In this document: in pieces, positions 1 to 64,000 of the stretch
How positions within the stretch are numbered: the stretch's first letter is position 1
Layout: each line of letters starts with the position of its first letter
Source: Candidatus Tectimicrobiota bacterium
GTDB taxonomy: Bacteria; Tectomicrobia; Entotheonellia; Entotheonellales; Entotheonellaceae
DNA: 64,000 nt
Assembly (NCBI GenBank): GCA_026005175.1
Contig: BPKO01000003.1
Coordinates: 124,001 to 188,000, forward strand
Direction of reading: 5' to 3'
Program-made: the position numbers and the translations under genes
The notes under the pieces: model-generated
The model's database searches: none
What the model saw: the letters and a program-made list of their open reading frames with translations, nothing else
Told to the model about the DNA's origin: nothing

Positions 1-139
1 CCAGTCCGACTTTCCGGTGCTCTGCGGGCTGCTGGGCATCGATCCGGTGGCGGCGCGCAAGGCGCAGTGGGATCGCCTGACGCCCCTGCAGCGGCAGGCC
101 CTCCTTGAGCGCTGGCCAGACCTGCGGCATCAGCTCTAG
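1..139 (+). CDS. C-terminal end of an unrecognised protein (partial)
   Basis: Reading from base 2 gives 45 residues ending ..RWPDLRHQL and a TAG stop at 137-139; the start lies outside the window. The tail is charged and has no membrane segment or motif that I recognise. It converges on mgtE with a gap of about 20 bases. Codon use looks like the neighbouring real genes, which together with the convergent layout is the only support for it being coding. Confidence 0.4.
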   Translation, partial: QSDFPVLCGLLGIDPVAARKAQWDRLTPLQRQALLERWPDLRHQL

Positions 140-161
140 CCAGCCGAAGGCGCCCGCCGCT

Positions 162-1541
162 TCAGGAGAGCAGGAAGAGCTTGGCAATGGTCAAGTAAAT
201 GCTCAAGGCGATAATGTCCATCGAGGTCGCCAGGAAGGGACCGGTGGCAATGGCGGGGTCGATGCGCAGGCGGGCAAAGAGCAAGGGCAAAAGGCCGCCG
301 ATGAGGGCGGCGATGGTGAGCGAGGCGCACACGGCGCTGCCGACGATAAAGCCAAAGAGGGGCATGCCGTGGCGCAAGTAAGCCACCGCCCCGATGGCCA
401 CGCCAAACATGAAGCCCAGCGACAGCCCGATGCGCAGGCCCTTAAAGAGTTCTTGGCCAAACTGCTTGGGGCTCAGCAGGCCGGTGGCCAGGCCGCGCAC
501 CGCCACGGCAAAAGACTGCGATGCGGTGTTGCCGCCCAGGCCGTTGATGAGCGGGAAGTAAGCCGCCAGAATCACCAGGCGCTGCAGCGTCTCGCGGTTG
601 GCATCGATGACGTAAGAGGCCAGAAAGGCCCCAAAGCAGCTGGCGGCCAGCCAGGGAAGGCGGTTGCGGATGGTGCGCCGCGAGGAGGCGTCGAGCACCT
701 CGTCGGGGTTGACGCCGGCCATGCGCAGCATGTCCTCGGTGGCCTCTTCGCTGATGACGTCGATGATGTCATCGACGGTGACGATGCCCACCAGCCGCCC
801 GCTGGCGTCCACCACCGGCAGGGCCAAAAAGTCGTACTGGGTAATGAGGCGGGCAATTTGCTCCTGGTCCTCGTCCACCCCGACGCGAATGACCTCGGTC
901 TCCATGAGATCCCGCAGGCGGGTTTCGGGCTCGGCCATCACCAGCTGGCGCAGCGACACCACGCCCACCAGACGGTGCTCGGCATCGACCACGTAGAGGT
1001 AAAACACCGTCTCGGCTTGCCCGGCCTGCCGCAGCCGCTGCAGCGCCTCGGCCACGGTGCAGGTTTCCTCCAAGGCGATGTAGTTGGTGGTCATCAAGCC
1101 GCCGGCCGTCTGCGGGTCGTAGGCCAGAAGCTTGCGGATCTCGGCGGCCAGGGGCTCGGGGAGCTTGGCCAGAATCTCGCTCAAGGTCTCTTTGGGCATG
1201 GCCCCCAGGATGTCGACGGCGTCATCGGGGGGCAGGAGGCGGATGAACTCTACCAGGCGCGTGGTCGACAGGTGCGGCAAGAGCTCGGCGCGGGTGCTGT
1301 CTTCAAGATACGCAAAAATCGACGTGGCCAGCTCCAAGTCCGGCAGGCGCTCGAGGAGCCGGCCTTGCTCTTGAGGCGTCAGCTGCGCCACGATCTCGGC
1401 GCACTCGCTGCTGTGGAACTTGCGCAGCAGGCGCGCCAGATGGCTGTAGGCGCCGCGCCGCAAGAGGCGCCGTGTGGCCTCAACGGGCAAGGGGCGAGAG
1501 GGCAACCCCTCGCGCGGCTGTGCCGGAGGTAAACTGCGCAT
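162..1541 (-). CDS. mgtE: MgtE magnesium channel/transporter
   Basis: About 459 residues with the standard MgtE order: a helical MgtE-N domain (residues ~20-120), a CBS pair (~130-250, with the typical VGIVTVDDIIDVI stretch) and a C-terminal membrane domain of about five helices (~280-459) that contains the family signature GLGGNTASQSFAVAVRGLA. It should be a homodimeric Mg2+-selective inner-membrane channel whose cytosolic N and CBS domains close the pore when Mg2+ is high. The ATG at 1541 is preceded by an AGGAG box ten bases upstream; an in-frame ATG at 1592 lacks one. It is transcribed divergently from the CBS-domain gene at 1704, itself from a family linked to Mg2+/Co2+ handling, so the two may act on the same ion. 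Confidence 0.93.
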   Translation of the reverse strand: MRSLPPAQPREGLPSRPLPVEATRRLLRRGAYSHLARLLRKFHSSECAEIVAQLTPQEQGRLLERLPDLELATSIFAYLEDSTRAELLPHLSTTRLVEFIRLLPPDDAVDILGAMPKETLSEILAKLPEPLAAEIRKLLAYDPQTAGGLMTTNYIALEETCTVAEALQRLRQAGQAETVFYLYVVDAEHRLVGVVSLRQLVMAEPETRLRDLMETEVIRVGVDEDQEQIARLITQYDFLALPVVDASGRLVGIVTVDDIIDVISEEATEDMLRMAGVNPDEVLDASSRRTIRNRLPWLAASCFGAFLASYVIDANRETLQRLVILAAYFPLINGLGGNTASQSFAVAVRGLATGLLSPKQFGQELFKGLRIGLSLGFMFGVAIGAVAYLRHGMPLFGFIVGSAVCASLTIAALIGGLLPLLFARLRIDPAIATGPFLATSMDIIALSIYLTIAKLFLLS

Positions 1542-1579
1542 GGCTGGGCGCTCCTGGAGACGACCACCGCAACAGAGAA

Positions 1580-1591
1580 AGTATACTAGCA
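1580..1591 (-). promoter_or_regulatory. extended -10 element in front of mgtE
   Basis: On the minus strand the sequence reads TGCTAGTATACT, an extended -10 (TGN plus TAGTAT, or alternatively TATACT), some 35-40 bases before the mgtE start. No good -35 box is visible, as expected for an extended -10 promoter. The same TGCTAGTATAC string occurs in front of the vapBC pair near 61.87 kb. Confidence 0.4.
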
Positions 1592-1647
1592 CATTACCGC
1601 GGTTGGCACACGGGAAATTCCTTCTCTGGCCGCCGCGGGCGGGTACC

Positions 1648-1674
1648 TTGTGGGCCTCGCCGCTGTGCTATAAT
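1648..1674 (+). promoter_or_regulatory. sigma-70 type promoter of the CNNM/CorC-like gene
   Basis: A perfect TATAAT at 1669-1674 lies 29 bases before the start codon. The best -35 match is TTGTGG at 1648-1653 with a slightly short 15-bp spacer, so the -10 box is the convincing part. Confidence 0.55.
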
Positions 1675-1703
1675 GAGGGCGGTCCTGGACGTCGCGAGGC
1701 TGC

Positions 1704-3033
1704 ATGGACGTTGCGCTAAAAATCTCGGCTATCCTGGCGTTCGTCGGCCTGAACGCCTTCTTCGTGGCCGCCGAGTTTGCCCTCGTCGGCGCCCGCACCA
1801 CGCGCTTGCACACCCTGGCTGCAGCGGGTGACCGCAAGGCACGCCTGGCGCTCAAAGCCATTGAGCGCCTCGACGACTACATTTCCAGCACCCAGCTGGG
1901 CATCACCCTGGCTTCCCTGGCCCTGGGCTGGATTGGCGAGGCGACGCTGGCCACGCTGTTTGCCCACCTCTTCCACGGCCTGCCGCCGCCGCTGTCGGCC
2001 TTGGCTTCGCACGCTGTGGCCGGAACCCTGGCCTTTGCCTGCATTACCTGCCTGCACATCATCCTTGGTGAACTGGCCCCCAAGTCGGTGGCTCTCCTGC
2101 ACCCAGAGCAAGTCAGCCGGCTCATCATCCACCCCCTGGTGCTGTTTACGTACGTCTTCTGGCCGGCCATCTGGCTGCTCAACGCCAGCGCCACCGCTTT
2201 CCTGCGCCTCTTTGCCATTCGCCCGCCGTCGCATGCCGAGCGCGTGCACGCGCCCGAAGAGCTGCTGCTGCTTGTCTCCGAAAGCCGCAAACACGGCCTC
2301 GTTGCCGACACCCCGGCGCAGATGATCGCGGGTGTGCTCGACCTCTCCCACACGCGGGTGCGCGAGCTGATGACGCCGCGCACGGAGATCGTGGCCGTAG
2401 AGCGGCACTGGTCCTTCGCCCAGATCGTAGAGACGGTGCGCCGCAGCGGCCACTCGCGCCTGCCGGTGTACGAGGAAGACCTCGACCACATCGTGGGCCT
2501 CCTGCTGGCCAAAGACCTGCTGGACTTTTGCACCGCCCCGGAGGCTTTTGACTTAGAGCAGGTCATGCGCGAGCCCTTCTTCGTCCCTGCCACCATGCCC
2601 GTTGACAAGCTGCTGCGCGAACTGCAGCGCCGCAGTGTCCACTTGGCCATCGTCGTCGACGAGTACGGCGGCACCCTGGGCCTCATCACCCTTGAGGACC
2701 TCCTGGAAGAAATCGTCGGCGATATTTTTGACGAGTTCGACCGCGCCAAAGCGCAAGAGGTGCAGGCCACCGCCGACGGGCGCCTGCTGGTGCCGGGCGA
2801 CCTGCCGGTGGCCGAGCTCAACGAGCGCTATCACCTGCACCTGCCCGAGGGCGGCTTACGTCACCGTGGCAGGGCTGGTGCTTTCGGCGCTAGGGCACAT
2901 CCCTACCGTAGGGGAGGAAGTGCAGGTCAACGGCATTACCCTGCGCGTGACGGCGATGGACGAGCTGCGCATCGACCGCCTGGAAATCATCGCCCCGCCC
3001 CCTGACGTCCCGGCGCCTTCTCCGGAGACCTGA
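1704..3033 (+). CDS. CNNM/CorC-family CBS-domain membrane protein (HlyC/CorC type), frameshifted
   Basis: The protein has a DUF21/CNNM transmembrane domain (residues 1 to ~190, opening with a hydrophobic helix), a CBS pair (~215-335, with LMTPRTEIVAV and the conserved DEYGGTLGLITLEDLLEEIVGDI region) and a C-terminal CorC_HlyC domain. The family is implicated in Mg2+/Co2+ efflux or homeostasis. The reading frame breaks after ..HLHLPEGG: one T too many at 2856-2857 moves the frame. Dropping it gives ..GGYVTVAGLVLSALG.. to a stop at 3033, a normal 442-residue protein with an intact CorC_HlyC domain. The total length is one base over a multiple of three, so a single inserted base explains it; a sequence error is more likely than real inactivation. 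Confidence 0.85.
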
Positions 3034-3046
3034 CGCGGCGCGCGTA

Positions 3047-3075
3047 TTGACATCCCTTGAGGGACGTGGTTTAAT
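3047..3075 (+). promoter_or_regulatory. strong sigma-70 promoter of the first ABC importer
   Basis: TTGACA at 3047-3052, a 17-bp spacer and TTTAAT at 3070-3075. The spacer contains the small inverted repeat TCCC-TTGA-GGGA, which could serve as an operator. The region around the -10 (GTGGTTTAAT) closely matches that of the second importer (GTGGTGTAAT). Confidence 0.75.
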
Positions 3076-3138
3076 CCCCATGACTTCCCACGGCGCGACC
3101 CAACTACCCCTGGTACGCTCAGGAGGGAGGGAACCACG

Positions 3139-4479
3139 ATGAGAACGGGGAAGGTTTTGTCCCGGCGGGAGTTTCTCAAGACGGCCAGCACCGTGGCCCT
3201 GGCAACCGGCGTGGGGGCCAGCATCATCGTCCCTGGACGCGCCAACGCTCAGCGCAAGAAGCTGCGCATCTTGCAGTGGAACCACTTCGTGCCCGGCTTT
3301 GACGAGTGGTTCAACAACACCTACGTGAAGGAGTGGGGGGAAAAGAACGACACCGAAGTCATCGTGGACAACATCGGCCTGGCAGGGCTCAACAGCCGCG
3401 CCGCCGCGGAAGTCTCAGCGCAGAAAGGCCACGACCTCTTCATGTTCCTGTGGCCGCCGCCGGTGCACGAAGACCAGGTCATCGACCACCGCGAAATCTA
3501 CGAAGAGTGCGAGCGGCGCTACGGCAAGGCGATCGACTTGGCCATCAAGAGCACCTACAACCCGAAGACAAAGAAGTTCTACGGCTTCTCCGATAGCTAC
3601 GTGCCCGACCCCATCAACTACCGCAAAGACCTCTGGGACGACGTGGGGATGTTCCCCGACACCTGGGACGACATCCGCGTGGGGGGCCGCAAGATCAAGC
3701 AGAAGCACGGCAACCCGGTGGGCATCGGCCTGGCCTCGGAAATCGACACCAACATGGCCATGCGCGCCATCATGTACTCGTTTGGCTCCTCGGTGCAGGA
3801 CGAAGAAGGCAACCCCGTCCTCAAGTCCAAGGCCACCCTGGAAGCCATCAAGTTCGTCAAAGCCCTCTACGAAGAGACGATGACCCCGGAGGTCTTTACC
3901 TGGGACGCCTCTTCCAACAACCGCTTCATGCTCTCCGGCAAAGGCTCGCTGGCCCTCAACGCCATCTCCATCACCCGCACCGGCGAAAAGCAGAAAAACC
4001 CCATTGCGGACAAGATCTGGCTGGCCAAAGCGGCCAAAGGGCCGGTACGGCGCATCGGCCTCGAGCACGTCATGGACGTCTACGTCATCTGGAAGTTCGC
4101 CGAGAACATCGAAGGTGCCAAGCAGTTCCTCGTCGACTACATCGGCAACTTCCGCCAGGCCTTCCTGGCCAGTGAGTTCTACAACTTCCCGTGCTTCCCG
4201 CAGACGGTCCCCGACCTCAAGCAGCTGATTGCTTACGATCCCAAGGCCAACCCGCCCGACAAGTACAAAGTGCTCGAGGACGTGCTCGACTGGGCGACCA
4301 ACGTCGGCTACCCCGGCTACGCCAACGCCGCCATTGACGAGGTGTTCAGCACCTGGGTGATTTCCACCATGTTCGCCCAGGCGGCCTCGGGCCGGCTGTC
4401 GCCGGAAGAGGCGATGAACCAGGCCGACGCCGAAGTACGGCGCATTTTTGCCAAGTGGAAAGAGAAAGGGAAAGTGTAG
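3139..4479 (+). CDS. Tat-exported extracellular solute-binding protein, family 1 (sugar/glycerol-phosphate type)
   Basis: The 446-residue protein opens with a twin-arginine signal (SRREFLKTA followed by a hydrophobic stretch and an ANA cleavage site near residue 35). The mature part has the length and overall look of the MalE/UgpB family of periplasmic binding proteins. It should capture a carbohydrate or related solute and hand it to the permeases encoded at 5565 and 6542. The start is fixed by a strong AGGAGGGAGG Shine-Dalgarno sequence. It is the first gene of a four-gene importer (binding protein, ATPase, two permeases) transcribed from the TTGACA/TTTAAT promoter and is followed by a long hairpin that may keep its mRNA in excess. 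The solute cannot be told from the sequence. Confidence 0.88.
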   Translation: MRTGKVLSRREFLKTASTVALATGVGASIIVPGRANAQRKKLRILQWNHFVPGFDEWFNNTYVKEWGEKNDTEVIVDNIGLAGLNSRAAAEVSAQKGHDLFMFLWPPPVHEDQVIDHREIYEECERRYGKAIDLAIKSTYNPKTKKFYGFSDSYVPDPINYRKDLWDDVGMFPDTWDDIRVGGRKIKQKHGNPVGIGLASEIDTNMAMRAIMYSFGSSVQDEEGNPVLKSKATLEAIKFVKALYEETMTPEVFTWDASSNNRFMLSGKGSLALNAISITRTGEKQKNPIADKIWLAKAAKGPVRRIGLEHVMDVYVIWKFAENIEGAKQFLVDYIGNFRQAFLASEFYNFPCFPQTVPDLKQLIAYDPKANPPDKYKVLEDVLDWATNVGYPGYANAAIDEVFSTWVISTMFAQAASGRLSPEEAMNQADAEVRRIFAKWKEKGKV

Positions 4480-4484
4480 CAGAA

Positions 4485-4510
4485 GCGGGGGCGGCCTAGG
4501 CCGCCCCCGC
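4485..4510 (+). promoter_or_regulatory. 26-bp perfect GC palindrome between binding-protein and ATPase genes
   Basis: The arms GCGGGGGCGGCCT and AGGCCGCCCCCGC match without a mismatch, six bases after the stop codon. There is no T-tract, so it is more likely an mRNA-stabilising or attenuating hairpin than a classical terminator. The second importer has an equivalent hairpin in the corresponding place. Confidence 0.7.
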
Positions 4511-4526
4511 CAGAGACGAGGCAGGC

Positions 4527-5555
4527 ATGGCGATTGTCGAAGCGCGCAACGTCAAAAAGTACTTCGGTGAGGTCAAGGCGGTCGACGGCGTTGACCTTGC
4601 GACCCGCGAAGGGGAGTTTCTCGTCCTGCTGGGGCCTTCGGGCTGCGGCAAGACCACCTTGTTGCGCATGATCGCCGGGCTGGAAAAGCCCACGGCGGGC
4701 GAGATCGTCATCGGCGGCCAGGTGGTCAACGACTTGCCGCCGCGGGCGCGGCGCATCGCCATGGTCTTCCAGAGCTACGCCCTCTACCCGCACATGACGG
4801 TGTTTCGCAACATTGCCTTTCCGCTCAAGGCCCAAGGTGTGCCCAAGGCGATGCGCAAGGACAAAGTGCTGTGGTCGGCTTCCATGTTCGGCATCACCCA
4901 CCTCCTGCAGCGCAAGCCGCGGGAGCTCTCGGGAGGGGAGCGGCAGCGCGTGGCCCTGGCGCGCGCCCTGGTGCGCGAGCCTGACGTCTTTCTGCTCGAC
5001 GAGCCGCTGTCCAACCTCGACGCCAAGCTGCGCAATGCCGCCCGTGACGAGCTCCAGCAGTTCCAGCGCCGCATCGGCACCACCACCATTTACGTCACCC
5101 ACGACCAGATCGAAGCCATGGGCCTGGGCGACCGCATCGCGGTGATGAACGCCGGCAAAGTGCGGCAGCTGGGCCCACCACAGGAAGTCTACGACGAGCC
5201 GGCCGATACTTTCGTCGCTGCCTTCCTCGGCTCGCCGCCCATGAACCTGGTGGAAGGCGACGCGGTGATCGTCGGCTTTCGCCCCGAGCAGTTTCTGCCC
5301 GCAGAGCTGCACACCGCGGCACCGCTGGTCACCTTTACCTTTCGCCTGACGCGCGTCGAGAACCTGGGTGCCGACCGCCTCCTTTACGGCGTGCTGGAGG
5401 CGCCCTTTAGCGGACAGCGCGCCATTGCCAAGCTGCCCTCGACCGTGACCCTCTCCTTGCAGCCGGGCGAGAAGTATCCCTTTGCCGTGCCGCAGCAGCA
5501 CCTCAAGTTCTTCGACCGCACCAGCGGGCTGCGTACCGCACCACGACCGCTCTGA
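4527..5555 (+). CDS. ABC importer ATPase, MalK/UgpC type
   Basis: The 342-residue protein has the nucleotide-binding motifs in order: Walker A GPSGCGKTT (residues ~36-44), Q-loop (VFQSYALYPHMTV), signature LSGGERQRVALARAL, Walker B DVFLLDEPLSNLD and the H-loop (YVTHD). A C-terminal TOBE-like region follows, with PEQFLP resembling the regulatory domain of MalK/UgpC. It powers uptake through the two permeases directly downstream (gaps of 9 and 2 bases). The C-terminal domain is shorter than in E. coli MalK (about 370 residues), which may mean simpler regulation. Confidence 0.9.
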   Translation: MAIVEARNVKKYFGEVKAVDGVDLATREGEFLVLLGPSGCGKTTLLRMIAGLEKPTAGEIVIGGQVVNDLPPRARRIAMVFQSYALYPHMTVFRNIAFPLKAQGVPKAMRKDKVLWSASMFGITHLLQRKPRELSGGERQRVALARALVREPDVFLLDEPLSNLDAKLRNAARDELQQFQRRIGTTTIYVTHDQIEAMGLGDRIAVMNAGKVRQLGPPQEVYDEPADTFVAAFLGSPPMNLVEGDAVIVGFRPEQFLPAELHTAAPLVTFTFRLTRVENLGADRLLYGVLEAPFSGQRAIAKLPSTVTLSLQPGEKYPFAVPQQHLKFFDRTSGLRTAPRPL

Positions 5556-5564
5556 GGAGGCAGC

Positions 5565-6539
5565 ATGGCCGTTGTCAAAGACACCGCGGTGGCTGCGCCG
5601 GCCGTGCGCGCCGGACGGCTGAGCCGGCTGCTCGACGACGAAACCCGGCTGGGCCGCCTCATGCTGGCGCCGGCCATTCTCTACATCGCCCTGCTCGTCG
5701 GCCTGCCGTTTTTCCTGGCCCTCTACTTCAGCCTCACCGACATCACCGTGGGCAGCCGTACCCTGCACTTCGTGGGATTGAAGAAGTTCCACGAAGTGAT
5801 CCACACTCCCACGTTCAAACTGGCCCTGAAAAACACCTTTATCTTTGCCTTCGTCTCCCAGTTGCTGGTGCTGATTCTGGCCAAGATCCTGGCCCTGGCT
5901 CTGGTGAAGGACTTCCGGGGTAAGTGGTTCGTGCGCCTTCTCATCCTGCTGCCCTGGGTAGCGCCCATTTCCCTGGGCAGCATCGGCTGGCTGTGGATCC
6001 TCGACTCGATTTACAGCGTGGTCAACTGGGTGCTGGTGCACTGGCGCTTCGTGCGCGAGCCGCTGCGGCTGCTGGGGATCCTGGATCCTCGCATGCCGCC
6101 GATGTGGCTGGGGCAGCCCGAGCTGGCCATGGCCTCCATCATCACCGTGCACGTGTGGCGCCTGTTGCCGCTGGCCACGGTGATCCTGCTGGCGGGGCTG
6201 ACGTCGATTCCCAAAGACATCCACGACGCCGCGGCGGTGGATGGCGCCGGGTTTTGGCGTCACCTCTTTGAAATCACCATTCCCCTCGTGGCCCCCATCA
6301 TGATCGTGGCGGTGCTCTTTGGCTTTATCTTTGCGTTTACCGACATGATCGTCATTTACGTGCTTACCCGCGGCGGGCCTTACAACAGTACCCAGGTGCT
6401 GGCCAGCCTTGCCTTTTTCACCGGCATCGACGGCGGGGACTTGGCGGAAGGGGCGGCGATTTCCCTCTTTCTCTTTCCGCTGCTGGTGGCGGCAGCGTTT
6501 ATTTTCCTGCGCATTGCCCGACGGGCGGAGGTGACCTGA
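5565..6539 (+). CDS. ABC importer permease, MalF/UgpA type
   Basis: The 324-residue protein has about six membrane helices and the EAA-type loop near residues 212-230 (PKDIHDAAAVDGAGFW), the site that docks on the ATPase. Its short cytosolic N-terminus precedes the first helix. A GAGGAGG box sits just before the ATG. It pairs with the permease encoded two bases downstream to form the transmembrane pore of the importer. Confidence 0.9.
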   Translation: MAVVKDTAVAAPAVRAGRLSRLLDDETRLGRLMLAPAILYIALLVGLPFFLALYFSLTDITVGSRTLHFVGLKKFHEVIHTPTFKLALKNTFIFAFVSQLLVLILAKILALALVKDFRGKWFVRLLILLPWVAPISLGSIGWLWILDSIYSVVNWVLVHWRFVREPLRLLGILDPRMPPMWLGQPELAMASIITVHVWRLLPLATVILLAGLTSIPKDIHDAAAVDGAGFWRHLFEITIPLVAPIMIVAVLFGFIFAFTDMIVIYVLTRGGPYNSTQVLASLAFFTGIDGGDLAEGAAISLFLFPLLVAAAFIFLRIARRAEVT

Positions 6540-6541
6540 GG

Positions 6542-7390
6542 ATGCGCCGCGGCTCTGTGCGCGCCCTGCTGGGGGGTGGGGCGCACTTTGGCCTGCTGGC
6601 CGCTTTTGTGGCGTTTACCGCCTTCCCCTTCTACTGGATGCTGGTCACCATGTTCAAGGAGACCAGCGACTTGCTCAACCCCAACAACAACCCTTTTCTT
6701 TTTAACCAGCCCCCCACTTTGGAGCACCTGCGCGTCCTGTTCGGCGAAACCCTCTTCGGGCAGTGGCTGCTCAACACGGCTTTTGTGGGTGTCTTGGTGG
6801 TGGCCATCACCTTGCTGCTGGCCGTTCCGGCCGGGTACAGCCTGGCGCGGCTGACCGGTCGCCTGGGCGAGCAGCTGGGCATTGCCATTTTTCTCACCTA
6901 CCTGGTGCCCCCCACCATCCTCTTCATTCCCCTGTCGCGGGTGGTGGCCACGCTTGGCCTGCAAGACTCCCTCTGGTCGCTCGTCCTCGTCTATCCCAGC
7001 TTCACCGTGCCTTTCTGCACCTGGCTGCTCATGGGCTTTTTCAAAGCCATTCCCCGCGACCTTGAAGAAGCGGCGATGATCGACGGCTACAGCCGCTTTG
7101 GCGCCTTTGCCAAAGTGGTTATTCCCATTTCGGTAGCCGGGGTGCTCACGGTGGTGATTTTTTCTTTCACCCTGGTGATGCAGGAGTTCGTCTACGCCCT
7201 GACCTTCATTACGGCGGCGCGGCGCTTCACGGTGAGCGTCGGCGTGCCGACGTTTCTGGTGCGCGGCGACGTCTACTTCTGGGGGTCGCTCATGGGGGCC
7301 TGTTTTATCGCCAGCGTGCCCATCGCCGTGCTCTACAACTTCTTCCTCGACCGCTTTATCTCCGGCTTCACCGTGGGGGCAGTGAAGTAA
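6542..7390 (+). CDS. ABC importer permease, MalG/UgpE type
   Basis: The 282-residue protein has six predicted helices and the EAA loop PRDLEEAAMIDGYSRFGAF, the second membrane subunit of the importer. It starts two bases after the stop codon of the partner permease and is the last gene of the operon; the promoter of the next importer begins 12 bases later. Confidence 0.9.
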   Translation: MRRGSVRALLGGGAHFGLLAAFVAFTAFPFYWMLVTMFKETSDLLNPNNNPFLFNQPPTLEHLRVLFGETLFGQWLLNTAFVGVLVVAITLLLAVPAGYSLARLTGRLGEQLGIAIFLTYLVPPTILFIPLSRVVATLGLQDSLWSLVLVYPSFTVPFCTWLLMGFFKAIPRDLEEAAMIDGYSRFGAFAKVVIPISVAGVLTVVIFSFTLVMQEFVYALTFITAARRFTVSVGVPTFLVRGDVYFWGSLMGACFIASVPIAVLYNFFLDRFISGFTVGAVK

Positions 7391-7402
7391 GCCCTTTTGC
7401 GG

Positions 7403-7431
7403 TTGACAAGACCATGCGCCCGTGGTGTAAT
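7403..7431 (+). promoter_or_regulatory. strong sigma-70 promoter of the second ABC importer
   Basis: TTGACA at 7403-7408, 17-bp spacer, TGTAAT at 7426-7431, about 70 bases before the start codon. The segment GTGGTGTAAT is one base different from that of the 3047 promoter. Confidence 0.72.
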
Positions 7432-7502
7432 CGCCTGGCAATGCGCGAACGGCAGGTGCGGATGGGCGTGTGGCCGAGCACCCCAAGAGGGAGGGATGGA
7501 CG

Positions 7503-9221
7503 ATGGCATACGGCCCCGAGGTTTCTCGTCGCCAGTTCATCAAAATGGCCGGTACGGCGGCGGTGGCCGCTGGTCTTGGCTCGCAGGCGCTCGTCTCCTC
7601 GGCCCTGGGGGCCCAGGACGCCGGGCTGGTTCCTTACCCCGACATGTTCTACGCCAACCGCCCCAAGGCGTGGACAGAAAAGGACATCCGGCGCGGCGGG
7701 GAGCTCGTCTTTGCCCACGTCTCGGATCCACCGCATCTCAACCCGCTGCTGACCACCTCGTACTCGATGCTGGCGGCCACCGGCCCCGTCTACAGCCGCC
7801 TCATCCGCCCCAAAGGCGGCGACTACGACGATCCTTTCAACCCCGAGCTGGTCCCGGATCTGGCCGAGAGCTGGGAAATCAGCAACCAGGGCAAGACCCT
7901 CACCTTCAAGCTGCGCCGCGGCGTGCGTTGGCACAACAAGCCGCCGGTCAACGGGCGGGAATTCACCTCTGAGGACGTGCGCGCCACCATCGAAGGCTGG
8001 AGCAAGGGGGCCACGGCGTACCTTGCCGCGCCGGTGGAGCGCATCGAGACGCCATCCAAGTACCAGGTCGTCATTCACCTCAAAGACCCCGACGTGGCTT
8101 TTTTCCGCAACCTGGCCTCTTCTTGGAGCCACATTTTGCCTAAAGAAGCGGTGGAAGGGGCTTTTGACGCCAAGACCACGGCCATCGGCACCGGTCCCTT
8201 TATTCTTACGGAGTACACGCGCAAGACCGAGTACAAGTACGAGCGCAACCCTGACTACTTTATTGATGGCCTCCCCTACCTCGACCGCTACGTGCTGCGC
8301 ATCATCCCCGAGGAAGCAAGCCGCATTGCCGCCCTGCGCACCGGGCAAGTCGACGGCATCAAGAACCTGGGCTCTAAGGAAACGGTGGACCTTATCCTGC
8401 GCACCAACCCCAAAGTGGTGGTGCAGCAGCTGGTGCAGCCGTTTTCTATTTTCCACGTGGCCATGCCCTACGACACGCCCCCCTGGAACGACGTGCGGGT
8501 GCGGCGTGCCGTCTCCCTGGCGCTTAACCGCGAGGAGATGAACGACCTCGTTTACGCCGGGGTGGGCCACGCCTACACCAACGGCATTCCCTGGTTCGCC
8601 CTCTTTGACCGCTATCCGGGTCGAGAAGCCTACGGGCCCTGGTTCGAGTACAACCCTGACAAGGCGCGGGAGCTCCTGCGCCAGGCGGGGGTAAAAAACC
8701 TGACGGTGGAGCTGATTTTCTACCGCTACGGCTCTTACGTGGACGAGTCGGTTGACCTCATCACCCAGTACCTGGCCGAGGTAGGGATCACCGTCAAGCC
8801 CCGCTCGCTCGAGTACGGCGTGTGGATCGACCACTTCCTGGGGGCCAAGTACGAAGGGCTGGCGTTTGGCTTTACCGTGCCGGCCGGCGGCATGGACCCG
8901 CTCAACGACTGGGCTGGCATGCTACAGACCGGCCATCCCAAGAACTCCTGGCGGGTGTCCGACCCCGAGCTCGACCGGCTCCTCGTGGCGCAGCGCCGGG
9001 AGCTTGATGCCACCAAGCGCCGGGAAATTGCCAAGCAGATCTGGGAGCGTACCAACGATCAGGTATACCGGGCGCACGTGCCGCGCGGCACGACGTTTTT
9101 TGCCTACCAGCCCTGGGTGAAGAACTACCGGGCCTCCAACGGCTATTACAGCACCGAGCTCACGTTTGGCAGCTGGCAGGTGCTGCACATCTGGCTCGAC
9201 GACAAGACCAAGTACGCCTAA
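7503..9221 (+). CDS. Tat-exported oligopeptide/dipeptide-type solute-binding protein (family 5)
   Basis: A 572-residue protein with a twin-arginine signal (SRRQFIKMAG, then an alanine-rich hydrophobic segment ending in ALGAQ). The mature chain has SBP family 5 landmarks: FKLRRGVRWH, the ..GTGPF.. segment, WNDVRVRRAVSLALNRE and a C-terminal NDQVYRAHV region. It should bind a peptide or similar ligand for the DppB/DppC-like permeases downstream. The ATG at 7503 is chosen because GAGGGAGGGA sits eight bases upstream; an in-frame start at 7470 has no ribosome site. The ligand is not predictable. Confidence 0.88.
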   Translation: MAYGPEVSRRQFIKMAGTAAVAAGLGSQALVSSALGAQDAGLVPYPDMFYANRPKAWTEKDIRRGGELVFAHVSDPPHLNPLLTTSYSMLAATGPVYSRLIRPKGGDYDDPFNPELVPDLAESWEISNQGKTLTFKLRRGVRWHNKPPVNGREFTSEDVRATIEGWSKGATAYLAAPVERIETPSKYQVVIHLKDPDVAFFRNLASSWSHILPKEAVEGAFDAKTTAIGTGPFILTEYTRKTEYKYERNPDYFIDGLPYLDRYVLRIIPEEASRIAALRTGQVDGIKNLGSKETVDLILRTNPKVVVQQLVQPFSIFHVAMPYDTPPWNDVRVRRAVSLALNREEMNDLVYAGVGHAYTNGIPWFALFDRYPGREAYGPWFEYNPDKARELLRQAGVKNLTVELIFYRYGSYVDESVDLITQYLAEVGITVKPRSLEYGVWIDHFLGAKYEGLAFGFTVPAGGMDPLNDWAGMLQTGHPKNSWRVSDPELDRLLVAQRRELDATKRREIAKQIWERTNDQVYRAHVPRGTTFFAYQPWVKNYRASNGYYSTELTFGSWQVLHIWLDDKTKYA

Positions 9222-9230
9222 GCCCGGCTC

Positions 9231-9257
9231 CGGGAGCGGGTCGTCCACCCGCTCCCG
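9231..9257 (+). promoter_or_regulatory. 11-bp perfect stem-loop between binding-protein and permease genes
   Basis: CGGGAGCGGGT (9231-9241) pairs exactly with ACCCGCTCCCG (9247-9257) around a five-base loop, ten bases after the stop codon. It lacks a T-tract. It overlaps the ribosome-site region of the next gene only at its edge, so partial read-through and 3'-end protection of the binding-protein mRNA is the likely role. Confidence 0.68.
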
Positions 9258-9276
9258 TGAGGGAGAACGTGCCTCT

Positions 9277-10227
9277 ATGTACCGCTACATTCTGCGGCGG
9301 CTGGCGCTGGCCATTCCGGTGATGCTGCTGGTGGCGCTGTTTGCCTTTGGCGTCATTCGCCTCATCCCCGGTGATGCCCTCATGCTCATGCTGGCCGAGA
9401 CGGGCAACATCTCGGAAGAGCGGCTGCAGCAGATCCGGGCCGAGATGGGGCTGGACCGCCCCTTCCTCCCCCAGTTTGTTTCCTGGCTCGGCGGCGTGGT
9501 GCGGGGTGACTTTGGCACCTCGATCTGGACCGGGGAGCCGGCCCTGACGGAAATCGCCAGGGCCCTGCCGCTTACCCTGGAGCTGGGTGCCCTGGCCATC
9601 CTCATCTCCCTCATCGTCGGCTTGCCAGTGGGGATTGTCTCGGCGGCCCGCCGCAACACGCCCCTCGACTATGCCGGGCGCTTTGTGGCCATCGTCGGGC
9701 TCTCGGTGCCCGAATTCGCCTTGGGCATTCTGCTCATCCTCGCCCTGTCGCTGTGGCTAGGCTGGATGCCGCCTCCCACTTATATTCCCCTGTGGGAAGA
9801 CCCGGGAGAGAACCTGAAGCAGCTCATTTTTCCTGCGCTGGTGCTGGGCTTTGCCCTGGCCGCGGCGAGCATGCGCATGACGCGCTCGGCGATGCTGGAG
9901 GTGCTGCGGGAGGACTACATCCGCACCGCCTGGGCCAAAGGGCTGCCCGAACGCGTCGTGGTGCTCAAGCACGCCCTGAAAAACGCCTTCATTCCGGTGA
10001 TCACCATCATCGGCATCCAGCTGCGGCGGCTGCTGGGCAGCACGGTGGTGGTGGAGACGGTCTTTTCCTTGCCCGGGCTGGGACGCCTGACCATTGACGC
10101 CATGCTCAGCCGCGATTTCATCCAGCTGCAGAGCAACCTGCTGGTCATTGCGCTCATGGTGGTGCTGGTCAACCTGGCGGTGGACGTGTCGTACGCCTGG
10201 TTCAATCCGCGGATTCGCTACCACTGA
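9277..10227 (+). CDS. DppB-type ABC permease
   Basis: The 316-residue protein begins with the canonical first helix of the family (MYRYILRRLALAIPVMLLV) and has six helices. The conserved MTRSAMLEVLREDYIRTAWAK block near residues ~205-225 includes the EAA-type coupling loop. The ATG at 9277 follows a GGGAG box; the reading frame extends further upstream but the extension is low-complexity and lies in the hairpin region. It forms the pore with the DppC-type protein encoded 11 bases downstream. Confidence 0.92.
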   Translation: MYRYILRRLALAIPVMLLVALFAFGVIRLIPGDALMLMLAETGNISEERLQQIRAEMGLDRPFLPQFVSWLGGVVRGDFGTSIWTGEPALTEIARALPLTLELGALAILISLIVGLPVGIVSAARRNTPLDYAGRFVAIVGLSVPEFALGILLILALSLWLGWMPPPTYIPLWEDPGENLKQLIFPALVLGFALAAASMRMTRSAMLEVLREDYIRTAWAKGLPERVVVLKHALKNAFIPVITIIGIQLRRLLGSTVVVETVFSLPGLGRLTIDAMLSRDFIQLQSNLLVIALMVVLVNLAVDVSYAWFNPRIRYH

Positions 10228-10238
10228 GGAAAGAGGCC

Positions 10239-11141
10239 GTGCGCGCGCGCAGTGCAACGCTCACCCAGGTGCAAGTGGCAAGTCAGGCCCGGCCGCGCAA
10301 GGGACCGCGCTGGTGGCTGCTGGCGCGCAGGAATCCGGCGGCGGCGGTAAGCGCCCTGGTGGTGATGGGCATCGTGCTGGTGGCCCTGACTGCCCCCTGG
10401 ATTACCCCCTACGATCCTTACCAGCCGCGCGTCGGGCCGCGCCTGCATCCGCCGTCGCTGCACTACCCCATGGGCACCGACTCCCTGGGGCGTGACATGC
10501 TGAGCCGCATCATCCTGGGCAGCCAGGTGGCGCTGCTGGTGAGCACCGTTTCCATTGCGCTGGGGGTCAGCCTGGGCACCCTCATCGGGCTGGTGTCGGG
10601 CTGGACGGAAGGCCTGGTCGATCAGGCACTGCAGCGCCTCATCGACGCCATGATGGCCATTCCCGGGCTGGTGCTGGCCATGGCCCTGGCTTCGGTACTG
10701 GGCACGGGACTGGACAAAGTCATCCTGGCCCTGTCGATTTTCACCATCCCGGTGGCGGCGCGCACCGTGCGCGGCACGGTGCTCTCGGCCAAAACCGAAG
10801 CCTACGTGGAGGCGGCGCGTGCCCTGGGGGCCAGTTCCACACGCCTGCTGTTTACCCACATTCTGCCCAACACCCTGGCGCCGATCATCGTGGTGGTGAG
10901 CATCCAGATCGGGATTACGATTCTGGCCGAAGCGGCACTCAGCTTCGTCGGCCTGGGGGTGCAGCCGCCGACCCCCTCCTGGGGGCAGCTCCTCAGCGGC
11001 GCCGGCCGCACGTACATGGAGCGCGCCCCCTGGCTGGCCATTTTTCCCACCGTGGCCATCAGCGTCACGGTGCTGGCGTTTAACTTCCTCGGCGACGGGC
11101 TGCGCGACATCCTCGACCCGCGCCTGCGCGGCTCGACCTGA
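10239..11141 (+). CDS. DppC-type ABC permease
   Basis: The 300-residue protein starts at GTG with a GAGGAAAGAGG ribosome site. It has the family N-terminal helix preceded by basic residues, the PYDPY..HPMGTDSLGRDMLSRI-type segment (here HYPMGTDSLGRDMLSRII), the EAA loop (VEAARALGAS) and the PPTPSWGQLL motif. It completes the membrane part of the importer. No DppD/DppF ATPase gene follows: the next gene converges from the other strand three bases away, so the ATPase subunits must be encoded elsewhere. Confidence 0.92.
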   Translation: MRARSATLTQVQVASQARPRKGPRWWLLARRNPAAAVSALVVMGIVLVALTAPWITPYDPYQPRVGPRLHPPSLHYPMGTDSLGRDMLSRIILGSQVALLVSTVSIALGVSLGTLIGLVSGWTEGLVDQALQRLIDAMMAIPGLVLAMALASVLGTGLDKVILALSIFTIPVAARTVRGTVLSAKTEAYVEAARALGASSTRLLFTHILPNTLAPIIVVVSIQIGITILAEAALSFVGLGVQPPTPSWGQLLSGAGRTYMERAPWLAIFPTVAISVTVLAFNFLGDGLRDILDPRLRGST

Positions 11142-11144
11142 CCG

Positions 11145-11432
11145 TTACGTCTCTTCTGCCGTGACCGGGTCGATGACTTTTCGTACTTCAGTCACTTTGG
11201 TAGCAGGAAACCCGCTGCGCCGCGCGTGCTCGTGAATGAGGTCCACGTTGTCGGCGATGTAAATGCAAAATGTCTTGTCCCCGGCAACGTACGTGTGCTC
11301 CCACTGGATATTTTTCTTCTCGGCCCGCATCTCGGCCAGCACCGCATTGGACTTCTTGGCCGCCTCGCGCAGCGCCTCGCGCTCGGCCGTGCCGATGGCA
11401 GGAATGTCGCGCTCGATGACGTAGCGGGGCAT
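11145..11432 (-). CDS. DUF4242 small protein
   Basis: A 95-residue protein typical of DUF4242: MPRYVIERDIP at the start, a central QWEHTYVAGDKTFCIYIA strand pair and the HARRSGFPATKVTEVR..IDP end. The family forms small ferredoxin-like folds; one Streptomyces member has been described as nickel-binding, which is weak guidance here. The start at 11432 has GGAAGGAG upstream. It abuts the DppC gene tail to tail with three bases between them, and lies downstream of the cytochrome gene on the same strand. Confidence 0.8.
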   Translation of the reverse strand: MPRYVIERDIPAIGTAEREALREAAKKSNAVLAEMRAEKKNIQWEHTYVAGDKTFCIYIADNVDLIHEHARRSGFPATKVTEVRKVIDPVTAEET

Positions 11433-11603
11433 CTCCGGCTCCTTCCCGCAGAGGTGTGATCTGTACTGACGAGAGTCAAAGCGTAACCCCTTTTCTCCTT
11501 CTCGGCAAGCCCCGCCGCGCGTGGCTGTCGGGAAAAGGCCAGGGGCAGCCCTGTGAGAGAAGGGGGCCAGGGTAGCTGGCAAGCGGCGAGGGACGGGGGT
11601 GGC

Positions 11604-12272
11604 CTACCGGGCGGTGTGGGGTCTGGGCAGGCCCGCGCCTGCCGGGAGAGAGGCAAGATACTCGGCCAGGGCCTCGATCTCCTCGTTGGACAGCGGCTGC
11701 GCCACGATGGTCATCGTCCCGTCGAGATCGGTTCGCTGTTGGGTCTTATAGGCACGGAGTTGCGTAACCAGGTACGCGTAATGCTGCCCTGCCAGGCGGG
11801 GAATATGCTTTTGTCCTACCAGCCCGGGGGCGTGGCAAGAGTCGCAGTAGTGCGCCTTGACCAAGCGCCGCCCAACCTCAGCCTTGGCCGGATCGCGTGG
11901 CGGGGGTGGGACGGCGGGGGTCTGCACGGCATAATAGGCGGCCAGATCCTGCATGTCTTGCCGGCTCAGGGAAGCCACCACGGGCGCCATCTGGGCACTG
12001 ACGCGTTGCTGCTGCTGAAAGAGAAGGAGCTGGTAGTAGGTGTAGAGCGGGGGCTGGCCGGCTAGCGACGGGACTTCGGGAGTCGTCGAGTTGCCGTCTG
12101 CGCCGTGGCACGGGGCGCACACCTCAGCTTTGCGGCGTCCGGCCTCGACGTCCCCAAACCCGCCTGCCAGAAGAGGAAACCCTACGACCAGGAGCCCCAG
12201 GCCGCCGACGATCCATTTTATCCCATACCAGGGCCCTGCCCCTGGCTGTCTCTCGTCTCTGCCGCCAGCCAC
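11604..12272 (-). CDS. membrane-anchored diheme cytochrome c (c4/c553 type)
   Basis: The protein of about 222 residues has one N-terminal hydrophobic helix (GIKWIVGGLGLLVVGFPLLAGG) and two c-type heme sites, CAPCH and CDSCH, each followed by a cytochrome c class I domain with a distal methionine region. It lies directly downstream of the sugar dehydrogenase on the same strand and is the obvious electron acceptor for it. The start is uncertain. The GTG at 12272 has GGGGGAGG just before it and does not overlap the dehydrogenase, while an ATG at 12347 would overlap that gene by 44 bases. Confidence 0.85.
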   Translation of the reverse strand: MAGGRDERQPGAGPWYGIKWIVGGLGLLVVGFPLLAGGFGDVEAGRRKAEVCAPCHGADGNSTTPEVPSLAGQPPLYTYYQLLLFQQQQRVSAQMAPVVASLSRQDMQDLAAYYAVQTPAVPPPPRDPAKAEVGRRLVKAHYCDSCHAPGLVGQKHIPRLAGQHYAYLVTQLRAYKTQQRTDLDGTMTIVAQPLSNEEIEALAEYLASLPAGAGLPRPHTAR

Positions 12273-12303
12273 CGCCCTCCCCCGGACAACGGCCGCGCAA
12301 CGC

Positions 12304-13533
12304 TCAGGGGGCGTACGTGATGCGATAGATGGCGCCGTTGTAGTCATCCGAGACCAGCAGCGCGCCGTCCGGCATCACGTAGACGTAGGCAGGCCGTCCC
12401 CAGAACTCTTCCCCTTGCAGCCACCCTTCAGCAAACACCTCGTACCGGGGTGGCTCACCGAGCTTGAGCTCGACTTGCATCACCCGGTAGCCGATTTTCT
12501 GGGTGCGGTTCCAGGAGCCCCGCTGGGCGATAAAAATGCGGTGGCGGTACTCAGGCGGGAACATCCTGCCGGTGTAAAACTTCATGCCATTGGGGGCCAC
12601 ATGCGGCCCGAGCTTGAGCAGCGGCGGGGCAAACTCGGTACACGAACGGCCGCGGCCAAACTCGGGATCCAGCACATCGCCCTGATGGCAGTAGGGATAG
12701 CCAAAGTGGAAGCCCGGGCGCGGCGCGTGGTGCAGGGTGTCGTTGGGCACGTCGTCGCCCAGCCAGTCACGCCCGTGATTGGTAAAGTAGAGCTCCCCCG
12801 TTTCCGGGTGAAAGTCGAATCCCACGCTGTTGCGCACGCCCCGCGCCACATACTCGAAGCCACTGCCATCGGGGTTGATGCGGGCAATGACCGCATGGGT
12901 GTCTGGCGGCAGGCAGATGTTACACGGGGCGCCGATGTTGAAGTAGAGCTTGCCGTCTGGGCCAAAAGCAAGGTACTTCCAGCCGTGGGGCCGGTCTTTG
13001 GGAAGCAAGTCATAAACCACTACCGGCTCAGGGGGATTGTCGAGCCGCTCCTCAATGCCTTCGTACTTAAGGATGCGCGAGATTTCGGCGACGTACAGGG
13101 TTCCGTCCTTGAAGGCCACGCCGTTGGGCTGTTGCAAGCCCGAGGCGATGATTTTGACCTCGCGCCTGTCGCCCCGATCAACCACCGCGTAGACGTTGCC
13201 AGCGCCGCGGCTGCCCACAAACAGGGTGCCTCTGCTGCCCAGGGTCATGGAGCGGGCATTGGGGATCATGTCCGCCCAGACTTCGATCTTAAAGCCGGGC
13301 GGCAGCTTGATTTTGTCTATTGGAAGATCCTTGGCCGGCGTCGGCGCCGGCGGCTGGGGGTGCGGAGCCAGCGGTGAGGTGGCCAGCTCGGGCGGGCGAC
13401 CTTGCGCCCAGGGCGGCTGCTGCGCCTGCAGCGGCGCCATGGCCCCCAGGACCAGCAACAGCGCGGGGAGCAAGGCCACCACGGTGAGGCGGCGTCCCGC
13501 GCAATGAAGCGACATCCCGTGTTTCTGTCCCAT
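12304..13533 (-). CDS. exported PQQ-dependent sugar dehydrogenase family protein (sorbosone dehydrogenase type)
   Basis: A 409-residue protein with a Sec signal (hydrophobic core VVALLPALLLVLGAMAPLQA, cleavage after AQA). A six-bladed GSDH beta-propeller follows, recognisable by TNHGRDWLGDDVPND, GFHFGYPYCHQG and the C-terminal EFWGRPAYVYVMPDGALLVSDD. Members oxidise sugars or aldehydes in the periplasm, some with bound PQQ; no pqq biosynthesis gene is present here. The start has GAGGAGGGA upstream. The gene directly precedes a diheme cytochrome c, forming a two-gene periplasmic electron-transfer unit. Confidence 0.88.
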   Translation of the reverse strand: MGQKHGMSLHCAGRRLTVVALLPALLLVLGAMAPLQAQQPPWAQGRPPELATSPLAPHPQPPAPTPAKDLPIDKIKLPPGFKIEVWADMIPNARSMTLGSRGTLFVGSRGAGNVYAVVDRGDRREVKIIASGLQQPNGVAFKDGTLYVAEISRILKYEGIEERLDNPPEPVVVYDLLPKDRPHGWKYLAFGPDGKLYFNIGAPCNICLPPDTHAVIARINPDGSGFEYVARGVRNSVGFDFHPETGELYFTNHGRDWLGDDVPNDTLHHAPRPGFHFGYPYCHQGDVLDPEFGRGRSCTEFAPPLLKLGPHVAPNGMKFYTGRMFPPEYRHRIFIAQRGSWNRTQKIGYRVMQVELKLGEPPRYEVFAEGWLQGEEFWGRPAYVYVMPDGALLVSDDYNGAIYRITYAP

Positions 13534-13771
13534 GGCATTCCCTCCTCGTGCGCGGTCTTTCGGGGCCCTCCACGGAGAAACCGGTGACCAGGCCAGCTTA
13601 TCCTAGAAAAGGGTCGCCTCGTTGTCAATCGTGACCCGTGTGCCCGCATCCCCCCTGCCGACGAGGGAAAAGACGGGGGTAAGCGCTTGACACCGCCCCT
13701 TGGCTTGTGCCACAACAAGTTTGCCGGCACGAGGGTGGCCGAGCCGCGCGGCCAGTGCGCAGGAGCAAAAG

Positions 13772-15023
13772 ATGGACGACAAGGCGCCGCGGTTTTTCTA
13801 TGGCTGGGTGGTGGTGGCGGCCAGCACGGCCATCGTCGCCGTAGGGCTAGGGCTGCTGTTTTCCCTTGGCGTCTTCATGGAGCCCCTGGAGCAGGCTTTT
13901 GGCTGGCGCCGCGAGCAGATCGGCCGCGCCAGCCTGTTTGGCTGGCTGGCCTTTGGCCTGGGCTCGTTTCTCTTTGGTGCCTTATCGGATCGCCTTGGCA
14001 CCCGCACGGTGGCGAGCCTGGGCGGGCTGCTGCTGGGCTTTGGCATGCTGGCTCTCAGCCACTTGCAGCAGCTGTGGCAGCTCTACCTTTTCTACGGCTT
14101 GCTGGTGGGGGGCAGTGCCGGGGGCCTTCATGGTGCCGCTCACCTCGACGGTGACGCGCTGGTTTACTGCTCGGCGTGGGCTCGTGGTGGCGCTGGCCAA
14201 TTGCGGGATCGGGCTGGGAGGCATGGTCTTTGCCCCCCTCACCCGCTACCTGATCATGGACCTGGGATGGCGGACTGCGTTCTTGCTGTACGCCGTTTTG
14301 GCTTGGAGCCTGGTGCTGTCCCTGGCCCTTCTCATCCGCAACCGCCCTCAAGACCTTGGCCTTTCTCCCCTGGGCGACGCCGCCGCTGCGCCTGTCTCGC
14401 CGCCGGGGTACCCCTTTCGCGCCGTCATAACAACCTCGGCCTTCTGGCGCCTGGCGGGGATCCACTTCTTGTGCTGCGCGGCCCACTCCGGTCCCATTTT
14501 CCACATGGTATCGGCCGCCATCGACCACGGCATCGACAAGCTGGCCGCCGCCACGGTGTTTGGCCTGGCCAGCCTGGCCAGCATTCCCGGACGTATCGGC
14601 ACCGGCCTGTTGGCCGACCGCTTCGGCAGCCGGCGCGTGCTTGTTCTGTGGCTGGCCATGCAGGCCAGTGCCATCCTGCTCTACCGGCGCAGCGGCAGCC
14701 TGGCCAGCTTTGTCCTCCTGGCGCTCTATTTTGGCGTCGCTTATGGCGGGGTGATGCCGCTGTATGCCGTGGTGACCCGGGAGTTTTTTGGCGCCCGCGC
14801 CATGGGGTCGAGCTACGGCGCCATTTTCCTGCTTTCGTGCTTTGGCATGGGCTTTGGCGGCTGGGTGGGGGGACGCCTCTTCGACGTGACCGGCACCTAC
14901 TCGGCCATGTACCTGCTCAGCTTTGGCCTCGCCACGGCCGGGGCCTTGCTTGCCGTTGCTTTGCGGCCGCCGGCGGCCGGCCGCCGCCGCGCGGCCCAGT
15001 GGCAGCCGGCCACCACGACGTGA
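13772..15023 (+). CDS. major facilitator superfamily transporter, frameshifted
   Basis: The reconstructed protein is 416 residues with twelve helices, of the oxalate/formate-antiporter or monocarboxylate-like MFS branch (FYGWVVVAAS at the N-terminus, FGALSDRLGTRTV and LLADRFGSRRVLV as the two A-motif loops). The frame breaks in a run of five G at 14120-14124 after ..LVGGSAG; with four G it continues as AFMVPLTSTVTRW to the stop at 15023. The start is preceded by AGGAG. A TTGACA lies at 13687 but without a convincing -10. It converges with the MaoC gene two bases downstream. Its neighbour lutABC suggests a lactate- or other carboxylate carrier, which is inference. Confidence 0.82.
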
Positions 15024-15025
15024 GA

Positions 15026-15461
15026 TTACGGCTGGCGTTTGGGCAAAGCAATCTCAGCCGTGCCCTGCACGAAGCGGTCCCCCTCTTCGTTGGTGAGCAT
15101 GACGTCGCAGAAGACCAGGCACTCGCCGTCGCGCTCCACTTTTTCGGTGACCACGCCGGTGCACAGCAGCGGCACGTTGTGCGGCACCGTGGCGCGGAAG
15201 TTGGCCGACAAGGCCTTGAGGGTGCCGCGGGGGAAGAAGTCGGTAAGCATACGGGGCCAGGAAACCCAGGCTCATGTTGCCCGGCACGATGGCGCCAGGC
15301 AGGCCTTCACTGCGGGCATAGGCGTCGTCGGTAAAGCGCCGGTTCTGCATCCGCGCCACGGTGACAAAGCGCACCACGTCTTCAGTGGTGGGGCAGACTT
15401 CGAGCTCAGCAATCTCGTCGCCGACTTCGATGTCCTCGAAAAACTCGACCCGTTCCTGCAC
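15026..15461 (-). CDS. MaoC-like acyl dehydratase, C-half type, frameshifted
   Basis: The reconstructed product is 144 residues with a hot-dog fold of the MaoC type: an N-terminal EDIEVGDEI, then FTDDAYARSEGLPGAIVPGNMS around the usual active-site loop, then LSANFRATVPHNVPLLCTGVV. Canonical hydratases have a His-Gly in the loop where this one has Pro-Gly, so catalysis may rest on the partner subunit. An extra base in the four-G run at 15253-15256 (minus-strand C run) breaks the frame after GFLA; removing it gives GFLARMLTDFFPRG. It follows the other MaoC gene by 13 bases and probably forms a heterodimeric hydratase with it. Confidence 0.78.
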
Positions 15462-15474
15462 CTTCCCTCCTCCA

Positions 15475-15916
15475 CTAGTCGCGCCGGATCAGGCTCTGGC
15501 GAATGACAGCCACTTTTTCTCCGCGCTGATTGGTCAGCTCGCTCTCGCGAACGACGAAAATCATGTTGCCACTGCGGCCGGTCTTTTCGTACACCTCGGC
15601 GATGCGGTCGACGCCGGTGATGGTATCCCCGGGACGGATCGGGGCGTAGAAGCGACACTCCTTGCCGCCGTCAAAGCCGCGCTTGCCATAGCTGAGCTTA
15701 AGATCGGGCAGCATGGCCCCGGCCGCGAAAGACGACACAGAACGCCGGCGGAGCGATGATTCCTCCGTAGGGGGTGGTTTTGGCGTACGCTTCGTCCGTG
15801 TAGAGGGGATTGGTCTCCCCCACGGCGCGGGCAAACTCCAGGATCTCTTCCTTGGTGACGTGGTAGGTGTAGCGATCGAACTCTTTGCCAATCCAGCTCG
15901 CATCGTATTCCAGCAT
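15475..15916 (-). CDS. MaoC N-terminal/FAS1-like dehydratase domain protein, frameshifted
   Basis: The reconstructed product is 146 residues of the FAS1-like dehydratase type, with FARAVGETNPLYTDEAYA and the YGGIIAPPAF loop, later FYAPIRPGDTITG. The paired gene downstream supplies the other half, as in two-subunit acyl-CoA hydratases; the substrate is unknown. The frame breaks at a run of three A (15728-15730): taking one out links ..PPAFCVVF to AAGAMLPDLKLSYG. It lies 16 bases after lutC on the same strand and is probably in the same transcript. Confidence 0.78.
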
Positions 15917-15932
15917 CTTCGCTCTCTCCTTG

Positions 15933-16698
15933 TCAGCTCCCGTTGCTCGTCGCCGGCGTGTCGAGCAGCACCACGTGCACCTCGCCGGGGGCCGTGCACC
16001 CCGATGGTCAAGGTGAGCTCGATGTCGCCGCTGCGGCTGGGACCGGTGATAAACGAGACGCAGCTGGTGAGAGCCTGCTGCACCTCGGGCTCCCTGGCAC
16101 GCAGCAAAAGCAAGCAATCGGCCAGGGTGGGCACCACTTGCGCGGCCTCCACCACGGCAACGTGCACCGGCGGCAGCAAGGAGACGCCCCGCAGCTGTCC
16201 TGGCCGTGCCGTCAGGGCCAGGGTTCCCGTCTCGGCAATGGCGTAATCGACGCCAGAAAGGCCCAGATCGGCCTCGGCCAGCCACTGCCGCCACACCTGA
16301 CGCTGCGCGGCCAGCGTGGCTTCATCTGCCTCTGAAACCAGAGGGGCCACGCGGACGTCAATGCCACAGTGGGCCAGCGCCGCGTCGACTTCGAGGGTCT
16401 CAAGGAGCGCCGCCGGCCAGCGCACCACCCGCTTGGCGCCCTTGTCCTGGGCAAGGCGGGTGATGTATGCCGTGGCTTCTGCCGGTGAGGCCACCCGCAC
16501 CGCCTTGCCACCGGCCGCTTGCACTTCGTGTTGCAGGCGTGCCAGAAGGGTATCGCGCTGTCCTGCCAGCTGCTGCTGCAGCGCCGCCGCAGCGGCGTGC
16601 AGCTCGGAGGGCGCGGCCCGGGGGACGCCCGGCGCTGCCCCGTGGTCGCGGTGTAAGGCCTGGCGCACGCGTGCCAGAAAGGCGCTCTGTTCAGCCAT
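15933..16698 (-). CDS. lutC: LutC, LUD-domain subunit of L-lactate dehydrogenase complex, frameshifted
   Basis: The reconstructed product is 254 residues with the LUD/YkgG fold: the ..GLSGVDYAIAETGTLAL.. motif and SFITGPSRSGDIELTLTIGVHGP near the C-terminus. The last motif is interrupted: five G at 15987-15991 should be four, after which the frame gives EVHVVLLDTPATSNGS and a stop. LutABC oxidises L-lactate to pyruvate at the cytoplasmic membrane. The start ATG overlaps the lutB stop by eight bases, indicating translational coupling. Confidence 0.85.
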
Positions 16699-18130
16699 GA
16701 CGCGTCTCGCCTCCAGAAGCCCCTTCGTGCCGCAGCGTCTCTTGCCAGCGCTGGCGGAAGGGACGGGTCGCCACGGCGCGAAAATCGCGAAACTGCGTCC
16801 AGCCGGCAAACGGCGGCGGCAAGCGGCGCAGCCAGCCCTGGCGGGCAAAGGGGGTTTGCAGCCAGGCCGCAGCGCGCAGGGCCCAGCCGTAAAGCGTGGG
16901 GTGCTGCATGAGCCAGGCCCAAAGGGCAAACAGCAGCCGCTCGACCGGCGAGACGCGGCGCGTCTGCACCAAGTCGTGCCGCAGGTGCAAGAGCAGGCGA
17001 GGCAAGTCGATCTTCACCGGACACGCCTCGCGGCAAGCGCCACACAGGGTACTCGCCCGCGGCAGGTGGGCTGCTCTGTCCAGGCCCACCAGCATCGGGG
17101 TGAGCACGGCACCGATAGGGCCAGGATAAACCCAGCCGTAGGCGTGTCCCCCGACATTTTGGTAAATGGGGCAGACGTTGAGGCAGGCGCCGCAGCGCAG
17201 GCAGTAGAGGGCTTCGCGCGTCTCCTCGTGCAGCAGGCGGGTGCGGCCGTTGTCGAGGATCACCACGTGCAGGGCTTCCGGCCCGTCCAAGTCCGTGGCC
17301 CGCCGCGGACCGGTAATCAGGGTGACGTAGCTCGAGATCTTCTGGCCCGTGGCGCTGTTGGTAAGCACCTTGAGCATCACCGGCAAGTCGGCCAGGCGGG
17401 GGATGATTTTTTCCATGCCCATCACCGCCACGTGGAGGCGCGGCAGGGTAGACGACAAGCGCCCGTTGCCCTCGTTGGTGACCAGCACGATCGAGCCGGT
17501 CTCGGCAATAGCAAAATTCACCCCGGTGATGCCCATGTCGGCTTGGAGGAAGTGCTGGCGCAGGGTGCGGCGGGCAATCTGGGTCATCTCCGGGATGTGC
17601 TCGGTATAGGGCACGCCGAGTTTGTCGTGGAAAAGCGCCGCAATCTGCTGCCGGGTCTTGTGGATGGCGGGCGCAATGATGTGCGACGGCGTCTCGCCGG
17701 CCAGCTGGATGATGTACTCGCCCAGGTCGGTCTCCAGCACCTCGTAGCCCTGCTGCTCCAGAAAGGCGTTGAGGTCGATCTCCTCGGTGGCCATCGACTT
17801 GCCCTTGACCACGCGCTTGACGCCGTACTGGGCCGCCAGGGAAGCAATGATCTGCCGCGCCTCGGCCGCATCGTCAGCCCAGTGTACCTGGCCGCCGAGC
17901 TGCTGCAGGCGGGCGGCAAACTGCTCCAGGTAGACGTCGAGGTGGGCAATCGCTTCGGCCTTGATTTCCCGCGCCCGGGTGCGGAGTTCCTCGGCATTGC
18001 CCAGCGCGGCCATGGCCTCAAGGCGGCGCGGCACGAAGTTGTTGACCAGGCGGGTAAGCGCCTGCTGCAGGGTGGCGTCCTGCAAGGCGCGCTCGGCATT
18101 GGTCACAAAGGCTTCGGTAGCCAGGCGCAT
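16691..18130 (-). CDS. lutB: LutB, iron-sulfur subunit of L-lactate dehydrogenase complex
   Basis: The 479-residue protein has an N-terminal LUD domain (ITGVNFAIAETGSIVLVTNEGNG, then YVTLITGPRRATDLDGPE) and two 4Fe-4S clusters in the C-terminal third, CLRCGACLNVCPIYQ and CGACREACPVKIDLP. It transfers electrons within the LutABC complex. The ATG at 18130 starts two bases before lutA ends its frame and has AAGGA upstream; the longer frame overlaps lutA and is not used. Confidence 0.92.
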   Translation of the reverse strand: MRLATEAFVTNAERALQDATLQQALTRLVNNFVPRRLEAMAALGNAEELRTRAREIKAEAIAHLDVYLEQFAARLQQLGGQVHWADDAAEARQIIASLAAQYGVKRVVKGKSMATEEIDLNAFLEQQGYEVLETDLGEYIIQLAGETPSHIIAPAIHKTRQQIAALFHDKLGVPYTEHIPEMTQIARRTLRQHFLQADMGITGVNFAIAETGSIVLVTNEGNGRLSSTLPRLHVAVMGMEKIIPRLADLPVMLKVLTNSATGQKISSYVTLITGPRRATDLDGPEALHVVILDNGRTRLLHEETREALYCLRCGACLNVCPIYQNVGGHAYGWVYPGPIGAVLTPMLVGLDRAAHLPRASTLCGACREACPVKIDLPRLLLHLRHDLVQTRRVSPVERLLFALWAWLMQHPTLYGWALRAAAWLQTPFARQGWLRRLPPPFAGWTQFRDFRAVATRPFRQRWQETLRHEGASGGETRHG

Positions 18131-18132
18131 GG

Positions 18133-18894
18133 CTAGGGTCCTTCTGTTGTCGGCTGCAGCACCTGCGCCAGGTGCAAGACCCGGATCCCTTCTCCCTGGC
18201 GGTGCAGCCGCCCGGCCAAGTGCAGCAGGCAACCGCTGTCGCAGGACACCAGGGTATCGGCGCCGGCGCGCTGCAGGGCGGCGAGCTTTTTGCGCAGCAT
18301 GGCGTCAGAAAGCGTCGGGTACTTCACTGCAAACGTGCCGCCAAAGCCGCAGCACTGCTCAGCAAGCTCCATGGGCACCAGTTCCAGCCCCTGCACCTGC
18401 GCCAGTAAGCGCCGCGGCTCTTCCTTCACCCCCAGCTCGCGCAAGAGGTGGCAAGAGGCGTGGTAAGCGACTTTGCCGGCAAAGGTGGCTTCGATGCGCT
18501 CAACGCCCACCACGCGCACGAGAAACTCCGAAAGCTCGTAGGTGCGGGCAGCCAGCGCCTGGGCTTGGGCGGCCAGCGCGGGGGTGTCGGCAAAGAGCTC
18601 GGGCGTGAAGCAGCGCAGCATCGCGGTACAGGAGCCCGAAGGCACCACCACGTAGTCGTAGCCGGCCAAGATCTCCAAATTGCGCCGGGCCACCGCGCGC
18701 GCCTGGTGGCGAAAGCCGGCATTGAAAGCTGGCTGCCCACAGCAGGTCTGCGCTTGCGGGAAGTCCACTTGCAGGCCAAGGCGGCGCAGCAGGCGCACCG
18801 TCGCCTCTCCCACCTCGGGACAGAAGGCATCAACCAGGCAGGTAGCAAAGAGGGCGACACGCCAGGGGCGCTGGGGAACAGACTGGGAAACCAT
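18133..18894 (-). CDS. lutA: LutA, CCG-domain subunit of L-lactate dehydrogenase complex
   Basis: The product, about 254 residues, carries two cysteine-rich CCG domains (CCGQPAFNAGF near residue 51 and CCGFGGTFAVKYP near residue 180) of the kind that hold heterodisulfide-reductase-like iron-sulfur clusters. It opens with VALFATCLVDAFCPEVG, the standard LutA start region. The ATG at 18894 gives the normal family length; a TTG-initiated extension to 18954 exists but has no ribosome site. First gene of lutABC, followed two bases later by lutB. Confidence 0.9.
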   Translation of the reverse strand: MVSQSVPQRPWRVALFATCLVDAFCPEVGEATVRLLRRLGLQVDFPQAQTCCGQPAFNAGFRHQARAVARRNLEILAGYDYVVVPSGSCTAMLRCFTPELFADTPALAAQAQALAARTYELSEFLVRVVGVERIEATFAGKVAYHASCHLLRELGVKEEPRRLLAQVQGLELVPMELAEQCCGFGGTFAVKYPTLSDAMLRKKLAALQRAGADTLVSCDSGCLLHLAGRLHRQGEGIRVLHLAQVLQPTTEGP

Positions 18895-18981
18895 ACGCTG
18901 CTGTATGCCTTTGTGCACAGGAGGAACGGCGCTTTGCCCCTTCCTCTCCGGCAAATGGCACCGCCAGGGCCGGGTCAGTGG

Positions 18982-19170
18982 CTAGCGGTTCTTGTTCTTC
19001 CCGCGGTCAATTTGGCGAAACAGCTCTTGGAACTGCTCGGTCAGCTCCTCAATCTCACGCTTGTGGCAGCGAATGCGCTGCCGGCTCAGCACCTGTAGGG
19101 CCCCGTACGTCAGCACCGTACCGAGCAGGAGGCCCAAGAAAAACCCGCTCAAAAAGGTCTGCGTCGACAT
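18982..19170 (-). CDS. small single-helix membrane protein with charged tail
   Basis: A 62-residue protein: one transmembrane helix (FLSGFFLGLLLGTVLTYGAL) followed by a basic, then heptad-like charged cytosolic tail (EIEELTEQFQELFRQID) ending in KNKNR. The start is well supported by AAGGAGAG upstream. No family recognised; the shape is that of small membrane-tethered coiled-coil proteins. It ends about 90 bases before lutA on the same strand. Confidence 0.6.
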   Translation of the reverse strand: MSTQTFLSGFFLGLLLGTVLTYGALQVLSRQRIRCHKREIEELTEQFQELFRQIDRGKNKNR

Positions 19171-19224
19171 GCGCTGTGCTCTCCTTCTACCTGACCGCTT
19201 CTTGCCAGAGAGCCACGGCGCCCC

Positions 19225-19253
19225 TTGACGGACGCGCTCACATTGACTACCAT
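19225..19253 (+). promoter_or_regulatory. promoter of tRNA-Thr
   Basis: TTGACG at 19225-19230, 17-bp spacer, TACCAT at 19248-19253. Transcription would begin about four bases before the mature tRNA. Confidence 0.6.
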
Positions 19254-19263
19254 TGGGGGCGAT

Positions 19264-19335
<72 letters not shown>

Positions 19336-19338
19336 CCT

Positions 19339-19389
19339 CGCCCTGGCAGAAAGCGGCAGCACCGCCTCTCCTGCCGGGGCGTTGTTTTT
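19339..19389 (+). terminator. Rho-independent terminator of tRNA-Thr
   Basis: An 11-bp stem, CGCCCTGGCAG with CTGCCGGGGCG (one G-U pair), encloses a loop with a smaller GCGG/CCGC hairpin and is followed by TTGTTTTT. This is the only classical U-tract terminator that I find in the window. Confidence 0.8.
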
Positions 19390-19448
19390 CGCTCCCCGCG
19401 GCAGCCACACTATAGACCATTTCGGGGTGGCAGGCAAGCACCGCGCCG

Positions 19449-19781
19449 CTAGTGGCACTGCAACACCGCTTCGGCTTGCACCTCTTTGCCCTGCTCGTCC
19501 CGCCCGAAAAGCAGCAGGCGATAGCGAAAGCGCGGCAGGGCGCTGGTTACCCACAAATCAGCGTAGGCAAGGCACTGCAAGGGAGCCAGGTGGATATCGA
19601 GCGCTTCTTCCTTGGTGGCCCGCAAGCGCCCCTCCGTGTCGTACCACTCGCCTCGGTAGCGGTAGAGGTGGACGTGGCGGGCGCTTTCCTCACGCACCGA
19701 GGCGTGGAAGTACCAGCGTTGCTCGTTGCCATGGGTGCGGCCCACCGGGTTGGGCCACACCGTCAGCCGCAGTCCTGCCAT
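19449..19781 (-). CDS. hypothetical protein, 110 residues
   Basis: The product is soluble, opens MAGLRLTVWPNPVGRTHG and contains RWYFHASVREESARHVHLYRYRGEWYDTEGRLRATKEEAL. It is rich in Tyr, Trp and Arg and ends CH. No family recognised. The ATG at 19781 is chosen because AAGGA lies six bases before it; longer starts lack a ribosome site. A nearly coextensive frame on the opposite strand exists but has lower-quality composition. Its start is divergent from the gene at 19931. Confidence 0.55.
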   Translation of the reverse strand: MAGLRLTVWPNPVGRTHGNEQRWYFHASVREESARHVHLYRYRGEWYDTEGRLRATKEEALDIHLAPLQCLAYADLWVTSALPRFRYRLLLFGRDEQGKEVQAEAVLQCH

Positions 19782-19846
19782 CGCCATTCCTTGCCGGTCA
19801 CTCCGCAGTCCGGCCTGCCTGCCTATCATACCGCTAACGGGTGGAT

Positions 19847-19875
19847 TTGACAAACCAGGGGGGGCACTTTACACT
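19847..19875 (+). promoter_or_regulatory. sigma-70 promoter of the gene at 19931
   Basis: TTGACA at 19847-19852, 17-bp spacer, TACACT at 19870-19875, about 55 bases ahead of the GTG start. Confidence 0.7.
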
Positions 19876-19930
19876 TCTGCCCAGCCAGCGCCGGGGCGGC
19901 GCCGGAGACACCCAGAGGAGGGGGTTGGCT

Positions 19931-21533
19931 GTGCATGCGGAAACCAAAGCGTCACTGGCGGCAAAACTGGCCTCCCTGAGCACCGCGGCCGCGTCGCCCG
20001 CGTCGGCACGCGCCGCGCTCGACGACCTGCACCGCGAGCACGGTGACCTCCCCAAACAGCTCGAACGCAAGTTTGCCCGCCTCCCCACCCCCCAGCAGCG
20101 CGTCTTGCTCGAGCTCGTGCAGGCGGCGGGCGCCAGGGAATACGTGCCGCTCTTACAGAGCGTGAGCCGCCAGCCCGAAGTGCCACTGGCGATTCGCAAT
20201 CAGGCGGCGGCGGTGGCCGAACCCCTTGGGGGAGAAGTGGACTCGCCGTACGGCGAGGCGCTGCGGCGCGCCGCCGACACCCTGGCGCAGCTACAGGAAG
20301 CGGGTGACACCGCCCTTACTGCCGAAGGGGAACTGGCACCTCGCTGGCAGCAGGCGGTGCTCAACCTGCCCATTGCCCTGGCGTGCGACTTGGCCCGCGA
20401 GCTGGCATCAGCGCACCCTGCGGTGGCCCTTGCCGTGCTGCGCAGCCTGCGCCCCATCATCGACGCCCGCGACCGCTATGCCTTTGTAGAAACCGCCGGC
20501 CACATTGCGCTGCCAGAGAGCGCCGCCCTGCTGCAAGACCTGTTGGCAGAAGCCGCTGCCAAGCCTCTGCAAAAAACCATCCGGCGGGCGCTTCACCGGC
20601 TCCGGGGCCCAGGGCGTCAAAGTGCCTGAAGGCGCTGAAGCCACGCGCACCGCCCGCGTGGGCACCGTCACCCACCGCCTCGAAAAGTGCCTGGCCAGCC
20701 ATATCGACGGTGCCGGGGACCGGGTCCTGTGGCTCATTCGCACCAAGCCTTTCGGGGGGTACAACGTCGCTTACCTGATCCTCAACTACGACACCGGCAT
20801 CAAAGAGGCACTGCGCCTCCAGGTGAGCAAGCGTGAGCTGCCGGAGCTGCTGGCCAAAGCCCAGGAGCACTTGCCCCTCATCGAGCTCGACCCCATTTAC
20901 GGCCAGCACCTGGTCGCGCTGGCCTACACGTGGAATCAGGAGACCGGCACACCGGTTCCTGAGGACTTCTTCCTGCTTCTTGACGTGGTTGGCGAACCCA
21001 ACACCCGGTTCGAGCGCCCCATCATTTATGCCGCACTTAGCGAAGCCGACCTGCAAGAGGCAGCGGCGTACCGTGACCGCCCGGCGGAGATCCTCGAGTT
21101 GCCCGAGTTTGCCGGCTGGACGCTTCCCGACTCGGTGACGCAGAAGTACGGCGACCGGCTGCGCGACATCGAAGAAAGCCCTCTCGTCGTCAGCGAGATG
21201 ACGCAGCAAGAGCGCATCCAGGAGGTTTATGCCCAGGCCCTGGAAGAAGTGCTCGATGACCGCACCCGCCGCCTTATGCAGCTGCGCCTCGAGGAAATGG
21301 CTTACTACTTGCTGCGCACCGGGCGGCGCCGCGAGGCGCTGCGCGCCGTGGCGGCAGCCCGTTCGCTGGCCGAAGACGACCCGCAGCGGCTCAAGCGCAA
21401 TCCCTTTGTCACCGCCTTGCTTGAGCGCAGCTTGCAGCGTGCCAAGGAGCGCCCCAGCCGCCGCATCATCTTGCCCTATACGCCGCCGCGCCCGACGCGC
21501 GAGCCCGAAGAAGAGCGCCGGCTAATTATCTAA
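19931..21533 (+). CDS. unrecognised 533-residue cytoplasmic protein, frameshifted
   Basis: The N-terminal half (residues 1 to ~225) is all-helical and Ala/Leu-rich with HEAT/ARM-like regularity. The second half begins after a linker near residue ~230 with GTVTHRLEKCLASHIDGAGDRVLWLIR, has an alpha/beta look up to ~400, then a charged helical tail ending EPEEERRLII. No signal peptide or membrane segment. The GTG at 19931 has AGGAGG nine bases upstream. The frame breaks in GGGG at 20604-20607; with three G, ..RALHRLR continues as AQGVKVPEG. I do not recognise a family; a scaffold or chaperone-like function is only a guess from the helical repeats. It has its own strong promoter and converges on livK. 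Confidence 0.7.
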
Positions 21534-21538
21534 AGCCC

Positions 21539-22747
21539 CTAGCGCGCTGCGAGCACCTCCCCGAAGAGGACCCACTTTGTGCCATCAAAGCGCCCCAGCT
21601 GCAGCTGCTCGATGGGGTAAAAATCCGTCGGACTGGTATTGATGGTGATGCCCGGGAGCAACATGGGCAGCGTCAGATCCTTAATGCTGGCGGCTTGCCG
21701 CATGACGTTGGCCCGTGTGAGGGTGTCGCCACACCGCTCGAGCACGTGGACGAGCGTCTGTGCCACAGAATAGGCGTAAACGTTGAAAACATCGTGGATA
21801 TTGCCCTCTGGGTAGTAACGGCGCATCCAGGCGCGCCACTCCTGCACCGCCGGGTCGTCTTGCCACTGCGGATCGTCGGGATCCTTAAGATAGAACGCAG
21901 AGATGATCCCCCGGGCGTTGTCCAAACCCGCCGGCCGCAACACCGCCTCGATGGAGTTCGAAACGCTGTTCAAGAAGTGAACCGGCTGCCAGCCAATTTC
22001 GGCTGCCTTGCGGATGGCCTGGGCGGCGAATTTGGGAATGGTAACGTTGAAAAAGACGTTGGCGCCGCTGTTTTTTAAGTTGATGATCTGAGACTCCACG
22101 GTGGGATCGGTCACTTCGTAGCTCTGCTCCAAAACGATCAGGTCAGCGGCCTTGTCGCCCAGACCGTCCTTGAACCCCTTGACATAGTCTTTGCCATAGT
22201 CGTCATTCTGGTACAGAATGCCGATGCGGGCTTGCGGCAGGTGCTGCAGGATGTACTTGGCGTAAATTCGTCCCTCACTCTGGTAGTTCGGCTGCCAGCC
22301 CATGGTCCAGGGATGGCCTTCGGGATCACCCCACTTGGTGGCGCCGGTGGCCACGAACAGGTGTGGAATCTTCCGGCGGTTCACATACTCCCAAATGGCC
22401 GTATTGGTGGGCGTTCCCAAGGTGTTAAACAGCAGCAGCACCTGATCGCGCTCCACCAAGCGGCGTACTTGCTCTACCGTCTTGGGGGGACTGTAGCCGT
22501 CGTCGTAGCTGATGAAGGTGATCTTGCGTCCGTGGATGCCCCCCTTCTCGTTGACCATCTTGAAGTAAGCAGCCAGCGCCCGCCCAATGGTGCCGTATGA
22601 CGACGCCGGTCCGCTGTAGGGATTGGTGTTGCCGATTTTGATTTCCGTATCGCTGGCGCCCGGATCATACTGCTTGGCCCCCGTGGCAACGCCAACGGCA
22701 AGGCCAAGCACCAGCACCAGAGCCAGCCCACCCCATCTGCGCACCAT
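21539..22747 (-). CDS. branched-chain amino-acid type ABC substrate-binding protein
   Basis: A 402-residue periplasmic binding protein of the LivJ/LivK family (type I fold) with a signal peptide (LALVLVLGLAVGVATGA) and the family start region DTEIKIGNTNPYSGPASSYG, later GILYQNDDYGKDYVKGFKDG. The ATG at 22747 has GGAG seven bases upstream; a start at 22777 does not. Last gene of a six-gene operon transcribed right to left. The ligand could be a branched-chain amino acid, an amide or an aromatic acid. Confidence 0.88.
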   Translation of the reverse strand: MVRRWGGLALVLVLGLAVGVATGAKQYDPGASDTEIKIGNTNPYSGPASSYGTIGRALAAYFKMVNEKGGIHGRKITFISYDDGYSPPKTVEQVRRLVERDQVLLLFNTLGTPTNTAIWEYVNRRKIPHLFVATGATKWGDPEGHPWTMGWQPNYQSEGRIYAKYILQHLPQARIGILYQNDDYGKDYVKGFKDGLGDKAADLIVLEQSYEVTDPTVESQIINLKNSGANVFFNVTIPKFAAQAIRKAAEIGWQPVHFLNSVSNSIEAVLRPAGLDNARGIISAFYLKDPDDPQWQDDPAVQEWRAWMRRYYPEGNIHDVFNVYAYSVAQTLVHVLERCGDTLTRANVMRQAASIKDLTLPMLLPGITINTSPTDFYPIEQLQLGRFDGTKWVLFGEVLAAR

Positions 22748-22778
22748 ATGCCTGCTCCTTCTCTTCGGTTGCGGCACC

Positions 22779-23807
22779 TCAGACCGCGCGGTCCGCTGTG
22801 CCTCCCACCTGCCACCGCCGCGTGAGGCGGCGCAGGAACCCGGCTATCCCCGTTGGCATGACGTACATGCAGAGGATAAGGAATACCCCATAAATTGCCC
22901 AGGGGGCGGCTTTGGAGAGATCCTGCGCGTAGTTGGGCACAAACTGAATGAACAACGCCCCGAAAATCGCTCCCGAGATCGAAGCCAAACCGCCGACGAT
23001 GATTCCCACCAGAAAGGAAATCGACAAGAAGACGTTGAAGCTATCGGGCGCAACAAACTGAATAACAATCGCCCCTAGGGCCCCGGCGACTCCCGTATAC
23101 ATGGCGCTGACGCCAAAGGTGAGCGCCTTGTACAGGGGCACGTGGATGCCCATGGTCGCTGCCGCCACGGGATGGTCACGAATTGCCACGATGGCCCTCC
23201 CCACGCGCCCGTGCAGGAGATTGCGGCCCAGGAGCATGGCCAGCAGCAACACCCCCAGCGTCAGAAAGTAGAGCCACTGATCCTGGTTCACCGGCAATCC
23301 CCAAGGCACCTCTGGCTTCATTAGGACGATGCCTTGCACGCCACCGGTCCAGGCCTCAAAATACTTGAGGAGCTGAGGCACCGCCAGCGCCAACGTGAAC
23401 GTCGCCAGCGCCAGATAAAGGCCCTCAAGACGCAGGGCGGGAATGCCAAACAGCCAGCCCACGCCCAGGCAGATCACGCCAGCCGCGGGCAGCGTCCAGC
23501 CGTAGGGAATCTGCCAGCGCTCCATCATGATGGCGGCCGTGTAAGCACCGATGGCGTAAAAAGCCCCATGTCCAAGCGAAATCTGGCCGTTGTAGCCGGT
23601 GAGGAGGTTCAGCCCGAGCAAGGCAATGGCGTACACGTAAGCCAGCGTCAGCTGAAATACCTGGTAATTGCTAAGGAAAAACGGCACCACCACCGCGGCG
23701 GCAAACAGGAGCCCCCCTGCCATCCCCTTGCCATAGCCGAGCACCCGGGAAGCCCGCCAGGGATAGCGTAGCTTAGAAGAGACCAGGGCTTCGTCGAGCT
23801 TGGCCAT
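22779..23807 (-). CDS. livM: ABC permease, LivM type
   Basis: A 342-residue membrane protein with the LivM block GYNGQISLGHGAFYAIGAY and about nine helices, ending with the basic tail TRRWQVGG. The ATG at 23807 lies six bases after the livH stop. With LivH it forms the translocation pore. The frame continues upstream into livH territory, so the start is set by operon context. Confidence 0.9.
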   Translation of the reverse strand: MAKLDEALVSSKLRYPWRASRVLGYGKGMAGGLLFAAAVVVPFFLSNYQVFQLTLAYVYAIALLGLNLLTGYNGQISLGHGAFYAIGAYTAAIMMERWQIPYGWTLPAAGVICLGVGWLFGIPALRLEGLYLALATFTLALAVPQLLKYFEAWTGGVQGIVLMKPEVPWGLPVNQDQWLYFLTLGVLLLAMLLGRNLLHGRVGRAIVAIRDHPVAAATMGIHVPLYKALTFGVSAMYTGVAGALGAIVIQFVAPDSFNVFLSISFLVGIIVGGLASISGAIFGALFIQFVPNYAQDLSKAAPWAIYGVFLILCMYVMPTGIAGFLRRLTRRWQVGGTADRAV

Positions 23808-23812
23808 CGCCG

Positions 23813-24694
23813 TTACACCCTGCGCACCGTAGCCCGGCCGAACAACCCGCTCGGTCGCACCAGCAACACCCCGATGATCAGGACCAAGGCCACGGTCAGC
23901 TTCAGTTCCGTGCCAATCAGCGGCACATAAGTGCCGACCAGGTTCTCGGTGATCCCCACGAGGAAGCCGCCCACCACCGCCCCCACCGGGCTGGTAAAGC
24001 CGCCTAGGGTGGCAGAGGCAAAGGCATAAATGAGAATACCGCTCATCATGTTGGGCTCCAGAAACACCACCGGCGCTACCAGCATGCCCGCCACCGCCCC
24101 TAGCACCGCCGCCAATCCCCAGCCCAAGGCGAGCATCCACCCCACGCGAATGCCCACCAACCGGCTAGAAACCGGATTCTGCGCTGCCGCCCGCATGGCC
24201 AGCCCCAGCGGCGTGAAGCGAAAAAAGACGTACAGCCCCAAGAGCATGAGCAAGGTGATGCCGATGACCCCCAGATCGTGCGTACCAAACACCACGCTCC
24301 CCAGCCGGAGGGGACGCGGGGGGAAAGGACTGGGAAAGGGTTTGATGATGTAGGAGTAGATCCACCCAGCCAGGCTGTTGAGGATGACCAGCAGGCCGAT
24401 ACAGACGATGACAATCGACAAAATGGGAGCGTCCTCCACCGGCCGAATGATGAGGCGTTCGATGAGCAGCCCGCCCACAAACGAAAGCACGACGGTGGCC
24501 ACGAAGGCTGCCCAGTATGGCACGCCAGCATTGAGCAGGGTCCAGGCTAGATAGGTACTGAACATCGCCATTTCGCCCTGCGCAAAGTTCACCACGTCGG
24601 TGGCTTGGTAAATCATCACCAGGGCCAGTGCCAAGCTGGCATAAATGCCGCCACTGGCCAGCCCCGAAGCCAGCTGCTGCAGCAGCGTCTCCAT
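23813..24694 (-). CDS. livH: ABC permease, LivH type
   Basis: The 293-residue protein starts METLLQQLASGLASGGIYASLALALVMIY, standard for LivH, with the VNFAQGEMAMFSTYLAW segment and eight or so helices. A purine-rich GAGGGAAA lies upstream of the ATG. Pairs with LivM. Confidence 0.92.
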   Translation of the reverse strand: METLLQQLASGLASGGIYASLALALVMIYQATDVVNFAQGEMAMFSTYLAWTLLNAGVPYWAAFVATVVLSFVGGLLIERLIIRPVEDAPILSIVIVCIGLLVILNSLAGWIYSYIIKPFPSPFPPRPLRLGSVVFGTHDLGVIGITLLMLLGLYVFFRFTPLGLAMRAAAQNPVSSRLVGIRVGWMLALGWGLAAVLGAVAGMLVAPVVFLEPNMMSGILIYAFASATLGGFTSPVGAVVGGFLVGITENLVGTYVPLIGTELKLTVALVLIIGVLLVRPSGLFGRATVRRV

Positions 24695-24706
24695 AGGGGG
24701 TTTCCC

Positions 24707-25420
24707 TCAATACCCGAGGTAGGCACGCCGTACGGTTTCGTTCTGCCGCAGCTCTGCCGCAGCGCCGGCCATCACCACCCGGCCGGTTTCAAGCAAGTAA
24801 GCGCGGTCAGCCAGATGGAGGGCCATGGCGGCATTCTGTTCCACAAGCAACACGCCTACCCCTTCTTCCCGGTTGATCGTGCGGACGATGTCGAAGATTT
24901 CACGCACCACAAACGGCGCCAAGCCCAGCGACGGCTCATCAAGCAGCAGCAAGCGCGGACGCAGCATTAGGGCCCGGGCCAAGGCCAGCATCTGCTGCTC
25001 GCCGCCCGAGAGGGTACCGGCCAGTTGCCGGCGCCGCTGTGCCAGAATGGGGAAGTAGCCGTACACGCGGTCCAAGTCGGCAGCCACCCGCGCTTTGTCC
25101 CGGCGCACATAGGCCCCAAGGCGCAGGTTTTCTTCTACTGTCAGGTTGACGAAGGTGCCTCTCCCCTCCGGGACGTGGGCAATCCCCAACCGCACGATGT
25201 CTTCGGTAGCCTTGCCGTCGATGCGCTGCCCGGCAAAGCGCACCACTCCCGCGGTGCGCACCATCCCCGACACCGCCCGCAGGGTCGTCGTCTTGCCCGC
25301 GCCATTGGCGCCCAAAATCGCCGTAATCCCTCCCTGGGCAACGACGAAGCTGATGCCGTGCAGCACCTGTGACCACCCGTAGAACGCAGTGAGCCCTTCC
25401 ACTTCGAGCAAAGCGGTCAT
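24707..25420 (-). CDS. livF: ABC ATPase, LivF type
   Basis: 237 residues with Walker A GANGAGKTT, signature LSGGEQQMLALARAL, Walker B LLLLDEPSLGLAP and H-loop LLVEQN, the length and motif set of LivF. Its start overlaps the livG stop by four bases (ATGA), implying translational coupling. Confidence 0.93.
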   Translation of the reverse strand: MTALLEVEGLTAFYGWSQVLHGISFVVAQGGITAILGANGAGKTTTLRAVSGMVRTAGVVRFAGQRIDGKATEDIVRLGIAHVPEGRGTFVNLTVEENLRLGAYVRRDKARVAADLDRVYGYFPILAQRRRQLAGTLSGGEQQMLALARALMLRPRLLLLDEPSLGLAPFVVREIFDIVRTINREEGVGVLLVEQNAAMALHLADRAYLLETGRVVMAGAAAELRQNETVRRAYLGY

Positions 25421-26208
25421 TCTGCGTCGCTCCCGAGATAGGCCTCGATGACCGCCGGATCGCGCTGCACTTGCGCCGGTGTGCCCTCGGCGATCTTGCG
25501 ACCAAAGTCCAGAACCACGACCCGGTCAGAGACTTGCATCACCAGATGCATGTGGTGCTCGACAAGCAGGACCGTAATGCCGCGCTCGTCCCGCAAGCTG
25601 CGAATCAGCGCCCCCAGGGTCTCGACTTCTTCGTGGTTCAAGCCGCCTGCCGGCTCGTCGAGCAACAGCAACCGGGGACGGCTGGCCAAGGCCCGGGCCA
25701 GCTCCACCCGCTTTAGGGTCCCAAACGGCAGGCCAGCCACGGGCCGCTCGGCCAGGGCGGCAAGCCCCAGAAAGTCCAATAGCTCCATGGCCGCGCGGCG
25801 CGCCTGCGACTCTTCGTCTCTCACCCCGGGCCAGCGCAAGGCCTGGCGCACAAACCCGCTGCGCGTGCGGCAGTGCATGCCCACCATCACGTTCTGCAGG
25901 ACCGTCATGCTCTGGAACAGCGCCAGGTTCTGGAAGGTACGGCCAATGCCGAGGGCAGCCACCCGAAACGGCGGAAGCGGAAGCAGCGAGTGACCGGCGA
26001 AGCGAATGTCGCCCCGCTCGGGCGTGTACAGGCGGCTGAGACAGTTAAAAAGCGTGGTTTTGCCCGCCCCGTTCGGGCCAATGAGACCGACGATTTCGCC
26101 CTCCGCCACCGAGAACGTCACCCCTTCCAGGGCGACGATGCCCCCAAAGCGCACGGTCACGTCGTGAACGGCAAGCAGCGGCGGGGCGTTCCTCATCTCT
26201 TGGCTCAC
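25417..26208 (-). CDS. livG: ABC ATPase, LivG type
   Basis: 263 residues with Walker A GPNGAGKTT, the LivG-specific TFQNLALFQSMTVLQNVMVG stretch, Walker B LLLLDEPAGGLNHEE and H-loop LLVEHHM. The signature loop is unusual: where LSGGQ is expected there is LPFGTLKRVELARAL, a form that does occur in LivG proteins. The start overlaps the upstream isocitrate-lyase-family gene by four bases. Confidence 0.92.
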   Translation of the reverse strand: MSQEMRNAPPLLAVHDVTVRFGGIVALEGVTFSVAEGEIVGLIGPNGAGKTTLFNCLSRLYTPERGDIRFAGHSLLPLPPFRVAALGIGRTFQNLALFQSMTVLQNVMVGMHCRTRSGFVRQALRWPGVRDEESQARRAAMELLDFLGLAALAERPVAGLPFGTLKRVELARALASRPRLLLLDEPAGGLNHEEVETLGALIRSLRDERGITVLLVEHHMHLVMQVSDRVVVLDFGRKIAEGTPAQVQRDPAVIEAYLGSDAE

Positions 26209-27056
26209 ACCCCGTAGCGGCGCTCCAGTTCATAAACCCGTGGCCAGCCCAGCAGGGTGGTGACCTCCTCAAACCACCGATCCCGCGCCTGGTTGGCCTG
26301 CGTGGTGCCGGTGGTTTTGAGCTCCTGCATGAGACTGCGGACGGCTTCATAAACCGCCCCTAACGTGCCACCGGTGATCATGAGCTGAAACCCCAAGGCG
26401 GCGACCTCCGCCGCCGGCAGCAGGCCGCCGTTGTAGAGCTTGGGCACGTCGCGGAGCCGCTCGGCATAGGTTTCCAGGTCGGCACGGGTGCGGATGCCGT
26501 CGACGAAGACGAGATCGGCCCCGGCTTCGTAATACGCCCGCGCCCGCGCCTCGGCCTCGTCCCAGCCGTGCACCGCCAGGGCATCGGTGCGCGCAATAAG
26601 CACTAGCGCGTGCTCGCCCCGGGCATCGAGGGCAGCCCGGATCTTTTGCACCATCTCGGCGCGCGGGATGACCTGCTTGCCTTGCATGAAGCCGCATTTT
26701 TTGGGAAAGACCTGGTCTTCGATGTGCAAGGCCGCAGCGCCCGCCCGCAGGTAGGCCTGCACCGTGCGCTGCACGTTGAGCGGGTTGCCGTAGCCGGTGT
26801 CGGCGTCGGCGATCACCGGCAAACTGACCGCCGCCGCGATGTACTCGAGGTTGCGGACCATCTCCGTGAGGGTGAGCAGCCCCACGTCCGGATACCCCCG
26901 CGCCGCGGCGGTGCCAAACCCGGTCATGTAGACCGCCTCAAGCCCAACCTGCTCGGCAATCTTGGCCTGAAAGGCATCGTAAACAAACGGCGCCACCACC
27001 AGCCCACGCTGCAGGCGCTGGCGCAGGCGCGCTGCCGCCGACTCCTGTTGCACCAT
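26205..27056 (-). CDS. isocitrate lyase / PEP mutase superfamily enzyme
   Basis: A 283-residue TIM-barrel enzyme: VAPFVYDAFQAKIAEQVGLEAVYMTGFG, the Mg2+-binding DADTGYGN, HIEDQVFPKKCGF and later LIARTDAL. Isocitrate and methylisocitrate lyases have KKCGH or KRCGH in this loop; here the histidine is Phe. That form is found in PEP-mutase-like members such as oxaloacetate decarboxylases and other C-C or P-C lyases, so a lyase on a 2-oxo or 2-hydroxy acid is likely but the substrate is open. The ATG at 27056 has GGGAG six bases upstream. It is the first gene of the liv-type operon and is translationally coupled to livG, which suggests that it acts on the imported compound. Confidence 0.85.
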   Translation of the reverse strand: MVQQESAAARLRQRLQRGLVVAPFVYDAFQAKIAEQVGLEAVYMTGFGTAAARGYPDVGLLTLTEMVRNLEYIAAAVSLPVIADADTGYGNPLNVQRTVQAYLRAGAAALHIEDQVFPKKCGFMQGKQVIPRAEMVQKIRAALDARGEHALVLIARTDALAVHGWDEAEARARAYYEAGADLVFVDGIRTRADLETYAERLRDVPKLYNGGLLPAAEVAALGFQLMITGGTLGAVYEAVRSLMQELKTTGTTQANQARDRWFEEVTTLLGWPRVYELERRYGV

Positions 27057-27087
27057 GAGCATCTCCCGCCTCATCTGCCGAGAAACA

Positions 27088-27096
27088 TGCTACAAT
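27088..27096 (+). promoter_or_regulatory. extended -10 promoter element of the HtrA gene
   Basis: TGC followed by TACAAT, 54 bases before the start codon, with no clear -35 box. It lies in the short divergent gap to the isocitrate-lyase-family gene. Confidence 0.5.
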
Positions 27097-27150
27097 AAAA
27101 GCCACTCTACCAGGGTCAGGCGTTTGTAGCACAAAGACGGGTGAGATGCA

Positions 27151-28236
27151 ATGGCTGTACCCAGGCTTGTTCTGACTTGCTTCTTGTGCGGTGGTCTGGT
27201 AGCCGGCCTGCTGCTGGGGGCAACGCCGGCCTCGCCACCCCTGTGGCACGCAACCGACGCCGCCCAGGCGCCGCCGCCACTGCACCAGCTCAATGCGGCA
27301 CTGGTTTCTCTGGCGCAGCAGCTGCTGCCGGCGGTGGTGAGCCTCAAAGTCCACCTCAAAGACGCCAAGCAGGCCCTCCCCCCGGACCATCCTGCCGTGC
27401 CGGAAGCGCCGCGCCCCTTTGTCACTGGCAGTGGCTTCATCATCCGTGCCGACGGCTTGGCGCTTACCAATTACCATGTCGTCGAAGACGCCACCACCAT
27501 CGAGGTGCGCCTGTACGACGGCCGCACGACCACGGCGACCGTCATCGGCCGCGATCCGGTGGGCGACATCGCCCTGCTGCGCCTGGCCACTGAGCAACCG
27601 CTGCCGGTGGCGCCGCTGGGCAGCTCTGCCGCTTTGCAAGTAGGCGAGCTGGTGGTGGCGATTGGCAGCCCCTTTGGCTTCGACCACACCGTGACGCTGG
27701 GCATCGTGAGCGCCGTGGCCCGTAACTTCCTTCGCTCGGGCGTCGTCGGGGGGTACATCCAGACCGACGCCTCGATCAACACCGGCAACAGCGGCGGCCC
27801 CCTGGTCAACATGCGCGGAGAAGTGGTGGGCATCAACACCGCCACGGTGGGGCGCGGCGAGCTGGGGTTTGCCATTCCCATCGACGCCGTGAAGGCCGTC
27901 CTGCCGCAGCTGTACACCACCGGGCAGGTGCAGCGCGGCTGGCTGGGGGTGCAAATTCGGCCGCTGGATGCCGATAAGGCCCGGGAGCTCGGCCTTGCCG
28001 CCCCGCGTGGCGCCTACGTGCACGGCGTGCTCGAGGCGCAGCCGGCGCAGCGCGCCGGCCTGCTTGCCGGAGACGTCATCCTGCGCTTTGACGGGCAGGA
28101 GGTGGCCACGCCTTTTGACTTGCAGCGGCTGGTGGCCGCTACCCCGGTGGGCAAAACGGTGCAAGTGGAGGTTTGGCGGAAGCAGGCGCGGCTTACTGTG
28201 TCCCTCACCGTGGGCCGCATGCCAGAGCAGCGCTGA
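27151..28236 (+). CDS. HtrA/DegP-type trypsin-like serine protease with one PDZ domain
   Basis: 361 residues: an N-terminal signal or anchor helix (LVLTCFLCGGLVAGLLLGA), an S1C protease domain (residues ~55-240) with the catalytic triad visible as His in TNYHVVED, Asp in DPVGDIALLR and Ser in NTGNSGGPLVN, and one PDZ domain (~255-350). It should be a periplasmic quality-control protease, closer to DegS or single-PDZ HtrA than to two-PDZ DegP. Stand-alone gene behind an extended -10 promoter. Confidence 0.93.
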   Translation: MAVPRLVLTCFLCGGLVAGLLLGATPASPPLWHATDAAQAPPPLHQLNAALVSLAQQLLPAVVSLKVHLKDAKQALPPDHPAVPEAPRPFVTGSGFIIRADGLALTNYHVVEDATTIEVRLYDGRTTTATVIGRDPVGDIALLRLATEQPLPVAPLGSSAALQVGELVVAIGSPFGFDHTVTLGIVSAVARNFLRSGVVGGYIQTDASINTGNSGGPLVNMRGEVVGINTATVGRGELGFAIPIDAVKAVLPQLYTTGQVQRGWLGVQIRPLDADKARELGLAAPRGAYVHGVLEAQPAQRAGLLAGDVILRFDGQEVATPFDLQRLVAATPVGKTVQVEVWRKQARLTVSLTVGRMPEQR

Positions 28237-28250
28237 CGCCACCCGCTGCC

Positions 28251-28279
28251 TTGTCTTCTTAAGCAATCCCCGTTATAGT
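28251..28279 (+). promoter_or_regulatory. sigma-70 promoter of the sulfurtransferase gene
   Basis: TTGTCT at 28251-28256, 17-bp spacer, TATAGT at 28274-28279, 63 bases before the start codon. Confidence 0.65.
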
Positions 28280-28342
28280 CACCAGTAGTACCACGCAAGC
28301 GTCCGACTTCCTGTAACCCCTGCCAGCATGAAGGAGCGGAGT

Positions 28343-29185
28343 ATGGCCGAGTACGCGCATCCCGAGGTGCTCGTCACCACCGCCTGGGTTGACCAGCACC
28401 GTAACGACCCCAATGTCCGCATTGTCGAAGTCGACGTGGACACCACCGCGTACGAGCAAGGCCACATTCCCGGGGCCATCGCCTGGAACTGGACAACCCA
28501 GCTCTGCGACACGGTGCGCCGTGACATCATCCCCAAGGACCAGTTCGAACGCCTGATGGGTCAGTCCGGCATCAGCAACGACACTACCGTGATTCTCTAT
28601 GGTGACAACAACAACTGGTTTGCTGCCTGGGCCTTCTGGCAGATGAAAATTTACGGCCACGCCGACGTGCGGCTGATGAACGGCGGGCGCAAGAAGTGGA
28701 TCGAAGAAGGACGCCCGCTGACCACGGAAGTGCCCCAGGTGTCGCCGACCACCTACCGGGCCAAGGATCCCGACTTCTCGATCCGTGCCTACTTGCCCGA
28801 AGTGCGCAGCGCCATGGAGGCCCGCAGCGCTTCGCTCATCGACGTGCGCAGCCCGCAGGAGTTTACCGGCGAGATCCTGGCGCCGCCGGGGCTGCCCGAG
28901 ACCTGCCAGCGCGGCGGCCACATTCCGGGCGCCAAGAACATCCCCTGGGGCCTGGCCTGCAATGAGGACGGCACCTTCAAGTCGGCCGACGAACTCAAGG
29001 CTCTCTACGAGGCCCAGGGCGTGACACCCGACAAGCCGGCGATTGCGTACTGCCGCATTGGCGAGCGCTCGAGCCACACCTGGTTCGTCCTCAAGTACCT
29101 CTTGGGCTACCCGGAAGTCAAAAACTACGACGGCTCCTGGACCGAGTGGGGCAACCTGGTCGGGGTGCCGGTGGAGAAACCGTAA
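28343..29185 (+). CDS. thiosulfate/3-mercaptopyruvate sulfurtransferase (tandem rhodanese)
   Basis: 280 residues with two rhodanese domains (~1-130 and ~150-280). The C-terminal one carries the active-site cysteine in [10 protein letters not shown]; the CxxGxRS shape is near that of thiosulfate sulfurtransferases (CRKGVTA) and mercaptopyruvate enzymes (CGSGVTA) without matching either. It is cytosolic and moves a sulfane sulfur to cyanide, thiols or a protein acceptor. The ATG at 28343 has AAGGAG eight bases upstream. A 79-residue protein follows 15 bases downstream. Confidence 0.9.
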
Positions 29186-29200
29186 GGCAAGGAGAGAGGT

Positions 29201-29440
29201 ATGGCGGAAGCAGCAACCCTGCGGCCTGAGCAGTACGTGCGCCGCCGCGAGCAGCTGGCGGGCTGGGAAGTCAACGTCGTCTCGTACAAGCTGGGCGACA
29301 AGTTTCTCTGCGAAGTCGACAACGTCAGCCCCGGGGCGATTATCGCCCGTGGGCAAGGAGCCACACGCGAAGAAGCGGAATCCCAAGCCCTCGCGCAGGC
29401 CCGCGAGCGCCTGGCGCGCACGCGGCGCTTCCCCACTTAA
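29201..29440 (+). CDS. small hypothetical protein downstream of the sulfurtransferase
   Basis: 79 residues, soluble. The middle (GWEVNVVSYKLGDKFLCEVDNVSPGAIIARGQG) looks like a small beta sheet followed by a helix (TREEAESQALAQARERLARTR), the arrangement of a dsRBD-like or HicB-like fold. One cysteine in FLCEVD could be a persulfide acceptor, but this is speculation. AAGGAGAGAGG precedes the ATG. It is in one operon with the sulfurtransferase and overlaps the convergent transglutaminase gene by four bases. Confidence 0.7.
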   Translation: MAEAATLRPEQYVRRREQLAGWEVNVVSYKLGDKFLCEVDNVSPGAIIARGQGATREEAESQALAQARERLARTRRFPT

Positions 29441-30306
29441 GTAGGGGGAGCCGAAACCTCGGCGCCAGCGACCTGCAGGCGAATCGTGGCCTGTAGGGAA
29501 GAGGTGGCGCCGGTGCCGCGGAAGGTGCCGGTAAGGGGGGCGGCGTCCTGCGGCGTGCGGCCGGCAGCCAGGGCCACGTGGCGGTCGGCCACCGCCAGCC
29601 CCAGGCTGGGATCGTAGCCGCGCCACCCGGCCCCCGGCAAGTAGACCTCGGCCCAGGCGTGCAGCTGGTGCTCCTTTGGTGGTACTTCGCCTTCGTGGTA
29701 ACCGCTGACAAAGCGCGCCGCCAAGCCCACGGCGCGGCAAGCCTCGAGAAAAAGCACGGCCAGGTCGCGGCAGGCGCCGCGGCGCTGCGCCAGGGTTTGG
29801 GCGGCCGGCCAGGGCTCGCCGCGGGGGCGGACTACCTGTGTGCAGTGCTCGGCAATGCGCCGCGCCAGGGTGCTGAGAAACGCCACGGTGGCGCCGCCCA
29901 CTTCGTGCAGCACGGCGCGGGCAAAGTCGGCAACCGCGGCCGCCGGCGCCAGGGGCTGGCAGTAGGGGGCAAGGACGGCGCGCTGGGCTTCGGCATACGC
30001 AAAGGGCAACGTCACCGCCGTCGCCGCGAGCACGTAGTCAAAGGGGTTGGCCCGCAGCGTCTCTACTTCTGCCGTCGCGGTCACGGTAAGGTAGTGGTGC
30101 AGACCGGTGAACCATACGCTGGCCGTGGCATTGCCGTCGAGGTCAATGCACTCTGAGAGCCCGGCGGGCGGCGGGTCGACTTGCAGGCGGAAGTGGTGTA
30201 GGCGCTGCCAGCTGTCGCAGCGCGGGCGCAGGCGCACCGTCAGAGGTTCGAGAAACACCGGCCGGCTGTAGGTGTAGGCCAGCGTGTGGGTGATGGCAAA
30301 GCGCAT
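29437..30306 (-). CDS. transglutaminase-like cysteine protease family protein (Anbu operon)
   Basis: 289 residues with the bacterial transglutaminase-like N-terminal region (RFAITHTLAYTYSRPVFLEPLTVRLRPR) and a transglutaminase core with Cys in RRGACRDLAV, His in QLHAWAEVYLP and Asp in GYDPSLG. This is the transglutaminase family seen beside alpha-E and ATP-grasp genes. The ATG at 30306 comes one base after the Anbu stop. It is the last gene of the operon and most likely hydrolyses or modifies the peptide handled by it. Confidence 0.9.
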   Translation of the reverse strand: MRFAITHTLAYTYSRPVFLEPLTVRLRPRCDSWQRLHHFRLQVDPPPAGLSECIDLDGNATASVWFTGLHHYLTVTATAEVETLRANPFDYVLAATAVTLPFAYAEAQRAVLAPYCQPLAPAAAVADFARAVLHEVGGATVAFLSTLARRIAEHCTQVVRPRGEPWPAAQTLAQRRGACRDLAVLFLEACRAVGLAARFVSGYHEGEVPPKEHQLHAWAEVYLPGAGWRGYDPSLGLAVADRHVALAAGRTPQDAAPLTGTFRGTGATSSLQATIRLQVAGAEVSAPPT

Positions 30307-30307
30307 G

Positions 30308-31057
30308 TCACGACACCGGGGCGGGGGCCAGCAGCGGCACTTTGGCAAGGGCCTGCTGCACCCAGGCCGAGGGCAGCTCGGCCACCGCTTGCCGTAGCCG
30401 TTCTTGCCACCAGTTCGACACCGCGATGAGGTCCTGGCGCTCGTAGCGGTGCTCGACCATCACGTACGTTCCTTTGCGGTAAATCACCACGTCGAGCGGG
30501 AAATCGACGTCGGTGGCGCTGGTGCGCGTGGCGTCAAAAGCCAGGTAGCCGATTTTGAGGGCGTCGGCCAGCGAGGCCTCGTAGTCAAGGGCACGGTCGA
30601 GCAGCGGCTTGCCGTAGCCCGACTCGCCGATGATGTGATACGGGGTGCCTTCGGTGATTTCCACCCAGTTGCCTTCCGGATAGAGCAAGTACAGCTTGTG
30701 CTCGCGGTCGTTTTCCAGCTGGCCGCCCACCAGGGAATAGAGGGTAAAAGGCAGGCCACTTTCTTGCAGCGCTTTTTTGTCCTCCGCCGCCACCCGCCGC
30801 ACCTGGGCGGCAAAGGCGTTGACGGCTTTGTAGAGCTTGTCAAAGGTCTCGCCGCTGGCCTCGATCACCTCCTCGAAGTAAGTCACCGCCTTGTCCCGCA
30901 CCGAGCGCAGCCCCGAGGTCATGAGGAACATGGAGTGGCGGCCGTGCTGGTGCACCGACACCTTGCGCGCCGTGATCCTTTCGGCACCAGAAGTCACGCG
31001 CGTGTCGGCGATCGCCACCAGGCCCTCGCGCACTTTCATTCCCAAGCAGAAGGTCAT
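30308..31057 (-). CDS. Anbu (ancestral beta-subunit) proteasome homologue
   Basis: 249 residues of the 20S-type N-terminal nucleophile fold. The chain starts [24 protein letters not shown], so removal of Met exposes Thr as the N-terminal nucleophile; Asp in ADTR and the Lys in ARKVSV fall where proteasomal Asp17/Lys33 are expected. Family members are known as Anbu (COG3484) and are mostly encoded with a transglutaminase, an alpha-E protein and a circularly permuted ATP-grasp, as here. It overlaps the alpha-E gene by four bases. No ATPase unfoldase gene is present, in line with other Anbu loci. Confidence 0.92.
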   Translation of the reverse strand: MTFCLGMKVREGLVAIADTRVTSGAERITARKVSVHQHGRHSMFLMTSGLRSVRDKAVTYFEEVIEASGETFDKLYKAVNAFAAQVRRVAAEDKKALQESGLPFTLYSLVGGQLENDREHKLYLLYPEGNWVEITEGTPYHIIGESGYGKPLLDRALDYEASLADALKIGYLAFDATRTSATDVDFPLDVVIYRKGTYVMVEHRYERQDLIAVSNWWQERLRQAVAELPSAWVQQALAKVPLLAPAPVS

Positions 31058-32038
31058 AGGCGGCCTCGCGGATAGAGCAAGGAAGGCTCGAGAGGGCGCA
31101 GGGCAAAAAAGGTCTCGAAAATGGCATCGCCCACGCCGTTAAGCCTGGCCTGCAAGGCGTCGAGGAACTCGTGCAGGCCGCCGGCAATGATGTCCTGGAT
31201 CTGGGCGTAATCCAGCTCGGCCCGCAGGCGTCCCAGGCGCCGCTCGGCGGCGTTGCTAAACGTGCCCGGTGGCGAGCCGGAAATGGCGTGGAGCGATTCC
31301 TGCGCTTTTACCAGGCAGTGGTGGATGGCCCGCGGAAACTCGCGGTCTAAGATAAGAAACTCGGCAATGCGATCCGGCCGCAGCCGTCCGTGCCGCTTGC
31401 GATACATCTCGAGAGCACTGGCCGACTTGAGCACCGCCGCCCACTGGATGTCGTCAAACGGCGTGCCCACGTCGGCCACCGAAGGCAAGAGAATGAAGTA
31501 CTTTACGTCGAGCAGGCGCGACGTCTTGTCGGCACGCTCCAGCATGCGCCCCAGGCGACTGAAGTGCCAGGCCTCGCCGTGCGTCATGGTGGTGTCGGTA
31601 ATGCCGACAAAGAGGTGGCTGGCCATTTTCACCGCGGTAAAAAAGGCGTGCGGCTCTTCCATCGCCCGCCCGCTTGCCGCTGCTTCCCGCACCATCAGGT
31701 AGAAGCTGTTGACTTGCTCCCACATCTCCGACGAGATCACCTCGCGCACCGTGCGCGCGTTGTCGCGCGCTTTTTGGATGCAGGCGACGATGGAGTTGGG
31801 GTAGTCGGCGTCAAAGGTGAGAAAACCGATCACGCTTTCCTTGCTCGGTGCGCCGTAGCGCGCTTCAAAGAGGGCGCGGTCTCCCGAGATGTCCACCAGC
31901 GGCCCCCCACTGCTCGCCGCTGTCTTGGGGCAAGTCGAGCATCAGGTGCAGGTTGACGTCGACAAAGCGCGCCACGTTTTCTGCCCGTTCGATGTAGCGG
32001 CTCATCCAGTAAACGGCGTCGGCGACACGACTGAGCAC
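31054..32038 (-). CDS. alpha-E domain protein (DUF403), frameshifted
   Basis: The reconstructed product is 327 residues and all-helical, starting [35 protein letters not shown], characteristic of the alpha-E family; [13 protein letters not shown] and [19 protein letters not shown] are later landmarks. GTG start with AGGGG upstream. The run of six C at 31903-31908 has one base too many: without it [14 protein letters not shown] reads through. Alpha-E proteins accompany ATP-grasp ligases and transglutaminases and are thought to work in making or trimming a peptide; the substrate is unknown. Confidence 0.88.
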
Positions 32039-32048
32039 CGCTTTGCCC

Positions 32049-33480
32049 CTACGACAGCACCCAGGTGTCTTTGCTGCCCCCGCCTTGCGAGGAGTTAACC
32101 ACCAGCGAACCCTTGCGCAGCGCCACGCGCGTCAAGCCCCCCGGCAGCACGTAGAGCTTTTCGCCGTAAAGCACAAACGGACGCAGGTCCACGTGCCGGC
32201 CCTCGAAGCGGTCCTCGACGATCACCGGGGCGCGCGACAGGGTTAGGGTGGGCTGGGCGATGTACGCGCGGGGGTCGGCGGCGATGCGGGCGGCAAAGGC
32301 CTCGCGCTCGGCGGCGGTGGCGTGCGGGCCGATGAGCATGCCGTAGCCTCCCGAGGCATTGACCATTTTCACCACCAGCTTGTCGAGGTTGGCCAGCACG
32401 TGGCGCCGCTGCTTCTCATCCCAGCAGATGTACGTCGGCACGTTGGGCAAGATGGGGTCCTCGCCGAGGTAGTAGCGAATGATCTGCGGCACGTAGGCGT
32501 AAATCGCCTTGTCGTCGGCAATGCCCGTGCCCGGGGCGTTGGCCAGGGCCACGCGGCCGGCGCGGTACACCTCCATCAGCCCCGGTACCCCCAGCAGCGA
32601 GTCGGCGCGAAACGTAAGCGGGTCGAGGAAGTCATCGTCGATACGGCGGTAGATGACGTCAACGCGCTGGAAGCCCTTGGTGGTGCGCATCCACACAAAG
32701 CCGTCGGCCGCTACCAAGTCGCGGCCTTCGACGAGCTCTATGCCCATCTGCTGCGCCAGAAAGGCGTGCTCGAAGTAGGCGGCGTTGTAGATTCCCGGGG
32801 TAAGCACCACCACCGTGGGGGGTGGCGATCCCGGCCGGGGCCAGCGATTGCAGCGTCTCCAGGAGGCGGCTGGGATAGTCGTCGACCGGCCGCACCCGGG
32901 ATGCCTCAAAGACTTGGGGAAAGGTGCGCTTGAGCACCTGGCGGTTTTCCAGCACGTACGACACCCCCGAGGGGCAGCGCAGGTTGTCTTCGAGCACGTA
33001 GAGCTGCCCGTCGCGGTCGCGCACCAAGTCGGTGCCCACGATGTGGATCCACACCCCGCGTGGCGGCGACAGCCCCAGACACGGGGGGCGAAAGCTCTGC
33101 GCCGAAGCGATGAGCTCCGCCGGCACCACCCCGTCTTTGAGGATCTTCTGGGCGTGGTAGACATCGTCGAGAAAGAGGTTCAGCGCCTCGATACGCTGCC
33201 GCAGGCCGCGCTCGATGCGCTGCCACTCTTGGGCTTCGACGATGCGGGGGATGATGTCAAAAGGGAAAATGCGCTCGCTGCCTGCGGCCTCGCCGTAAAC
33301 GTTGAAAGTGATGCCCATGAGCAGCAAGGCGCGCTCTGCGGCCCGCTGCCGCCGTAGCAACTCGCCTTCGGGCAGGGCATCGAGCCGCTGCACCAGCAGC
33401 GCCGCGCCCGGCCGCGGCCGGCCGCGCGCCTCGAACATCTCGTCGTAAAAGTCGCCTGGGTCGTAGTCAGAAAACTTCAT
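32049..33480 (-). CDS. circularly permuted ATP-grasp protein (COG2308 type), frameshifted
   Basis: The reconstructed product is 476 residues. Landmarks of the family: [39 protein letters not shown] (the nucleotide-binding region in permuted position), [39 protein letters not shown] and a C-terminal [20 protein letters not shown]-grasp enzymes of this type are predicted carboxylate-amine ligases that form a peptide bond. One base too many in the six-G run at 32817-32822 breaks the frame between ..GIATP and TVVVLTPG. First large gene of the Anbu operon, 24 bases after the FmdB-type gene. Confidence 0.9.
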
Positions 33481-33504
33481 TGCCCCATCACCGCCCCAGC
33501 GCCG

Positions 33505-33735
33505 TCAGCCCCCCGCGCCATCCAGGGCACAGGCGCCCGGGCCGCGGGGATCCCCGCAGGTGCGGCACGGCCCCGGCGACGGCGTCTCGGCGTGCTTGCC
33601 GGCCACAGCAAAAACCGAAAGCAGGCGCTGCAGGCGGGAACTGTGGCAAGCAGGGCAAACGGGCTGCTGCGTGCCGTGCACGATAACCTCGAAGCGATGG
33701 TCACACGCCTGACAGTGGTACTCCAAGATAGGCAT
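33505..33735 (-). CDS. FmdB-type zinc-ribbon protein
   Basis: 76 residues beginning MPILEYHCQACDHRFEV, with a second knuckle PVCPACHS, the standard FmdB_1 zinc ribbon, then a Gly/Pro/Cys-rich tail with a further CRTCGDP. AAGGAGGAGG stands directly in front of the ATG. It lies 24 bases ahead of the ATP-grasp gene and may be the first gene of the Anbu operon. Confidence 0.8.
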   Translation of the reverse strand: MPILEYHCQACDHRFEVIVHGTQQPVCPACHSSRLQRLLSVFAVAGKHAETPSPGPCRTCGDPRGPGACALDGAGG

Positions 33736-33921
33736 GGCCTCCTCCTTGCAAGGCGGCACCGTTTCGCCGCCAATCGCCACAGCCACGGTCACACCCGTCG
33801 ATTCTAGCCAGGGAGCCCGGAGCCTGCAAGACCCCTGCCAGCGCTGGCCGGCCCGCTCTCCAGGCCATCGCCTCAAGGGGCGGAATTTCAAGGACTTAGG
33901 GGCGAGCGCTGGCAGCCCGGC

Positions 33922-33950
33922 TTGCCATCGCGGCGCCGACAACGTATGAT
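33922..33950 (+). promoter_or_regulatory. sigma-70 promoter of otsAB
   Basis: TTGCCA at 33922-33927, 17-bp spacer, TATGAT at 33945-33950. It implies a 5' leader of about 135 bases. A separate TTGACA at 33968 has no matching -10. The 357-base gap between the FmdB gene and otsA holds nothing else that I can support. Confidence 0.55.
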
Positions 33951-34092
33951 GTAGGGTGTCAGCCTACTTGACAAACAGCTCAGGACGGCTTGGCCCGGCT
34001 CGGCCCCGGGCTGCGAATGCTGGATGGCCGAGTCTTTGAGGTTTTCAGGCGCCTGGGGGCATTCCATACCCTCTGCCAAAGGAGATGGTGCC

Positions 34093-36327
34093 ATGCCCTC
34101 CCGCGCACATACCACCTCTCGGTTGCTCATCGTCTCCAATCGCCTGCCGGTGACGATCAAAACGGGGTCTGATGGCGAGATCGCGATCGAGCGCAGCTCG
34201 GGCGGTCTGGCCACGGCCCTGGCCCGCGTTCACCTGGGACGCGACAGCCTGTGGATCGGCTGGCCCGGCGAGCACTTCCGCACCGCTGCCCTGCGGCGGC
34301 GCGTAGAGCGCCTGCTGCGCGAAGAGTACCGCTGCGTGCCCGTCTTTCTGAGCGCCCGCGACATTCACCGCTACTACCACGGCTTTAGCAACCGGGCGCT
34401 CTGGCCGCTGTTTCACTCTTTTCAGACCTACTTCTCCTTCAGCGAGGAGGAGTGGGAGTCCTATGCCCACGTCAACCGCCTCTTTTGCAACGCCGTGCTC
34501 GAAGAAGCCCGGGGCGACGAACTCATCTGGGTCCACGACTACCACCTTTTCTTGCTGCCGCAAATGCTGCGCCAGCATCTGCCCGAAGCCCGCATCGGCT
34601 TTTTCCTGCACACCCCCTTTCCCTCTTCGGAGACGTTTCGCGTCCTGCCCTGCCGCGAAGCCTTGCTGCGCGGGCTGCTGGGGGCCGACCTCATTGGCTT
34701 TCAGACGTTTGGCTACATGCAGAACTTCCTCTGGGCCGTCTACCGCGTGCTGGGGATCGACGCCGAAACCGGCTACCTCTCCGTAGGGGGGCGTCAGGTG
34801 GCGTTTGAAGTGCACCCCATCGGCATCGACCCCAAGCAGTTCCTCAACGCCATCCACCACGACCCCGCGACCAAGGCAGAAATCAAGCGCCTCGACAAGA
34901 GCCTGGGCCACCGCAAGCTGCTGCTGGGCATGGACCGCCTCGACTACTCCAAGGGGATTCCGGCGCGCCTGCGGGCCTACCGGCGCTTTCTGGGCACCCA
35001 TCCCGAGTGGCGCGAGCGGGTGATGCTCATCCAGGTGGCGGTGCCGTCGCGCGAGAAGCTGGTGGCCTACCAGGAGCTCAAGCGCGAGGTCGACGAGCTG
35101 GTAGGCGAAATCAACGGCGTTTACGGCACCACCACCTGGACGCCGGTGCAGTACGTGCACCGCAACCTGCCGTTCCACGAGATCTGCGCCTTGCTGCGGC
35201 GCGCCGATGTGGCGCTGGTCACCCCGTTTCGTGACGGCATGAACCTGGTGGCCAAAGAGTACGTGGCTTGCCAGGAAAACCGCCCTGGCGCCTTGATCCT
35301 CAGCGAGTTTGCCGGCGCCTCTTCGGAAATGGGAGAAGCCTTTTTCGTCAACCCCTACGACGAAGCGGGCATGGCCGAGCGCCTGCACGAGGTGCTCTCC
35401 TTGCCCGAAGACGTGCTGGCCGAGCGCATGCAGGCGCTGCACAAGCGCATCTGCGCCCACACCGTCGACGACTGGTGCGAGAACTTCCTCACCTCGCTGG
35501 CCAGTGCCCCCTCGGCGCGCGCCACGCGCCCCCTCACCGCCGTGGAGCGGCGCAAGCTGGTTGCCGCTTACCGCCGCGCCACACGCCGGGCGCTGCTCCT
35601 TGATTACGACGGCACCCTGACGCCGCTGGTCAAGCTCCGCCAGCGCGCTACGCCCTCCCCTCGCTTGCTGGCCATCCTGGCGGCCCTGCAGCGCGACCGC
35701 CGCAACGTCGTGGCGATCATCAGTGGCCGCGACCGCCACACCATGGAGCGCTGGCTCGGGGGCACCGGCTGCATCCTGATCGCCGAACACGGTGCCTGGC
35801 TGCGCGACCCCGCAGAGGGGGAGTGGCGCAAGCTACACCCGGAGCTGCGCGACGACTGGAAAGCCTCGGTGCGCCCCATCCTGGAGCGGGTGGTGGCGCA
35901 GACGCCGGGCTCGTCCCTAGAGGAGAAAGACTTCTCCCTGGTGTGGCACTACCGCACCGCTGACCCCGAGTTCGGGCTCTGGCAGGCGCGCGAGCTCTAC
36001 AGCCAGCTCCAAGGCATGCTCGCCGGCACCGGCCTGCAGGTGCAAAGCGGTAACAAAGTCATCGAAGTGAAGTGGGCCGAAGTGCACAAAGGCGCTGCCG
36101 CTGCCCACCTTCTGGAGCGAGTACAGCCGGTGGATTTTGTGCTCGCTATGGGCGACGACCGCACTGACGAGGACCTCTTTGCCGCCGTGCCGCCCGAGCA
36201 GTGGACCATCAAAGTGGGCGAGGCGTTCTCTGCCGCCCGCTTTTCCCTCCCCTCGCCTGCCGAAGTTCTTGACCTGCTGCAAGAACTCTCTGGCGAGGAG
36301 GAGAAGGCCTGTGCCCAAGACGCTTAG
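34093..36327 (+). CDS. otsAB: bifunctional trehalose-6-phosphate synthase/phosphatase
   Basis: A 744-residue fusion. Residues 1 to ~475 are a GT20 trehalose-6-phosphate synthase: SNRLPVTI at the start, IWVHDYHLFLLPQMLR, GMDRLDYSKGIPARLRAY and FRDGMNLVAKEYVACQ. Residues ~500-744 are a HAD-family trehalose-6-phosphate phosphatase: LLDYDGTLTPL with the two catalytic aspartates and AMGDDRTDEDLFAA. It makes trehalose from UDP-glucose and glucose-6-phosphate in one polypeptide. The ATG at 34093 has AAGGAG nine bases upstream. Fusions of this order are known in bacteria and usual in eukaryotes. Coupled to sthA two bases downstream. Confidence 0.95.
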   Translation: MPSRAHTTSRLLIVSNRLPVTIKTGSDGEIAIERSSGGLATALARVHLGRDSLWIGWPGEHFRTAALRRRVERLLREEYRCVPVFLSARDIHRYYHGFSNRALWPLFHSFQTYFSFSEEEWESYAHVNRLFCNAVLEEARGDELIWVHDYHLFLLPQMLRQHLPEARIGFFLHTPFPSSETFRVLPCREALLRGLLGADLIGFQTFGYMQNFLWAVYRVLGIDAETGYLSVGGRQVAFEVHPIGIDPKQFLNAIHHDPATKAEIKRLDKSLGHRKLLLGMDRLDYSKGIPARLRAYRRFLGTHPEWRERVMLIQVAVPSREKLVAYQELKREVDELVGEINGVYGTTTWTPVQYVHRNLPFHEICALLRRADVALVTPFRDGMNLVAKEYVACQENRPGALILSEFAGASSEMGEAFFVNPYDEAGMAERLHEVLSLPEDVLAERMQALHKRICAHTVDDWCENFLTSLASAPSARATRPLTAVERRKLVAAYRRATRRALLLDYDGTLTPLVKLRQRATPSPRLLAILAALQRDRRNVVAIISGRDRHTMERWLGGTGCILIAEHGAWLRDPAEGEWRKLHPELRDDWKASVRPILERVVAQTPGSSLEEKDFSLVWHYRTADPEFGLWQARELYSQLQGMLAGTGLQVQSGNKVIEVKWAEVHKGAAAAHLLERVQPVDFVLAMGDDRTDEDLFAAVPPEQWTIKVGEAFSAARFSLPSPAEVLDLLQELSGEEEKACAQDA

Positions 36328-36329
36328 CC

Positions 36330-37721
36330 ATGCCCACGCCTCTACCAGAATATGACCTTATCGTGATCGGCAGCGGCCCGGCAGGGCAAAAAGCGGCGCT
36401 TGCTGCCGCCAAGCACCGGCGGCGGGTGGCCCTGATCGAGCAGCGCCAGGTGGTGGGGGGTACGTGCCTGCACACCGGCACTATTCCCAGCAAGACCCTG
36501 CGCGAGGCAGTCCTCTACTTTACCGGCTGGCGCCTGCACAGCGTCTACGGCACCGCGTACCGCATCAAAGAACGCATCACTCCTGAAGACCTGACCTTCC
36601 GCGTGCAGCACGTCATCCGCCAGGAACTCGACGTAATCGCGGCGCAAATGCTGCGCAACGGCGTTGACGTGTACTACGGCAAGGCGGCTTTTGCCTCGCC
36701 GCATACGGTGACCGTCAGCGGTGCCCATACCACCACTACCCTGCGCGGCCATCGGTTCGTTATCGCCGTAGGAAGCAAGCCGGCACGGCCGCCGCACATC
36801 CCGTTTACGCCAGGACGCATCATCGACAGCGACGAGATCCTTCACATACCGGCCATTCCGCGCACGATGACAGTGGTCGGCGCCGGCATCATCGGCTGCG
36901 AGTACGCCTCGATTTTCTCCGCCCTGGGGGTGGAGGTGACCCTCATCGACCAGAGGCAGCGCCTGCTTGAGTTCGTCGACCACGAGATCGTTGACACCTT
37001 GACTTACTACATGCGCAAAGAAAACATGACCTTGCGCCTGGGGGAAGCGGTGACCCGGGTGTTCATCGACGACCGCGACCGCCTGGTGACCGAACTGGAA
37101 AGCGGCAAGCGCATCGTCTCTGACCTCTTGCTGTTCTCTATCGGCCGCCAGGGCGCCACCGACGACCTCAACCTGGAAGCCGTGGGCCTGCAGCCCGATG
37201 CCCGCGGCCGGCTGCGCGTCAACGACCGCTACCAGACCGACGTGCCGCACGTCTATGCCGCCGGCGACGTTATCGGCTTTCCTGCCTTGGCCTCGACTTC
37301 CATGGAACAGGGACGCCTAGCCGCCAGCTACGCCTTGGACTTGCCCTGCGAGACGTTTTCTCGGCTGTCGCCGTATGCCATTTACACCATCCCGGAGCTC
37401 TCCATGGTGGGCGACACCGAGGAAGCCCTTACCAAAGCGCACGTCCCCTACGAGTGCGGCCTTGCCCGCTACCGGGAAATCGCCAAAGGACACATCATCG
37501 GGGACGACACCGGCATGCTCAAGCTGCTCTTTCACCGCGAGACCCTACGGCTGCTGGGAGTACACGCCATTGGCGACGCCGCGGCCGAGCTCATTCACAT
37601 CGGCCAAGCGGTGATGGCCTTTGGCGGCACCATTGACTACTTCATCAACAGCGTCTTCAACTACCCCACCCTGGCCGAAGCTTACAAAATCGCCGCTTTT
37701 GACGGCCTAAACAAGCTCTAA
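36330..37721 (+). CDS. sthA: soluble pyridine nucleotide transhydrogenase
   Basis: 463 residues of the flavoprotein disulfide-reductase fold: FAD motif GSGPAGQKAAL, NAD motif GAGIIGCEYASIF, C-terminal FAD motif HVYAAGDVIGFP, and dimerisation domain. The active-site region reads GGTCLHTGTIPSK: the second redox cysteine of lipoamide dehydrogenase is Thr, which is the signature of SthA. It exchanges electrons between NADPH and NAD+. Being in the trehalose operon points to a stress or redox-balance role. Confidence 0.92.
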   Translation: MPTPLPEYDLIVIGSGPAGQKAALAAAKHRRRVALIEQRQVVGGTCLHTGTIPSKTLREAVLYFTGWRLHSVYGTAYRIKERITPEDLTFRVQHVIRQELDVIAAQMLRNGVDVYYGKAAFASPHTVTVSGAHTTTTLRGHRFVIAVGSKPARPPHIPFTPGRIIDSDEILHIPAIPRTMTVVGAGIIGCEYASIFSALGVEVTLIDQRQRLLEFVDHEIVDTLTYYMRKENMTLRLGEAVTRVFIDDRDRLVTELESGKRIVSDLLLFSIGRQGATDDLNLEAVGLQPDARGRLRVNDRYQTDVPHVYAAGDVIGFPALASTSMEQGRLAASYALDLPCETFSRLSPYAIYTIPELSMVGDTEEALTKAHVPYECGLARYREIAKGHIIGDDTGMLKLLFHRETLRLLGVHAIGDAAAELIHIGQAVMAFGGTIDYFINSVFNYPTLAEAYKIAAFDGLNKL

Positions 37722-37764
37722 ACGCTGCTGCACCAAGAAGACCGTCGCCTTTCCGGCGATGAAG

Positions 37765-37773
37765 TGCTATCAT
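37765..37773 (+). promoter_or_regulatory. extended -10 promoter of the Ig-repeat lipoprotein gene
   Basis: TGC directly followed by TATCAT, 49 bases before the start codon; no good -35. Confidence 0.4.
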
Positions 37774-37821
37774 ACTGAGCCACAACGGCTCCCCTCACGT
37801 CACTGCCTGGAAGGAGAACCT

Positions 37822-40800
37822 ATGACCTCGTCACGGCCTCTCTTCGCCACCCTTGCCCTCTGCGCGGTCTTGCTCCTCCTGGCCCTAGGAGGCTGCGGCA
37901 AGCCCACACTGGAGACCATCGACGTCGAGCCGGCCACGGCCACCGTCACCGTGGGCCAGACGTTGCAGCTGCGGGCCGTGGGCCGCGACACCAAGGGCAA
38001 TCCCATGGCGGACCTGACGTTTACCTGGTCGGTCCGCGGCGAGGCCGGGCGCATCGACGCCAACGGGCTTTTTACGGCGCTCAAGCCCGGCACGGTCACG
38101 GTGATTGCCAGTGCCAACGAAGTCCAAGGCACGGCCACCATCACCGTCGAACGCGAGAAAGTGGCCAAGCTGGAGGCCACGCCGGCGGCAGCCCAGGTGG
38201 CTGCCGGTGGGCAGACGCAGCTCACCGTCATGGTGCAAGGGGCAAGCGGCAAAGGCATCGCTGAGGTGGCGGTGCAGGCGCAAGCGCTCACCGAAGGCAC
38301 CCGCGTCGAGCCTGCTACGGCCACCACCGACGCCACGGGCAAGGCCGTGTTTACCCTGACGGCGGCGCCTGCGGTGACCACCAACCGCGTGCAAGTGCGT
38401 GCCGACGACCAGCAGGCCACCGTGGAAGTGCAGGGCATCCCCGGCGCTCCCGCCCGCCTGTCGCTTCAGGCCGAGGCGACGCAGGTGATCGCCGGCGAGG
38501 CCACCTCCGTGCGCGTGCAGGTCCAAGACGCCCACGGCAACCCGGTGCCCAACGTGGCGCTGCGCTTTGCCGCCCTCACCGCCGGCACTGCTGTCACCCC
38601 GGCCGAGGCCACCACCGACGCCCAGGGCCAGGCCACCGCCACCCTGCGCACCAGCCCCCAGGCCGGCCCCAACCGCGTGCAGGTGCGTGCCGACGGCCAG
38701 CAGGCCACCGTGGAAGTGCAGGGCATCCCCGGCGCCCCCGCCCAGCTGTCGCTTCAGGCCGAGGCGACGCAGGTGATCGCCGGCGAGGCCACCTCCGTGC
38801 GCGTGCAGGTCCAAGACGCCCACGGCAACCCGGTGCCCAACGTGGCGCTGCGCTTTGCCGCCCTCACCGCCGGCACTGCTGTCACCCCGGCCGAGGCCAC
38901 CACCGACGCCCAGGGCCAGGCCACCGCCACCCTGCGCACCAGCCCCCAGGCCGGCCCCAACCGCGTGCAAGTGCGTGCCGACGACCAGCAGGCCACCGTG
39001 GAAGTGCAGGGCATCCCCGGCGCCCCCGCCCAGCTGTCGCTTCAGGCCGAGGCGACGGAGACCATTGCCGGCGGCACGGTGACCCTGACGGTGACGGTCC
39101 GGGATGCCCACGGCAACCCGGTGCCCAATGTGCCCATTGCGCTGCGCGTTTCTCCGATGGAGGCTGCCCTGGAGCAAGCCAGCCTCACCAGCGATGCCGA
39201 GGGCCGAGCGCAAACCGTGCTGCGCACCAGCCCGCAGGCCGGCGAGAACACCGCAGAAGCCCGGGTAGCCGAGCTTGCCCCGGTCACCCTGACGGTGGTC
39301 GGGCACCCGCCAGTGGCGCTGCAAGTGCTACCGCAGACCGCCACGGTGGAAATGCGGGGCACGCAGCGCTTCCGCGCCGTCGCCAGCGACGCCTACGGCC
39401 ATACCCTGGAAGTGACGCCGCGGTGGAATGTGGTGGGAGAAACGGGCACCATCGCTGCCGACGGCACCTTTACCGCCACCGCTCTGGGCAGTGACGTGCT
39501 GATTGCCACCTATGCCGGACTCATCGCCGGTGCCAATCTCACCGTGGTTCCCGGCGCCGTGGCCACCCTCAAGGTGACGCCGGCAGAGGCCACCATCGTT
39601 TCCGGCACCACGCAGCAGTTCCAGGCCGAAGCCTTCAACGCCCACGGCTATCCCCTGGAAGTGACCCCAGTGTGGGAGGTGACCAACGGCGTGGGGACCA
39701 TCGACGCCTCCGGGCTGTTCACCGCCACCAAAGCCGGAAAAGGCGAAGTTCTGGCTTCGGCCGCCGGGCAGACGGGCCGCGCTACAGTGACGGTGATCCC
39801 TGGCGAGCTGGTGCGCATTGCCGTAGAACCGGCCCGCGTGGCGGTGAAAGCCGGCGAGGAAGTCCAGCTGCAAGCCACCGGCTACGATGCCGCCGGCAAT
39901 CCCGTGCCCATCGAACCGCTCTGGCGGCTGACCGCCAGCTTGGGCGAGCTGACCCCCGACGGGCGGTTTCGTGCCCGCCACGCCGGGCAAGGGCACATCC
40001 TGGTGGAGGCAGGACCGCAGCCCATCGTGGTGGAAGTGCCGGTAACGGTCACCGCGGCCGCGCTGGAGCGGGTAGAGGTGGAGCCGGCTACCCTGACCCT
40101 GAGCGCGGGAGAGGCTTACCAGTTTACTGCCGTGGGCTATGACGCCTTTGGCAACCCCATTGCCGTAACCCCCACGTGGCGCCTCACCGCCGAGGTGGGC
40201 AGCATCGACGAGCAGGGCCGCCTGACAGCCCGCCGCGCCGGTTCGGCCCAGGTGGTGGCCAAAGTCGACGCTCTAGAGGGAACGGCCAGCCTCACGGTGA
40301 AGCCGGCTGCCCTCGCTTCCCTCACCATCGACCCAGCCGGGCCGCTGACCCTGGCAGCGGGAGAAGTACTGACCCTTAAAGCCATCGGCCGCGACGCTTA
40401 CGGCAACGTGGTGGCGGTGCAGCCCACTTGGCGCCAGACGGCCCCGCTGGGCACCCTCTCGGCCAGCGGGCAGTTCCGGGCCGAAAAAGTCGGCTCTGGC
40501 GAGCTGGTGGCGGAAAGTGGCGCCCTACGCGCCGCGGTGCACGTCACCGTGACTCCTGGCAAGCTGGCCAAAATCGTCGTTTTTCCTACCATGGTCACGC
40601 TGCAGGCCGGTGAAACGCTGCCCTTCCAGGCCACGGGGCTAGACGCCTACGGCAACGAAGTGGCCATCCAGCCAAGCTGGCGCGTCACCAACGACCTGGG
40701 CGAGATCTCGCCCGAAGGGGTGCTAACGGCCGTGCAGGCCCGTAGCGGGGAAGTGATCGCTACGGCGGCCGGGGTCTCGGGCAGCGCCCAGGTTACGGTG

Positions 40801-43119
40801 GCGCCCGGGCCCCTGACCTTCTTGCAAGTAACGCCGGAGAGCCTGACGCTCACCGCCGGGGATACCGCCCAGCTCGTGGTGGTGGGCTACGACGCCTTTG
40901 GCAACCCGGTGCCCATTACGCCGGTGTGGCACGTGACCGAAGGCATGGGCACTGTCTCCCCTGAAGGCCTGTTCACGGCAAAGAAAGCGGGCAAGGGGCG
41001 CATCGTGGTGGCAGTCGGGCACCTGGCTGCCGTCATCCCTCTGCAGATCGAGCGAGGGGAAGTAGCCGCTCTGCGCATCGAGCCCGCCGCGGCGCAGGTG
41101 GCCTCTGGGGAGCAGCAGGCCTTTAGCGTGGTGGGGCTGGACCGCGGCGGTAACGCCGTGCCCGTAGAGGCAACGTGGGACGTACAGGGCGACATCGGCA
41201 CCATCGATGCCCAGGGGCGATTTACGGCCACGGTGGCCGGCTCCGGCACGGTAATCGCCAAAGTCGGGACCCTGACGGCGACAGCGCAGGTGACGGTGGT
41301 GCCGGGAGCGGTGGCGCGCCTCGAGGTCTCTCCCGAGTCGGCCACCCTGGTGGCCGGCGAGACCCTCACCCTGCACGCCGAGGCTTTCGATGCTGCCGGC
41401 AATCGCGTGCCGGTAGCGCCGACGTGGCAGGTGGAAAACGACCTGGGCACGGTGGCCGATGGCGTCTTTCAGGCGCGCCGTGCCGGCAGCGGGAAGATTA
41501 TCGCCGCGGTGGGCGAGGTGCAGGCGACCATCGAGGTTCGCGTCAAGCCCGGCGCCCTGGCCGCCCTCACCGTGCAGCCTTCCCGGCTGCTGATCAGCGC
41601 CGGCGGCAAAATGGCATTTGCCGTCAACGGCTACGACGCCTTTGGCAACGCGGTGGCGGTGCCGGCAGTGCGCTGGAGCCTGCAAGGAACAGTTGGCGAG
41701 ATCGACCCCGAACGGGGCGTCTTCCAGGCCACCACGGTGGGTGAAGGGCACGTCGTGGCGGTGGCAGGCTCCGTGGCCGGCCTGGCGGCGGTGACCGTAG
41801 AGCCGGGTGCGGTGGCCCGCTTGCAGCTGGCGCCTTCACAGGCCACGGTGCGCGCCGGAGAGGAGGTTGCCTTCACGGCCACGGCCTTTGACGCCCTTGG
41901 CAACGTCACCGCCGCCGAGGTGCGCTGGCAGCTCAGTACGCCCCTGGGCGAGCTGGTCAACGGCACGCTGCGGGCGCACCGCGCCGGCACCGCCCAGGTG
42001 ATCGCCCGCGCCGGCGACGTCGAAGCGCGGGCCACCGTGCAGGTGGTGCCCGGGCCGGTGGTGCGGCTCGAGGTCTCCCCCAGCTGGGTGCAGTTGCCTG
42101 CCGGGGGTAAAGTGCGCTTTCACGCCTTTGGCTACGACGCCTTTGGCAACAGCCGGCAAGTGCCGGCCACCTGGACGCTCGACGGCGCCGTAGGAACCCT
42201 GGACGCCGAGGGCACGTTTGTCGCCGGACCCCAGGGCACGGGTACGGTCACCGCCCGCTTTCAGACCCATACAGGCACGGCGCAGGTGGAAGTCATCCCC
42301 GGGCCGGTGCAGCGCCTGGTGGTGACCCCGGCGCGGGCGGACGTGGCGGCCACGGTGGCCGTGCCTTTCAGCGTCATCGGCTTTGACGCCGGCGGCAACC
42401 GCCAGGAAGTGACGGCCCACTGGGCCCTCACCCCGGGGGTTGGGACCCTCGACCAGCGCGGGCGCTTCGTGGCCACCCACGTGGGCACCGGCACGGTGGT
42501 GGCCTATACCGACGCGCTGCTGGCCACCGCCGAGGTGGCCGTAAAACCCGGTCCCGTGGCCCTGGTCTTCGTCACCCCGCAGCCGGCCACCGTGCACTCG
42601 GGGGAGTCTTTGCAGTTTGAGGCCAAGGGCTTCGACGTGTACCGCAACCTGATTTCGCCTTTACCGGCGCGCTGGCACGTGGAAGGAGACATCGGCACGA
42701 TCGACCCGCGAACCGGGCGCTTTACCGCCACGGTGGTAGGGCTGGGCAAAGTGATTGCCACCGTTGACGACAAGAGCGGTAGCGCCGACGTGACGGTGGT
42801 GCACGGCAAGCCGGATGCCGGCAAGTCGCGCCTGATGGCCTCGCGGGTGCAGCTGCTGGCCGACGGCAAAACCGCCGCCGACATCATCGTGCTGGTACGC
42901 GACCGCCACGGCAACCCGGTGGCCAAGGCGCAAGTGACGCTGGTGTCCTCGCGCGGCGACGACATCGAGCAGCCAGCACCCAGCAACGAGCAGGGTATTG
43001 CCATTGGCCGCATCCGCTCCCGCACCCCGGGCATTTCCGAAATCAGCGCGGTGATCGATGCGGTGCGTGTGCACAACACCCTGCGCCTCACGTTTACCCA
43101 AATTGGGGCATCAGGATGA
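37822..43119 (+). CDS. giant lipoprotein of about twenty bacterial Ig-like modules
   Basis: 1765 residues. A lipoprotein signal ends in the lipobox LALGGC, so the mature chain is anchored through an N-terminal lipid. It then consists of about 20 Ig-like modules of 80-96 residues: one Big_2-like, four Big_1-like (modules 2-5, with VQVQDAHGNPVPNV and ATTDAQGQATATLRT), fourteen Big_2-like (modules 6-19, each with P.xxV.. AGE..xF.A.GYDAFGNPV..xP.W and G.I...G.F.A) and a final Big_1-like module. No enzymatic domain, sortase signal or membrane anchor follows; the end is ..FTQIGASG. Such proteins are surface stalks, adhesins or matrix scaffolds. AAGGAG stands before the ATG. Composition is very low in Cys. 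Confidence 0.9.
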   Translation: MTSSRPLFATLALCAVLLLLALGGCGKPTLETIDVEPATATVTVGQTLQLRAVGRDTKGNPMADLTFTWSVRGEAGRIDANGLFTALKPGTVTVIASANEVQGTATITVEREKVAKLEATPAAAQVAAGGQTQLTVMVQGASGKGIAEVAVQAQALTEGTRVEPATATTDATGKAVFTLTAAPAVTTNRVQVRADDQQATVEVQGIPGAPARLSLQAEATQVIAGEATSVRVQVQDAHGNPVPNVALRFAALTAGTAVTPAEATTDAQGQATATLRTSPQAGPNRVQVRADGQQATVEVQGIPGAPAQLSLQAEATQVIAGEATSVRVQVQDAHGNPVPNVALRFAALTAGTAVTPAEATTDAQGQATATLRTSPQAGPNRVQVRADDQQATVEVQGIPGAPAQLSLQAEATETIAGGTVTLTVTVRDAHGNPVPNVPIALRVSPMEAALEQASLTSDAEGRAQTVLRTSPQAGENTAEARVAELAPVTLTVVGHPPVALQVLPQTATVEMRGTQRFRAVASDAYGHTLEVTPRWNVVGETGTIAADGTFTATALGSDVLIATYAGLIAGANLTVVPGAVATLKVTPAEATIVSGTTQQFQAEAFNAHGYPLEVTPVWEVTNGVGTIDASGLFTATKAGKGEVLASAAGQTGRATVTVIPGELVRIAVEPARVAVKAGEEVQLQATGYDAAGNPVPIEPLWRLTASLGELTPDGRFRARHAGQGHILVEAGPQPIVVEVPVTVTAAALERVEVEPATLTLSAGEAYQFTAVGYDAFGNPIAVTPTWRLTAEVGSIDEQGRLTARRAGSAQVVAKVDALEGTASLTVKPAALASLTIDPAGPLTLAAGEVLTLKAIGRDAYGNVVAVQPTWRQTAPLGTLSASGQFRAEKVGSGELVAESGALRAAVHVTVTPGKLAKIVVFPTMVTLQAGETLPFQATGLDAYGNEVAIQPSWRVTNDLGEISPEGVLTAVQARSGEVIATAAGVSGSAQVTVAPGPLTFLQVTPESLTLTAGDTAQLVVVGYDAFGNPVPITPVWHVTEGMGTVSPEGLFTAKKAGKGRIVVAVGHLAAVIPLQIERGEVAALRIEPAAAQVASGEQQAFSVVGLDRGGNAVPVEATWDVQGDIGTIDAQGRFTATVAGSGTVIAKVGTLTATAQVTVVPGAVARLEVSPESATLVAGETLTLHAEAFDAAGNRVPVAPTWQVENDLGTVADGVFQARRAGSGKIIAAVGEVQATIEVRVKPGALAALTVQPSRLLISAGGKMAFAVNGYDAFGNAVAVPAVRWSLQGTVGEIDPERGVFQATTVGEGHVVAVAGSVAGLAAVTVEPGAVARLQLAPSQATVRAGEEVAFTATAFDALGNVTAAEVRWQLSTPLGELVNGTLRAHRAGTAQVIARAGDVEARATVQVVPGPVVRLEVSPSWVQLPAGGKVRFHAFGYDAFGNSRQVPATWTLDGAVGTLDAEGTFVAGPQGTGTVTARFQTHTGTAQVEVIPGPVQRLVVTPARADVAATVAVPFSVIGFDAGGNRQEVTAHWALTPGVGTLDQRGRFVATHVGTGTVVAYTDALLATAEVAVKPGPVALVFVTPQPATVHSGESLQFEAKGFDVYRNLISPLPARWHVEGDIGTIDPRTGRFTATVVGLGKVIATVDDKSGSADVTVVHGKPDAGKSRLMASRVQLLADGKTAADIIVLVRDRHGNPVAKAQVTLVSSRGDDIEQPAPSNEQGIAIGRIRSRTPGISEISAVIDAVRVHNTLRLTFTQIGASG
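38383..39057 (+). repeat. 288-bp intragenic tandem repeat, about 2.3 copies
   Basis: Copies start at 38383, 38671 and 38959 with a period of exactly 288 bp (96 codons). They are almost identical at DNA level; differences are single bases such as GACGACCAG versus GACGGCCAG and GCTCCCGCC versus GCCCCCGCC. The third copy diverges after 39057. Each unit encodes one Big_1-like module. Such identity means recent duplication or continuing conversion. Confidence 0.92.
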
Positions 43120-43201
43120 GGTGGTGGCTGGCGGCCTGGCGTGAGGAGAAGCAAGGGACACCGCCTTAGGCGAACGCCAGGAAAATGTGGGTAGATGACA
43201 A

Positions 43202-43221
43202 GGGCGCCGGAATAGGCGCCC
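43202..43221 (+). terminator. possible terminator hairpin after the lipoprotein gene
   Basis: GGGCGCC and GGCGCCC form a perfect 7-bp stem around GGAATA, 80 bases after the stop codon. There is no T-tract, so the assignment is weak. Confidence 0.3.
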
Positions 43222-43295
43222 GCCTCCCGGCGTTATCCTGGCAGCTGCCGGCCGTGGTGCTGGCAGAGGTCTCCCCCTCACCCAGGAGGCAGACG

Positions 43296-44234
43296 ATGCG
43301 GGTGGCCATTGCTGGCGCTACCGGGGTGCTCGGGCGGCGGCTGGTGCAGCAGTTCCGCGCCCGCGGCGATCACGTGGTGGGGCTGGTCCGCAGCGCCTCA
43401 GGCGAGGCGCTGGTGGCAACGCTCGGGGGAGAGAGCCGGCACGTTGACCTCTTTGATGCCGAGGCCTTGGCCCGGGCGGCGGCAGGATGCGAGGTGCTCA
43501 TCCACGCGGCCACGGCCATCCCGGTCAAGGCACGGCCGCGAGCACGTGACTGGGTCATGAACGACCGCCTCCGCCGCGACGCGACGCGGGCGTTGGCTGC
43601 CTGCGCAGCGCGTATTGGTGCCCGGCTTTACGTGCAACAAAGCGTGATCTGGGTGGCCAGGCCACGTGACGGCACTTTCTTCGACGAAGACACGCCGCCC
43701 CACCCTTCTCCCCCGTCCCGTTCCGCGTACGACGGCGAAGAGATCGCCCGCGAGGCTGGGGAACAGTACGGCTTCAATGTGGCAGTGCTGCGCTGTGGCT
43801 GGTTCTACGGTGCCGATGCTGCCCATACCCGCTGGTTCGCCACGCAGCTCAGGTCGCGACGCCTGCCGATCATCGGTCAGGGCGAAGCCCTCCTGGCGCT
43901 GCTGCACCTGGACGACGCGGCCAGTGCCTTTGTCGCGGCGAGCGCCGCAGGACAAAGCGGCATCTGGCACGTGGTGGACGACCAGGCAGTGCCCGTGCGA
44001 GACTTCTTGCAGGACTTTGCGGCGCGGCTGGCAGCCCCCCCGCCAAGGCGCGTACCCGTCTGGCTGGCGCGATTGGTGGCCGGGGCGTATGCGATAGATT
44101 TCTTTACTGTCTCCTCGCACACCTCAAATGCACGCTTTCGCCGCGCCTGCGCCTGGGCTCCCCAGTTCCCAACGTTCAAAGAGGGCCTCGCGCAAGTCGT
44201 GGCCAGCTGGAAGGCCACGGGGCTGGCCTCGTGA
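43296..44234 (+). CDS. NAD-dependent epimerase/dehydratase family protein (extended SDR)
   Basis: 312 residues with the Rossmann motif GATGVLGRRLVQQF at the N-terminus. The catalytic SDR Tyr-x-x-x-Lys is replaced: the SRSAYDGEEIAREAG segment has Tyr but Glu where Lys is expected, so this may be an atypical SDR that binds but does not reduce, or uses other residues. The start at 43296 has AGGAGG seven bases upstream. Its position between a surface lipoprotein and a VOC enzyme gives no clear pathway. Confidence 0.82.
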   Translation: MRVAIAGATGVLGRRLVQQFRARGDHVVGLVRSASGEALVATLGGESRHVDLFDAEALARAAAGCEVLIHAATAIPVKARPRARDWVMNDRLRRDATRALAACAARIGARLYVQQSVIWVARPRDGTFFDEDTPPHPSPPSRSAYDGEEIAREAGEQYGFNVAVLRCGWFYGADAAHTRWFATQLRSRRLPIIGQGEALLALLHLDDAASAFVAASAAGQSGIWHVVDDQAVPVRDFLQDFAARLAAPPPRRVPVWLARLVAGAYAIDFFTVSSHTSNARFRRACAWAPQFPTFKEGLAQVVASWKATGLAS

Positions 44235-44250
44235 CAGGACGCACGCCCGC

Positions 44251-44279
44251 TTGACACGCCAGAGGCCGAGGACTATGCT
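44251..44279 (+). promoter_or_regulatory. sigma-70 promoter of the VOC/hydrolase pair
   Basis: TTGACA at 44251-44256, 17-bp spacer, TATGCT at 44274-44279. Identical boxes and spacing occur in front of the CoxL-type gene at 55.36 kb. Confidence 0.7.
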
Positions 44280-44326
44280 CCGCCTCTGGGACCACCCGCG
44301 CACGACACCCATGGGGAGGGCAAAGC

Positions 44327-44791
44327 ATGATCCGCGCGCGCAAACTGGGCCACGTGGTGCTGAAAGTGCGCGATGTCCAGCGCGCTAAGGCCTTTTATAC
44401 CCGCGTCTTGGGCCTGCAGGTGGCCTACGAAGACCTGCAGCGCGGCGCGGTGTTTCTCAGCTGCGGCCAAGAACACCACGACTTGGCCCTCTTCCAGCAG
44501 GCCACCGGCGCGCCCCCCGCTCCTGAGCAGCCCGGCCTGCACCACATGGCCTGGCAGCTGGGCAGCTTCGCCGAGCTGCAGGCGGCTTACCGCGAGCTAC
44601 AGCAGTTGGGCGTGCCTATTGAGGCCACGGTGGAGCACAACGTGACGCGCAGCATTTACTTTCATGACCCCGACGGCAACCGCGTCGAGCTCTACTGCGA
44701 CATGGTCCCCAACGGCTTTGAGGCCATGCGCACCCTGGGGCCCAAAAGCCTGCCGCTTGACCTCGAGCAGGCAGAGACGGCTGCGCCGTAA
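44327..44791 (+). CDS. VOC/glyoxalase superfamily protein (extradiol-dioxygenase-like)
   Basis: 154 residues, two betaalphabetabetabeta modules. Metal ligands are visible: His in LGHVVLKV, His in GLHHMAW and Glu in NRVELYCDM, the pattern of glyoxalase and extradiol ring-cleaving dioxygenases. The FHDPDGNRVELY block is typical of the catechol-2,3-dioxygenase-like members. The next gene encodes an alpha/beta hydrolase, as in meta-cleavage operons, so ring cleavage followed by C-C hydrolysis is a fair inference. Confidence 0.85.
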   Translation: MIRARKLGHVVLKVRDVQRAKAFYTRVLGLQVAYEDLQRGAVFLSCGQEHHDLALFQQATGAPPAPEQPGLHHMAWQLGSFAELQAAYRELQQLGVPIEATVEHNVTRSIYFHDPDGNRVELYCDMVPNGFEAMRTLGPKSLPLDLEQAETAAP

Positions 44792-44864
44792 CCCCCGCCG
44801 GCCAGGCCTGGCGCGGCCTGCCACGGCAGAGCAGCCGAAACCACGACCGCATGGAGCCGCAACG

Positions 44865-45620
44865 ATGCCCTACCTCTCCCGCGACGGTGTTCGCCTGTAC
44901 TACGAAGACCACGGCCAGGGACTGCCCCTCCTGCTGACGCACGGCTTTGCCGCCTGTACGCGCATGTGGCAGGAGCAGGTGGCAGCCTTCCAGCACGCCT
45001 ACCGCCTCATCCTCTGGGACCTGCGCGGCCATGGCCAAAGCGACAGCCCGGAAGACCAGGCCCTCTACAGCCACGAGCACGCCGTAGAAGACATGCGGGC
45101 TCTGCTCGACCACCTGGGGGTGGCGCAGGCTGTCCTCGCCGGCCACTCTCTGGGAGGCTTTCTGTCGCTGGCCTTTCACCTCCGTTACCCCGAGCGGGTG
45201 CGGGCGCTCATCTTGCAGGGCTGCGGGCCTGGCTACCGCAATCCCGAAGCACGGGCGGCCTGGAACGCCCGCGTCGAGGAGCGCGCTCGCGCCCTGGAAA
45301 CCCAGGGCCTGGCCGCCGTCGGCGGCGGCTCGGAGGTGCGCTTCTGCCAGCACCGCTCCGCTGCCGGCCTGGCACGGGCGGCCCGCGGCATCCTGCGCCA
45401 AGTCGACGCCCAGGTCATCGACAGCCTGCCGCGCATTGCCGTGCCGACGCTCATCCTCGTAGGGGAAGGCGACACGCCCTTTTTGCAAGGCTGCCGCTAC
45501 ATGGCCACCCACATCCCTGCCGCCACGTACGTGGTCTTGCCCCAGGCCGGCCACGGCGCCAACGTGGAGCAGCCCGAGGCGTTCAACGCCGCGGTGCGGG
45601 AGTTCCTCGCCCGGCTGTAA
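44865..45620 (+). CDS. alpha/beta-fold hydrolase
   Basis: 251 residues. Oxyanion region LLTHGFAACTRMW, nucleophile elbow AGHSLGG, acid in LVGEGDTPF, His in LPQAGHGANVEQP. The sequence resembles 3-oxoadipate enol-lactonase and meta-cleavage hydrolases. The ATG at 44865 has a modest GGAG. It follows the VOC gene by about 70 bases and converges with the LLM gene. Confidence 0.85.
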   Translation: MPYLSRDGVRLYYEDHGQGLPLLLTHGFAACTRMWQEQVAAFQHAYRLILWDLRGHGQSDSPEDQALYSHEHAVEDMRALLDHLGVAQAVLAGHSLGGFLSLAFHLRYPERVRALILQGCGPGYRNPEARAAWNARVEERARALETQGLAAVGGGSEVRFCQHRSAAGLARAARGILRQVDAQVIDSLPRIAVPTLILVGEGDTPFLQGCRYMATHIPAATYVVLPQAGHGANVEQPEAFNAAVREFLARL

Positions 45621-45634
45621 GCCAGACAGCGGCT

Positions 45635-46586
45635 TCAGCGCTGGGGGTGGCGGGCAGCGAGCTGCCGCAGCGCCGGGGCGAGCTGCCGCAGCTGCGCCAG
45701 CACCTGCGGCGGCGCGCAGGTGGGAATGAGGCTGAGGTGCTGGGCGCCAGCGGCGATAAAGCGCTCGATGGTGGCCAGGCACTGCGGCAGCGGCCCCAGC
45801 GCGCAGTACTTGTCGACCAGGTGGGCAAAGGGCTGGCGGTACTCGGCACTGAGGTAGGCCACCGCCTGCTGCCTGGCGGCTTCGTACGTCGGCGCCACGC
45901 AGACGTAGAGCACCAGGCCGGCAGCAAAGGCCTCGCCGGCCCTGTCGCTGGCGGCGCGGTAAGCCCGGGCGCGCTGCAGCTTGTCGGCAAAACTCTGCGG
46001 GGTCTCGAAGTAGGCAAACCAGCCGTTACCCAGGCGCGCGGCGCGACGCAGCGCCGCCGCTGACCTGCCGCCCACCCAGATAGGCGGGTGGGGCTGCTGG
46101 AGCGGGCGCGGCGCCATCGTCACCCCCTCGAAGCAGTAATAGCGACCGCGGAAGGTGGCCGGCGTCGCCGTCCACAGCTGCTTGAGGGCCACGAGGGCCT
46201 CGTCGGCGCGGCGGCCCGCGCTCGTGCAGCGGCACGCCGCAGGCCTGGTATTCCGGCGCGAACTCGCCCCCCACCCCCACGCCGAGCAGGACGCGGCCGG
46301 CCGAAAAATGATCGAGCGAGGCCACCGCCTTGGCCACCAGCAGCGGGTGGCGCAGCGGCAACAGCAGCACGCCGGTACCCAGGCGCAGGCGCGAGGTGCG
46401 CGCCGCAAACGCCGCCAGGGCGGTAAAGGGGTCAAGCACCGGGCTGTGCCAGAGCAGGTGGTCCCGGAACCAGAGGACGTCAAACCCCAGCCCCTCGATC
46501 TCCTCTGCCCAGGCACACAAGACAGGGCTTTCGACCCACCCGGCGCCAAAAGAGCCCAGGGTAACACCAAACGAGACTTGTGACAC
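45635..46586 (-). CDS. luciferase-like (LLM) flavin/F420 oxidoreductase, frameshifted
   Basis: The reconstructed product is 316 residues with the LLM barrel: FGVTLGSFGAGWVESP, GFDVLWFRDHLLW, RLRLGTGVLLLPLRHPLLVAKAVASLDHFSAGR and PIWVGGRSAAALRRAARLGNGW. The frame breaks at CCC 46215-46217 (minus-strand GGG); with two, ..PLHERG continues as RRADEALVALKQLW. GTG start with GGAG upstream. Last gene of a five-gene right-to-left cluster. Confidence 0.85.
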
Positions 46587-46647
46587 CGCGCTCCTCGTTC
46601 CGGAAGGGGTGGGCGCCCCGGCGCCGGGAACGCCCGCCTAATGCTGC

Positions 46648-47753
46648 TTACTTTTTCTTTTTCCACCAGTGCTCAATGGCCAGCTCCAGCGGCGGCTGGA
46701 TGCGCTGGGCGTGCGGCACGGCGCGGCGGGCAAACTCGCGCTGCGAGTTCAAGACCTTGGCGAAGAAGGGGTTCTTCTTCGACTCGACTTCGTAGACCTT
46801 GTCAATGGCCTCCAGCTGCGCCCGCAGCACGTCGTCCGGGGTGCGCAGGATCTTCACTCCATGTTTGGTCACCAGTTCCTGCGCTGCCTTGCTGTCGAGG
46901 TCGACGCTCACCGCCGTCATGCGGATGATTTCTGCCCAGCAGGCGTACTTGACGATCGCCTTGAGGTCAGGCGGCAGCTCGTCCCACTTGGCCTTGTTGA
47001 TGAGCAGCTCCTGGTACGAGGCCGGCTGCCGGAAGTCGGGCATGTAGTAGTACTTGGCCACGTCCTGGAAGCCGACCAGGATGTCGTGGCTGGGGATGGC
47101 CCACTCGGCGCCGTCAATGGCACCCCGCTCGAGGGCCGGGAAGACTTCGGCGCCAGGCAAAGTCACCACCGAGATACCCATGTTCTGCATCATTTCCATG
47201 CCCAGGCCAGAAGTGCGGTACTTCATCTTGCGCAGCTCGTCGAGGTTGGCAAAAGGCCGCCGCGTCCAGCCAAAGGCCTCCCAGTAAGGCAGCGTGGTGG
47301 TGAAAAAGGCCACCACGTTCATGCGCAGCTCTTTCTGCAACAGCTCGTTGTACAGCTCCAGCCCGCCGCCGGCAAACAGCCAGCTGATGAACTCCAGCCG
47401 CCCCATGCCGAAGGGCCCCCCTGGCGGCGGACCAAAGAGCCCGGCGGCGCTGTTTTTTCCCGGCCCCAGTACCCGGCCCAGCCATGGGAGGCATCCAGAA
47501 TGCCCCGGTGCACGGCGTCGAGCACCTCAAAGGCGCCGACGATGGACCCGGCAGGCATCACTTCCCACTTGAGGCGCCCGCCCGACATCTCCTCGATCAT
47601 CTTGGCCAGCTCCTGCACCGAAAAATGCAGCATGTTGGTGGCCGGCCAGGTGCTCTGCACTTTCCACACGTACGTCTTGGCTAGTGCCGGCACGCCGCCC
47701 AGCCACAGCACTGCCAGAGAGCCAACGATCAGGCTTGCCAGAGCTTTCTTCAT
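46648..47753 (-). CDS. TRAP transporter solute-binding protein (DctP family), frameshifted
   Basis: The reconstructed product is 367 residues: signal peptide (IVGSLAVLWLGGVPALA), KTYVWKVQSTWPATN, then GLGMEMMQNMGISVVTLPGAEVFPALERGAIDGAEW, the DctP ligand-binding hallmark, and KAKWDELPPDLKAIV. The frame is broken in a short stretch by two extra bases, one in the T6 run at 47453-47458 and one in the C4 run at 47464-47467. Without them HGWAGYWAGKNSAAGLFG reads through. No DctQ or DctM membrane gene is within the window, so this is an orphan periplasmic receptor; the ligand is probably an organic acid. Confidence 0.85.
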
Positions 47754-47911
47754 GACCGCGCTCCTCTCGCTGCGCTTTTTCCAAGCAGCGCCACAGCAGA
47801 CGCTGCCCCTGCGAGAAGCTTGCCCTCCGGACACCGGCAAGCTTCTCGTGCTTCTGCCTTGCCGTCTGCACGCCAAGGCAGAACCTCCCGGCGACCGGGA
47901 ATCGCCGCTCC

Positions 47912-49624
47912 TTACAGGCGATCGGCCAAGGCCGCCGCGGCGGCCATGGCTTCTGGCGTCTTTCCCGGTCGCAGGCAGTCCCCAATGCACACCACCTCCA
48001 GGCCGGCCGCGCGCAGCGGCCGCGCCAGATGCGCCACCGGTTTGCGCACCACCTCAAACAGCAGGCGCTTGACCCACGGCTGCCGCAAGAGCCGCTGCCA
48101 CCGCCGGCCGCGACCCCAGCCGCAACTGAGAAGCCACGGCAGCCAGAGAAAAGGCAGGCGGTACGTGGCGCCGGTGGCCAGCACCACCACTTCTGGCTGC
48201 AGCCGGGCCACCTGCGGCGGCGTCACCCGCTGCCCCAGGTGCACCTCGACCCCGGCCCGCTCAAGCTGCCGCGCCAGAAACGCCACAAAGCGCAGCAGCA
48301 CCTCGGCCCGCGTTTCCACGTTCTGAAACAGCGGCGCTTTGGCGGCGAGCAACAGCTGGCCGCCGAGCTGCGGGCGCTGCTCGTAAAGCGCCACGCGGTG
48401 CCCGCGCAGGGCCAGCAAGCGTGCCGCTTCCATCCCCGCCGGCCCGCCTCCCACCACCAGTACCCGGCGCGGCCGCGCCACCGGCTTGAGGACCTCCCGC
48501 CCTTCTTGCCCCACCCAGGGGTTGACCAGGCAGGAAAGCGGATGGCCGTCACGCATGTGGTCGACGCAGGTGTTGCAGGCAATGCAAGGGCGGATCTCGT
48601 CCCTCCTGCCTTCTTGTACCTTGCGCGGCCACTCGGGGTCGGCAATGAGCTGCCGCCCCAGCGCCACGAGATCGGCCTGGCCTTCGGCCACCACCCGCTC
48701 GGCCAGCGCCGGGTCGTGCAGGCGGCCCACCGCGATGACCGGCACCCGCACCGCCGCCTTGACCGCACGCGCCAGGGGTAGGAACACGCCCTCGGGATAC
48801 GCCATGGGCGGGATCATCACCGCTGCCGAGGGCTGCGAGCGGTAGCAGCCCGCCGAGACGTGCAGGGCATCGACGCCGGCCTCTTGCAGCCAGCGGCACA
48901 CCTCCACCGCCTCTGCCGGGGTCAGCCCGCCGGGGGCGTACTCGTCGGCGCTGAGGCGAAAGACGAGAGGGAAGTCCCCCACCTGCTGCCGGCAGGCCGC
49001 CACCACCTCCAGGGCAAAGCGCGCCCGGTGGCGCAGGCTCCCTCCGTACTCGTCGCGGCGCTGGTTGTCCAGGGGCGACAGAAACTGGGCGATGAGGTAG
49101 CCGTGGGCGCCGTGCAGCTCCACCACGTCGAAGCCGGCGCGCTTGGCGCGCGCCGCCGCCGCGGCAAAGGCCTCAACGAGGCGCTGGATCTCGGCCTTGC
49201 TCAGCTCGCAGGGCAGCACGGTGCGCGTGTCGCCCTCGTGCACCTCGTGCGGTACCGCCGACGGCGCCACCGGCGGCAGGCCGGTGACGTCGGGCCGCGT
49301 GTGGCCTCCGGCGTGGCCAAGCTGGATGGCGACGCGGGCGCCGGTTGCCTTGAGCTGCGCCGTGAGCTCCTGAAGCCCAGGGACAAAGCGCTCGTCGCTG
49401 ATGCCCAGCTCGTGTGCCCGGTGGCGGCCGGCGGGATCGGGGGAGGCCATTTCCACGGTGATCAGGCCGGCGCCGCCGCGGGCGCGCGCCAGGTAGTAGG
49501 CAAGCAGCGGCGGGGTGACAAAGCCCTCCGGCGTGGCCAGGCGCGTGGTCATGGCCGGCATGACGATGCGGTTGCGCAGCTCTACCCCGCGCAGGCAAAT
49601 GGGGGTAAAGAGCGGCGAGGGCAT
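47912..49624 (-). CDS. NADH:flavin oxidoreductase/2,4-dienoyl-CoA reductase-like FMN/FAD/4Fe-4S protein
   Basis: 570 residues. Old-yellow-enzyme barrel (residues 1 to ~360: LFTPICLRGVELRNRIVMPAM, ELHGAHGYLIAQFLSPLDN), a 4Fe-4S site (CIACNTCVDH followed by LSCLVNP) and an NAD(P)/FAD domain (VLVVGGGPAGMEAARLLALRGH). The layout is that of 2,4-dienoyl-CoA reductase and trimethylamine dehydrogenase. The ATG at 49624 has AAGGGG six bases upstream. The C-terminus is shorter and more basic than usual. Part of the five-gene cluster. Confidence 0.9.
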   Translation of the reverse strand: MPSPLFTPICLRGVELRNRIVMPAMTTRLATPEGFVTPPLLAYYLARARGGAGLITVEMASPDPAGRHRAHELGISDERFVPGLQELTAQLKATGARVAIQLGHAGGHTRPDVTGLPPVAPSAVPHEVHEGDTRTVLPCELSKAEIQRLVEAFAAAAARAKRAGFDVVELHGAHGYLIAQFLSPLDNQRRDEYGGSLRHRARFALEVVAACRQQVGDFPLVFRLSADEYAPGGLTPAEAVEVCRWLQEAGVDALHVSAGCYRSQPSAAVMIPPMAYPEGVFLPLARAVKAAVRVPVIAVGRLHDPALAERVVAEGQADLVALGRQLIADPEWPRKVQEGRRDEIRPCIACNTCVDHMRDGHPLSCLVNPWVGQEGREVLKPVARPRRVLVVGGGPAGMEAARLLALRGHRVALYEQRPQLGGQLLLAAKAPLFQNVETRAEVLLRFVAFLARQLERAGVEVHLGQRVTPPQVARLQPEVVVLATGATYRLPFLWLPWLLSCGWGRGRRWQRLLRQPWVKRLLFEVVRKPVAHLARPLRAAGLEVVCIGDCLRPGKTPEAMAAAAALADRL

Positions 49625-49634
49625 GGCGTTCCCC

Positions 49635-51157
49635 TTAGCCACCGGCGGCGTGGCGCCCCGCCAGGCGTCCCGAAGTAAAGGCCCACAGGAGGTGCAGGCC
49701 GTGTGCTTCCAGCAGCACCCCGCCCTGCCCTGTCGAGCCTGCTGCGTACAGGCCGGGAATGACGCGCCCCTGCCGGTCGAGCACTTCCAGACGGGGCGTC
49801 ACCGCCAGGCCGCCATCGGTAATGACGATCCAGCTACGGGCCGGCCCCAGGGCGTAAAACGGCGGCACCGTCAGCCCTGCCCCCAGGGGAGTGCGGCCAA
49901 ACGCCGGGTCCTGCCCCTGCCGTACGGCCTGGTTGTATGCCGCCACCGTGGCTTCCAGCGCCGCCGCCGGCAGGCCCAGGGCATGCGCCAGGCCGGCCAG
50001 CGTCGGGGCTTCGGCGTAGATGTCCCGGCGGTTGCGGCGGTAATCGGGCAGGAAGGCGTAAGCAATGCCCGGCGCCGTCGAAATAAAGTACGGCCAGGCG
50101 GTAAAGCGCTGCGCCACCGGGTGGTCGAAGACGAAAAAGGCCTCGCCCTGCGGCTGGTGCGGGATGGCCAGCGCCGGCTGCTGAAGCTCGTTGACAAAGC
50201 GCTTGCCCTCGCGATTGACGAGAATCGCCCCTTCGGCCAAAAGCCGCGGCGAGGGCGCCAGGTACGTGGTGAGAAAGGCCAGGATCACCGGACGTAGCCA
50301 GGCGGCAGGCAGGCGCGTGGCCACCCAGCTCATCATGCGTGCCAGCGGCCGCCACGGCGGCAGCGCCGCCAGCAGCCGCCGGCGCGGCGGCGCCACGAAG
50401 CGGATTTCCGGCCCCAGGCAGAGGTCGCCGTTGACCAGCTGCGCCCCCACCTCCAGGGCCATGCGGTGGGCCGTCGCCGGTGCTCGTGGGGTTGATGCCC
50501 TCGATGTCGGCCAGCGCGGGTCCCAGCCACTCGCGCTTTAGCTCGCGGCTGGCGCTGTAGTCGCCGCAGGCCAGGATCACCCCGCGGCGGGCCATGCCGT
50601 GCAGCCGCTCTCCGCTGCGCGTGGTCGCCTCCACGCCCACCACGCGGTCCCCTTCCCGCAGCAAGCGCTCGACGCGCACCCCCAGGCGAAGGTCCACGCC
50701 TCGCCGGCGCGCCTGGCGGGGCCAGGGCGTAGACATAGGCCGTGGCATTGGGCAAGGCATTGTGCATGCGCGGGCAGCGGTTGGGCGGCTCGGGCATGGG
50801 GCCAAAGAACTCCACGCCCATGGCCATGAGCCAGCGCAGCGTCTGCCCCGAAGTGGCGGCCAGCAAGCGCCGCAGCTCCAGGTTGTCTCGCCCTTCCAGG
50901 CCGCGCTCGCGGTTGAACAGGCCGATGTCCTCGGCAAAGGCCTCCGGGGAGTCCTTGATCCCTTGCCGCTCCTGGTGCGGGGTGCCGCACGCCGTCACCG
51001 AGCCCACCGCCAGGCGCGTGGTGCCGCCCAGCTGCGGGTTCTTTTCCAGCAAGACGACGCGGCAGCCGGCGCTGGCCGCTTCCACCGCTGCCGCCAGGCC
51101 GGCACCGCCGCCGCCCACCACGAGGACGTCGGCCTGCAGGGATGCCAAAGCCACCAC
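49635..51157 (-). CDS. FAD-dependent oxidoreductase, fumarate-reductase/3-ketosteroid-dehydrogenase type, frameshifted
   Basis: The reconstructed product is 506 residues. Rossmann motif VVGGGGAGLAAAVEAASAG, a LLEKNPQLGGTT segment, and a C-terminal FAD motif in IPGLYAAGSTGQGGVLLEAHGLH. Two bases are in excess: one in the G4 run at 50718-50721 and one in GGG 50468-50470; removing them joins YALARQARRRGVDL and STGDGHRMALEVGAQL. The double GTG start has GGAG upstream. Substrate unknown; the family desaturates or reduces carboxylates, steroids and related compounds. Confidence 0.85.
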
Positions 51158-51179
51158 TTCGGCGCTCCGCTGCCCTGAG

Positions 51180-52139
51180 TTAATCCTCCAGCCCCAGCAG
51201 GGTGGCTGGGTTGACGCGCATCATGAGGTCGAGCTCTTCCTGGCTGATGCCTTCCTGCTTTAGGCCAAGAACGAGCATCTTGTAGCCATCAGAATGGATG
51301 GGGTTGCCGGTCTGACCCAGGTCGGAGCTCAGGATGAAGTGCGCGGCACCGACGGCTTTAATGGCCTTGGCCATGTCAGCAATCGACACCTGCTTCCAGT
51401 GGCGCATCCACCCCAGGTGGGCGTGCGGCCCCATGAGGTGGTTGAGGAAAACCAGCTCCAGGTAAGCGCCCAGCTCTGCTGCCTGCTTCATTTGTTCCAG
51501 GGAGAGCCCGGGCACGTCGGCCATGGCGTGGGTGACCGCCATGCGCTTCACCCCCAGCTCTTTGGCGCGCCTGAGCACCAGCAGCGTCTCCTCGGGCGAC
51601 ACGTGGCCGGTGTGTAGCACCAGGTTCTCGCGCGCGATGACTTTGAGTACTTCTTCCGTTTCGGGGAGCACTTTGCCGTCCCGCGCTACCCGGATGCCTT
51701 CGCCAGGCTGGTGGAAGGTCTTGAGGTGGTGGTCGGCGTCAAAGGTGGGCAGCCATACCACCTTGCCCCGGCCTCCCGCCATGCGGAACATCCACTCCAC
51801 CGCGGCCGGGTTGATGCCGCCCACCGCCTGGTTGAGGACGATGCCGCCAAAGACCTCGATCTCCGGCACCAGCCGCTGCACCAGCGCCGCGCGGTCGGCA
51901 GTGGACGTGATGTGGTTCTTGAGCACGATGGCGCGCATGCCTTCGCGGGCGGCAGCGCGTGCCACGTCAATGTCGTCGAGGTTGCGGCCAAAGACGTCGG
52001 GGGCGGAGTGGACGTGAAAGTCGATCGCCCCCTCGATGGGGCTGCGCAGCGGCGGCGCCGGCGGAAAGGCCCGCACCTGTGCCCAAGCCGCCGCGCTCCA
52101 CAAGACCACGACGATCATACTCAGCAGCAATCGCTTCAT
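51180..52139 (-). CDS. exported amidohydrolase-like metal-dependent hydrolase (DUF6282 type)
   Basis: 319 residues with a Sec signal (LLLSMIVVVLWSAAAWAQ). The DFHVHSAPD motif supplies the HxH metal ligands, later HTGHVS, AVTHAMADVPG and SSDLGQTGNP complete an amidohydrolase-fold set. Unlike most relatives it should act in the periplasm. AAGGAGA stands before the ATG. First gene of the cluster 52139 to 45635 (hydrolase, FAD enzyme, flavin oxidoreductase, TRAP receptor, LLM enzyme). Confidence 0.8.
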   Translation of the reverse strand: MKRLLLSMIVVVLWSAAAWAQVRAFPPAPPLRSPIEGAIDFHVHSAPDVFGRNLDDIDVARAAAREGMRAIVLKNHITSTADRAALVQRLVPEIEVFGGIVLNQAVGGINPAAVEWMFRMAGGRGKVVWLPTFDADHHLKTFHQPGEGIRVARDGKVLPETEEVLKVIARENLVLHTGHVSPEETLLVLRRAKELGVKRMAVTHAMADVPGLSLEQMKQAAELGAYLELVFLNHLMGPHAHLGWMRHWKQVSIADMAKAIKAVGAAHFILSSDLGQTGNPIHSDGYKMLVLGLKQEGISQEELDLMMRVNPATLLGLED

Positions 52140-52416
52140 GGCTTAATCTCCTTATAGGTAGGGAAAATGCAAGAGAAGCTCGTGCCGTCCGCGCTGCGTA
52201 GGGCCCTCACCGGACAGCCACCGCTACAGCTTCTTGGCCTCGTGGCCACCACCCGGCCGCTGCCGGTCAAGCTGTTCCCCCATACGGCCTCGCTTTGCTG
52301 TGGATTCCCTCCGGCACCAGGGGGCTTCTAGATAGCCACGGCATCGGGGTAGAGTCAAGGGCATTTTTGCAGTAGGATAGAAGGCAGCCTGGAGACCCTG
52401 CAGAGAGGAGAGGGGC

Positions 52417-53412
52417 ATGAAATTCGGCATTACTTTACCGTCGTTTACTTGGCCCGGGCTGGACTATGCCACTACCCGGCGCATCACCCGTGACATGGCC
52501 CGCCGGGCCGAGGAGCTGGGGTACGATTCCCTGACCGTGTGGGACCACCTGCTGAGTGCCCCTGGCCTCTACGGCGGCTCCTGGCTCGACCCCCTGCTGG
52601 TGCTGGCCGGCGCCGCCACCGTCACCGAAACCATCCCCCTGGGTACGCACATCCTCGTGGTGCCCATCCGCCAGCCGGTGCTACTGGCCAAGGAGCTGGC
52701 CACCCTCGACTACATGAGCGGTGGGCGACTCTTTTTGGGCGTGGGCCCAGGGTGGAACGAGCCGGAGTTCACCGCCATGGGGGTCTCCATACGCGAGCGC
52801 GGTCGCCGCACCGACGAGATGCTCGACGCCTTGAAGCTGCTGCTCACCCAGGAAAACGTCTCGTTTCACGGCCAGTTTTATCACTTCGACAACGTCACCA
52901 TCGAGCCGCGGCCCCCCAAGTTTTTTACCGTCTGGGTGGCCGGCGGCTCGCGCATTCCCGACCCCCTCTCCCCCGACAAGCCCTACATGGTGCCTTCGGT
53001 GCTGCGCCGCATCGCCAAGCACGCCGACGTCTTCACTTGCCGCGCCTCGGGCAAGGCCGAGTGGGTGGCGCGCGACTTCGACACGGTGCGCGAGTACCTG
53101 CGCACGGTGGGGCGCGATCCCAGCACCCTGGGGCTGGCGCACGTGCAGGCTGGCTATCTGGTAGACACCAACGACCGCGAAAAGGCCCTCGCGATCCAGC
53201 GCAAGCCCATGGAGACGATGATGGGCACCCACCGCTCTTGGGAGCACCTGCAAGAGTGCTACTTGGTGGGCAGCATCGACGACATCGTCAACCGTCTCAA
53301 GTTCCTTGAAAGCAAAGGGCTGCAGCACGTCACCATCCACCCGGCGGCGCCGGAAATAGAGCAGCTCGACCTGTGGATGGAGAAAGTCATCAAACCTTAC
53401 TTCCGCAGCTGA
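52417..53412 (+). CDS. luciferase-like (LLM) F420/FMN-dependent oxidoreductase
   Basis: 331 residues with LLM landmarks: FGITLPSFTWPGLDYATTRR, GYDSLTVWDHLL, GTHILVVPIRQPVLLAKELATLDYMSGGRLFLGVGPGW and HPAAPEIEQLDLW near the end. AGAGGAGAGG stands before the ATG. First gene of a left-to-right set with a cupin protein (gap 11 bases), an alcohol dehydrogenase and a methyltransferase. Confidence 0.9.
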   Translation: MKFGITLPSFTWPGLDYATTRRITRDMARRAEELGYDSLTVWDHLLSAPGLYGGSWLDPLLVLAGAATVTETIPLGTHILVVPIRQPVLLAKELATLDYMSGGRLFLGVGPGWNEPEFTAMGVSIRERGRRTDEMLDALKLLLTQENVSFHGQFYHFDNVTIEPRPPKFFTVWVAGGSRIPDPLSPDKPYMVPSVLRRIAKHADVFTCRASGKAEWVARDFDTVREYLRTVGRDPSTLGLAHVQAGYLVDTNDREKALAIQRKPMETMMGTHRSWEHLQECYLVGSIDDIVNRLKFLESKGLQHVTIHPAAPEIEQLDLWMEKVIKPYFRS

Positions 53413-53423
53413 GGAGACCCACC

Positions 53424-53780
53424 GTGGCCAAGACCGAACGCGAGTTTTTCGATCCCGAGGAGCTGCCCTGGGAACCGGTGGCGCCGGGCTCCGGTGCGGC
53501 CGGTGCCGGCATCGAGCAGAAAGTGCTCAGCCACGACCCCGCCACCGGCAACGTGACGCGCTTGCTGCGCTTTGCCCCGGGAGTGGAAACCCACGAGGTG
53601 ATCACCCATGACTTCTGCGAGGAAGTGATCATCCTCGAGGGCGAGCTGCACGACAAGCGCCTCAACAAGACCTTTACCAAGGGCATGTACGCTTGCCGGC
53701 TGCCCGGTATGCCCCATGGCCCCTACGCCACCCCAAAGGGCTGCCTGACGTTTGAAGTGCGCTACTACCCTAACCAGTAG
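53424..53780 (+). CDS. small cupin protein
   Basis: 118 residues, single cupin barrel: FAPGVETHEVITHDFCEEVIILEGELHD carries the first-motif residues (His, then Glu in EEVIILEG) and GMYACRLPGMPHGPYATPKG the second with its His. GTG start with GAGGAG seven bases upstream. Likely binds a divalent metal; could be an isomerase, dioxygenase or sensor for the adjoining oxidoreductases. Confidence 0.8.
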   Translation: MAKTEREFFDPEELPWEPVAPGSGAAGAGIEQKVLSHDPATGNVTRLLRFAPGVETHEVITHDFCEEVIILEGELHDKRLNKTFTKGMYACRLPGMPHGPYATPKGCLTFEVRYYPNQ

Positions 53781-53789
53781 GAGGTCGCC

Positions 53790-54836
53790 ATGCGCGCCGC
53801 CGTCTACGAAGGCCTCCGCACCATCCGCGTGCAGGAGGTGCCCGATCCCCAGCCCACCGCCGAAGACCTCGTGCTGCGGGTGAGCGCTTGCGGCATCTGC
53901 GGCAGCGACCTGCACTCTTACACCACAGGGGCCTTCATCCAGCCCGGGCAGGTGATGGGCCACGAGTTTTGCGGCGAGGTGGTGGAGGTGGGCAAGGCGG
54001 TCGAGGGCATCGCCGTGGGCGAGCGGGTGACGGCCATGCCGTTTGCGGCCTGCTACCGCTGCCCGGCCTGCCTGCGGGGCGACGTCCACCTCTGCTACAC
54101 CATGGCCGGGCACGTCATCGCTTACGGCCTGCCAGGGGCCTTTGCCGAGTACGTGCGCGTGCCGCGCGCCGTGCTGGGGCGCAACGTCTTCAAGCTGCCG
54201 CCAGAGCTGAGCGACCTCGCCGGCGCCACCGTCGAGCCCCTGGCGGTGGCCGTGCACGCGGTGAGCCTCGCCAACCCTGCCCTGGGCGACCAGGTGGTGG
54301 TGGTGGGCGCTGGCCTCATCGGCCAGTGCGTGCTGCAAGTGCTCAAAGCCCGCGGCGTGAAAACCGTGGTGGTGCTGGAAGTGTCGCCGACGCGCGCCGA
54401 GTACGCGCGCCGCGCGGGCGCCGACATCCTCGTCGACCCCAGCACCGAGGATGCCATCCAGCGCGTGGGGGAGCGGGTGGGCTTTGCCCCCGGCGGGCGC
54501 GGCGCCACTGCCGATGTGGTTTTTGACTGCGCCGGGGTGCCGGCGGCGCTGCAGACAGCGCTGCGCCTGGTGCGCCCTGGCGGCACCCTGGCAATTACCG
54601 CCCTATACGAGGAGCCAGTACAGCTCAACCCCAGCCGCCTGGTGTGGGGAGAGCTGCGCCTGGTGGGCACCTTTGGCTACCGCAACGAGTTCCCCCAGGC
54701 CATTTCCTTGCTGCAGGCCGGCAAAGTGCAGACCGAACCGCTGGTCACCGACGTCTTTCCGCTGGCGCGCACGCCCGAGGCGTTCGAGCGCCAGCTCGAC
54801 AAGGCGCAGGCGCTCAAAGTGATGATTCGGCCCTGA
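53790..54836 (+). CDS. zinc-dependent medium-chain dehydrogenase (threonine/sorbitol dehydrogenase type)
   Basis: 348 residues. Catalytic zinc site: Cys in [11 protein letters not shown] and His-Glu in [13 protein letters not shown]. Structural zinc cysteines: [15 protein letters not shown]. Rossmann motif [15 protein letters not shown], then [13 protein letters not shown]. It should oxidise a secondary alcohol with NAD(P)+. Starts nine bases after the cupin gene with AGGAGG. Confidence 0.92.
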
Positions 54837-54853
54837 AGGCCGCGGGAGGAGCC

Positions 54854-55342
54854 GTGACCGCTGTCGCTTACACCATCATCGCCTCGCCGCTGGGACCGCT
54901 GCTGCTGGCAGCCAGCGAGGCAGGCCTTACCCACCTGGCCTTCCAGGCCAGCAGCCGCCCCCTGGTGCCGCCGGCGACCTGGGTAGAGGCCGCTACGCCC
55001 CTGCTGCAGGCCGCGGCGGCGCAGCTCGAAGCGTACTTTGCCGGCCGGCGCCGGCAGTTTTCGCTGCCCCTGGCGCCGGCGGGCACGCCGTTTCAGCAGC
55101 GCGTCTGGCAGGCGCTGCAGCGCATTCCCTACGGCACCACCCTGTCATACCGCGAGCTGGCGCAGCGCCTGGGCCAGCCCGCGGCAGTGCGCGCCGTGGG
55201 GCAGGCCAACGGCCGCAACCCCATCGCCATTGTCATCCCCTGCCACCGCGTCATCGGCCACGACGGCCGCCTGGGGGGCTACGCCGGGGGTGTGGCGCTG
55301 AAGCGCTGGCTTTTGCAGCACGAGGGCGCGTCCTTGGTCTGA
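54854..55342 (+). CDS. ogt: methylated-DNA-[protein]-cysteine S-methyltransferase
   Basis: 162 residues. The active site [20 protein letters not shown] and the preceding helix-turn-helix ([29 protein letters not shown]) are unmistakable. It repairs O6-alkylguanine by a suicidal methyl transfer to the cysteine. GTG start at 54854 after GGGAGGA; the longer in-frame region upstream overlaps the dehydrogenase gene. Co-transcription with an alcohol dehydrogenase looks incidental. Confidence 0.93.
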
Positions 55343-55356
55343 GCGCGGCGGGCGGC

Positions 55357-55385
55357 TTGACACCGCAAGCCGCGCGGCGTATGCT
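55357..55385 (+). promoter_or_regulatory. sigma-70 promoter of the CoxL/CoxS-type operon
   Basis: TTGACA at 55357-55362, 17-bp spacer, TATGCT at 55380-55385, 34 bases before the GTG start. Confidence 0.7.
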
Positions 55386-55418
55386 GCCTGCCGCGCTGCA
55401 ACGCAGAAAGGAACCGCC

Positions 55419-57771
55419 GTGGGCGTTCGCTACTTTGGTGCCACCGTCACCCGCCGTGAGGATCCGCGCCTGCTTACTGGCAGCGGCCGCTACGTGGACG
55501 ACATCCGGCTGCCGGGCATGCTGCACGCTGCCGTGGTGCGCAGCCCGCATGCCCATGCCCGCCTGCGCGCCGTCCGCCTGGAGGCCGCCCGCGCCCACCC
55601 CGGGGTGGCCGGGGTCTTTGCCTACGCCGACCTGCAGCACTGGCTCAAGCCCATGCCCGCCGCCGGCCTGCCGCCGCCCAAGCTCGAGCAGCGCCTGCAG
55701 CTGCTAATGCGCACCACGCCGCAGTATCCCCTGGCCCGCGACCGCGTGCGCTACGTGGGCGAACCGGTGGCCCTGGTGGTGGCCAGCAGCCGCGCCGTGG
55801 CCGAAGACGCTGCCGAGCGGGTGCAGGTCGACTACGAGCCGCTGCCGGCGGTGGTAGACGCCGAGGCGGCCCCTCGCCCCGGAGGCGCCGCGGCTGTTTC
55901 CCGACTGGCCGGACAACGTGGCGGTGCGCTTTACCCACCGCGTGGGCAACGCCGAGGCGGCCCTGGCGCGGGCCGAGGTGGTGGTGCGCGAGCGCTTCCG
56001 GGTGCAGCGTTACACCGGCACCCCCATCGAGTGCCGCGGCCTGGTGGCCGAGCCGCACGGGGGTGGCGAGCGCCTCACCCTGTGGGACGCCACGCAGTTT
56101 CCGCACTTCGTGCAGAGCGCTCTGGCCGAGGTGCTGGGCTGGCCGGCGCACCGCATCCGCGTCGTGGCTCCGGACGTGGGCGGTGGCTTTGGCGTCAAGG
56201 CCAGCCTCTATCCCGAAGAGATCTTGGTGCCCCTGGCCGCCTTGCTGCTGCGGCGGCCAGTGAAGTGGATCGAAGACCGGCGCGAGCACTTCATGGCTTC
56301 GATTCACTCGCGCGAGCAGATCCACGACGTGGAAATTGGTGCCACGCGCGACGGTCGCCTCCTTGCCTTCCGTGACCGCCTGCTGGTGGACCAGGGCGCC
56401 TACAACCCCTGGGGCATCGTGCAGCCGTACAACAGCGTGGCGCACATGCTGGGGCCTTATCGCATTCCCCACTTTACGGCCGAGGCGTGCATGGTGCTCA
56501 CCAACAAGACCCCCCACGCCCCTTACCGCGGCGCCGGGCGCCCGGAGGCGGTGTTCGTCATGGACCGCGCCCTCGACCGCCTGGCGCAGGCTTTGGGGCT
56601 CGACCCGGCAGAGCTGCGGCGGCGCAACCTGGTGCGGCCCGAAGAGATGCCTTACGACACCGGCCAGCTTTACCGCGACGGCGAGCCCCTGGTTTACGAC
56701 TCCGGCGACTTCCCCCAGGCCCTGGAGCGGGCCCTGGAGGCCATCGGCTACGCCGACTTTCGCACCGAGCAGGAGGCGCTGCGCGCCCGCGGCATTTACC
56801 GCGGCGTGGGCATCTCGGCTTACATCGAGGGCACGGGCATCGGCCCCTACGAAGGCGCCACCGTCTACGTCGACGCCACCGGCGGCGTCCTGGTGGTCAC
56901 CGGCGCCTGCTCGCAGGGGCAGGGCCACGAGACCACCCTGGCGCAGATTGCCGCCGATGCCATCGGCGTGCCCCTGGAGCGGGTGACGGTGGTTAGCGCC
57001 GACACCGCCGGCCTTCCCATGGGCATTGGCACCTTTGCCAGCCGCAGCGCCGTGGTGGCCGGCAATGCCGTGCACGAAGCGGCAACGCGCGTGCGCCAGA
57101 AGCTGGTGCGCGCCGCGGCGGCGCTGCTGGAGGCTGCCCCCGACGACATCGACATCGACGAGGGCAATGCCTTCGTGCGCGGCGCGCCGCAGTCGGCAGT
57201 GCCCCTGGCGCAAGTGGTACGCGCGGCGCTGCCCACGTACGCCAGTCCCGGGCCGGTAGAAGCCGACTTCGAAGCCACCGTCTACCGCCACGTGCCCACC
57301 GTCACTTACGCCAGCGCCTTTCACGTGGCCCTGGTGGAGGTGGACGTCGACACCGGGGTGGTGACCCTGCTGCGCTACGTGGTGGCGCACGACTGCGGGC
57401 GGGTAATCAACCCCATGATCGTCGAGGGGCAGATCTGCGGCGGCGTGGCTCAGGGCATCGGCGGCGGCCTTTACGAAGAGCTGCGCTACGACGAGGGGGG
57501 GCAGCTGCTGACCGCCAGCTTTATGGACTACTTGCTGCCGGGAGCCACGGAAGTGCCGCCCCTGCAGCTGATTCACCTGGAGTTTCCCTCGCCGCGCAAC
57601 CCTCTGGGCATCAAGGGGGTGGGCGAAGGCGGGGCCATCTCGCCGCCGGCGGCCATTGCCAACGCCGTCGAAGACGCGCTGCGCCCCTTTGGCGTCTGCG
57701 TGCGCCAGACGCCGCTGTCGCCGGAGCGCGTGCGCCACCTCATCGAGCAGGCACAGCAAGGAAGGCAGTGA
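55419..57771 (+). CDS. xanthine-dehydrogenase-family molybdopterin-binding subunit (CoxL-like, form II), frameshifted
   Basis: The reconstructed product is 783 residues. N-terminal region RREDPRLLTGSGRYVDDIRLPGMLHAAVVRSPHAHA, Moco-binding segments GGGFGVKASLYPEE, the loop HAPYRGAGRPEAVF and the catalytic Glu in KGVGEGGAISPPAA. Form I CO dehydrogenases carry AYxCSFR in the active-site loop; here it is YRGAGR, so this is a form II/aldehyde- or heterocycle-oxidising type with unknown substrate. One extra base near 55880-55882 breaks the frame; removing it joins ..RPEAPRLFPDWPDNVAVRF. GTG start with AAAGGA upstream. The small subunit follows five bases later; no FAD subunit gene is present. Confidence 0.88.
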
Positions 57772-57775
57772 AGCC

Positions 57776-58261
57776 ATGGAGCGTCCGCAAACCACCCGTA
57801 CCATTCGCCTGTGGGTCAACGGCAGCGAGGTCGAGCGCACCGTGGAGGCGCGCCAGAGCCTGGCCGACTTCCTGCGCGACGAGCTGGGGCTCACCGGCAC
57901 CCACCTGGGCTGCGAGCACGGCGTGTGCGGCGCCTGCACCGTACTCCTTGACGACGAACCGGTGCGCAGCTGCTTGCTGCTGGCGGTGCAGTGCCACGGC
58001 GCCCACGTCACCACGGTAGAGAGCCTGGCGCAGGGCGACCGGCTGCATCCGTTGCAGGAGGCCTTCATGGCCGAGCACGGCCTGCAGTGCGGCTTTTGCA
58101 CGCCGGGCATGCTGATGAGCGCGCTGGCGTTCCTGCGCGAGACGCCCCATCCCACCGAGGAGCAGGTGCGCCAGGCCCTGGCCGGCAACCTCTGCCGCTG
58201 CACCGGCTACCAGGGCATCGTCGCCGCCGTGCTGCGCGCGGCGCGCCAGGGCATCGCCTGA
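57776..58261 (+). CDS. 2Fe-2S small subunit of a CoxS/xanthine-dehydrogenase-type enzyme
   Basis: 161 residues. Plant-type 2Fe-2S cysteines in GCEHGVCGACTVLLDDEPVRSC and the second cluster in CGFCTPGM..LCRCTGYQG. It passes electrons from the Moco subunit at 55419. The start at 57776 has AAGGAAGG upstream. Last gene before the island. Confidence 0.93.
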   Translation: MERPQTTRTIRLWVNGSEVERTVEARQSLADFLRDELGLTGTHLGCEHGVCGACTVLLDDEPVRSCLLLAVQCHGAHVTTVESLAQGDRLHPLQEAFMAEHGLQCGFCTPGMLMSALAFLRETPHPTEEQVRQALAGNLCRCTGYQGIVAAVLRAARQGIA

Positions 58262-58783
58262 GGCCGCGGCACGCGCCGGGCTCGACCCCAGCCGCCACGG
58301 CGGACAGCCTCCCGCAGAGCACGTCCGGAAACGCAGAATGCGTAGTACCCTCTTGATCGTGCGCCTTGTGGGAGGTCTCATGCCCTTCGGCCCCTTGCAA
58401 CGGGCCCGGAGACCAAAAGAGCGCGCTTTCATCATCTAGTTCTCAACTGCTTTCATGGCATTCTTCGTGCCATACTCCATTGCCCTCGATTTCATCCCCA
58501 CGCGCTATGGCTTAATTGCCTCCATTCCCTATGCACTGTTGTTTTGGCGTCTGGCTCTTTATGAGAAAGCTCTCCCACATCCAGAAATCGACGGAGGAGC
58601 CAGCCCCTCCCTGGCCTCTTTGGTGCATAGACGGTCTCCCCCAGCAACCCCTCTGGGAACGGCAGTGGGCTGCGCGCGTCTATGGCCAAGAGGAGGCGGC
58701 CTCTCGCCAAGGCATCGGCTGTGGCCAGTTTGCCGATGGCCTAGCAGGGCCCTGGGACCGGCGGAAGCGGGAGGCCCTCGAGT
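58262..58783. other. 522 bases without a supportable gene
   Basis: Frames are open on both strands but none has a ribosome site together with a plausible protein. The one starting at 58455 looks natural for about 40 residues (hydrophobic, IPYALLFWRLALY) and then turns to Arg/Pro-rich shadow. It could be the remnant of a decayed gene. The sequence leads directly into the left copy of the island repeat. Confidence 0.5.
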
Positions 58784-59011
58784 GTCTCGCCGGTTACCAG
58801 AGGGGTCGCCCGGGAAGGCGAGAAAGCGCTCCTCCGCCATGCGGGCGGCTGCCGTGGGCCTTGGCGCCGTCACAGGACGCTTGTCGCTGGCTTTGCGCCT
58901 GGCGCGAAGAAGCAACGCGCAGCACGACGCCTATATACAGCGGCGGTTGTGAGGACGCGCAGCCTGCGATGGCAAGCCCTCCTGCCCATTCACACTTCAA
59001 GACCTGACCCC
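58784..59011 (+). repeat. left copy of the ~228-bp island-flanking direct repeat
   Basis: Starts GTCTCGCCGGTTACCAGAGG and ends TCAAGACCTGACCCC. The second copy (62074-62303) has the same orientation and is nearly identical; the main differences are a short stretch around 58817-58840 and single bases. It contains no intact gene. The sharp right end suggests a mobile-element boundary; a non-autonomous element is the likeliest identity but no inverted ends are visible. Confidence 0.85.
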
Positions 59012-59026
59012 ACATCCCTTGCGCTG

Positions 59027-59055
59027 TTGACAAAAGGCACACAATGCGATAGATT
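59027..59055 (+). promoter_or_regulatory. promoter of the BrnT-type toxin/antitoxin operon, leaderless
   Basis: TTGACA at 59027-59032, 17-bp spacer, TAGATT at 59050-59055. The start codon begins seven bases after the -10, where transcription should start. Confidence 0.7.
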
Positions 59056-59061
59056 CACAAC

Positions 59062-59346
59062 ATGAAATACTTTTCATGGAACAACGAGAAGAACCAAAAA
59101 CTCAAGCAAGAACAAGGAGTCTCTTTTGAAGAAGTTCTCTTCCATATTGTGTGGGGAGACTTACTGGATGTTCTGGAGCACCCGAATCAGGAACGATATC
59201 CAGGTCAGCGCATCTTCGTCGTGAACATCGATGACTATGCATACCTTGTTCCGTTTGTGGAGAGTGAATCCGAAGTGTTTTTGAAGACTGTCATCCCAAG
59301 CCGCAAGGCGACAGATATCTATCTAAGATGGGGGAGAAAAAGATGA
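59062..59346 (+). CDS. BrnT-family toxin
   Basis: 94 residues, MKYFSWNNEKNQKLKQEQGVSF..., ending RKATDIYLRWGRKR: a BrnT-type RelE-fold ribonuclease (WNNEKN, QGVSFEEV, HPNQERYPGQRI, KTVIPSRKATDIY). BrnT toxins cut mRNA and are neutralised by the downstream partner. AT content is much higher than in the surrounding genes, suggesting transfer. No Shine-Dalgarno is present; the ATG coincides with the predicted transcript start. It overlaps the antitoxin gene by ATGA. Confidence 0.85.
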   Translation: MKYFSWNNEKNQKLKQEQGVSFEEVLFHIVWGDLLDVLEHPNQERYPGQRIFVVNIDDYAYLVPFVESESEVFLKTVIPSRKATDIYLRWGRKR

Positions 59347-59618
59347 GAAAGCTTGATAAGGAGGAGAAAGAGCTTCTCGAATCCTTTGAACGAGAAGAAT
59401 GGCAATCGGTTTCAGGAAAGGCAGCCGAGTTTCAACGTTATCGTGAATATGCTCGTGCCACTTTTAAGAAGGATCGTCGGATAAACATCAGGATCTCAAG
59501 AAAGGATCTGGAAGCCCTTCAAAAACGGGCGTTGGAGGAAGGTATTCCTTACCAGACACTGATTGCAAGCATTTTGCATAAATACGCAAATGGTCGTCTT
59601 GTAGAAAGGGAGGCCTAA
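59343..59618 (+). CDS. BrnA/CopG-type antitoxin
   Basis: 91 residues. The N-terminus is charged and helical (KEEKELLESFEREEW); the C-terminus KKDRRINIRISRKDLEALQKRALEEGIPYQTLIASILHKYANGRL is a ribbon-helix-helix DNA-binding domain of the CopG/BrnA sort. It should bind the toxin and repress the operon. GGGGAG six bases before the ATG; ATGA overlap with the toxin gene. Confidence 0.85.
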   Translation: MRKLDKEEKELLESFEREEWQSVSGKAAEFQRYREYARATFKKDRRINIRISRKDLEALQKRALEEGIPYQTLIASILHKYANGRLVEREA

Positions 59619-59771
59619 CGCCCCGGCCGCCGCGGACGGCATTCCGCCGCTGGCGAGGGTCAAGCACGGTTTTGGGGTCCAAAGCCCTCTCTTCGGAGAG
59701 ACGGAAGCTCATAAACATCAACGAGTTTCTCAGTTAAGCCCTGGCCCATATGGCCCATAGTACGGCTCAGA

Positions 59772-60349
59772 CGGTTCACCCCCACGTGCGTGGGGACAAT
59801 AGCGGATCGTCATTTTCACCATAATCATGCGTCGGGTCACCCCCACGTGCGTGGGGACAATGTGCACATCACCGGCTCTCGCGGCTTGACAGGCGGTTCA
59901 CCCCCACGTGCGTGGGGACAATTGACGAAGGCATCCAGGCGCCAGGGAACGGTTCGGTTCACCCCCACGTGCGTGGGGACAATTGCCCCACGAACCCCCA
60001 GCTCCCCGTCCCGTCCGGTTCACCCCCACGTGCGTGGGGACAATCCCAGACGAGCTCGCCCTCGTACCGCACGGGCCGGTTCACCCCCACGTGCGTGGGG
60101 ACAATCGAGTACCGGGAAGCGGCCAAGCGCCTCGGAACGGTTCACCCCCACGTGCGTAGGGACAATCTTGTCGATGGCCTTGGCCAGGCTGATTCCTTCG
60201 GTTCACCCCCACGTGCGTGGGGACAATCCCGAGGGCTGGGGCTGCGTCTTTGACCCAGACGGTTCACCCCCACGTGCGTGGGGACAATGTTGGTGCTACC
60301 GGCGCGCTGAGGTCCTCCATCGGTTCACCCCCACGTGCGTGGGGACAAT
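59772..60349 (-). CRISPR. CRISPR array, type I-E-like, 10 repeats and 9 spacers
   Basis: Ten 29-bp repeats beginning CGGTTCACCCCCACGTG and ending CGTGGGGACAAT on the plus strand, at an invariant period of 61 bp, so all nine spacers are 32 bp. The stem CCCCACG/CGTGGGG is the I-E hairpin. Read on the minus strand the repeat ends GTGAACCG, the I-E-type 5' crRNA handle, so crRNA should be transcribed right to left. Repeat 2 (59833) has G for T and repeat 7 (60138) A for G; the decayed repeat at the left fits the leader-distal end. No leader is visible at the right. Confidence 0.97.
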
Positions 60350-60699
60350 TTGCTCCCCAGCTGATGGGCGTTGGCCGAGAGCTTCAGGCCTACTTGCAGG
60401 AGCCGCTGCGGCGCCCACACCCGGTCTTGGGCCTGAAACGCAGGGGACGCCTTGCCCACGTCGTGAAGTCCGGCCCATAGCGCTATCCAGATAGCCGCTG
60501 CTTCTTGGGATAGACAAAGACTACTCGCAATCCAAGCCCGGCTGGCTTGGTGGAGCGCTCCTTGCCGTAACGCAAGGGCTACCGCAGCCACATCCAGGAG
60601 ATGACACGGAAGCGGGTGATACCCTCTAGCTCCCGTAGCAAGTTTGGCCCAGCAAGCCAGAAGGCTCTGGAGTGAGTGCGCTTGTTGCTCGGACGCCAT
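60325..60699 (-). pseudogene. cas3: 5' remnant of cas3 (HD nuclease domain) running into the CRISPR array
   Basis: The frame starts MASEQQAHSLQSLLACWAKL (GGGGGAAGG upstream) and has Cas3 HD-domain marks: YHPLPCHLLDVAAVALAL and WAGLHDVGKASPAFQAQD. About 105 residues in, the reading frame enters the first array repeat and stops there. The helicase and all later cas genes (cas8e, cse2, cas7, cas5, cas6e, cas1, cas2) are absent. The orientation (cas3 then array, minus strand) is that of an intact I-E locus, so a deletion from within cas3 to within the array is the likely cause. The last ~32 bases before the repeat could instead be a residual spacer. Confidence 0.82.
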
Positions 60700-60705
60700 C
60701 CGCAC

Positions 60706-61182
60706 CTTCCCCCGTTAGGCGAGAGTTCCGTTGTTCCTCTGCGAGCCCCTCCTTGCCATGCAGCACCCAGCTAACTTGCAGAGTGCGTGTTAAAGCATAG
60801 GCATCTCTTGACAGGGAATCGCCCTGCCTGCTGAAGGTCATGGAACCGAGATGGGTCCGATTTTACTCTCGGTATAGCCGGTGTACAAGCCTATGCCCCG
60901 GCTATTGGGCGGTGTAACTCCGGTGCCTGGGAGGATGTGGCTGAGCACGAACGGGTCAGAGGCCCTTTGGCCGCTCAGGGCGGCGGTCCCACCAGCTTTG
61001 GCCCGCTGCCTGTGGGCGGAACTTGTCGTCGATAGGGTAAGGTCTGGCCTTCTCTGACGGCGTCGCCTGTTCCGCAAAAGGAGAGGGGCAGCCCTGACAG
61101 CTGGCGGGGACACGCTGCCGTGTGGCAGGGTGCGTCTTGGAGGGTCGTCCTGCGGCACATGGCCATGCGTGTGAAATTCTGC
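60706..61182. other. 477 bases without a supportable gene, upstream of cas3 remnant and downstream of vapC
   Basis: Frames exist but have shadow-like composition and no ribosome sites. The cas3 promoter lies here. The GC-rich stretch 60950-61120 resembles neither a tRNA nor a known RNA that I can recognise. Confidence 0.5.
60860..60888 (-). promoter_or_regulatory. predicted promoter of the cas3 remnant
   Basis: On the minus strand TTGTAC (60883-60888), 17-bp spacer, TAAAAT (60860-60865), giving a leader of about 150 bases to cas3. Because cas3 and the array are now joined, this promoter could also transcribe the array. Confidence 0.5.
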
Positions 61183-61599
61183 TTATGGGAGCAGCTCAAA
61201 GTAGGGGCAATGCCGTGGACGGATCAGAGAGAAGTGGCGGCGGTCAATCGTCAGGAGACGGTGAATCTTCCGACGCTCTGCGATGGCAACGATCGTGGCA
61301 TCCACGAAACCGATATTGGCATCAGCGTATTGCTCGAGGAGGGTCAAGGCGCGTCGGAGGTCACTGTTGGTGAGATTCTCAACCTGCATTTCGCCTCGCA
61401 AGAGGGAACGGAGAAGCTGTCTTTCTGCGCCTTGTCCAATATAAGTGTTGAGAAGGTAACATGCCTCAGGCAGAACAGTGACAGGCACGATCAACGTATC
61501 TGTCTGAGCTTGGAGGTAAGCGTTGACCCGGTCGTGCCAGGCGTCATCGCGATCGGCCATGGCGTAGAGGACGCCTGTATCTACGACAACCAGGGGCAT
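61183..61599 (-). CDS. VapC-type PIN-domain toxin
   Basis: 138 residues of the PIN ribonuclease fold with its acidic residues: Asp in VVVDTGVLYAMADRDD, Glu in TVLPEACYLL and Asp in NIGFVDATIVAIAER. Starts at the antitoxin stop (TGATG overlap). It cleaves RNA, in known cases tRNA or rRNA. Confidence 0.88.
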   Translation of the reverse strand: MPLVVVDTGVLYAMADRDDAWHDRVNAYLQAQTDTLIVPVTVLPEACYLLNTYIGQGAERQLLRSLLRGEMQVENLTNSDLRRALTLLEQYADANIGFVDATIVAIAERRKIHRLLTIDRRHFSLIRPRHCPYFELLP

Positions 61600-61847
61600 C
61601 AGTTCGCATCCTTCTCCCTGGTGGGGGCTTCCCGCCACAGCAGCTCTTCACATCTTTCCGCGATATCGCGTCGTCCGCTACGACCGATGCCCACAATAGA
61701 GGGAACCCTTTTCGCCCTTTGGTGTTCAGCGATAAACTTGTCTAGAGCTTGCCGAATGACCTCGGCCATGCTGAGGCCCTCTCTGCGGGCAATCTCCCGG
61801 AGTGAGAGCAGCGTCTCTTCATCGGCAAAAATCGTCGTGCGTTTCAT
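61599..61847 (-). CDS. VapB-type ribbon-helix-helix antitoxin
   Basis: 82 residues: MKRTTIFADEETLLSLREIARREGLSMAEVIRQALDKF is a CopG/ribbon-helix-helix DNA-binding module, followed by a toxin-binding tail with an AERCEELLW helix. AAGGAGG precedes the ATG. A 26-bp palindrome over the promoter is the likely autoregulatory operator. Confidence 0.88.
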   Translation of the reverse strand: MKRTTIFADEETLLSLREIARREGLSMAEVIRQALDKFIAEHQRAKRVPSIVGIGRSGRRDIAERCEELLWREAPTREKDAN

Positions 61848-61866
61848 CGCCCTCCTCCTTTCGGGG

Positions 61867-61892
61867 TATACTAGCATATATATGCTAGCATA
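61867..61892 (-). promoter_or_regulatory. palindromic operator and extended -10 promoter of vapBC
   Basis: An 18-bp perfect palindrome (CTAGCATATATATGCTAG, 61871-61888), extended to 26 bp with one mismatch per arm. On the minus strand its end forms TGCTAGTAT, an extended -10, about 20 bases before the vapB start. Binding of the antitoxin here would occlude the polymerase. AT-rich in a GC-rich setting. Confidence 0.7.
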
Positions 61893-62073
61893 GTAGGCAC
61901 GGCGGATCCAGACAGCGGCTGTTCGCCAGCAAAGGCTGGCAATGCCAAGGCGGCTCGGCAGGAGGACAAACCAGCCCTCGTCGCAGCGCAAGCGATGAAC
62001 GCTTGTAACCGCCCGGTTGGCGCCGTCCGTCTTGACGTTTATCCGCTTGCTGGCTGCGCCGAAGAAGCCGCGC

Positions 62074-62303
62074 GTCTCGCCGGTTACCAGAGGGGTCGCC
62101 CGGGAAGGCAAGAAAACGCCCGTCGTCCGCCATGCGGGCGGCCGCCGTGGGCCTTGGCGCCTCACAGGACGCTTGTCGCTGGCTTTGCGCCTGGCGCGAA
62201 GAAGCAACGCGCAGCACGACGCCTATATACAGCGGCGGTTGTGAGGACGCGCAGCCTGCGATGGCAAGCCCTCCTGCCCATTCACATTTCAAGACCTGAC
62301 CCC
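62074..62303 (+). repeat. right copy of the ~228-bp island-flanking direct repeat
   Basis: Starts at GTCTCGCCGGTTACC and ends TCAAGACCTGACCCC like the left copy, in the same orientation. It overlaps the last 15 bases of the convergent ASST-type gene and provides its stop codon. With the vapBC operator it fills the 441-base stretch between vapB and that gene, which holds no other supportable gene. Confidence 0.85.
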
Positions 62304-63398
62304 GTGGCGGGCGCGGGCGATGTCTGCCTCGCTGTAGCGGAAGGCGCGAAAGACCCAGTTGTTGAGCCCCGGCCGTCCCGGCTCATAGAAAAAGTAAGGG
62401 TTGATGTACTCCCACACCACCTCGCCGGCGCGCGTCACCTCGAAGAGGCGGCCGCTGCAGCCCTCGCAGATGAGCGTGTTGCCGTTGGGCAGCCGCTGCG
62501 CCCCGGAAATGTAAGGGCTGAAGAAGTCAAAGAGCGACTGGTCGTGGTACTCCCAGACGATGGCGTTGGTGCGCGGGTCGACCTCGATGACCCGCGAATA
62601 CGACGCAGGATGGTCGCGGCGGTGCATGCCGTTGTCGAAAATGAGCACGTGGCCGCCCTCTAGCGGGCGCGGGTCGTGCTGCTGCGCCAGGGGCGGGCTG
62701 CCCAGCTTCCACAGGATGCGGCCGCTGGGGCGCTCGACCAGCACCACCGTGGAGATGTTGCGGAAGCTCACCAGCAGGTGGCCTTCCGGGGTCTCGGCCA
62801 CGGTGTTGCCGTGCGTCCACTCCTCGCGGTGGTCCTGCGGCGTGATGACCTCGGTCTCCACGTCCAGGTGCTCCCAGCTGCGCCACTCCCACACCACCTC
62901 GCCCTCGGTCGTCACCTCGAGCAAGTAATCGGCGTAAATGCGGCCGTTGGCTTCGGTGCCCGGCAGGCCGCCTTTGATCTGGCGGTGCAGCGCTTCGGGC
63001 ACCGGGCGCAGGCAAAGGAGCATCACGTTGCCGTTGCGCAGCTTGCGGGCGTCGTGGTGGTGGTCGGGATGCTGCACCTGCCACAGCACCCGGCCGTGCC
63101 AGTCGACTTCCATCACCACCCCGCCCTTGAAGCGGCGCCAGGCCTCGAAGCGCTCCAGGTCCTGCATCACTTTGCCGCCGTAAAGCAAGTGGCCGTTGTC
63201 GAGCAAGTAGCCGTAAAGGCCCGGACGGTAGGGCAGCTGCCAGGTGTGCACCACTTCCCCCTGCATGTCGATGAGGTACACGGTGCCGTCGCCAAACATG
63301 GGGGTAAAGAGGGTGTAGCCGGTAAATGCCAGGTCGGGGTCGTACGCCGTCAGCCCGGTGCGGGCGCGGCGGATGCGCTGCTGGTCAACGCGGGTCAT
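62289..63398 (-). CDS. arylsulfotransferase (ASST)/PQQ-like beta-propeller protein
   Basis: 369 residues, no clear signal peptide. Blade motifs repeat as GEVVHTW, GRVLWQV, GEVVWEW, GRILWKL, NAIVWEY and GEVVWEY, the six-blade arrangement of the arylsulfotransferase family; HPDHHHDARKLRNGNVMLL and DHREEWTHGNTVAETPEGHLLVSF are the conserved histidine regions. True ASST enzymes use an active-site His, so sulfotransfer is possible but not shown. The last four residues and the TGA stop are encoded by the right island repeat, suggesting that the original end was replaced. Confidence 0.8.
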   Translation of the reverse strand: MTRVDQQRIRRARTGLTAYDPDLAFTGYTLFTPMFGDGTVYLIDMQGEVVHTWQLPYRPGLYGYLLDNGHLLYGGKVMQDLERFEAWRRFKGGVVMEVDWHGRVLWQVQHPDHHHDARKLRNGNVMLLCLRPVPEALHRQIKGGLPGTEANGRIYADYLLEVTTEGEVVWEWRSWEHLDVETEVITPQDHREEWTHGNTVAETPEGHLLVSFRNISTVVLVERPSGRILWKLGSPPLAQQHDPRPLEGGHVLIFDNGMHRRDHPASYSRVIEVDPRTNAIVWEYHDQSLFDFFSPYISGAQRLPNGNTLICEGCSGRLFEVTRAGEVVWEYINPYFFYEPGRPGLNNWVFRAFRYSEADIARARHGVRS

Positions 63399-63465
63399 CG
63401 GGGTTCCTTTCAGACGCGAAAGTCTCGGGATCCTACGGCCGTCAATGGGGTACCCCCTTCTATAC

Positions 63466-63501
63466 CCCTACGGACGGCCCAAAGCAAGGCCGCCCGTAGG
63501 G
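63466..63501 (+). promoter_or_regulatory. 14-bp inverted repeat directly upstream of the LigB-type promoter
   Basis: CCCTACGGACGGCC (63466-63479) pairs with GGCCGCCCGTAGGG (63488-63501) with one mismatch and an eight-base loop, two bases ahead of the -35 box. Its place in a divergent gap favours an operator over a terminator. Confidence 0.45.
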
Positions 63502-63503
63502 CA

Positions 63504-63532
63504 TTGTCCGGCCTCGCCCCGTGGGCTATACT
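63504..63532 (+). promoter_or_regulatory. sigma-70 promoter of the LigB-type gene
   Basis: TTGTCC at 63504-63509, 17-bp spacer, TATACT at 63527-63532, 55 bases before the start codon. Confidence 0.6.
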
Positions 63533-63586
63533 CCCTGCCGCCGGGCGCTACGGAGAAGGCCGAACCCTCAGGCGAGGAGACGCGCG

Positions 63587-64000
63587 ATGGGAACCCTGGT
63601 GGCGGCAATGGCGGCGCCGCATGCCCCACAGCTAGTGGCCATGCCCGAGACCGAAGACCCGGAACAGGTGCGCCAGGTGCACGCGGCGCTGGGGACGCTG
63701 CGCCAGCTGCTCGCAGCCGCCCGCCCCGACGTGCTGCTGGTCATCGGCGGCGACCACATCGAGGGCTTTTTCCTCAACGCCGTGCCGGCCCTGGGGATCT
63801 ACGTGGGCGGCAGCTGCGCTGGCTCATTCAGCATTTACACCTACCGCTATGACGTCCATGAGGAGCTGGCACGCTTCCTCCTTGAAGAAAGCCTCAACGC
63901 CGGCTTCGACGTGCTCTACTCGCAGGAGCTGCCGCTCGACTACGCCTTCTTCGTGCCGCTGCACTTCGTGATGCCCTCGCCGCCCCTGCCCATCGTGCCC
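63587..64000 (+). CDS. LigB-type class III extradiol dioxygenase (5' part, runs off the window)
   Basis: 138 residues are visible: MGTLVAAMAAPHAPQL with the first metal-ligand His, LLVIGGDHIEGFF with the second region, and ELPLDYAFFVPLHFVMP near the cut, all as in LigB-family protocatechuate 4,5-dioxygenase and related ring-cleaving enzymes. GAGGAG stands seven bases before the ATG. The product probably cleaves an aromatic ring using Fe2+. Confidence 0.85.
   Translation, partial: MGTLVAAMAAPHAPQLVAMPETEDPEQVRQVHAALGTLRQLLAAARPDVLLVIGGDHIEGFFLNAVPALGIYVGGSCAGSFSIYTYRYDVHEELARFLLEESLNAGFDVLYSQELPLDYAFFVPLHFVMPSPPLPIVP

Follow-up and report, generated by a model that had tools for sequence, protein, structure and literature searches.

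A type I-E CRISPR array beside the start of cas3 as the probable remnant of a deleted CRISPR-Cas locus

In the 64,000-nucleotide stretch of DNA analysed here (the window), from Candidatus Tectimicrobiota bacterium, a member of an uncultured lineage, a CRISPR array lies beside the first tenth of a cas3 gene. The two stand in the order and orientation of a type I-E locus, and everything expected between them is missing from both the window and the assembly. We consider it highly probable that one deletion of ~8-9 kb reduced a type I-E CRISPR-Cas system to this remnant, which is now without interference, processing or acquisition and is most likely inert. The initial annotation's proposal of a deletion that begins inside cas3 and reaches the array is thus well supported. 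Such a deletion would have started at about codon 108-116 of cas3 and ended either at the array's leader end or within the first spacers (~8.7 kb when measured on an intact locus, L039), removing the rest of cas3, Cascade, cas1, cas2 and the leader. We infer the single event, its size and the loss of function from the parts that remain and from those that are absent from the assembled genome.

The array occupies 59772..60349 on the minus strand and comprises ten 29-nt I-E-type repeats, running from 59772-59800 to 60321-60349 at an exact 61-nt period, and nine 32-nt spacers. The ten-repeat, minus-strand I-E-type array described earlier is therefore present and perfectly periodic; the span then given for it, 59772-60705, is correct for its start, but the array proper ends at 60349 and the remainder up to 60705 covers the cas3 stub. 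Eight of the ten copies share the minus-strand sequence ATTGTCCCCACGCACGTGGGGGTGAACCG, and each of the remaining two departs from it at a single base, one by C to T at position 9 and the other by A to C in the handle. The 29-nt repeats with an I-E core, the 3' handle of the ...GTGAACCG type and the 32-nt spacers are all those of type I-E arrays. Repeat core and orientation match the arrays downstream of cas2e in two reference loci, L039 and L083, and because cas2e precedes the repeat in both, on the same strand in L039, this comparison places the array's leader end at 60349, adjoining the cas3 stub. A search of 59000-61500 against Rfam returned no matches.

The stub, at 60375..60699 on the minus strand, represents the beginning of a type I-E cas3 gene, from the start codon to about codon 108, with the HLLD and HDVGK motifs within it. 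It begins with an ATG at 60699 preceded by the ribosome-binding site GGGGGAAGG, lies directly upstream of the array on that strand, and stays open until it enters the first repeat; there the read-through (60325..60349) meets a stop codon, as had been proposed. The frame 60699..60325 matched the Pfam profile Cas3_HD (E 3.5e-22, 79.9 bits against a cut-off of 23.1), the PADLOC profile Cas3e (E 2.9e-18, 63.7 bits) and the PDB Cas3 structures 4q2c, 3sk9, 6c66 and 4qqw (E 3e-16 to 3e-12). Together, these matches exclude chance similarity; the HD-domain profile match above the curated cut-off assigns the stub to the Cas3 family, and the earlier reading of the frame 60325-60699 as a Cas3 start with HLLD and LHDVGK is borne out by the profile searches and the structural matches alike. 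The closest cas3 relative found among genome contigs shares 47% identity with the stub, with none closer in the 386 sampled genomes, and no close relative was found in viral contigs.

Alignment of the stub with the intact Cas3 proteins of L014, L039, L040 and L080-L082 is good as far as FQAQ and plausible as far as GLKLS (~codon 108 from the ATG); the PADLOC alignment extends to codon 116 of a GTG-started frame, with its surest conserved column near codon 108. Only these first ~108-116 codons remain of a protein that in complete form joins an HD nuclease to a helicase. Of the HD-domain motifs, GGHHG and ADW are absent and PHG is doubtful in the alignments; the entire helicase is missing as well, and nuclease activity is therefore unexpected. 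It is accordingly extremely improbable that a truncated HD protein is made and functions, for example as a small nuclease: its start codon and ribosome-binding site are intact and its frame is open into the first repeat, but the later motifs are missing, and a base-composition estimate gives a ~6% chance of an open frame this long at 66% GC, which is no strong sign of selection.

Between the sure cas3 homology and the first repeat lie 26 nt (60350..60375, minus strand) that may be cas3, the end of a leader or a partial spacer. They underlie the C-terminal residues of the stub, ANAHQLGSK, for which the alignments leave the same three origins and in which the H possibly corresponds to the PHG motif. 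The direct fusion of array to cas3 claimed earlier stands in that cas3 homology is convincing to ~60375, but the directness of the join is uncertain by up to 26 nt. On the other side of the junction, no base is missing from the start of the first repeat. Cas1-Cas2 normally attacks the leader end of the first repeat, which raises the idea that the adaptation machinery itself made the deletion by joining a broken chromosomal end in cas3 to that point. The completeness of the first repeat is consistent with this, and the polarity fits, since the 3' end of the cas3 sense strand meets the repeat at its 5' end. Against it, up to 26 nt between cas3 and repeat may not be cas3, and chance alone would put a junction so near the repeat start in roughly one third to one half of random cases; we regard this origin of the deletion as very unlikely.

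The arrangement from which the remnant would derive is seen in Thermalbibacter longus (L039), where cas3-cas8e-cas11e-cas7e-cas5e-cas6e-cas1e-cas2e-array stand in this order on a single strand, in agreement with the collinear order that had been claimed for intact I-E loci. Its cas3 and array have the same order and direction as those of the window, its Cas3 is 47% identical to the stub over 81 residues, and its repeat, ATCATCCCCACGCACGTGGGGGTGAACCG, located past cas2e on the same strand, is near-identical to the window's, differing only near the 5' end. In contrast to the window, L039 possesses a leader and the full set of eight cas genes, and the points that correspond to the window's junction lie ~8.7 kb apart. 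A repeat identical to the window's occurs in L083, 18 nt past the cas2e stop codon; the L083 leader sequence is absent ahead of the window's first repeat. This viral contig (IMG/VR IMGVR_UViG_3300008002_000368, 1-3912) carries cas1e, cas2e and one exact copy of the window repeat, followed by phage head genes including that of a major head protein; either the contig is chimeric or it represents an I-E adaptation locus with a solitary repeat next to a cluster of virion genes. The relatives found were all too distant to show an intact locus at the window's own site. A comparison with empty sites was uninformative as to synteny, since the right-hand neighbour gene has no more than distant homologues in the relatives G001 and G003, one of them on a 3.8-kb contig.

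The genes that the deletion would have taken were sought in the window, its surroundings and the rest of the assembly. By tblastn with the L039 proteins, no I-E cas gene besides the stub, and no remains of one, were detected around the array, confirming that the window has no leader and no other cas genes; none of the Cascade genes cas8e, cas11e, cas7e, cas5e and cas6e lies near it, and no cas1e and cas2e with a leader stand beside the first repeat. Within the assembled genome, a metagenome-like bin that is 77.5% complete and 3.55% contaminated, we found no Cas6e, no second I-E cas3 or further part of one, no other copy of the array repeat with up to 3 mismatches allowed, and no Cas7e, in a search that detected its positive controls in 2 of 14 control genomes. 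Three cas1 loci are present, none typed as Cas1e. The loss of the other cas genes from the genome thus holds for the assembled 77.5%, in which the array has no cognate cas genes, whereas an orphan array in the strict sense requires their absence genome-wide; the case for such absence is strong but not final at this completeness.

The three cas1 loci belong to three other CRISPR loci, each of another type and with repeats unrelated to the window's: a type I-B locus (L057) and a type III-A locus (L058), both on contig C4, and, on contig C9 (L059), a type I locus whose proteins resemble Cas8b and Cas6d. The type III-A cas1 is interrupted by an IS66-family transposase gene (C4:265327-267713), and in the type I-B locus (C4:9713-12892) cas7b and cas8b are seemingly split between frames, through decay or sequencing indels.

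The same search results bear on whether the organism's locus is intact and an assembler, or a mixture of strains, joined cas3 to the array. The bin's metagenome-like character, completeness and contamination would allow this, as would a pair of ~230-bp direct repeats flanking the segment and the split type I-B genes, which may reflect sequencing indels. However, the assembly comprises only 14 contigs for 4 Mb, the junction lies within a 411-kb contig, its cas3 side is non-repetitive, and neither the missing genes searched for nor further repeat copies occur on any other contig. Misassembly is therefore less likely than a true deletion, and we consider it improbable overall.

The direct repeats lie at 58784..59011 and 62074..62303 on the plus strand, are 96% identical and occur only as these two copies in the genome. 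They enclose a 3-kb segment that holds the array, the stub and two toxin-antitoxin pairs, and since they flank this whole segment rather than the deletion junction, they do not explain the deletion. The repeat ends in TTCAAGACCTGACCCC, with one base differing just ahead of TTCAAGACCTGACCCC. The toxin-antitoxin pairs stand on either side of the remnant (59062-59618 and 61183-61850); one consists of a BrnT-like protein, whose match is below the Pfam cut-off, and a CopG-type antitoxin, and the pair on the other side of a PIN-domain protein and an RHH protein. The direct repeats suggest that the 3-kb segment, with a toxin-antitoxin pair on each side of the remnant, may have been mobile or may have been added by recombination.

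A remnant left by such a deletion would be unable to interfere, having no helicase, an incomplete HD domain and no Cascade; it would be unable to process the array transcript without Cas6e or to acquire spacers without Cas1e-Cas2e and a leader. The array may still be weakly transcribed from upstream, yet most likely is inert and slowly decaying. Set against a dead remnant is the scarcity of decay, with eight of ten repeats identical and the stub frame open throughout, which would suit either a loss not long ago or a use that the locus still has. Upstream, the sole promoter-like site, at 60860..60887 on the minus strand, is a weak sigma-70-like match (9 of 12 positions, with 0.3 such sites expected by chance) and is possibly the old cas3 promoter. 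The suggestion that this promoter now drives the array is tenable in that transcription through the stub is possible, but the sole site is weak. No terminator was found between stub and array, which are co-directional, and this, together with the well-preserved repeats, would suit a retained function in which crRNAs serve Cas proteins in trans or act in regulation. The assembly, however, encodes no I-E Cas6 or Cas7, the repeats of the other loci are unrelated in sequence, the promoter match is weak, and the spacers have no match beyond chance in their own genome or in the phage collection. We consider such a function very unlikely. Since neither Cas6e to cut a transcript nor Cascade to use it was found, immunity is unexpected; the search for Cas6e or Cascade acting in trans in the rest of the genome, called for in the initial annotation, recovered no cas6e, Cascade gene or cas1e, and its proposal that the locus still yields crRNA or a truncated HD protein is unsupported, given also the unrelated repeats and the missing later HD motifs.

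No target of the spacers emerged from their own genome, from the phage collection or, for the two of nine spacers scanned there, from viral contigs. A phage origin was rejected: the phage collection gave a single 22-nt chance match, and 20-nt stretches of those two spacers had no match in the viral contigs. Spacer 3 shares 22 nt with genome L024, a candidate target that we rejected because positions 1-7 differ and the stretch resembles common high-GC coding sequence. Self-targeting was likewise rejected as the cause of the deletion: the concatenated spacers compared with their own genome gave only the array itself and matches of ~15-27 nt (E at least 0.6), although a triggering spacer could have gone with the leader-proximal part of the array. 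None of the spacers convincingly matched the cas genes of the compared loci.

We conclude that the locus is a well-preserved and probably non-working remnant, and no new kind of system. Orphan CRISPR arrays without cas genes, and degenerate loci, are well documented (PMC8616872, which where it treats such arrays cites Shmakov et al. 2020). The window resembles them in that an array of known type stands in an assembly lacking its cognate cas genes and is read as degeneration; it differs in retaining a piece of cas3 at the leader end, which reveals the route of loss. Truncated cas3 genes are documented in E. coli I-E operons (PMC6301781), where cas3 is likewise shortened in a degenerate I-E locus, but there the rest of the operon is kept, whereas the window keeps only the start of cas3. 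The orphan I-F arrays of E. coli, which carry anti-cas spacers (Almendros et al. 2016, as cited in passages of PMC8616872 and PMC12814883), also lack cas genes of their own, but no window spacer shows a convincing match to the cas genes of the compared loci. Types I-B, I-E and I-F rarely co-occur in a survey (PMC12814883), a passage of which cites the proposal that incompatible systems get deleted; as the genome keeps a type I-B locus among its three others, the case fits loss under incompatibility or redundancy. Our understanding of CRISPR systems is unchanged by this remnant, which represents a known kind of degeneration and is unusual only for how clearly the deletion can be read: a clean snapshot of type I-E loss, in which one deletion would have taken the effector and adaptation genes while the memory array stayed.
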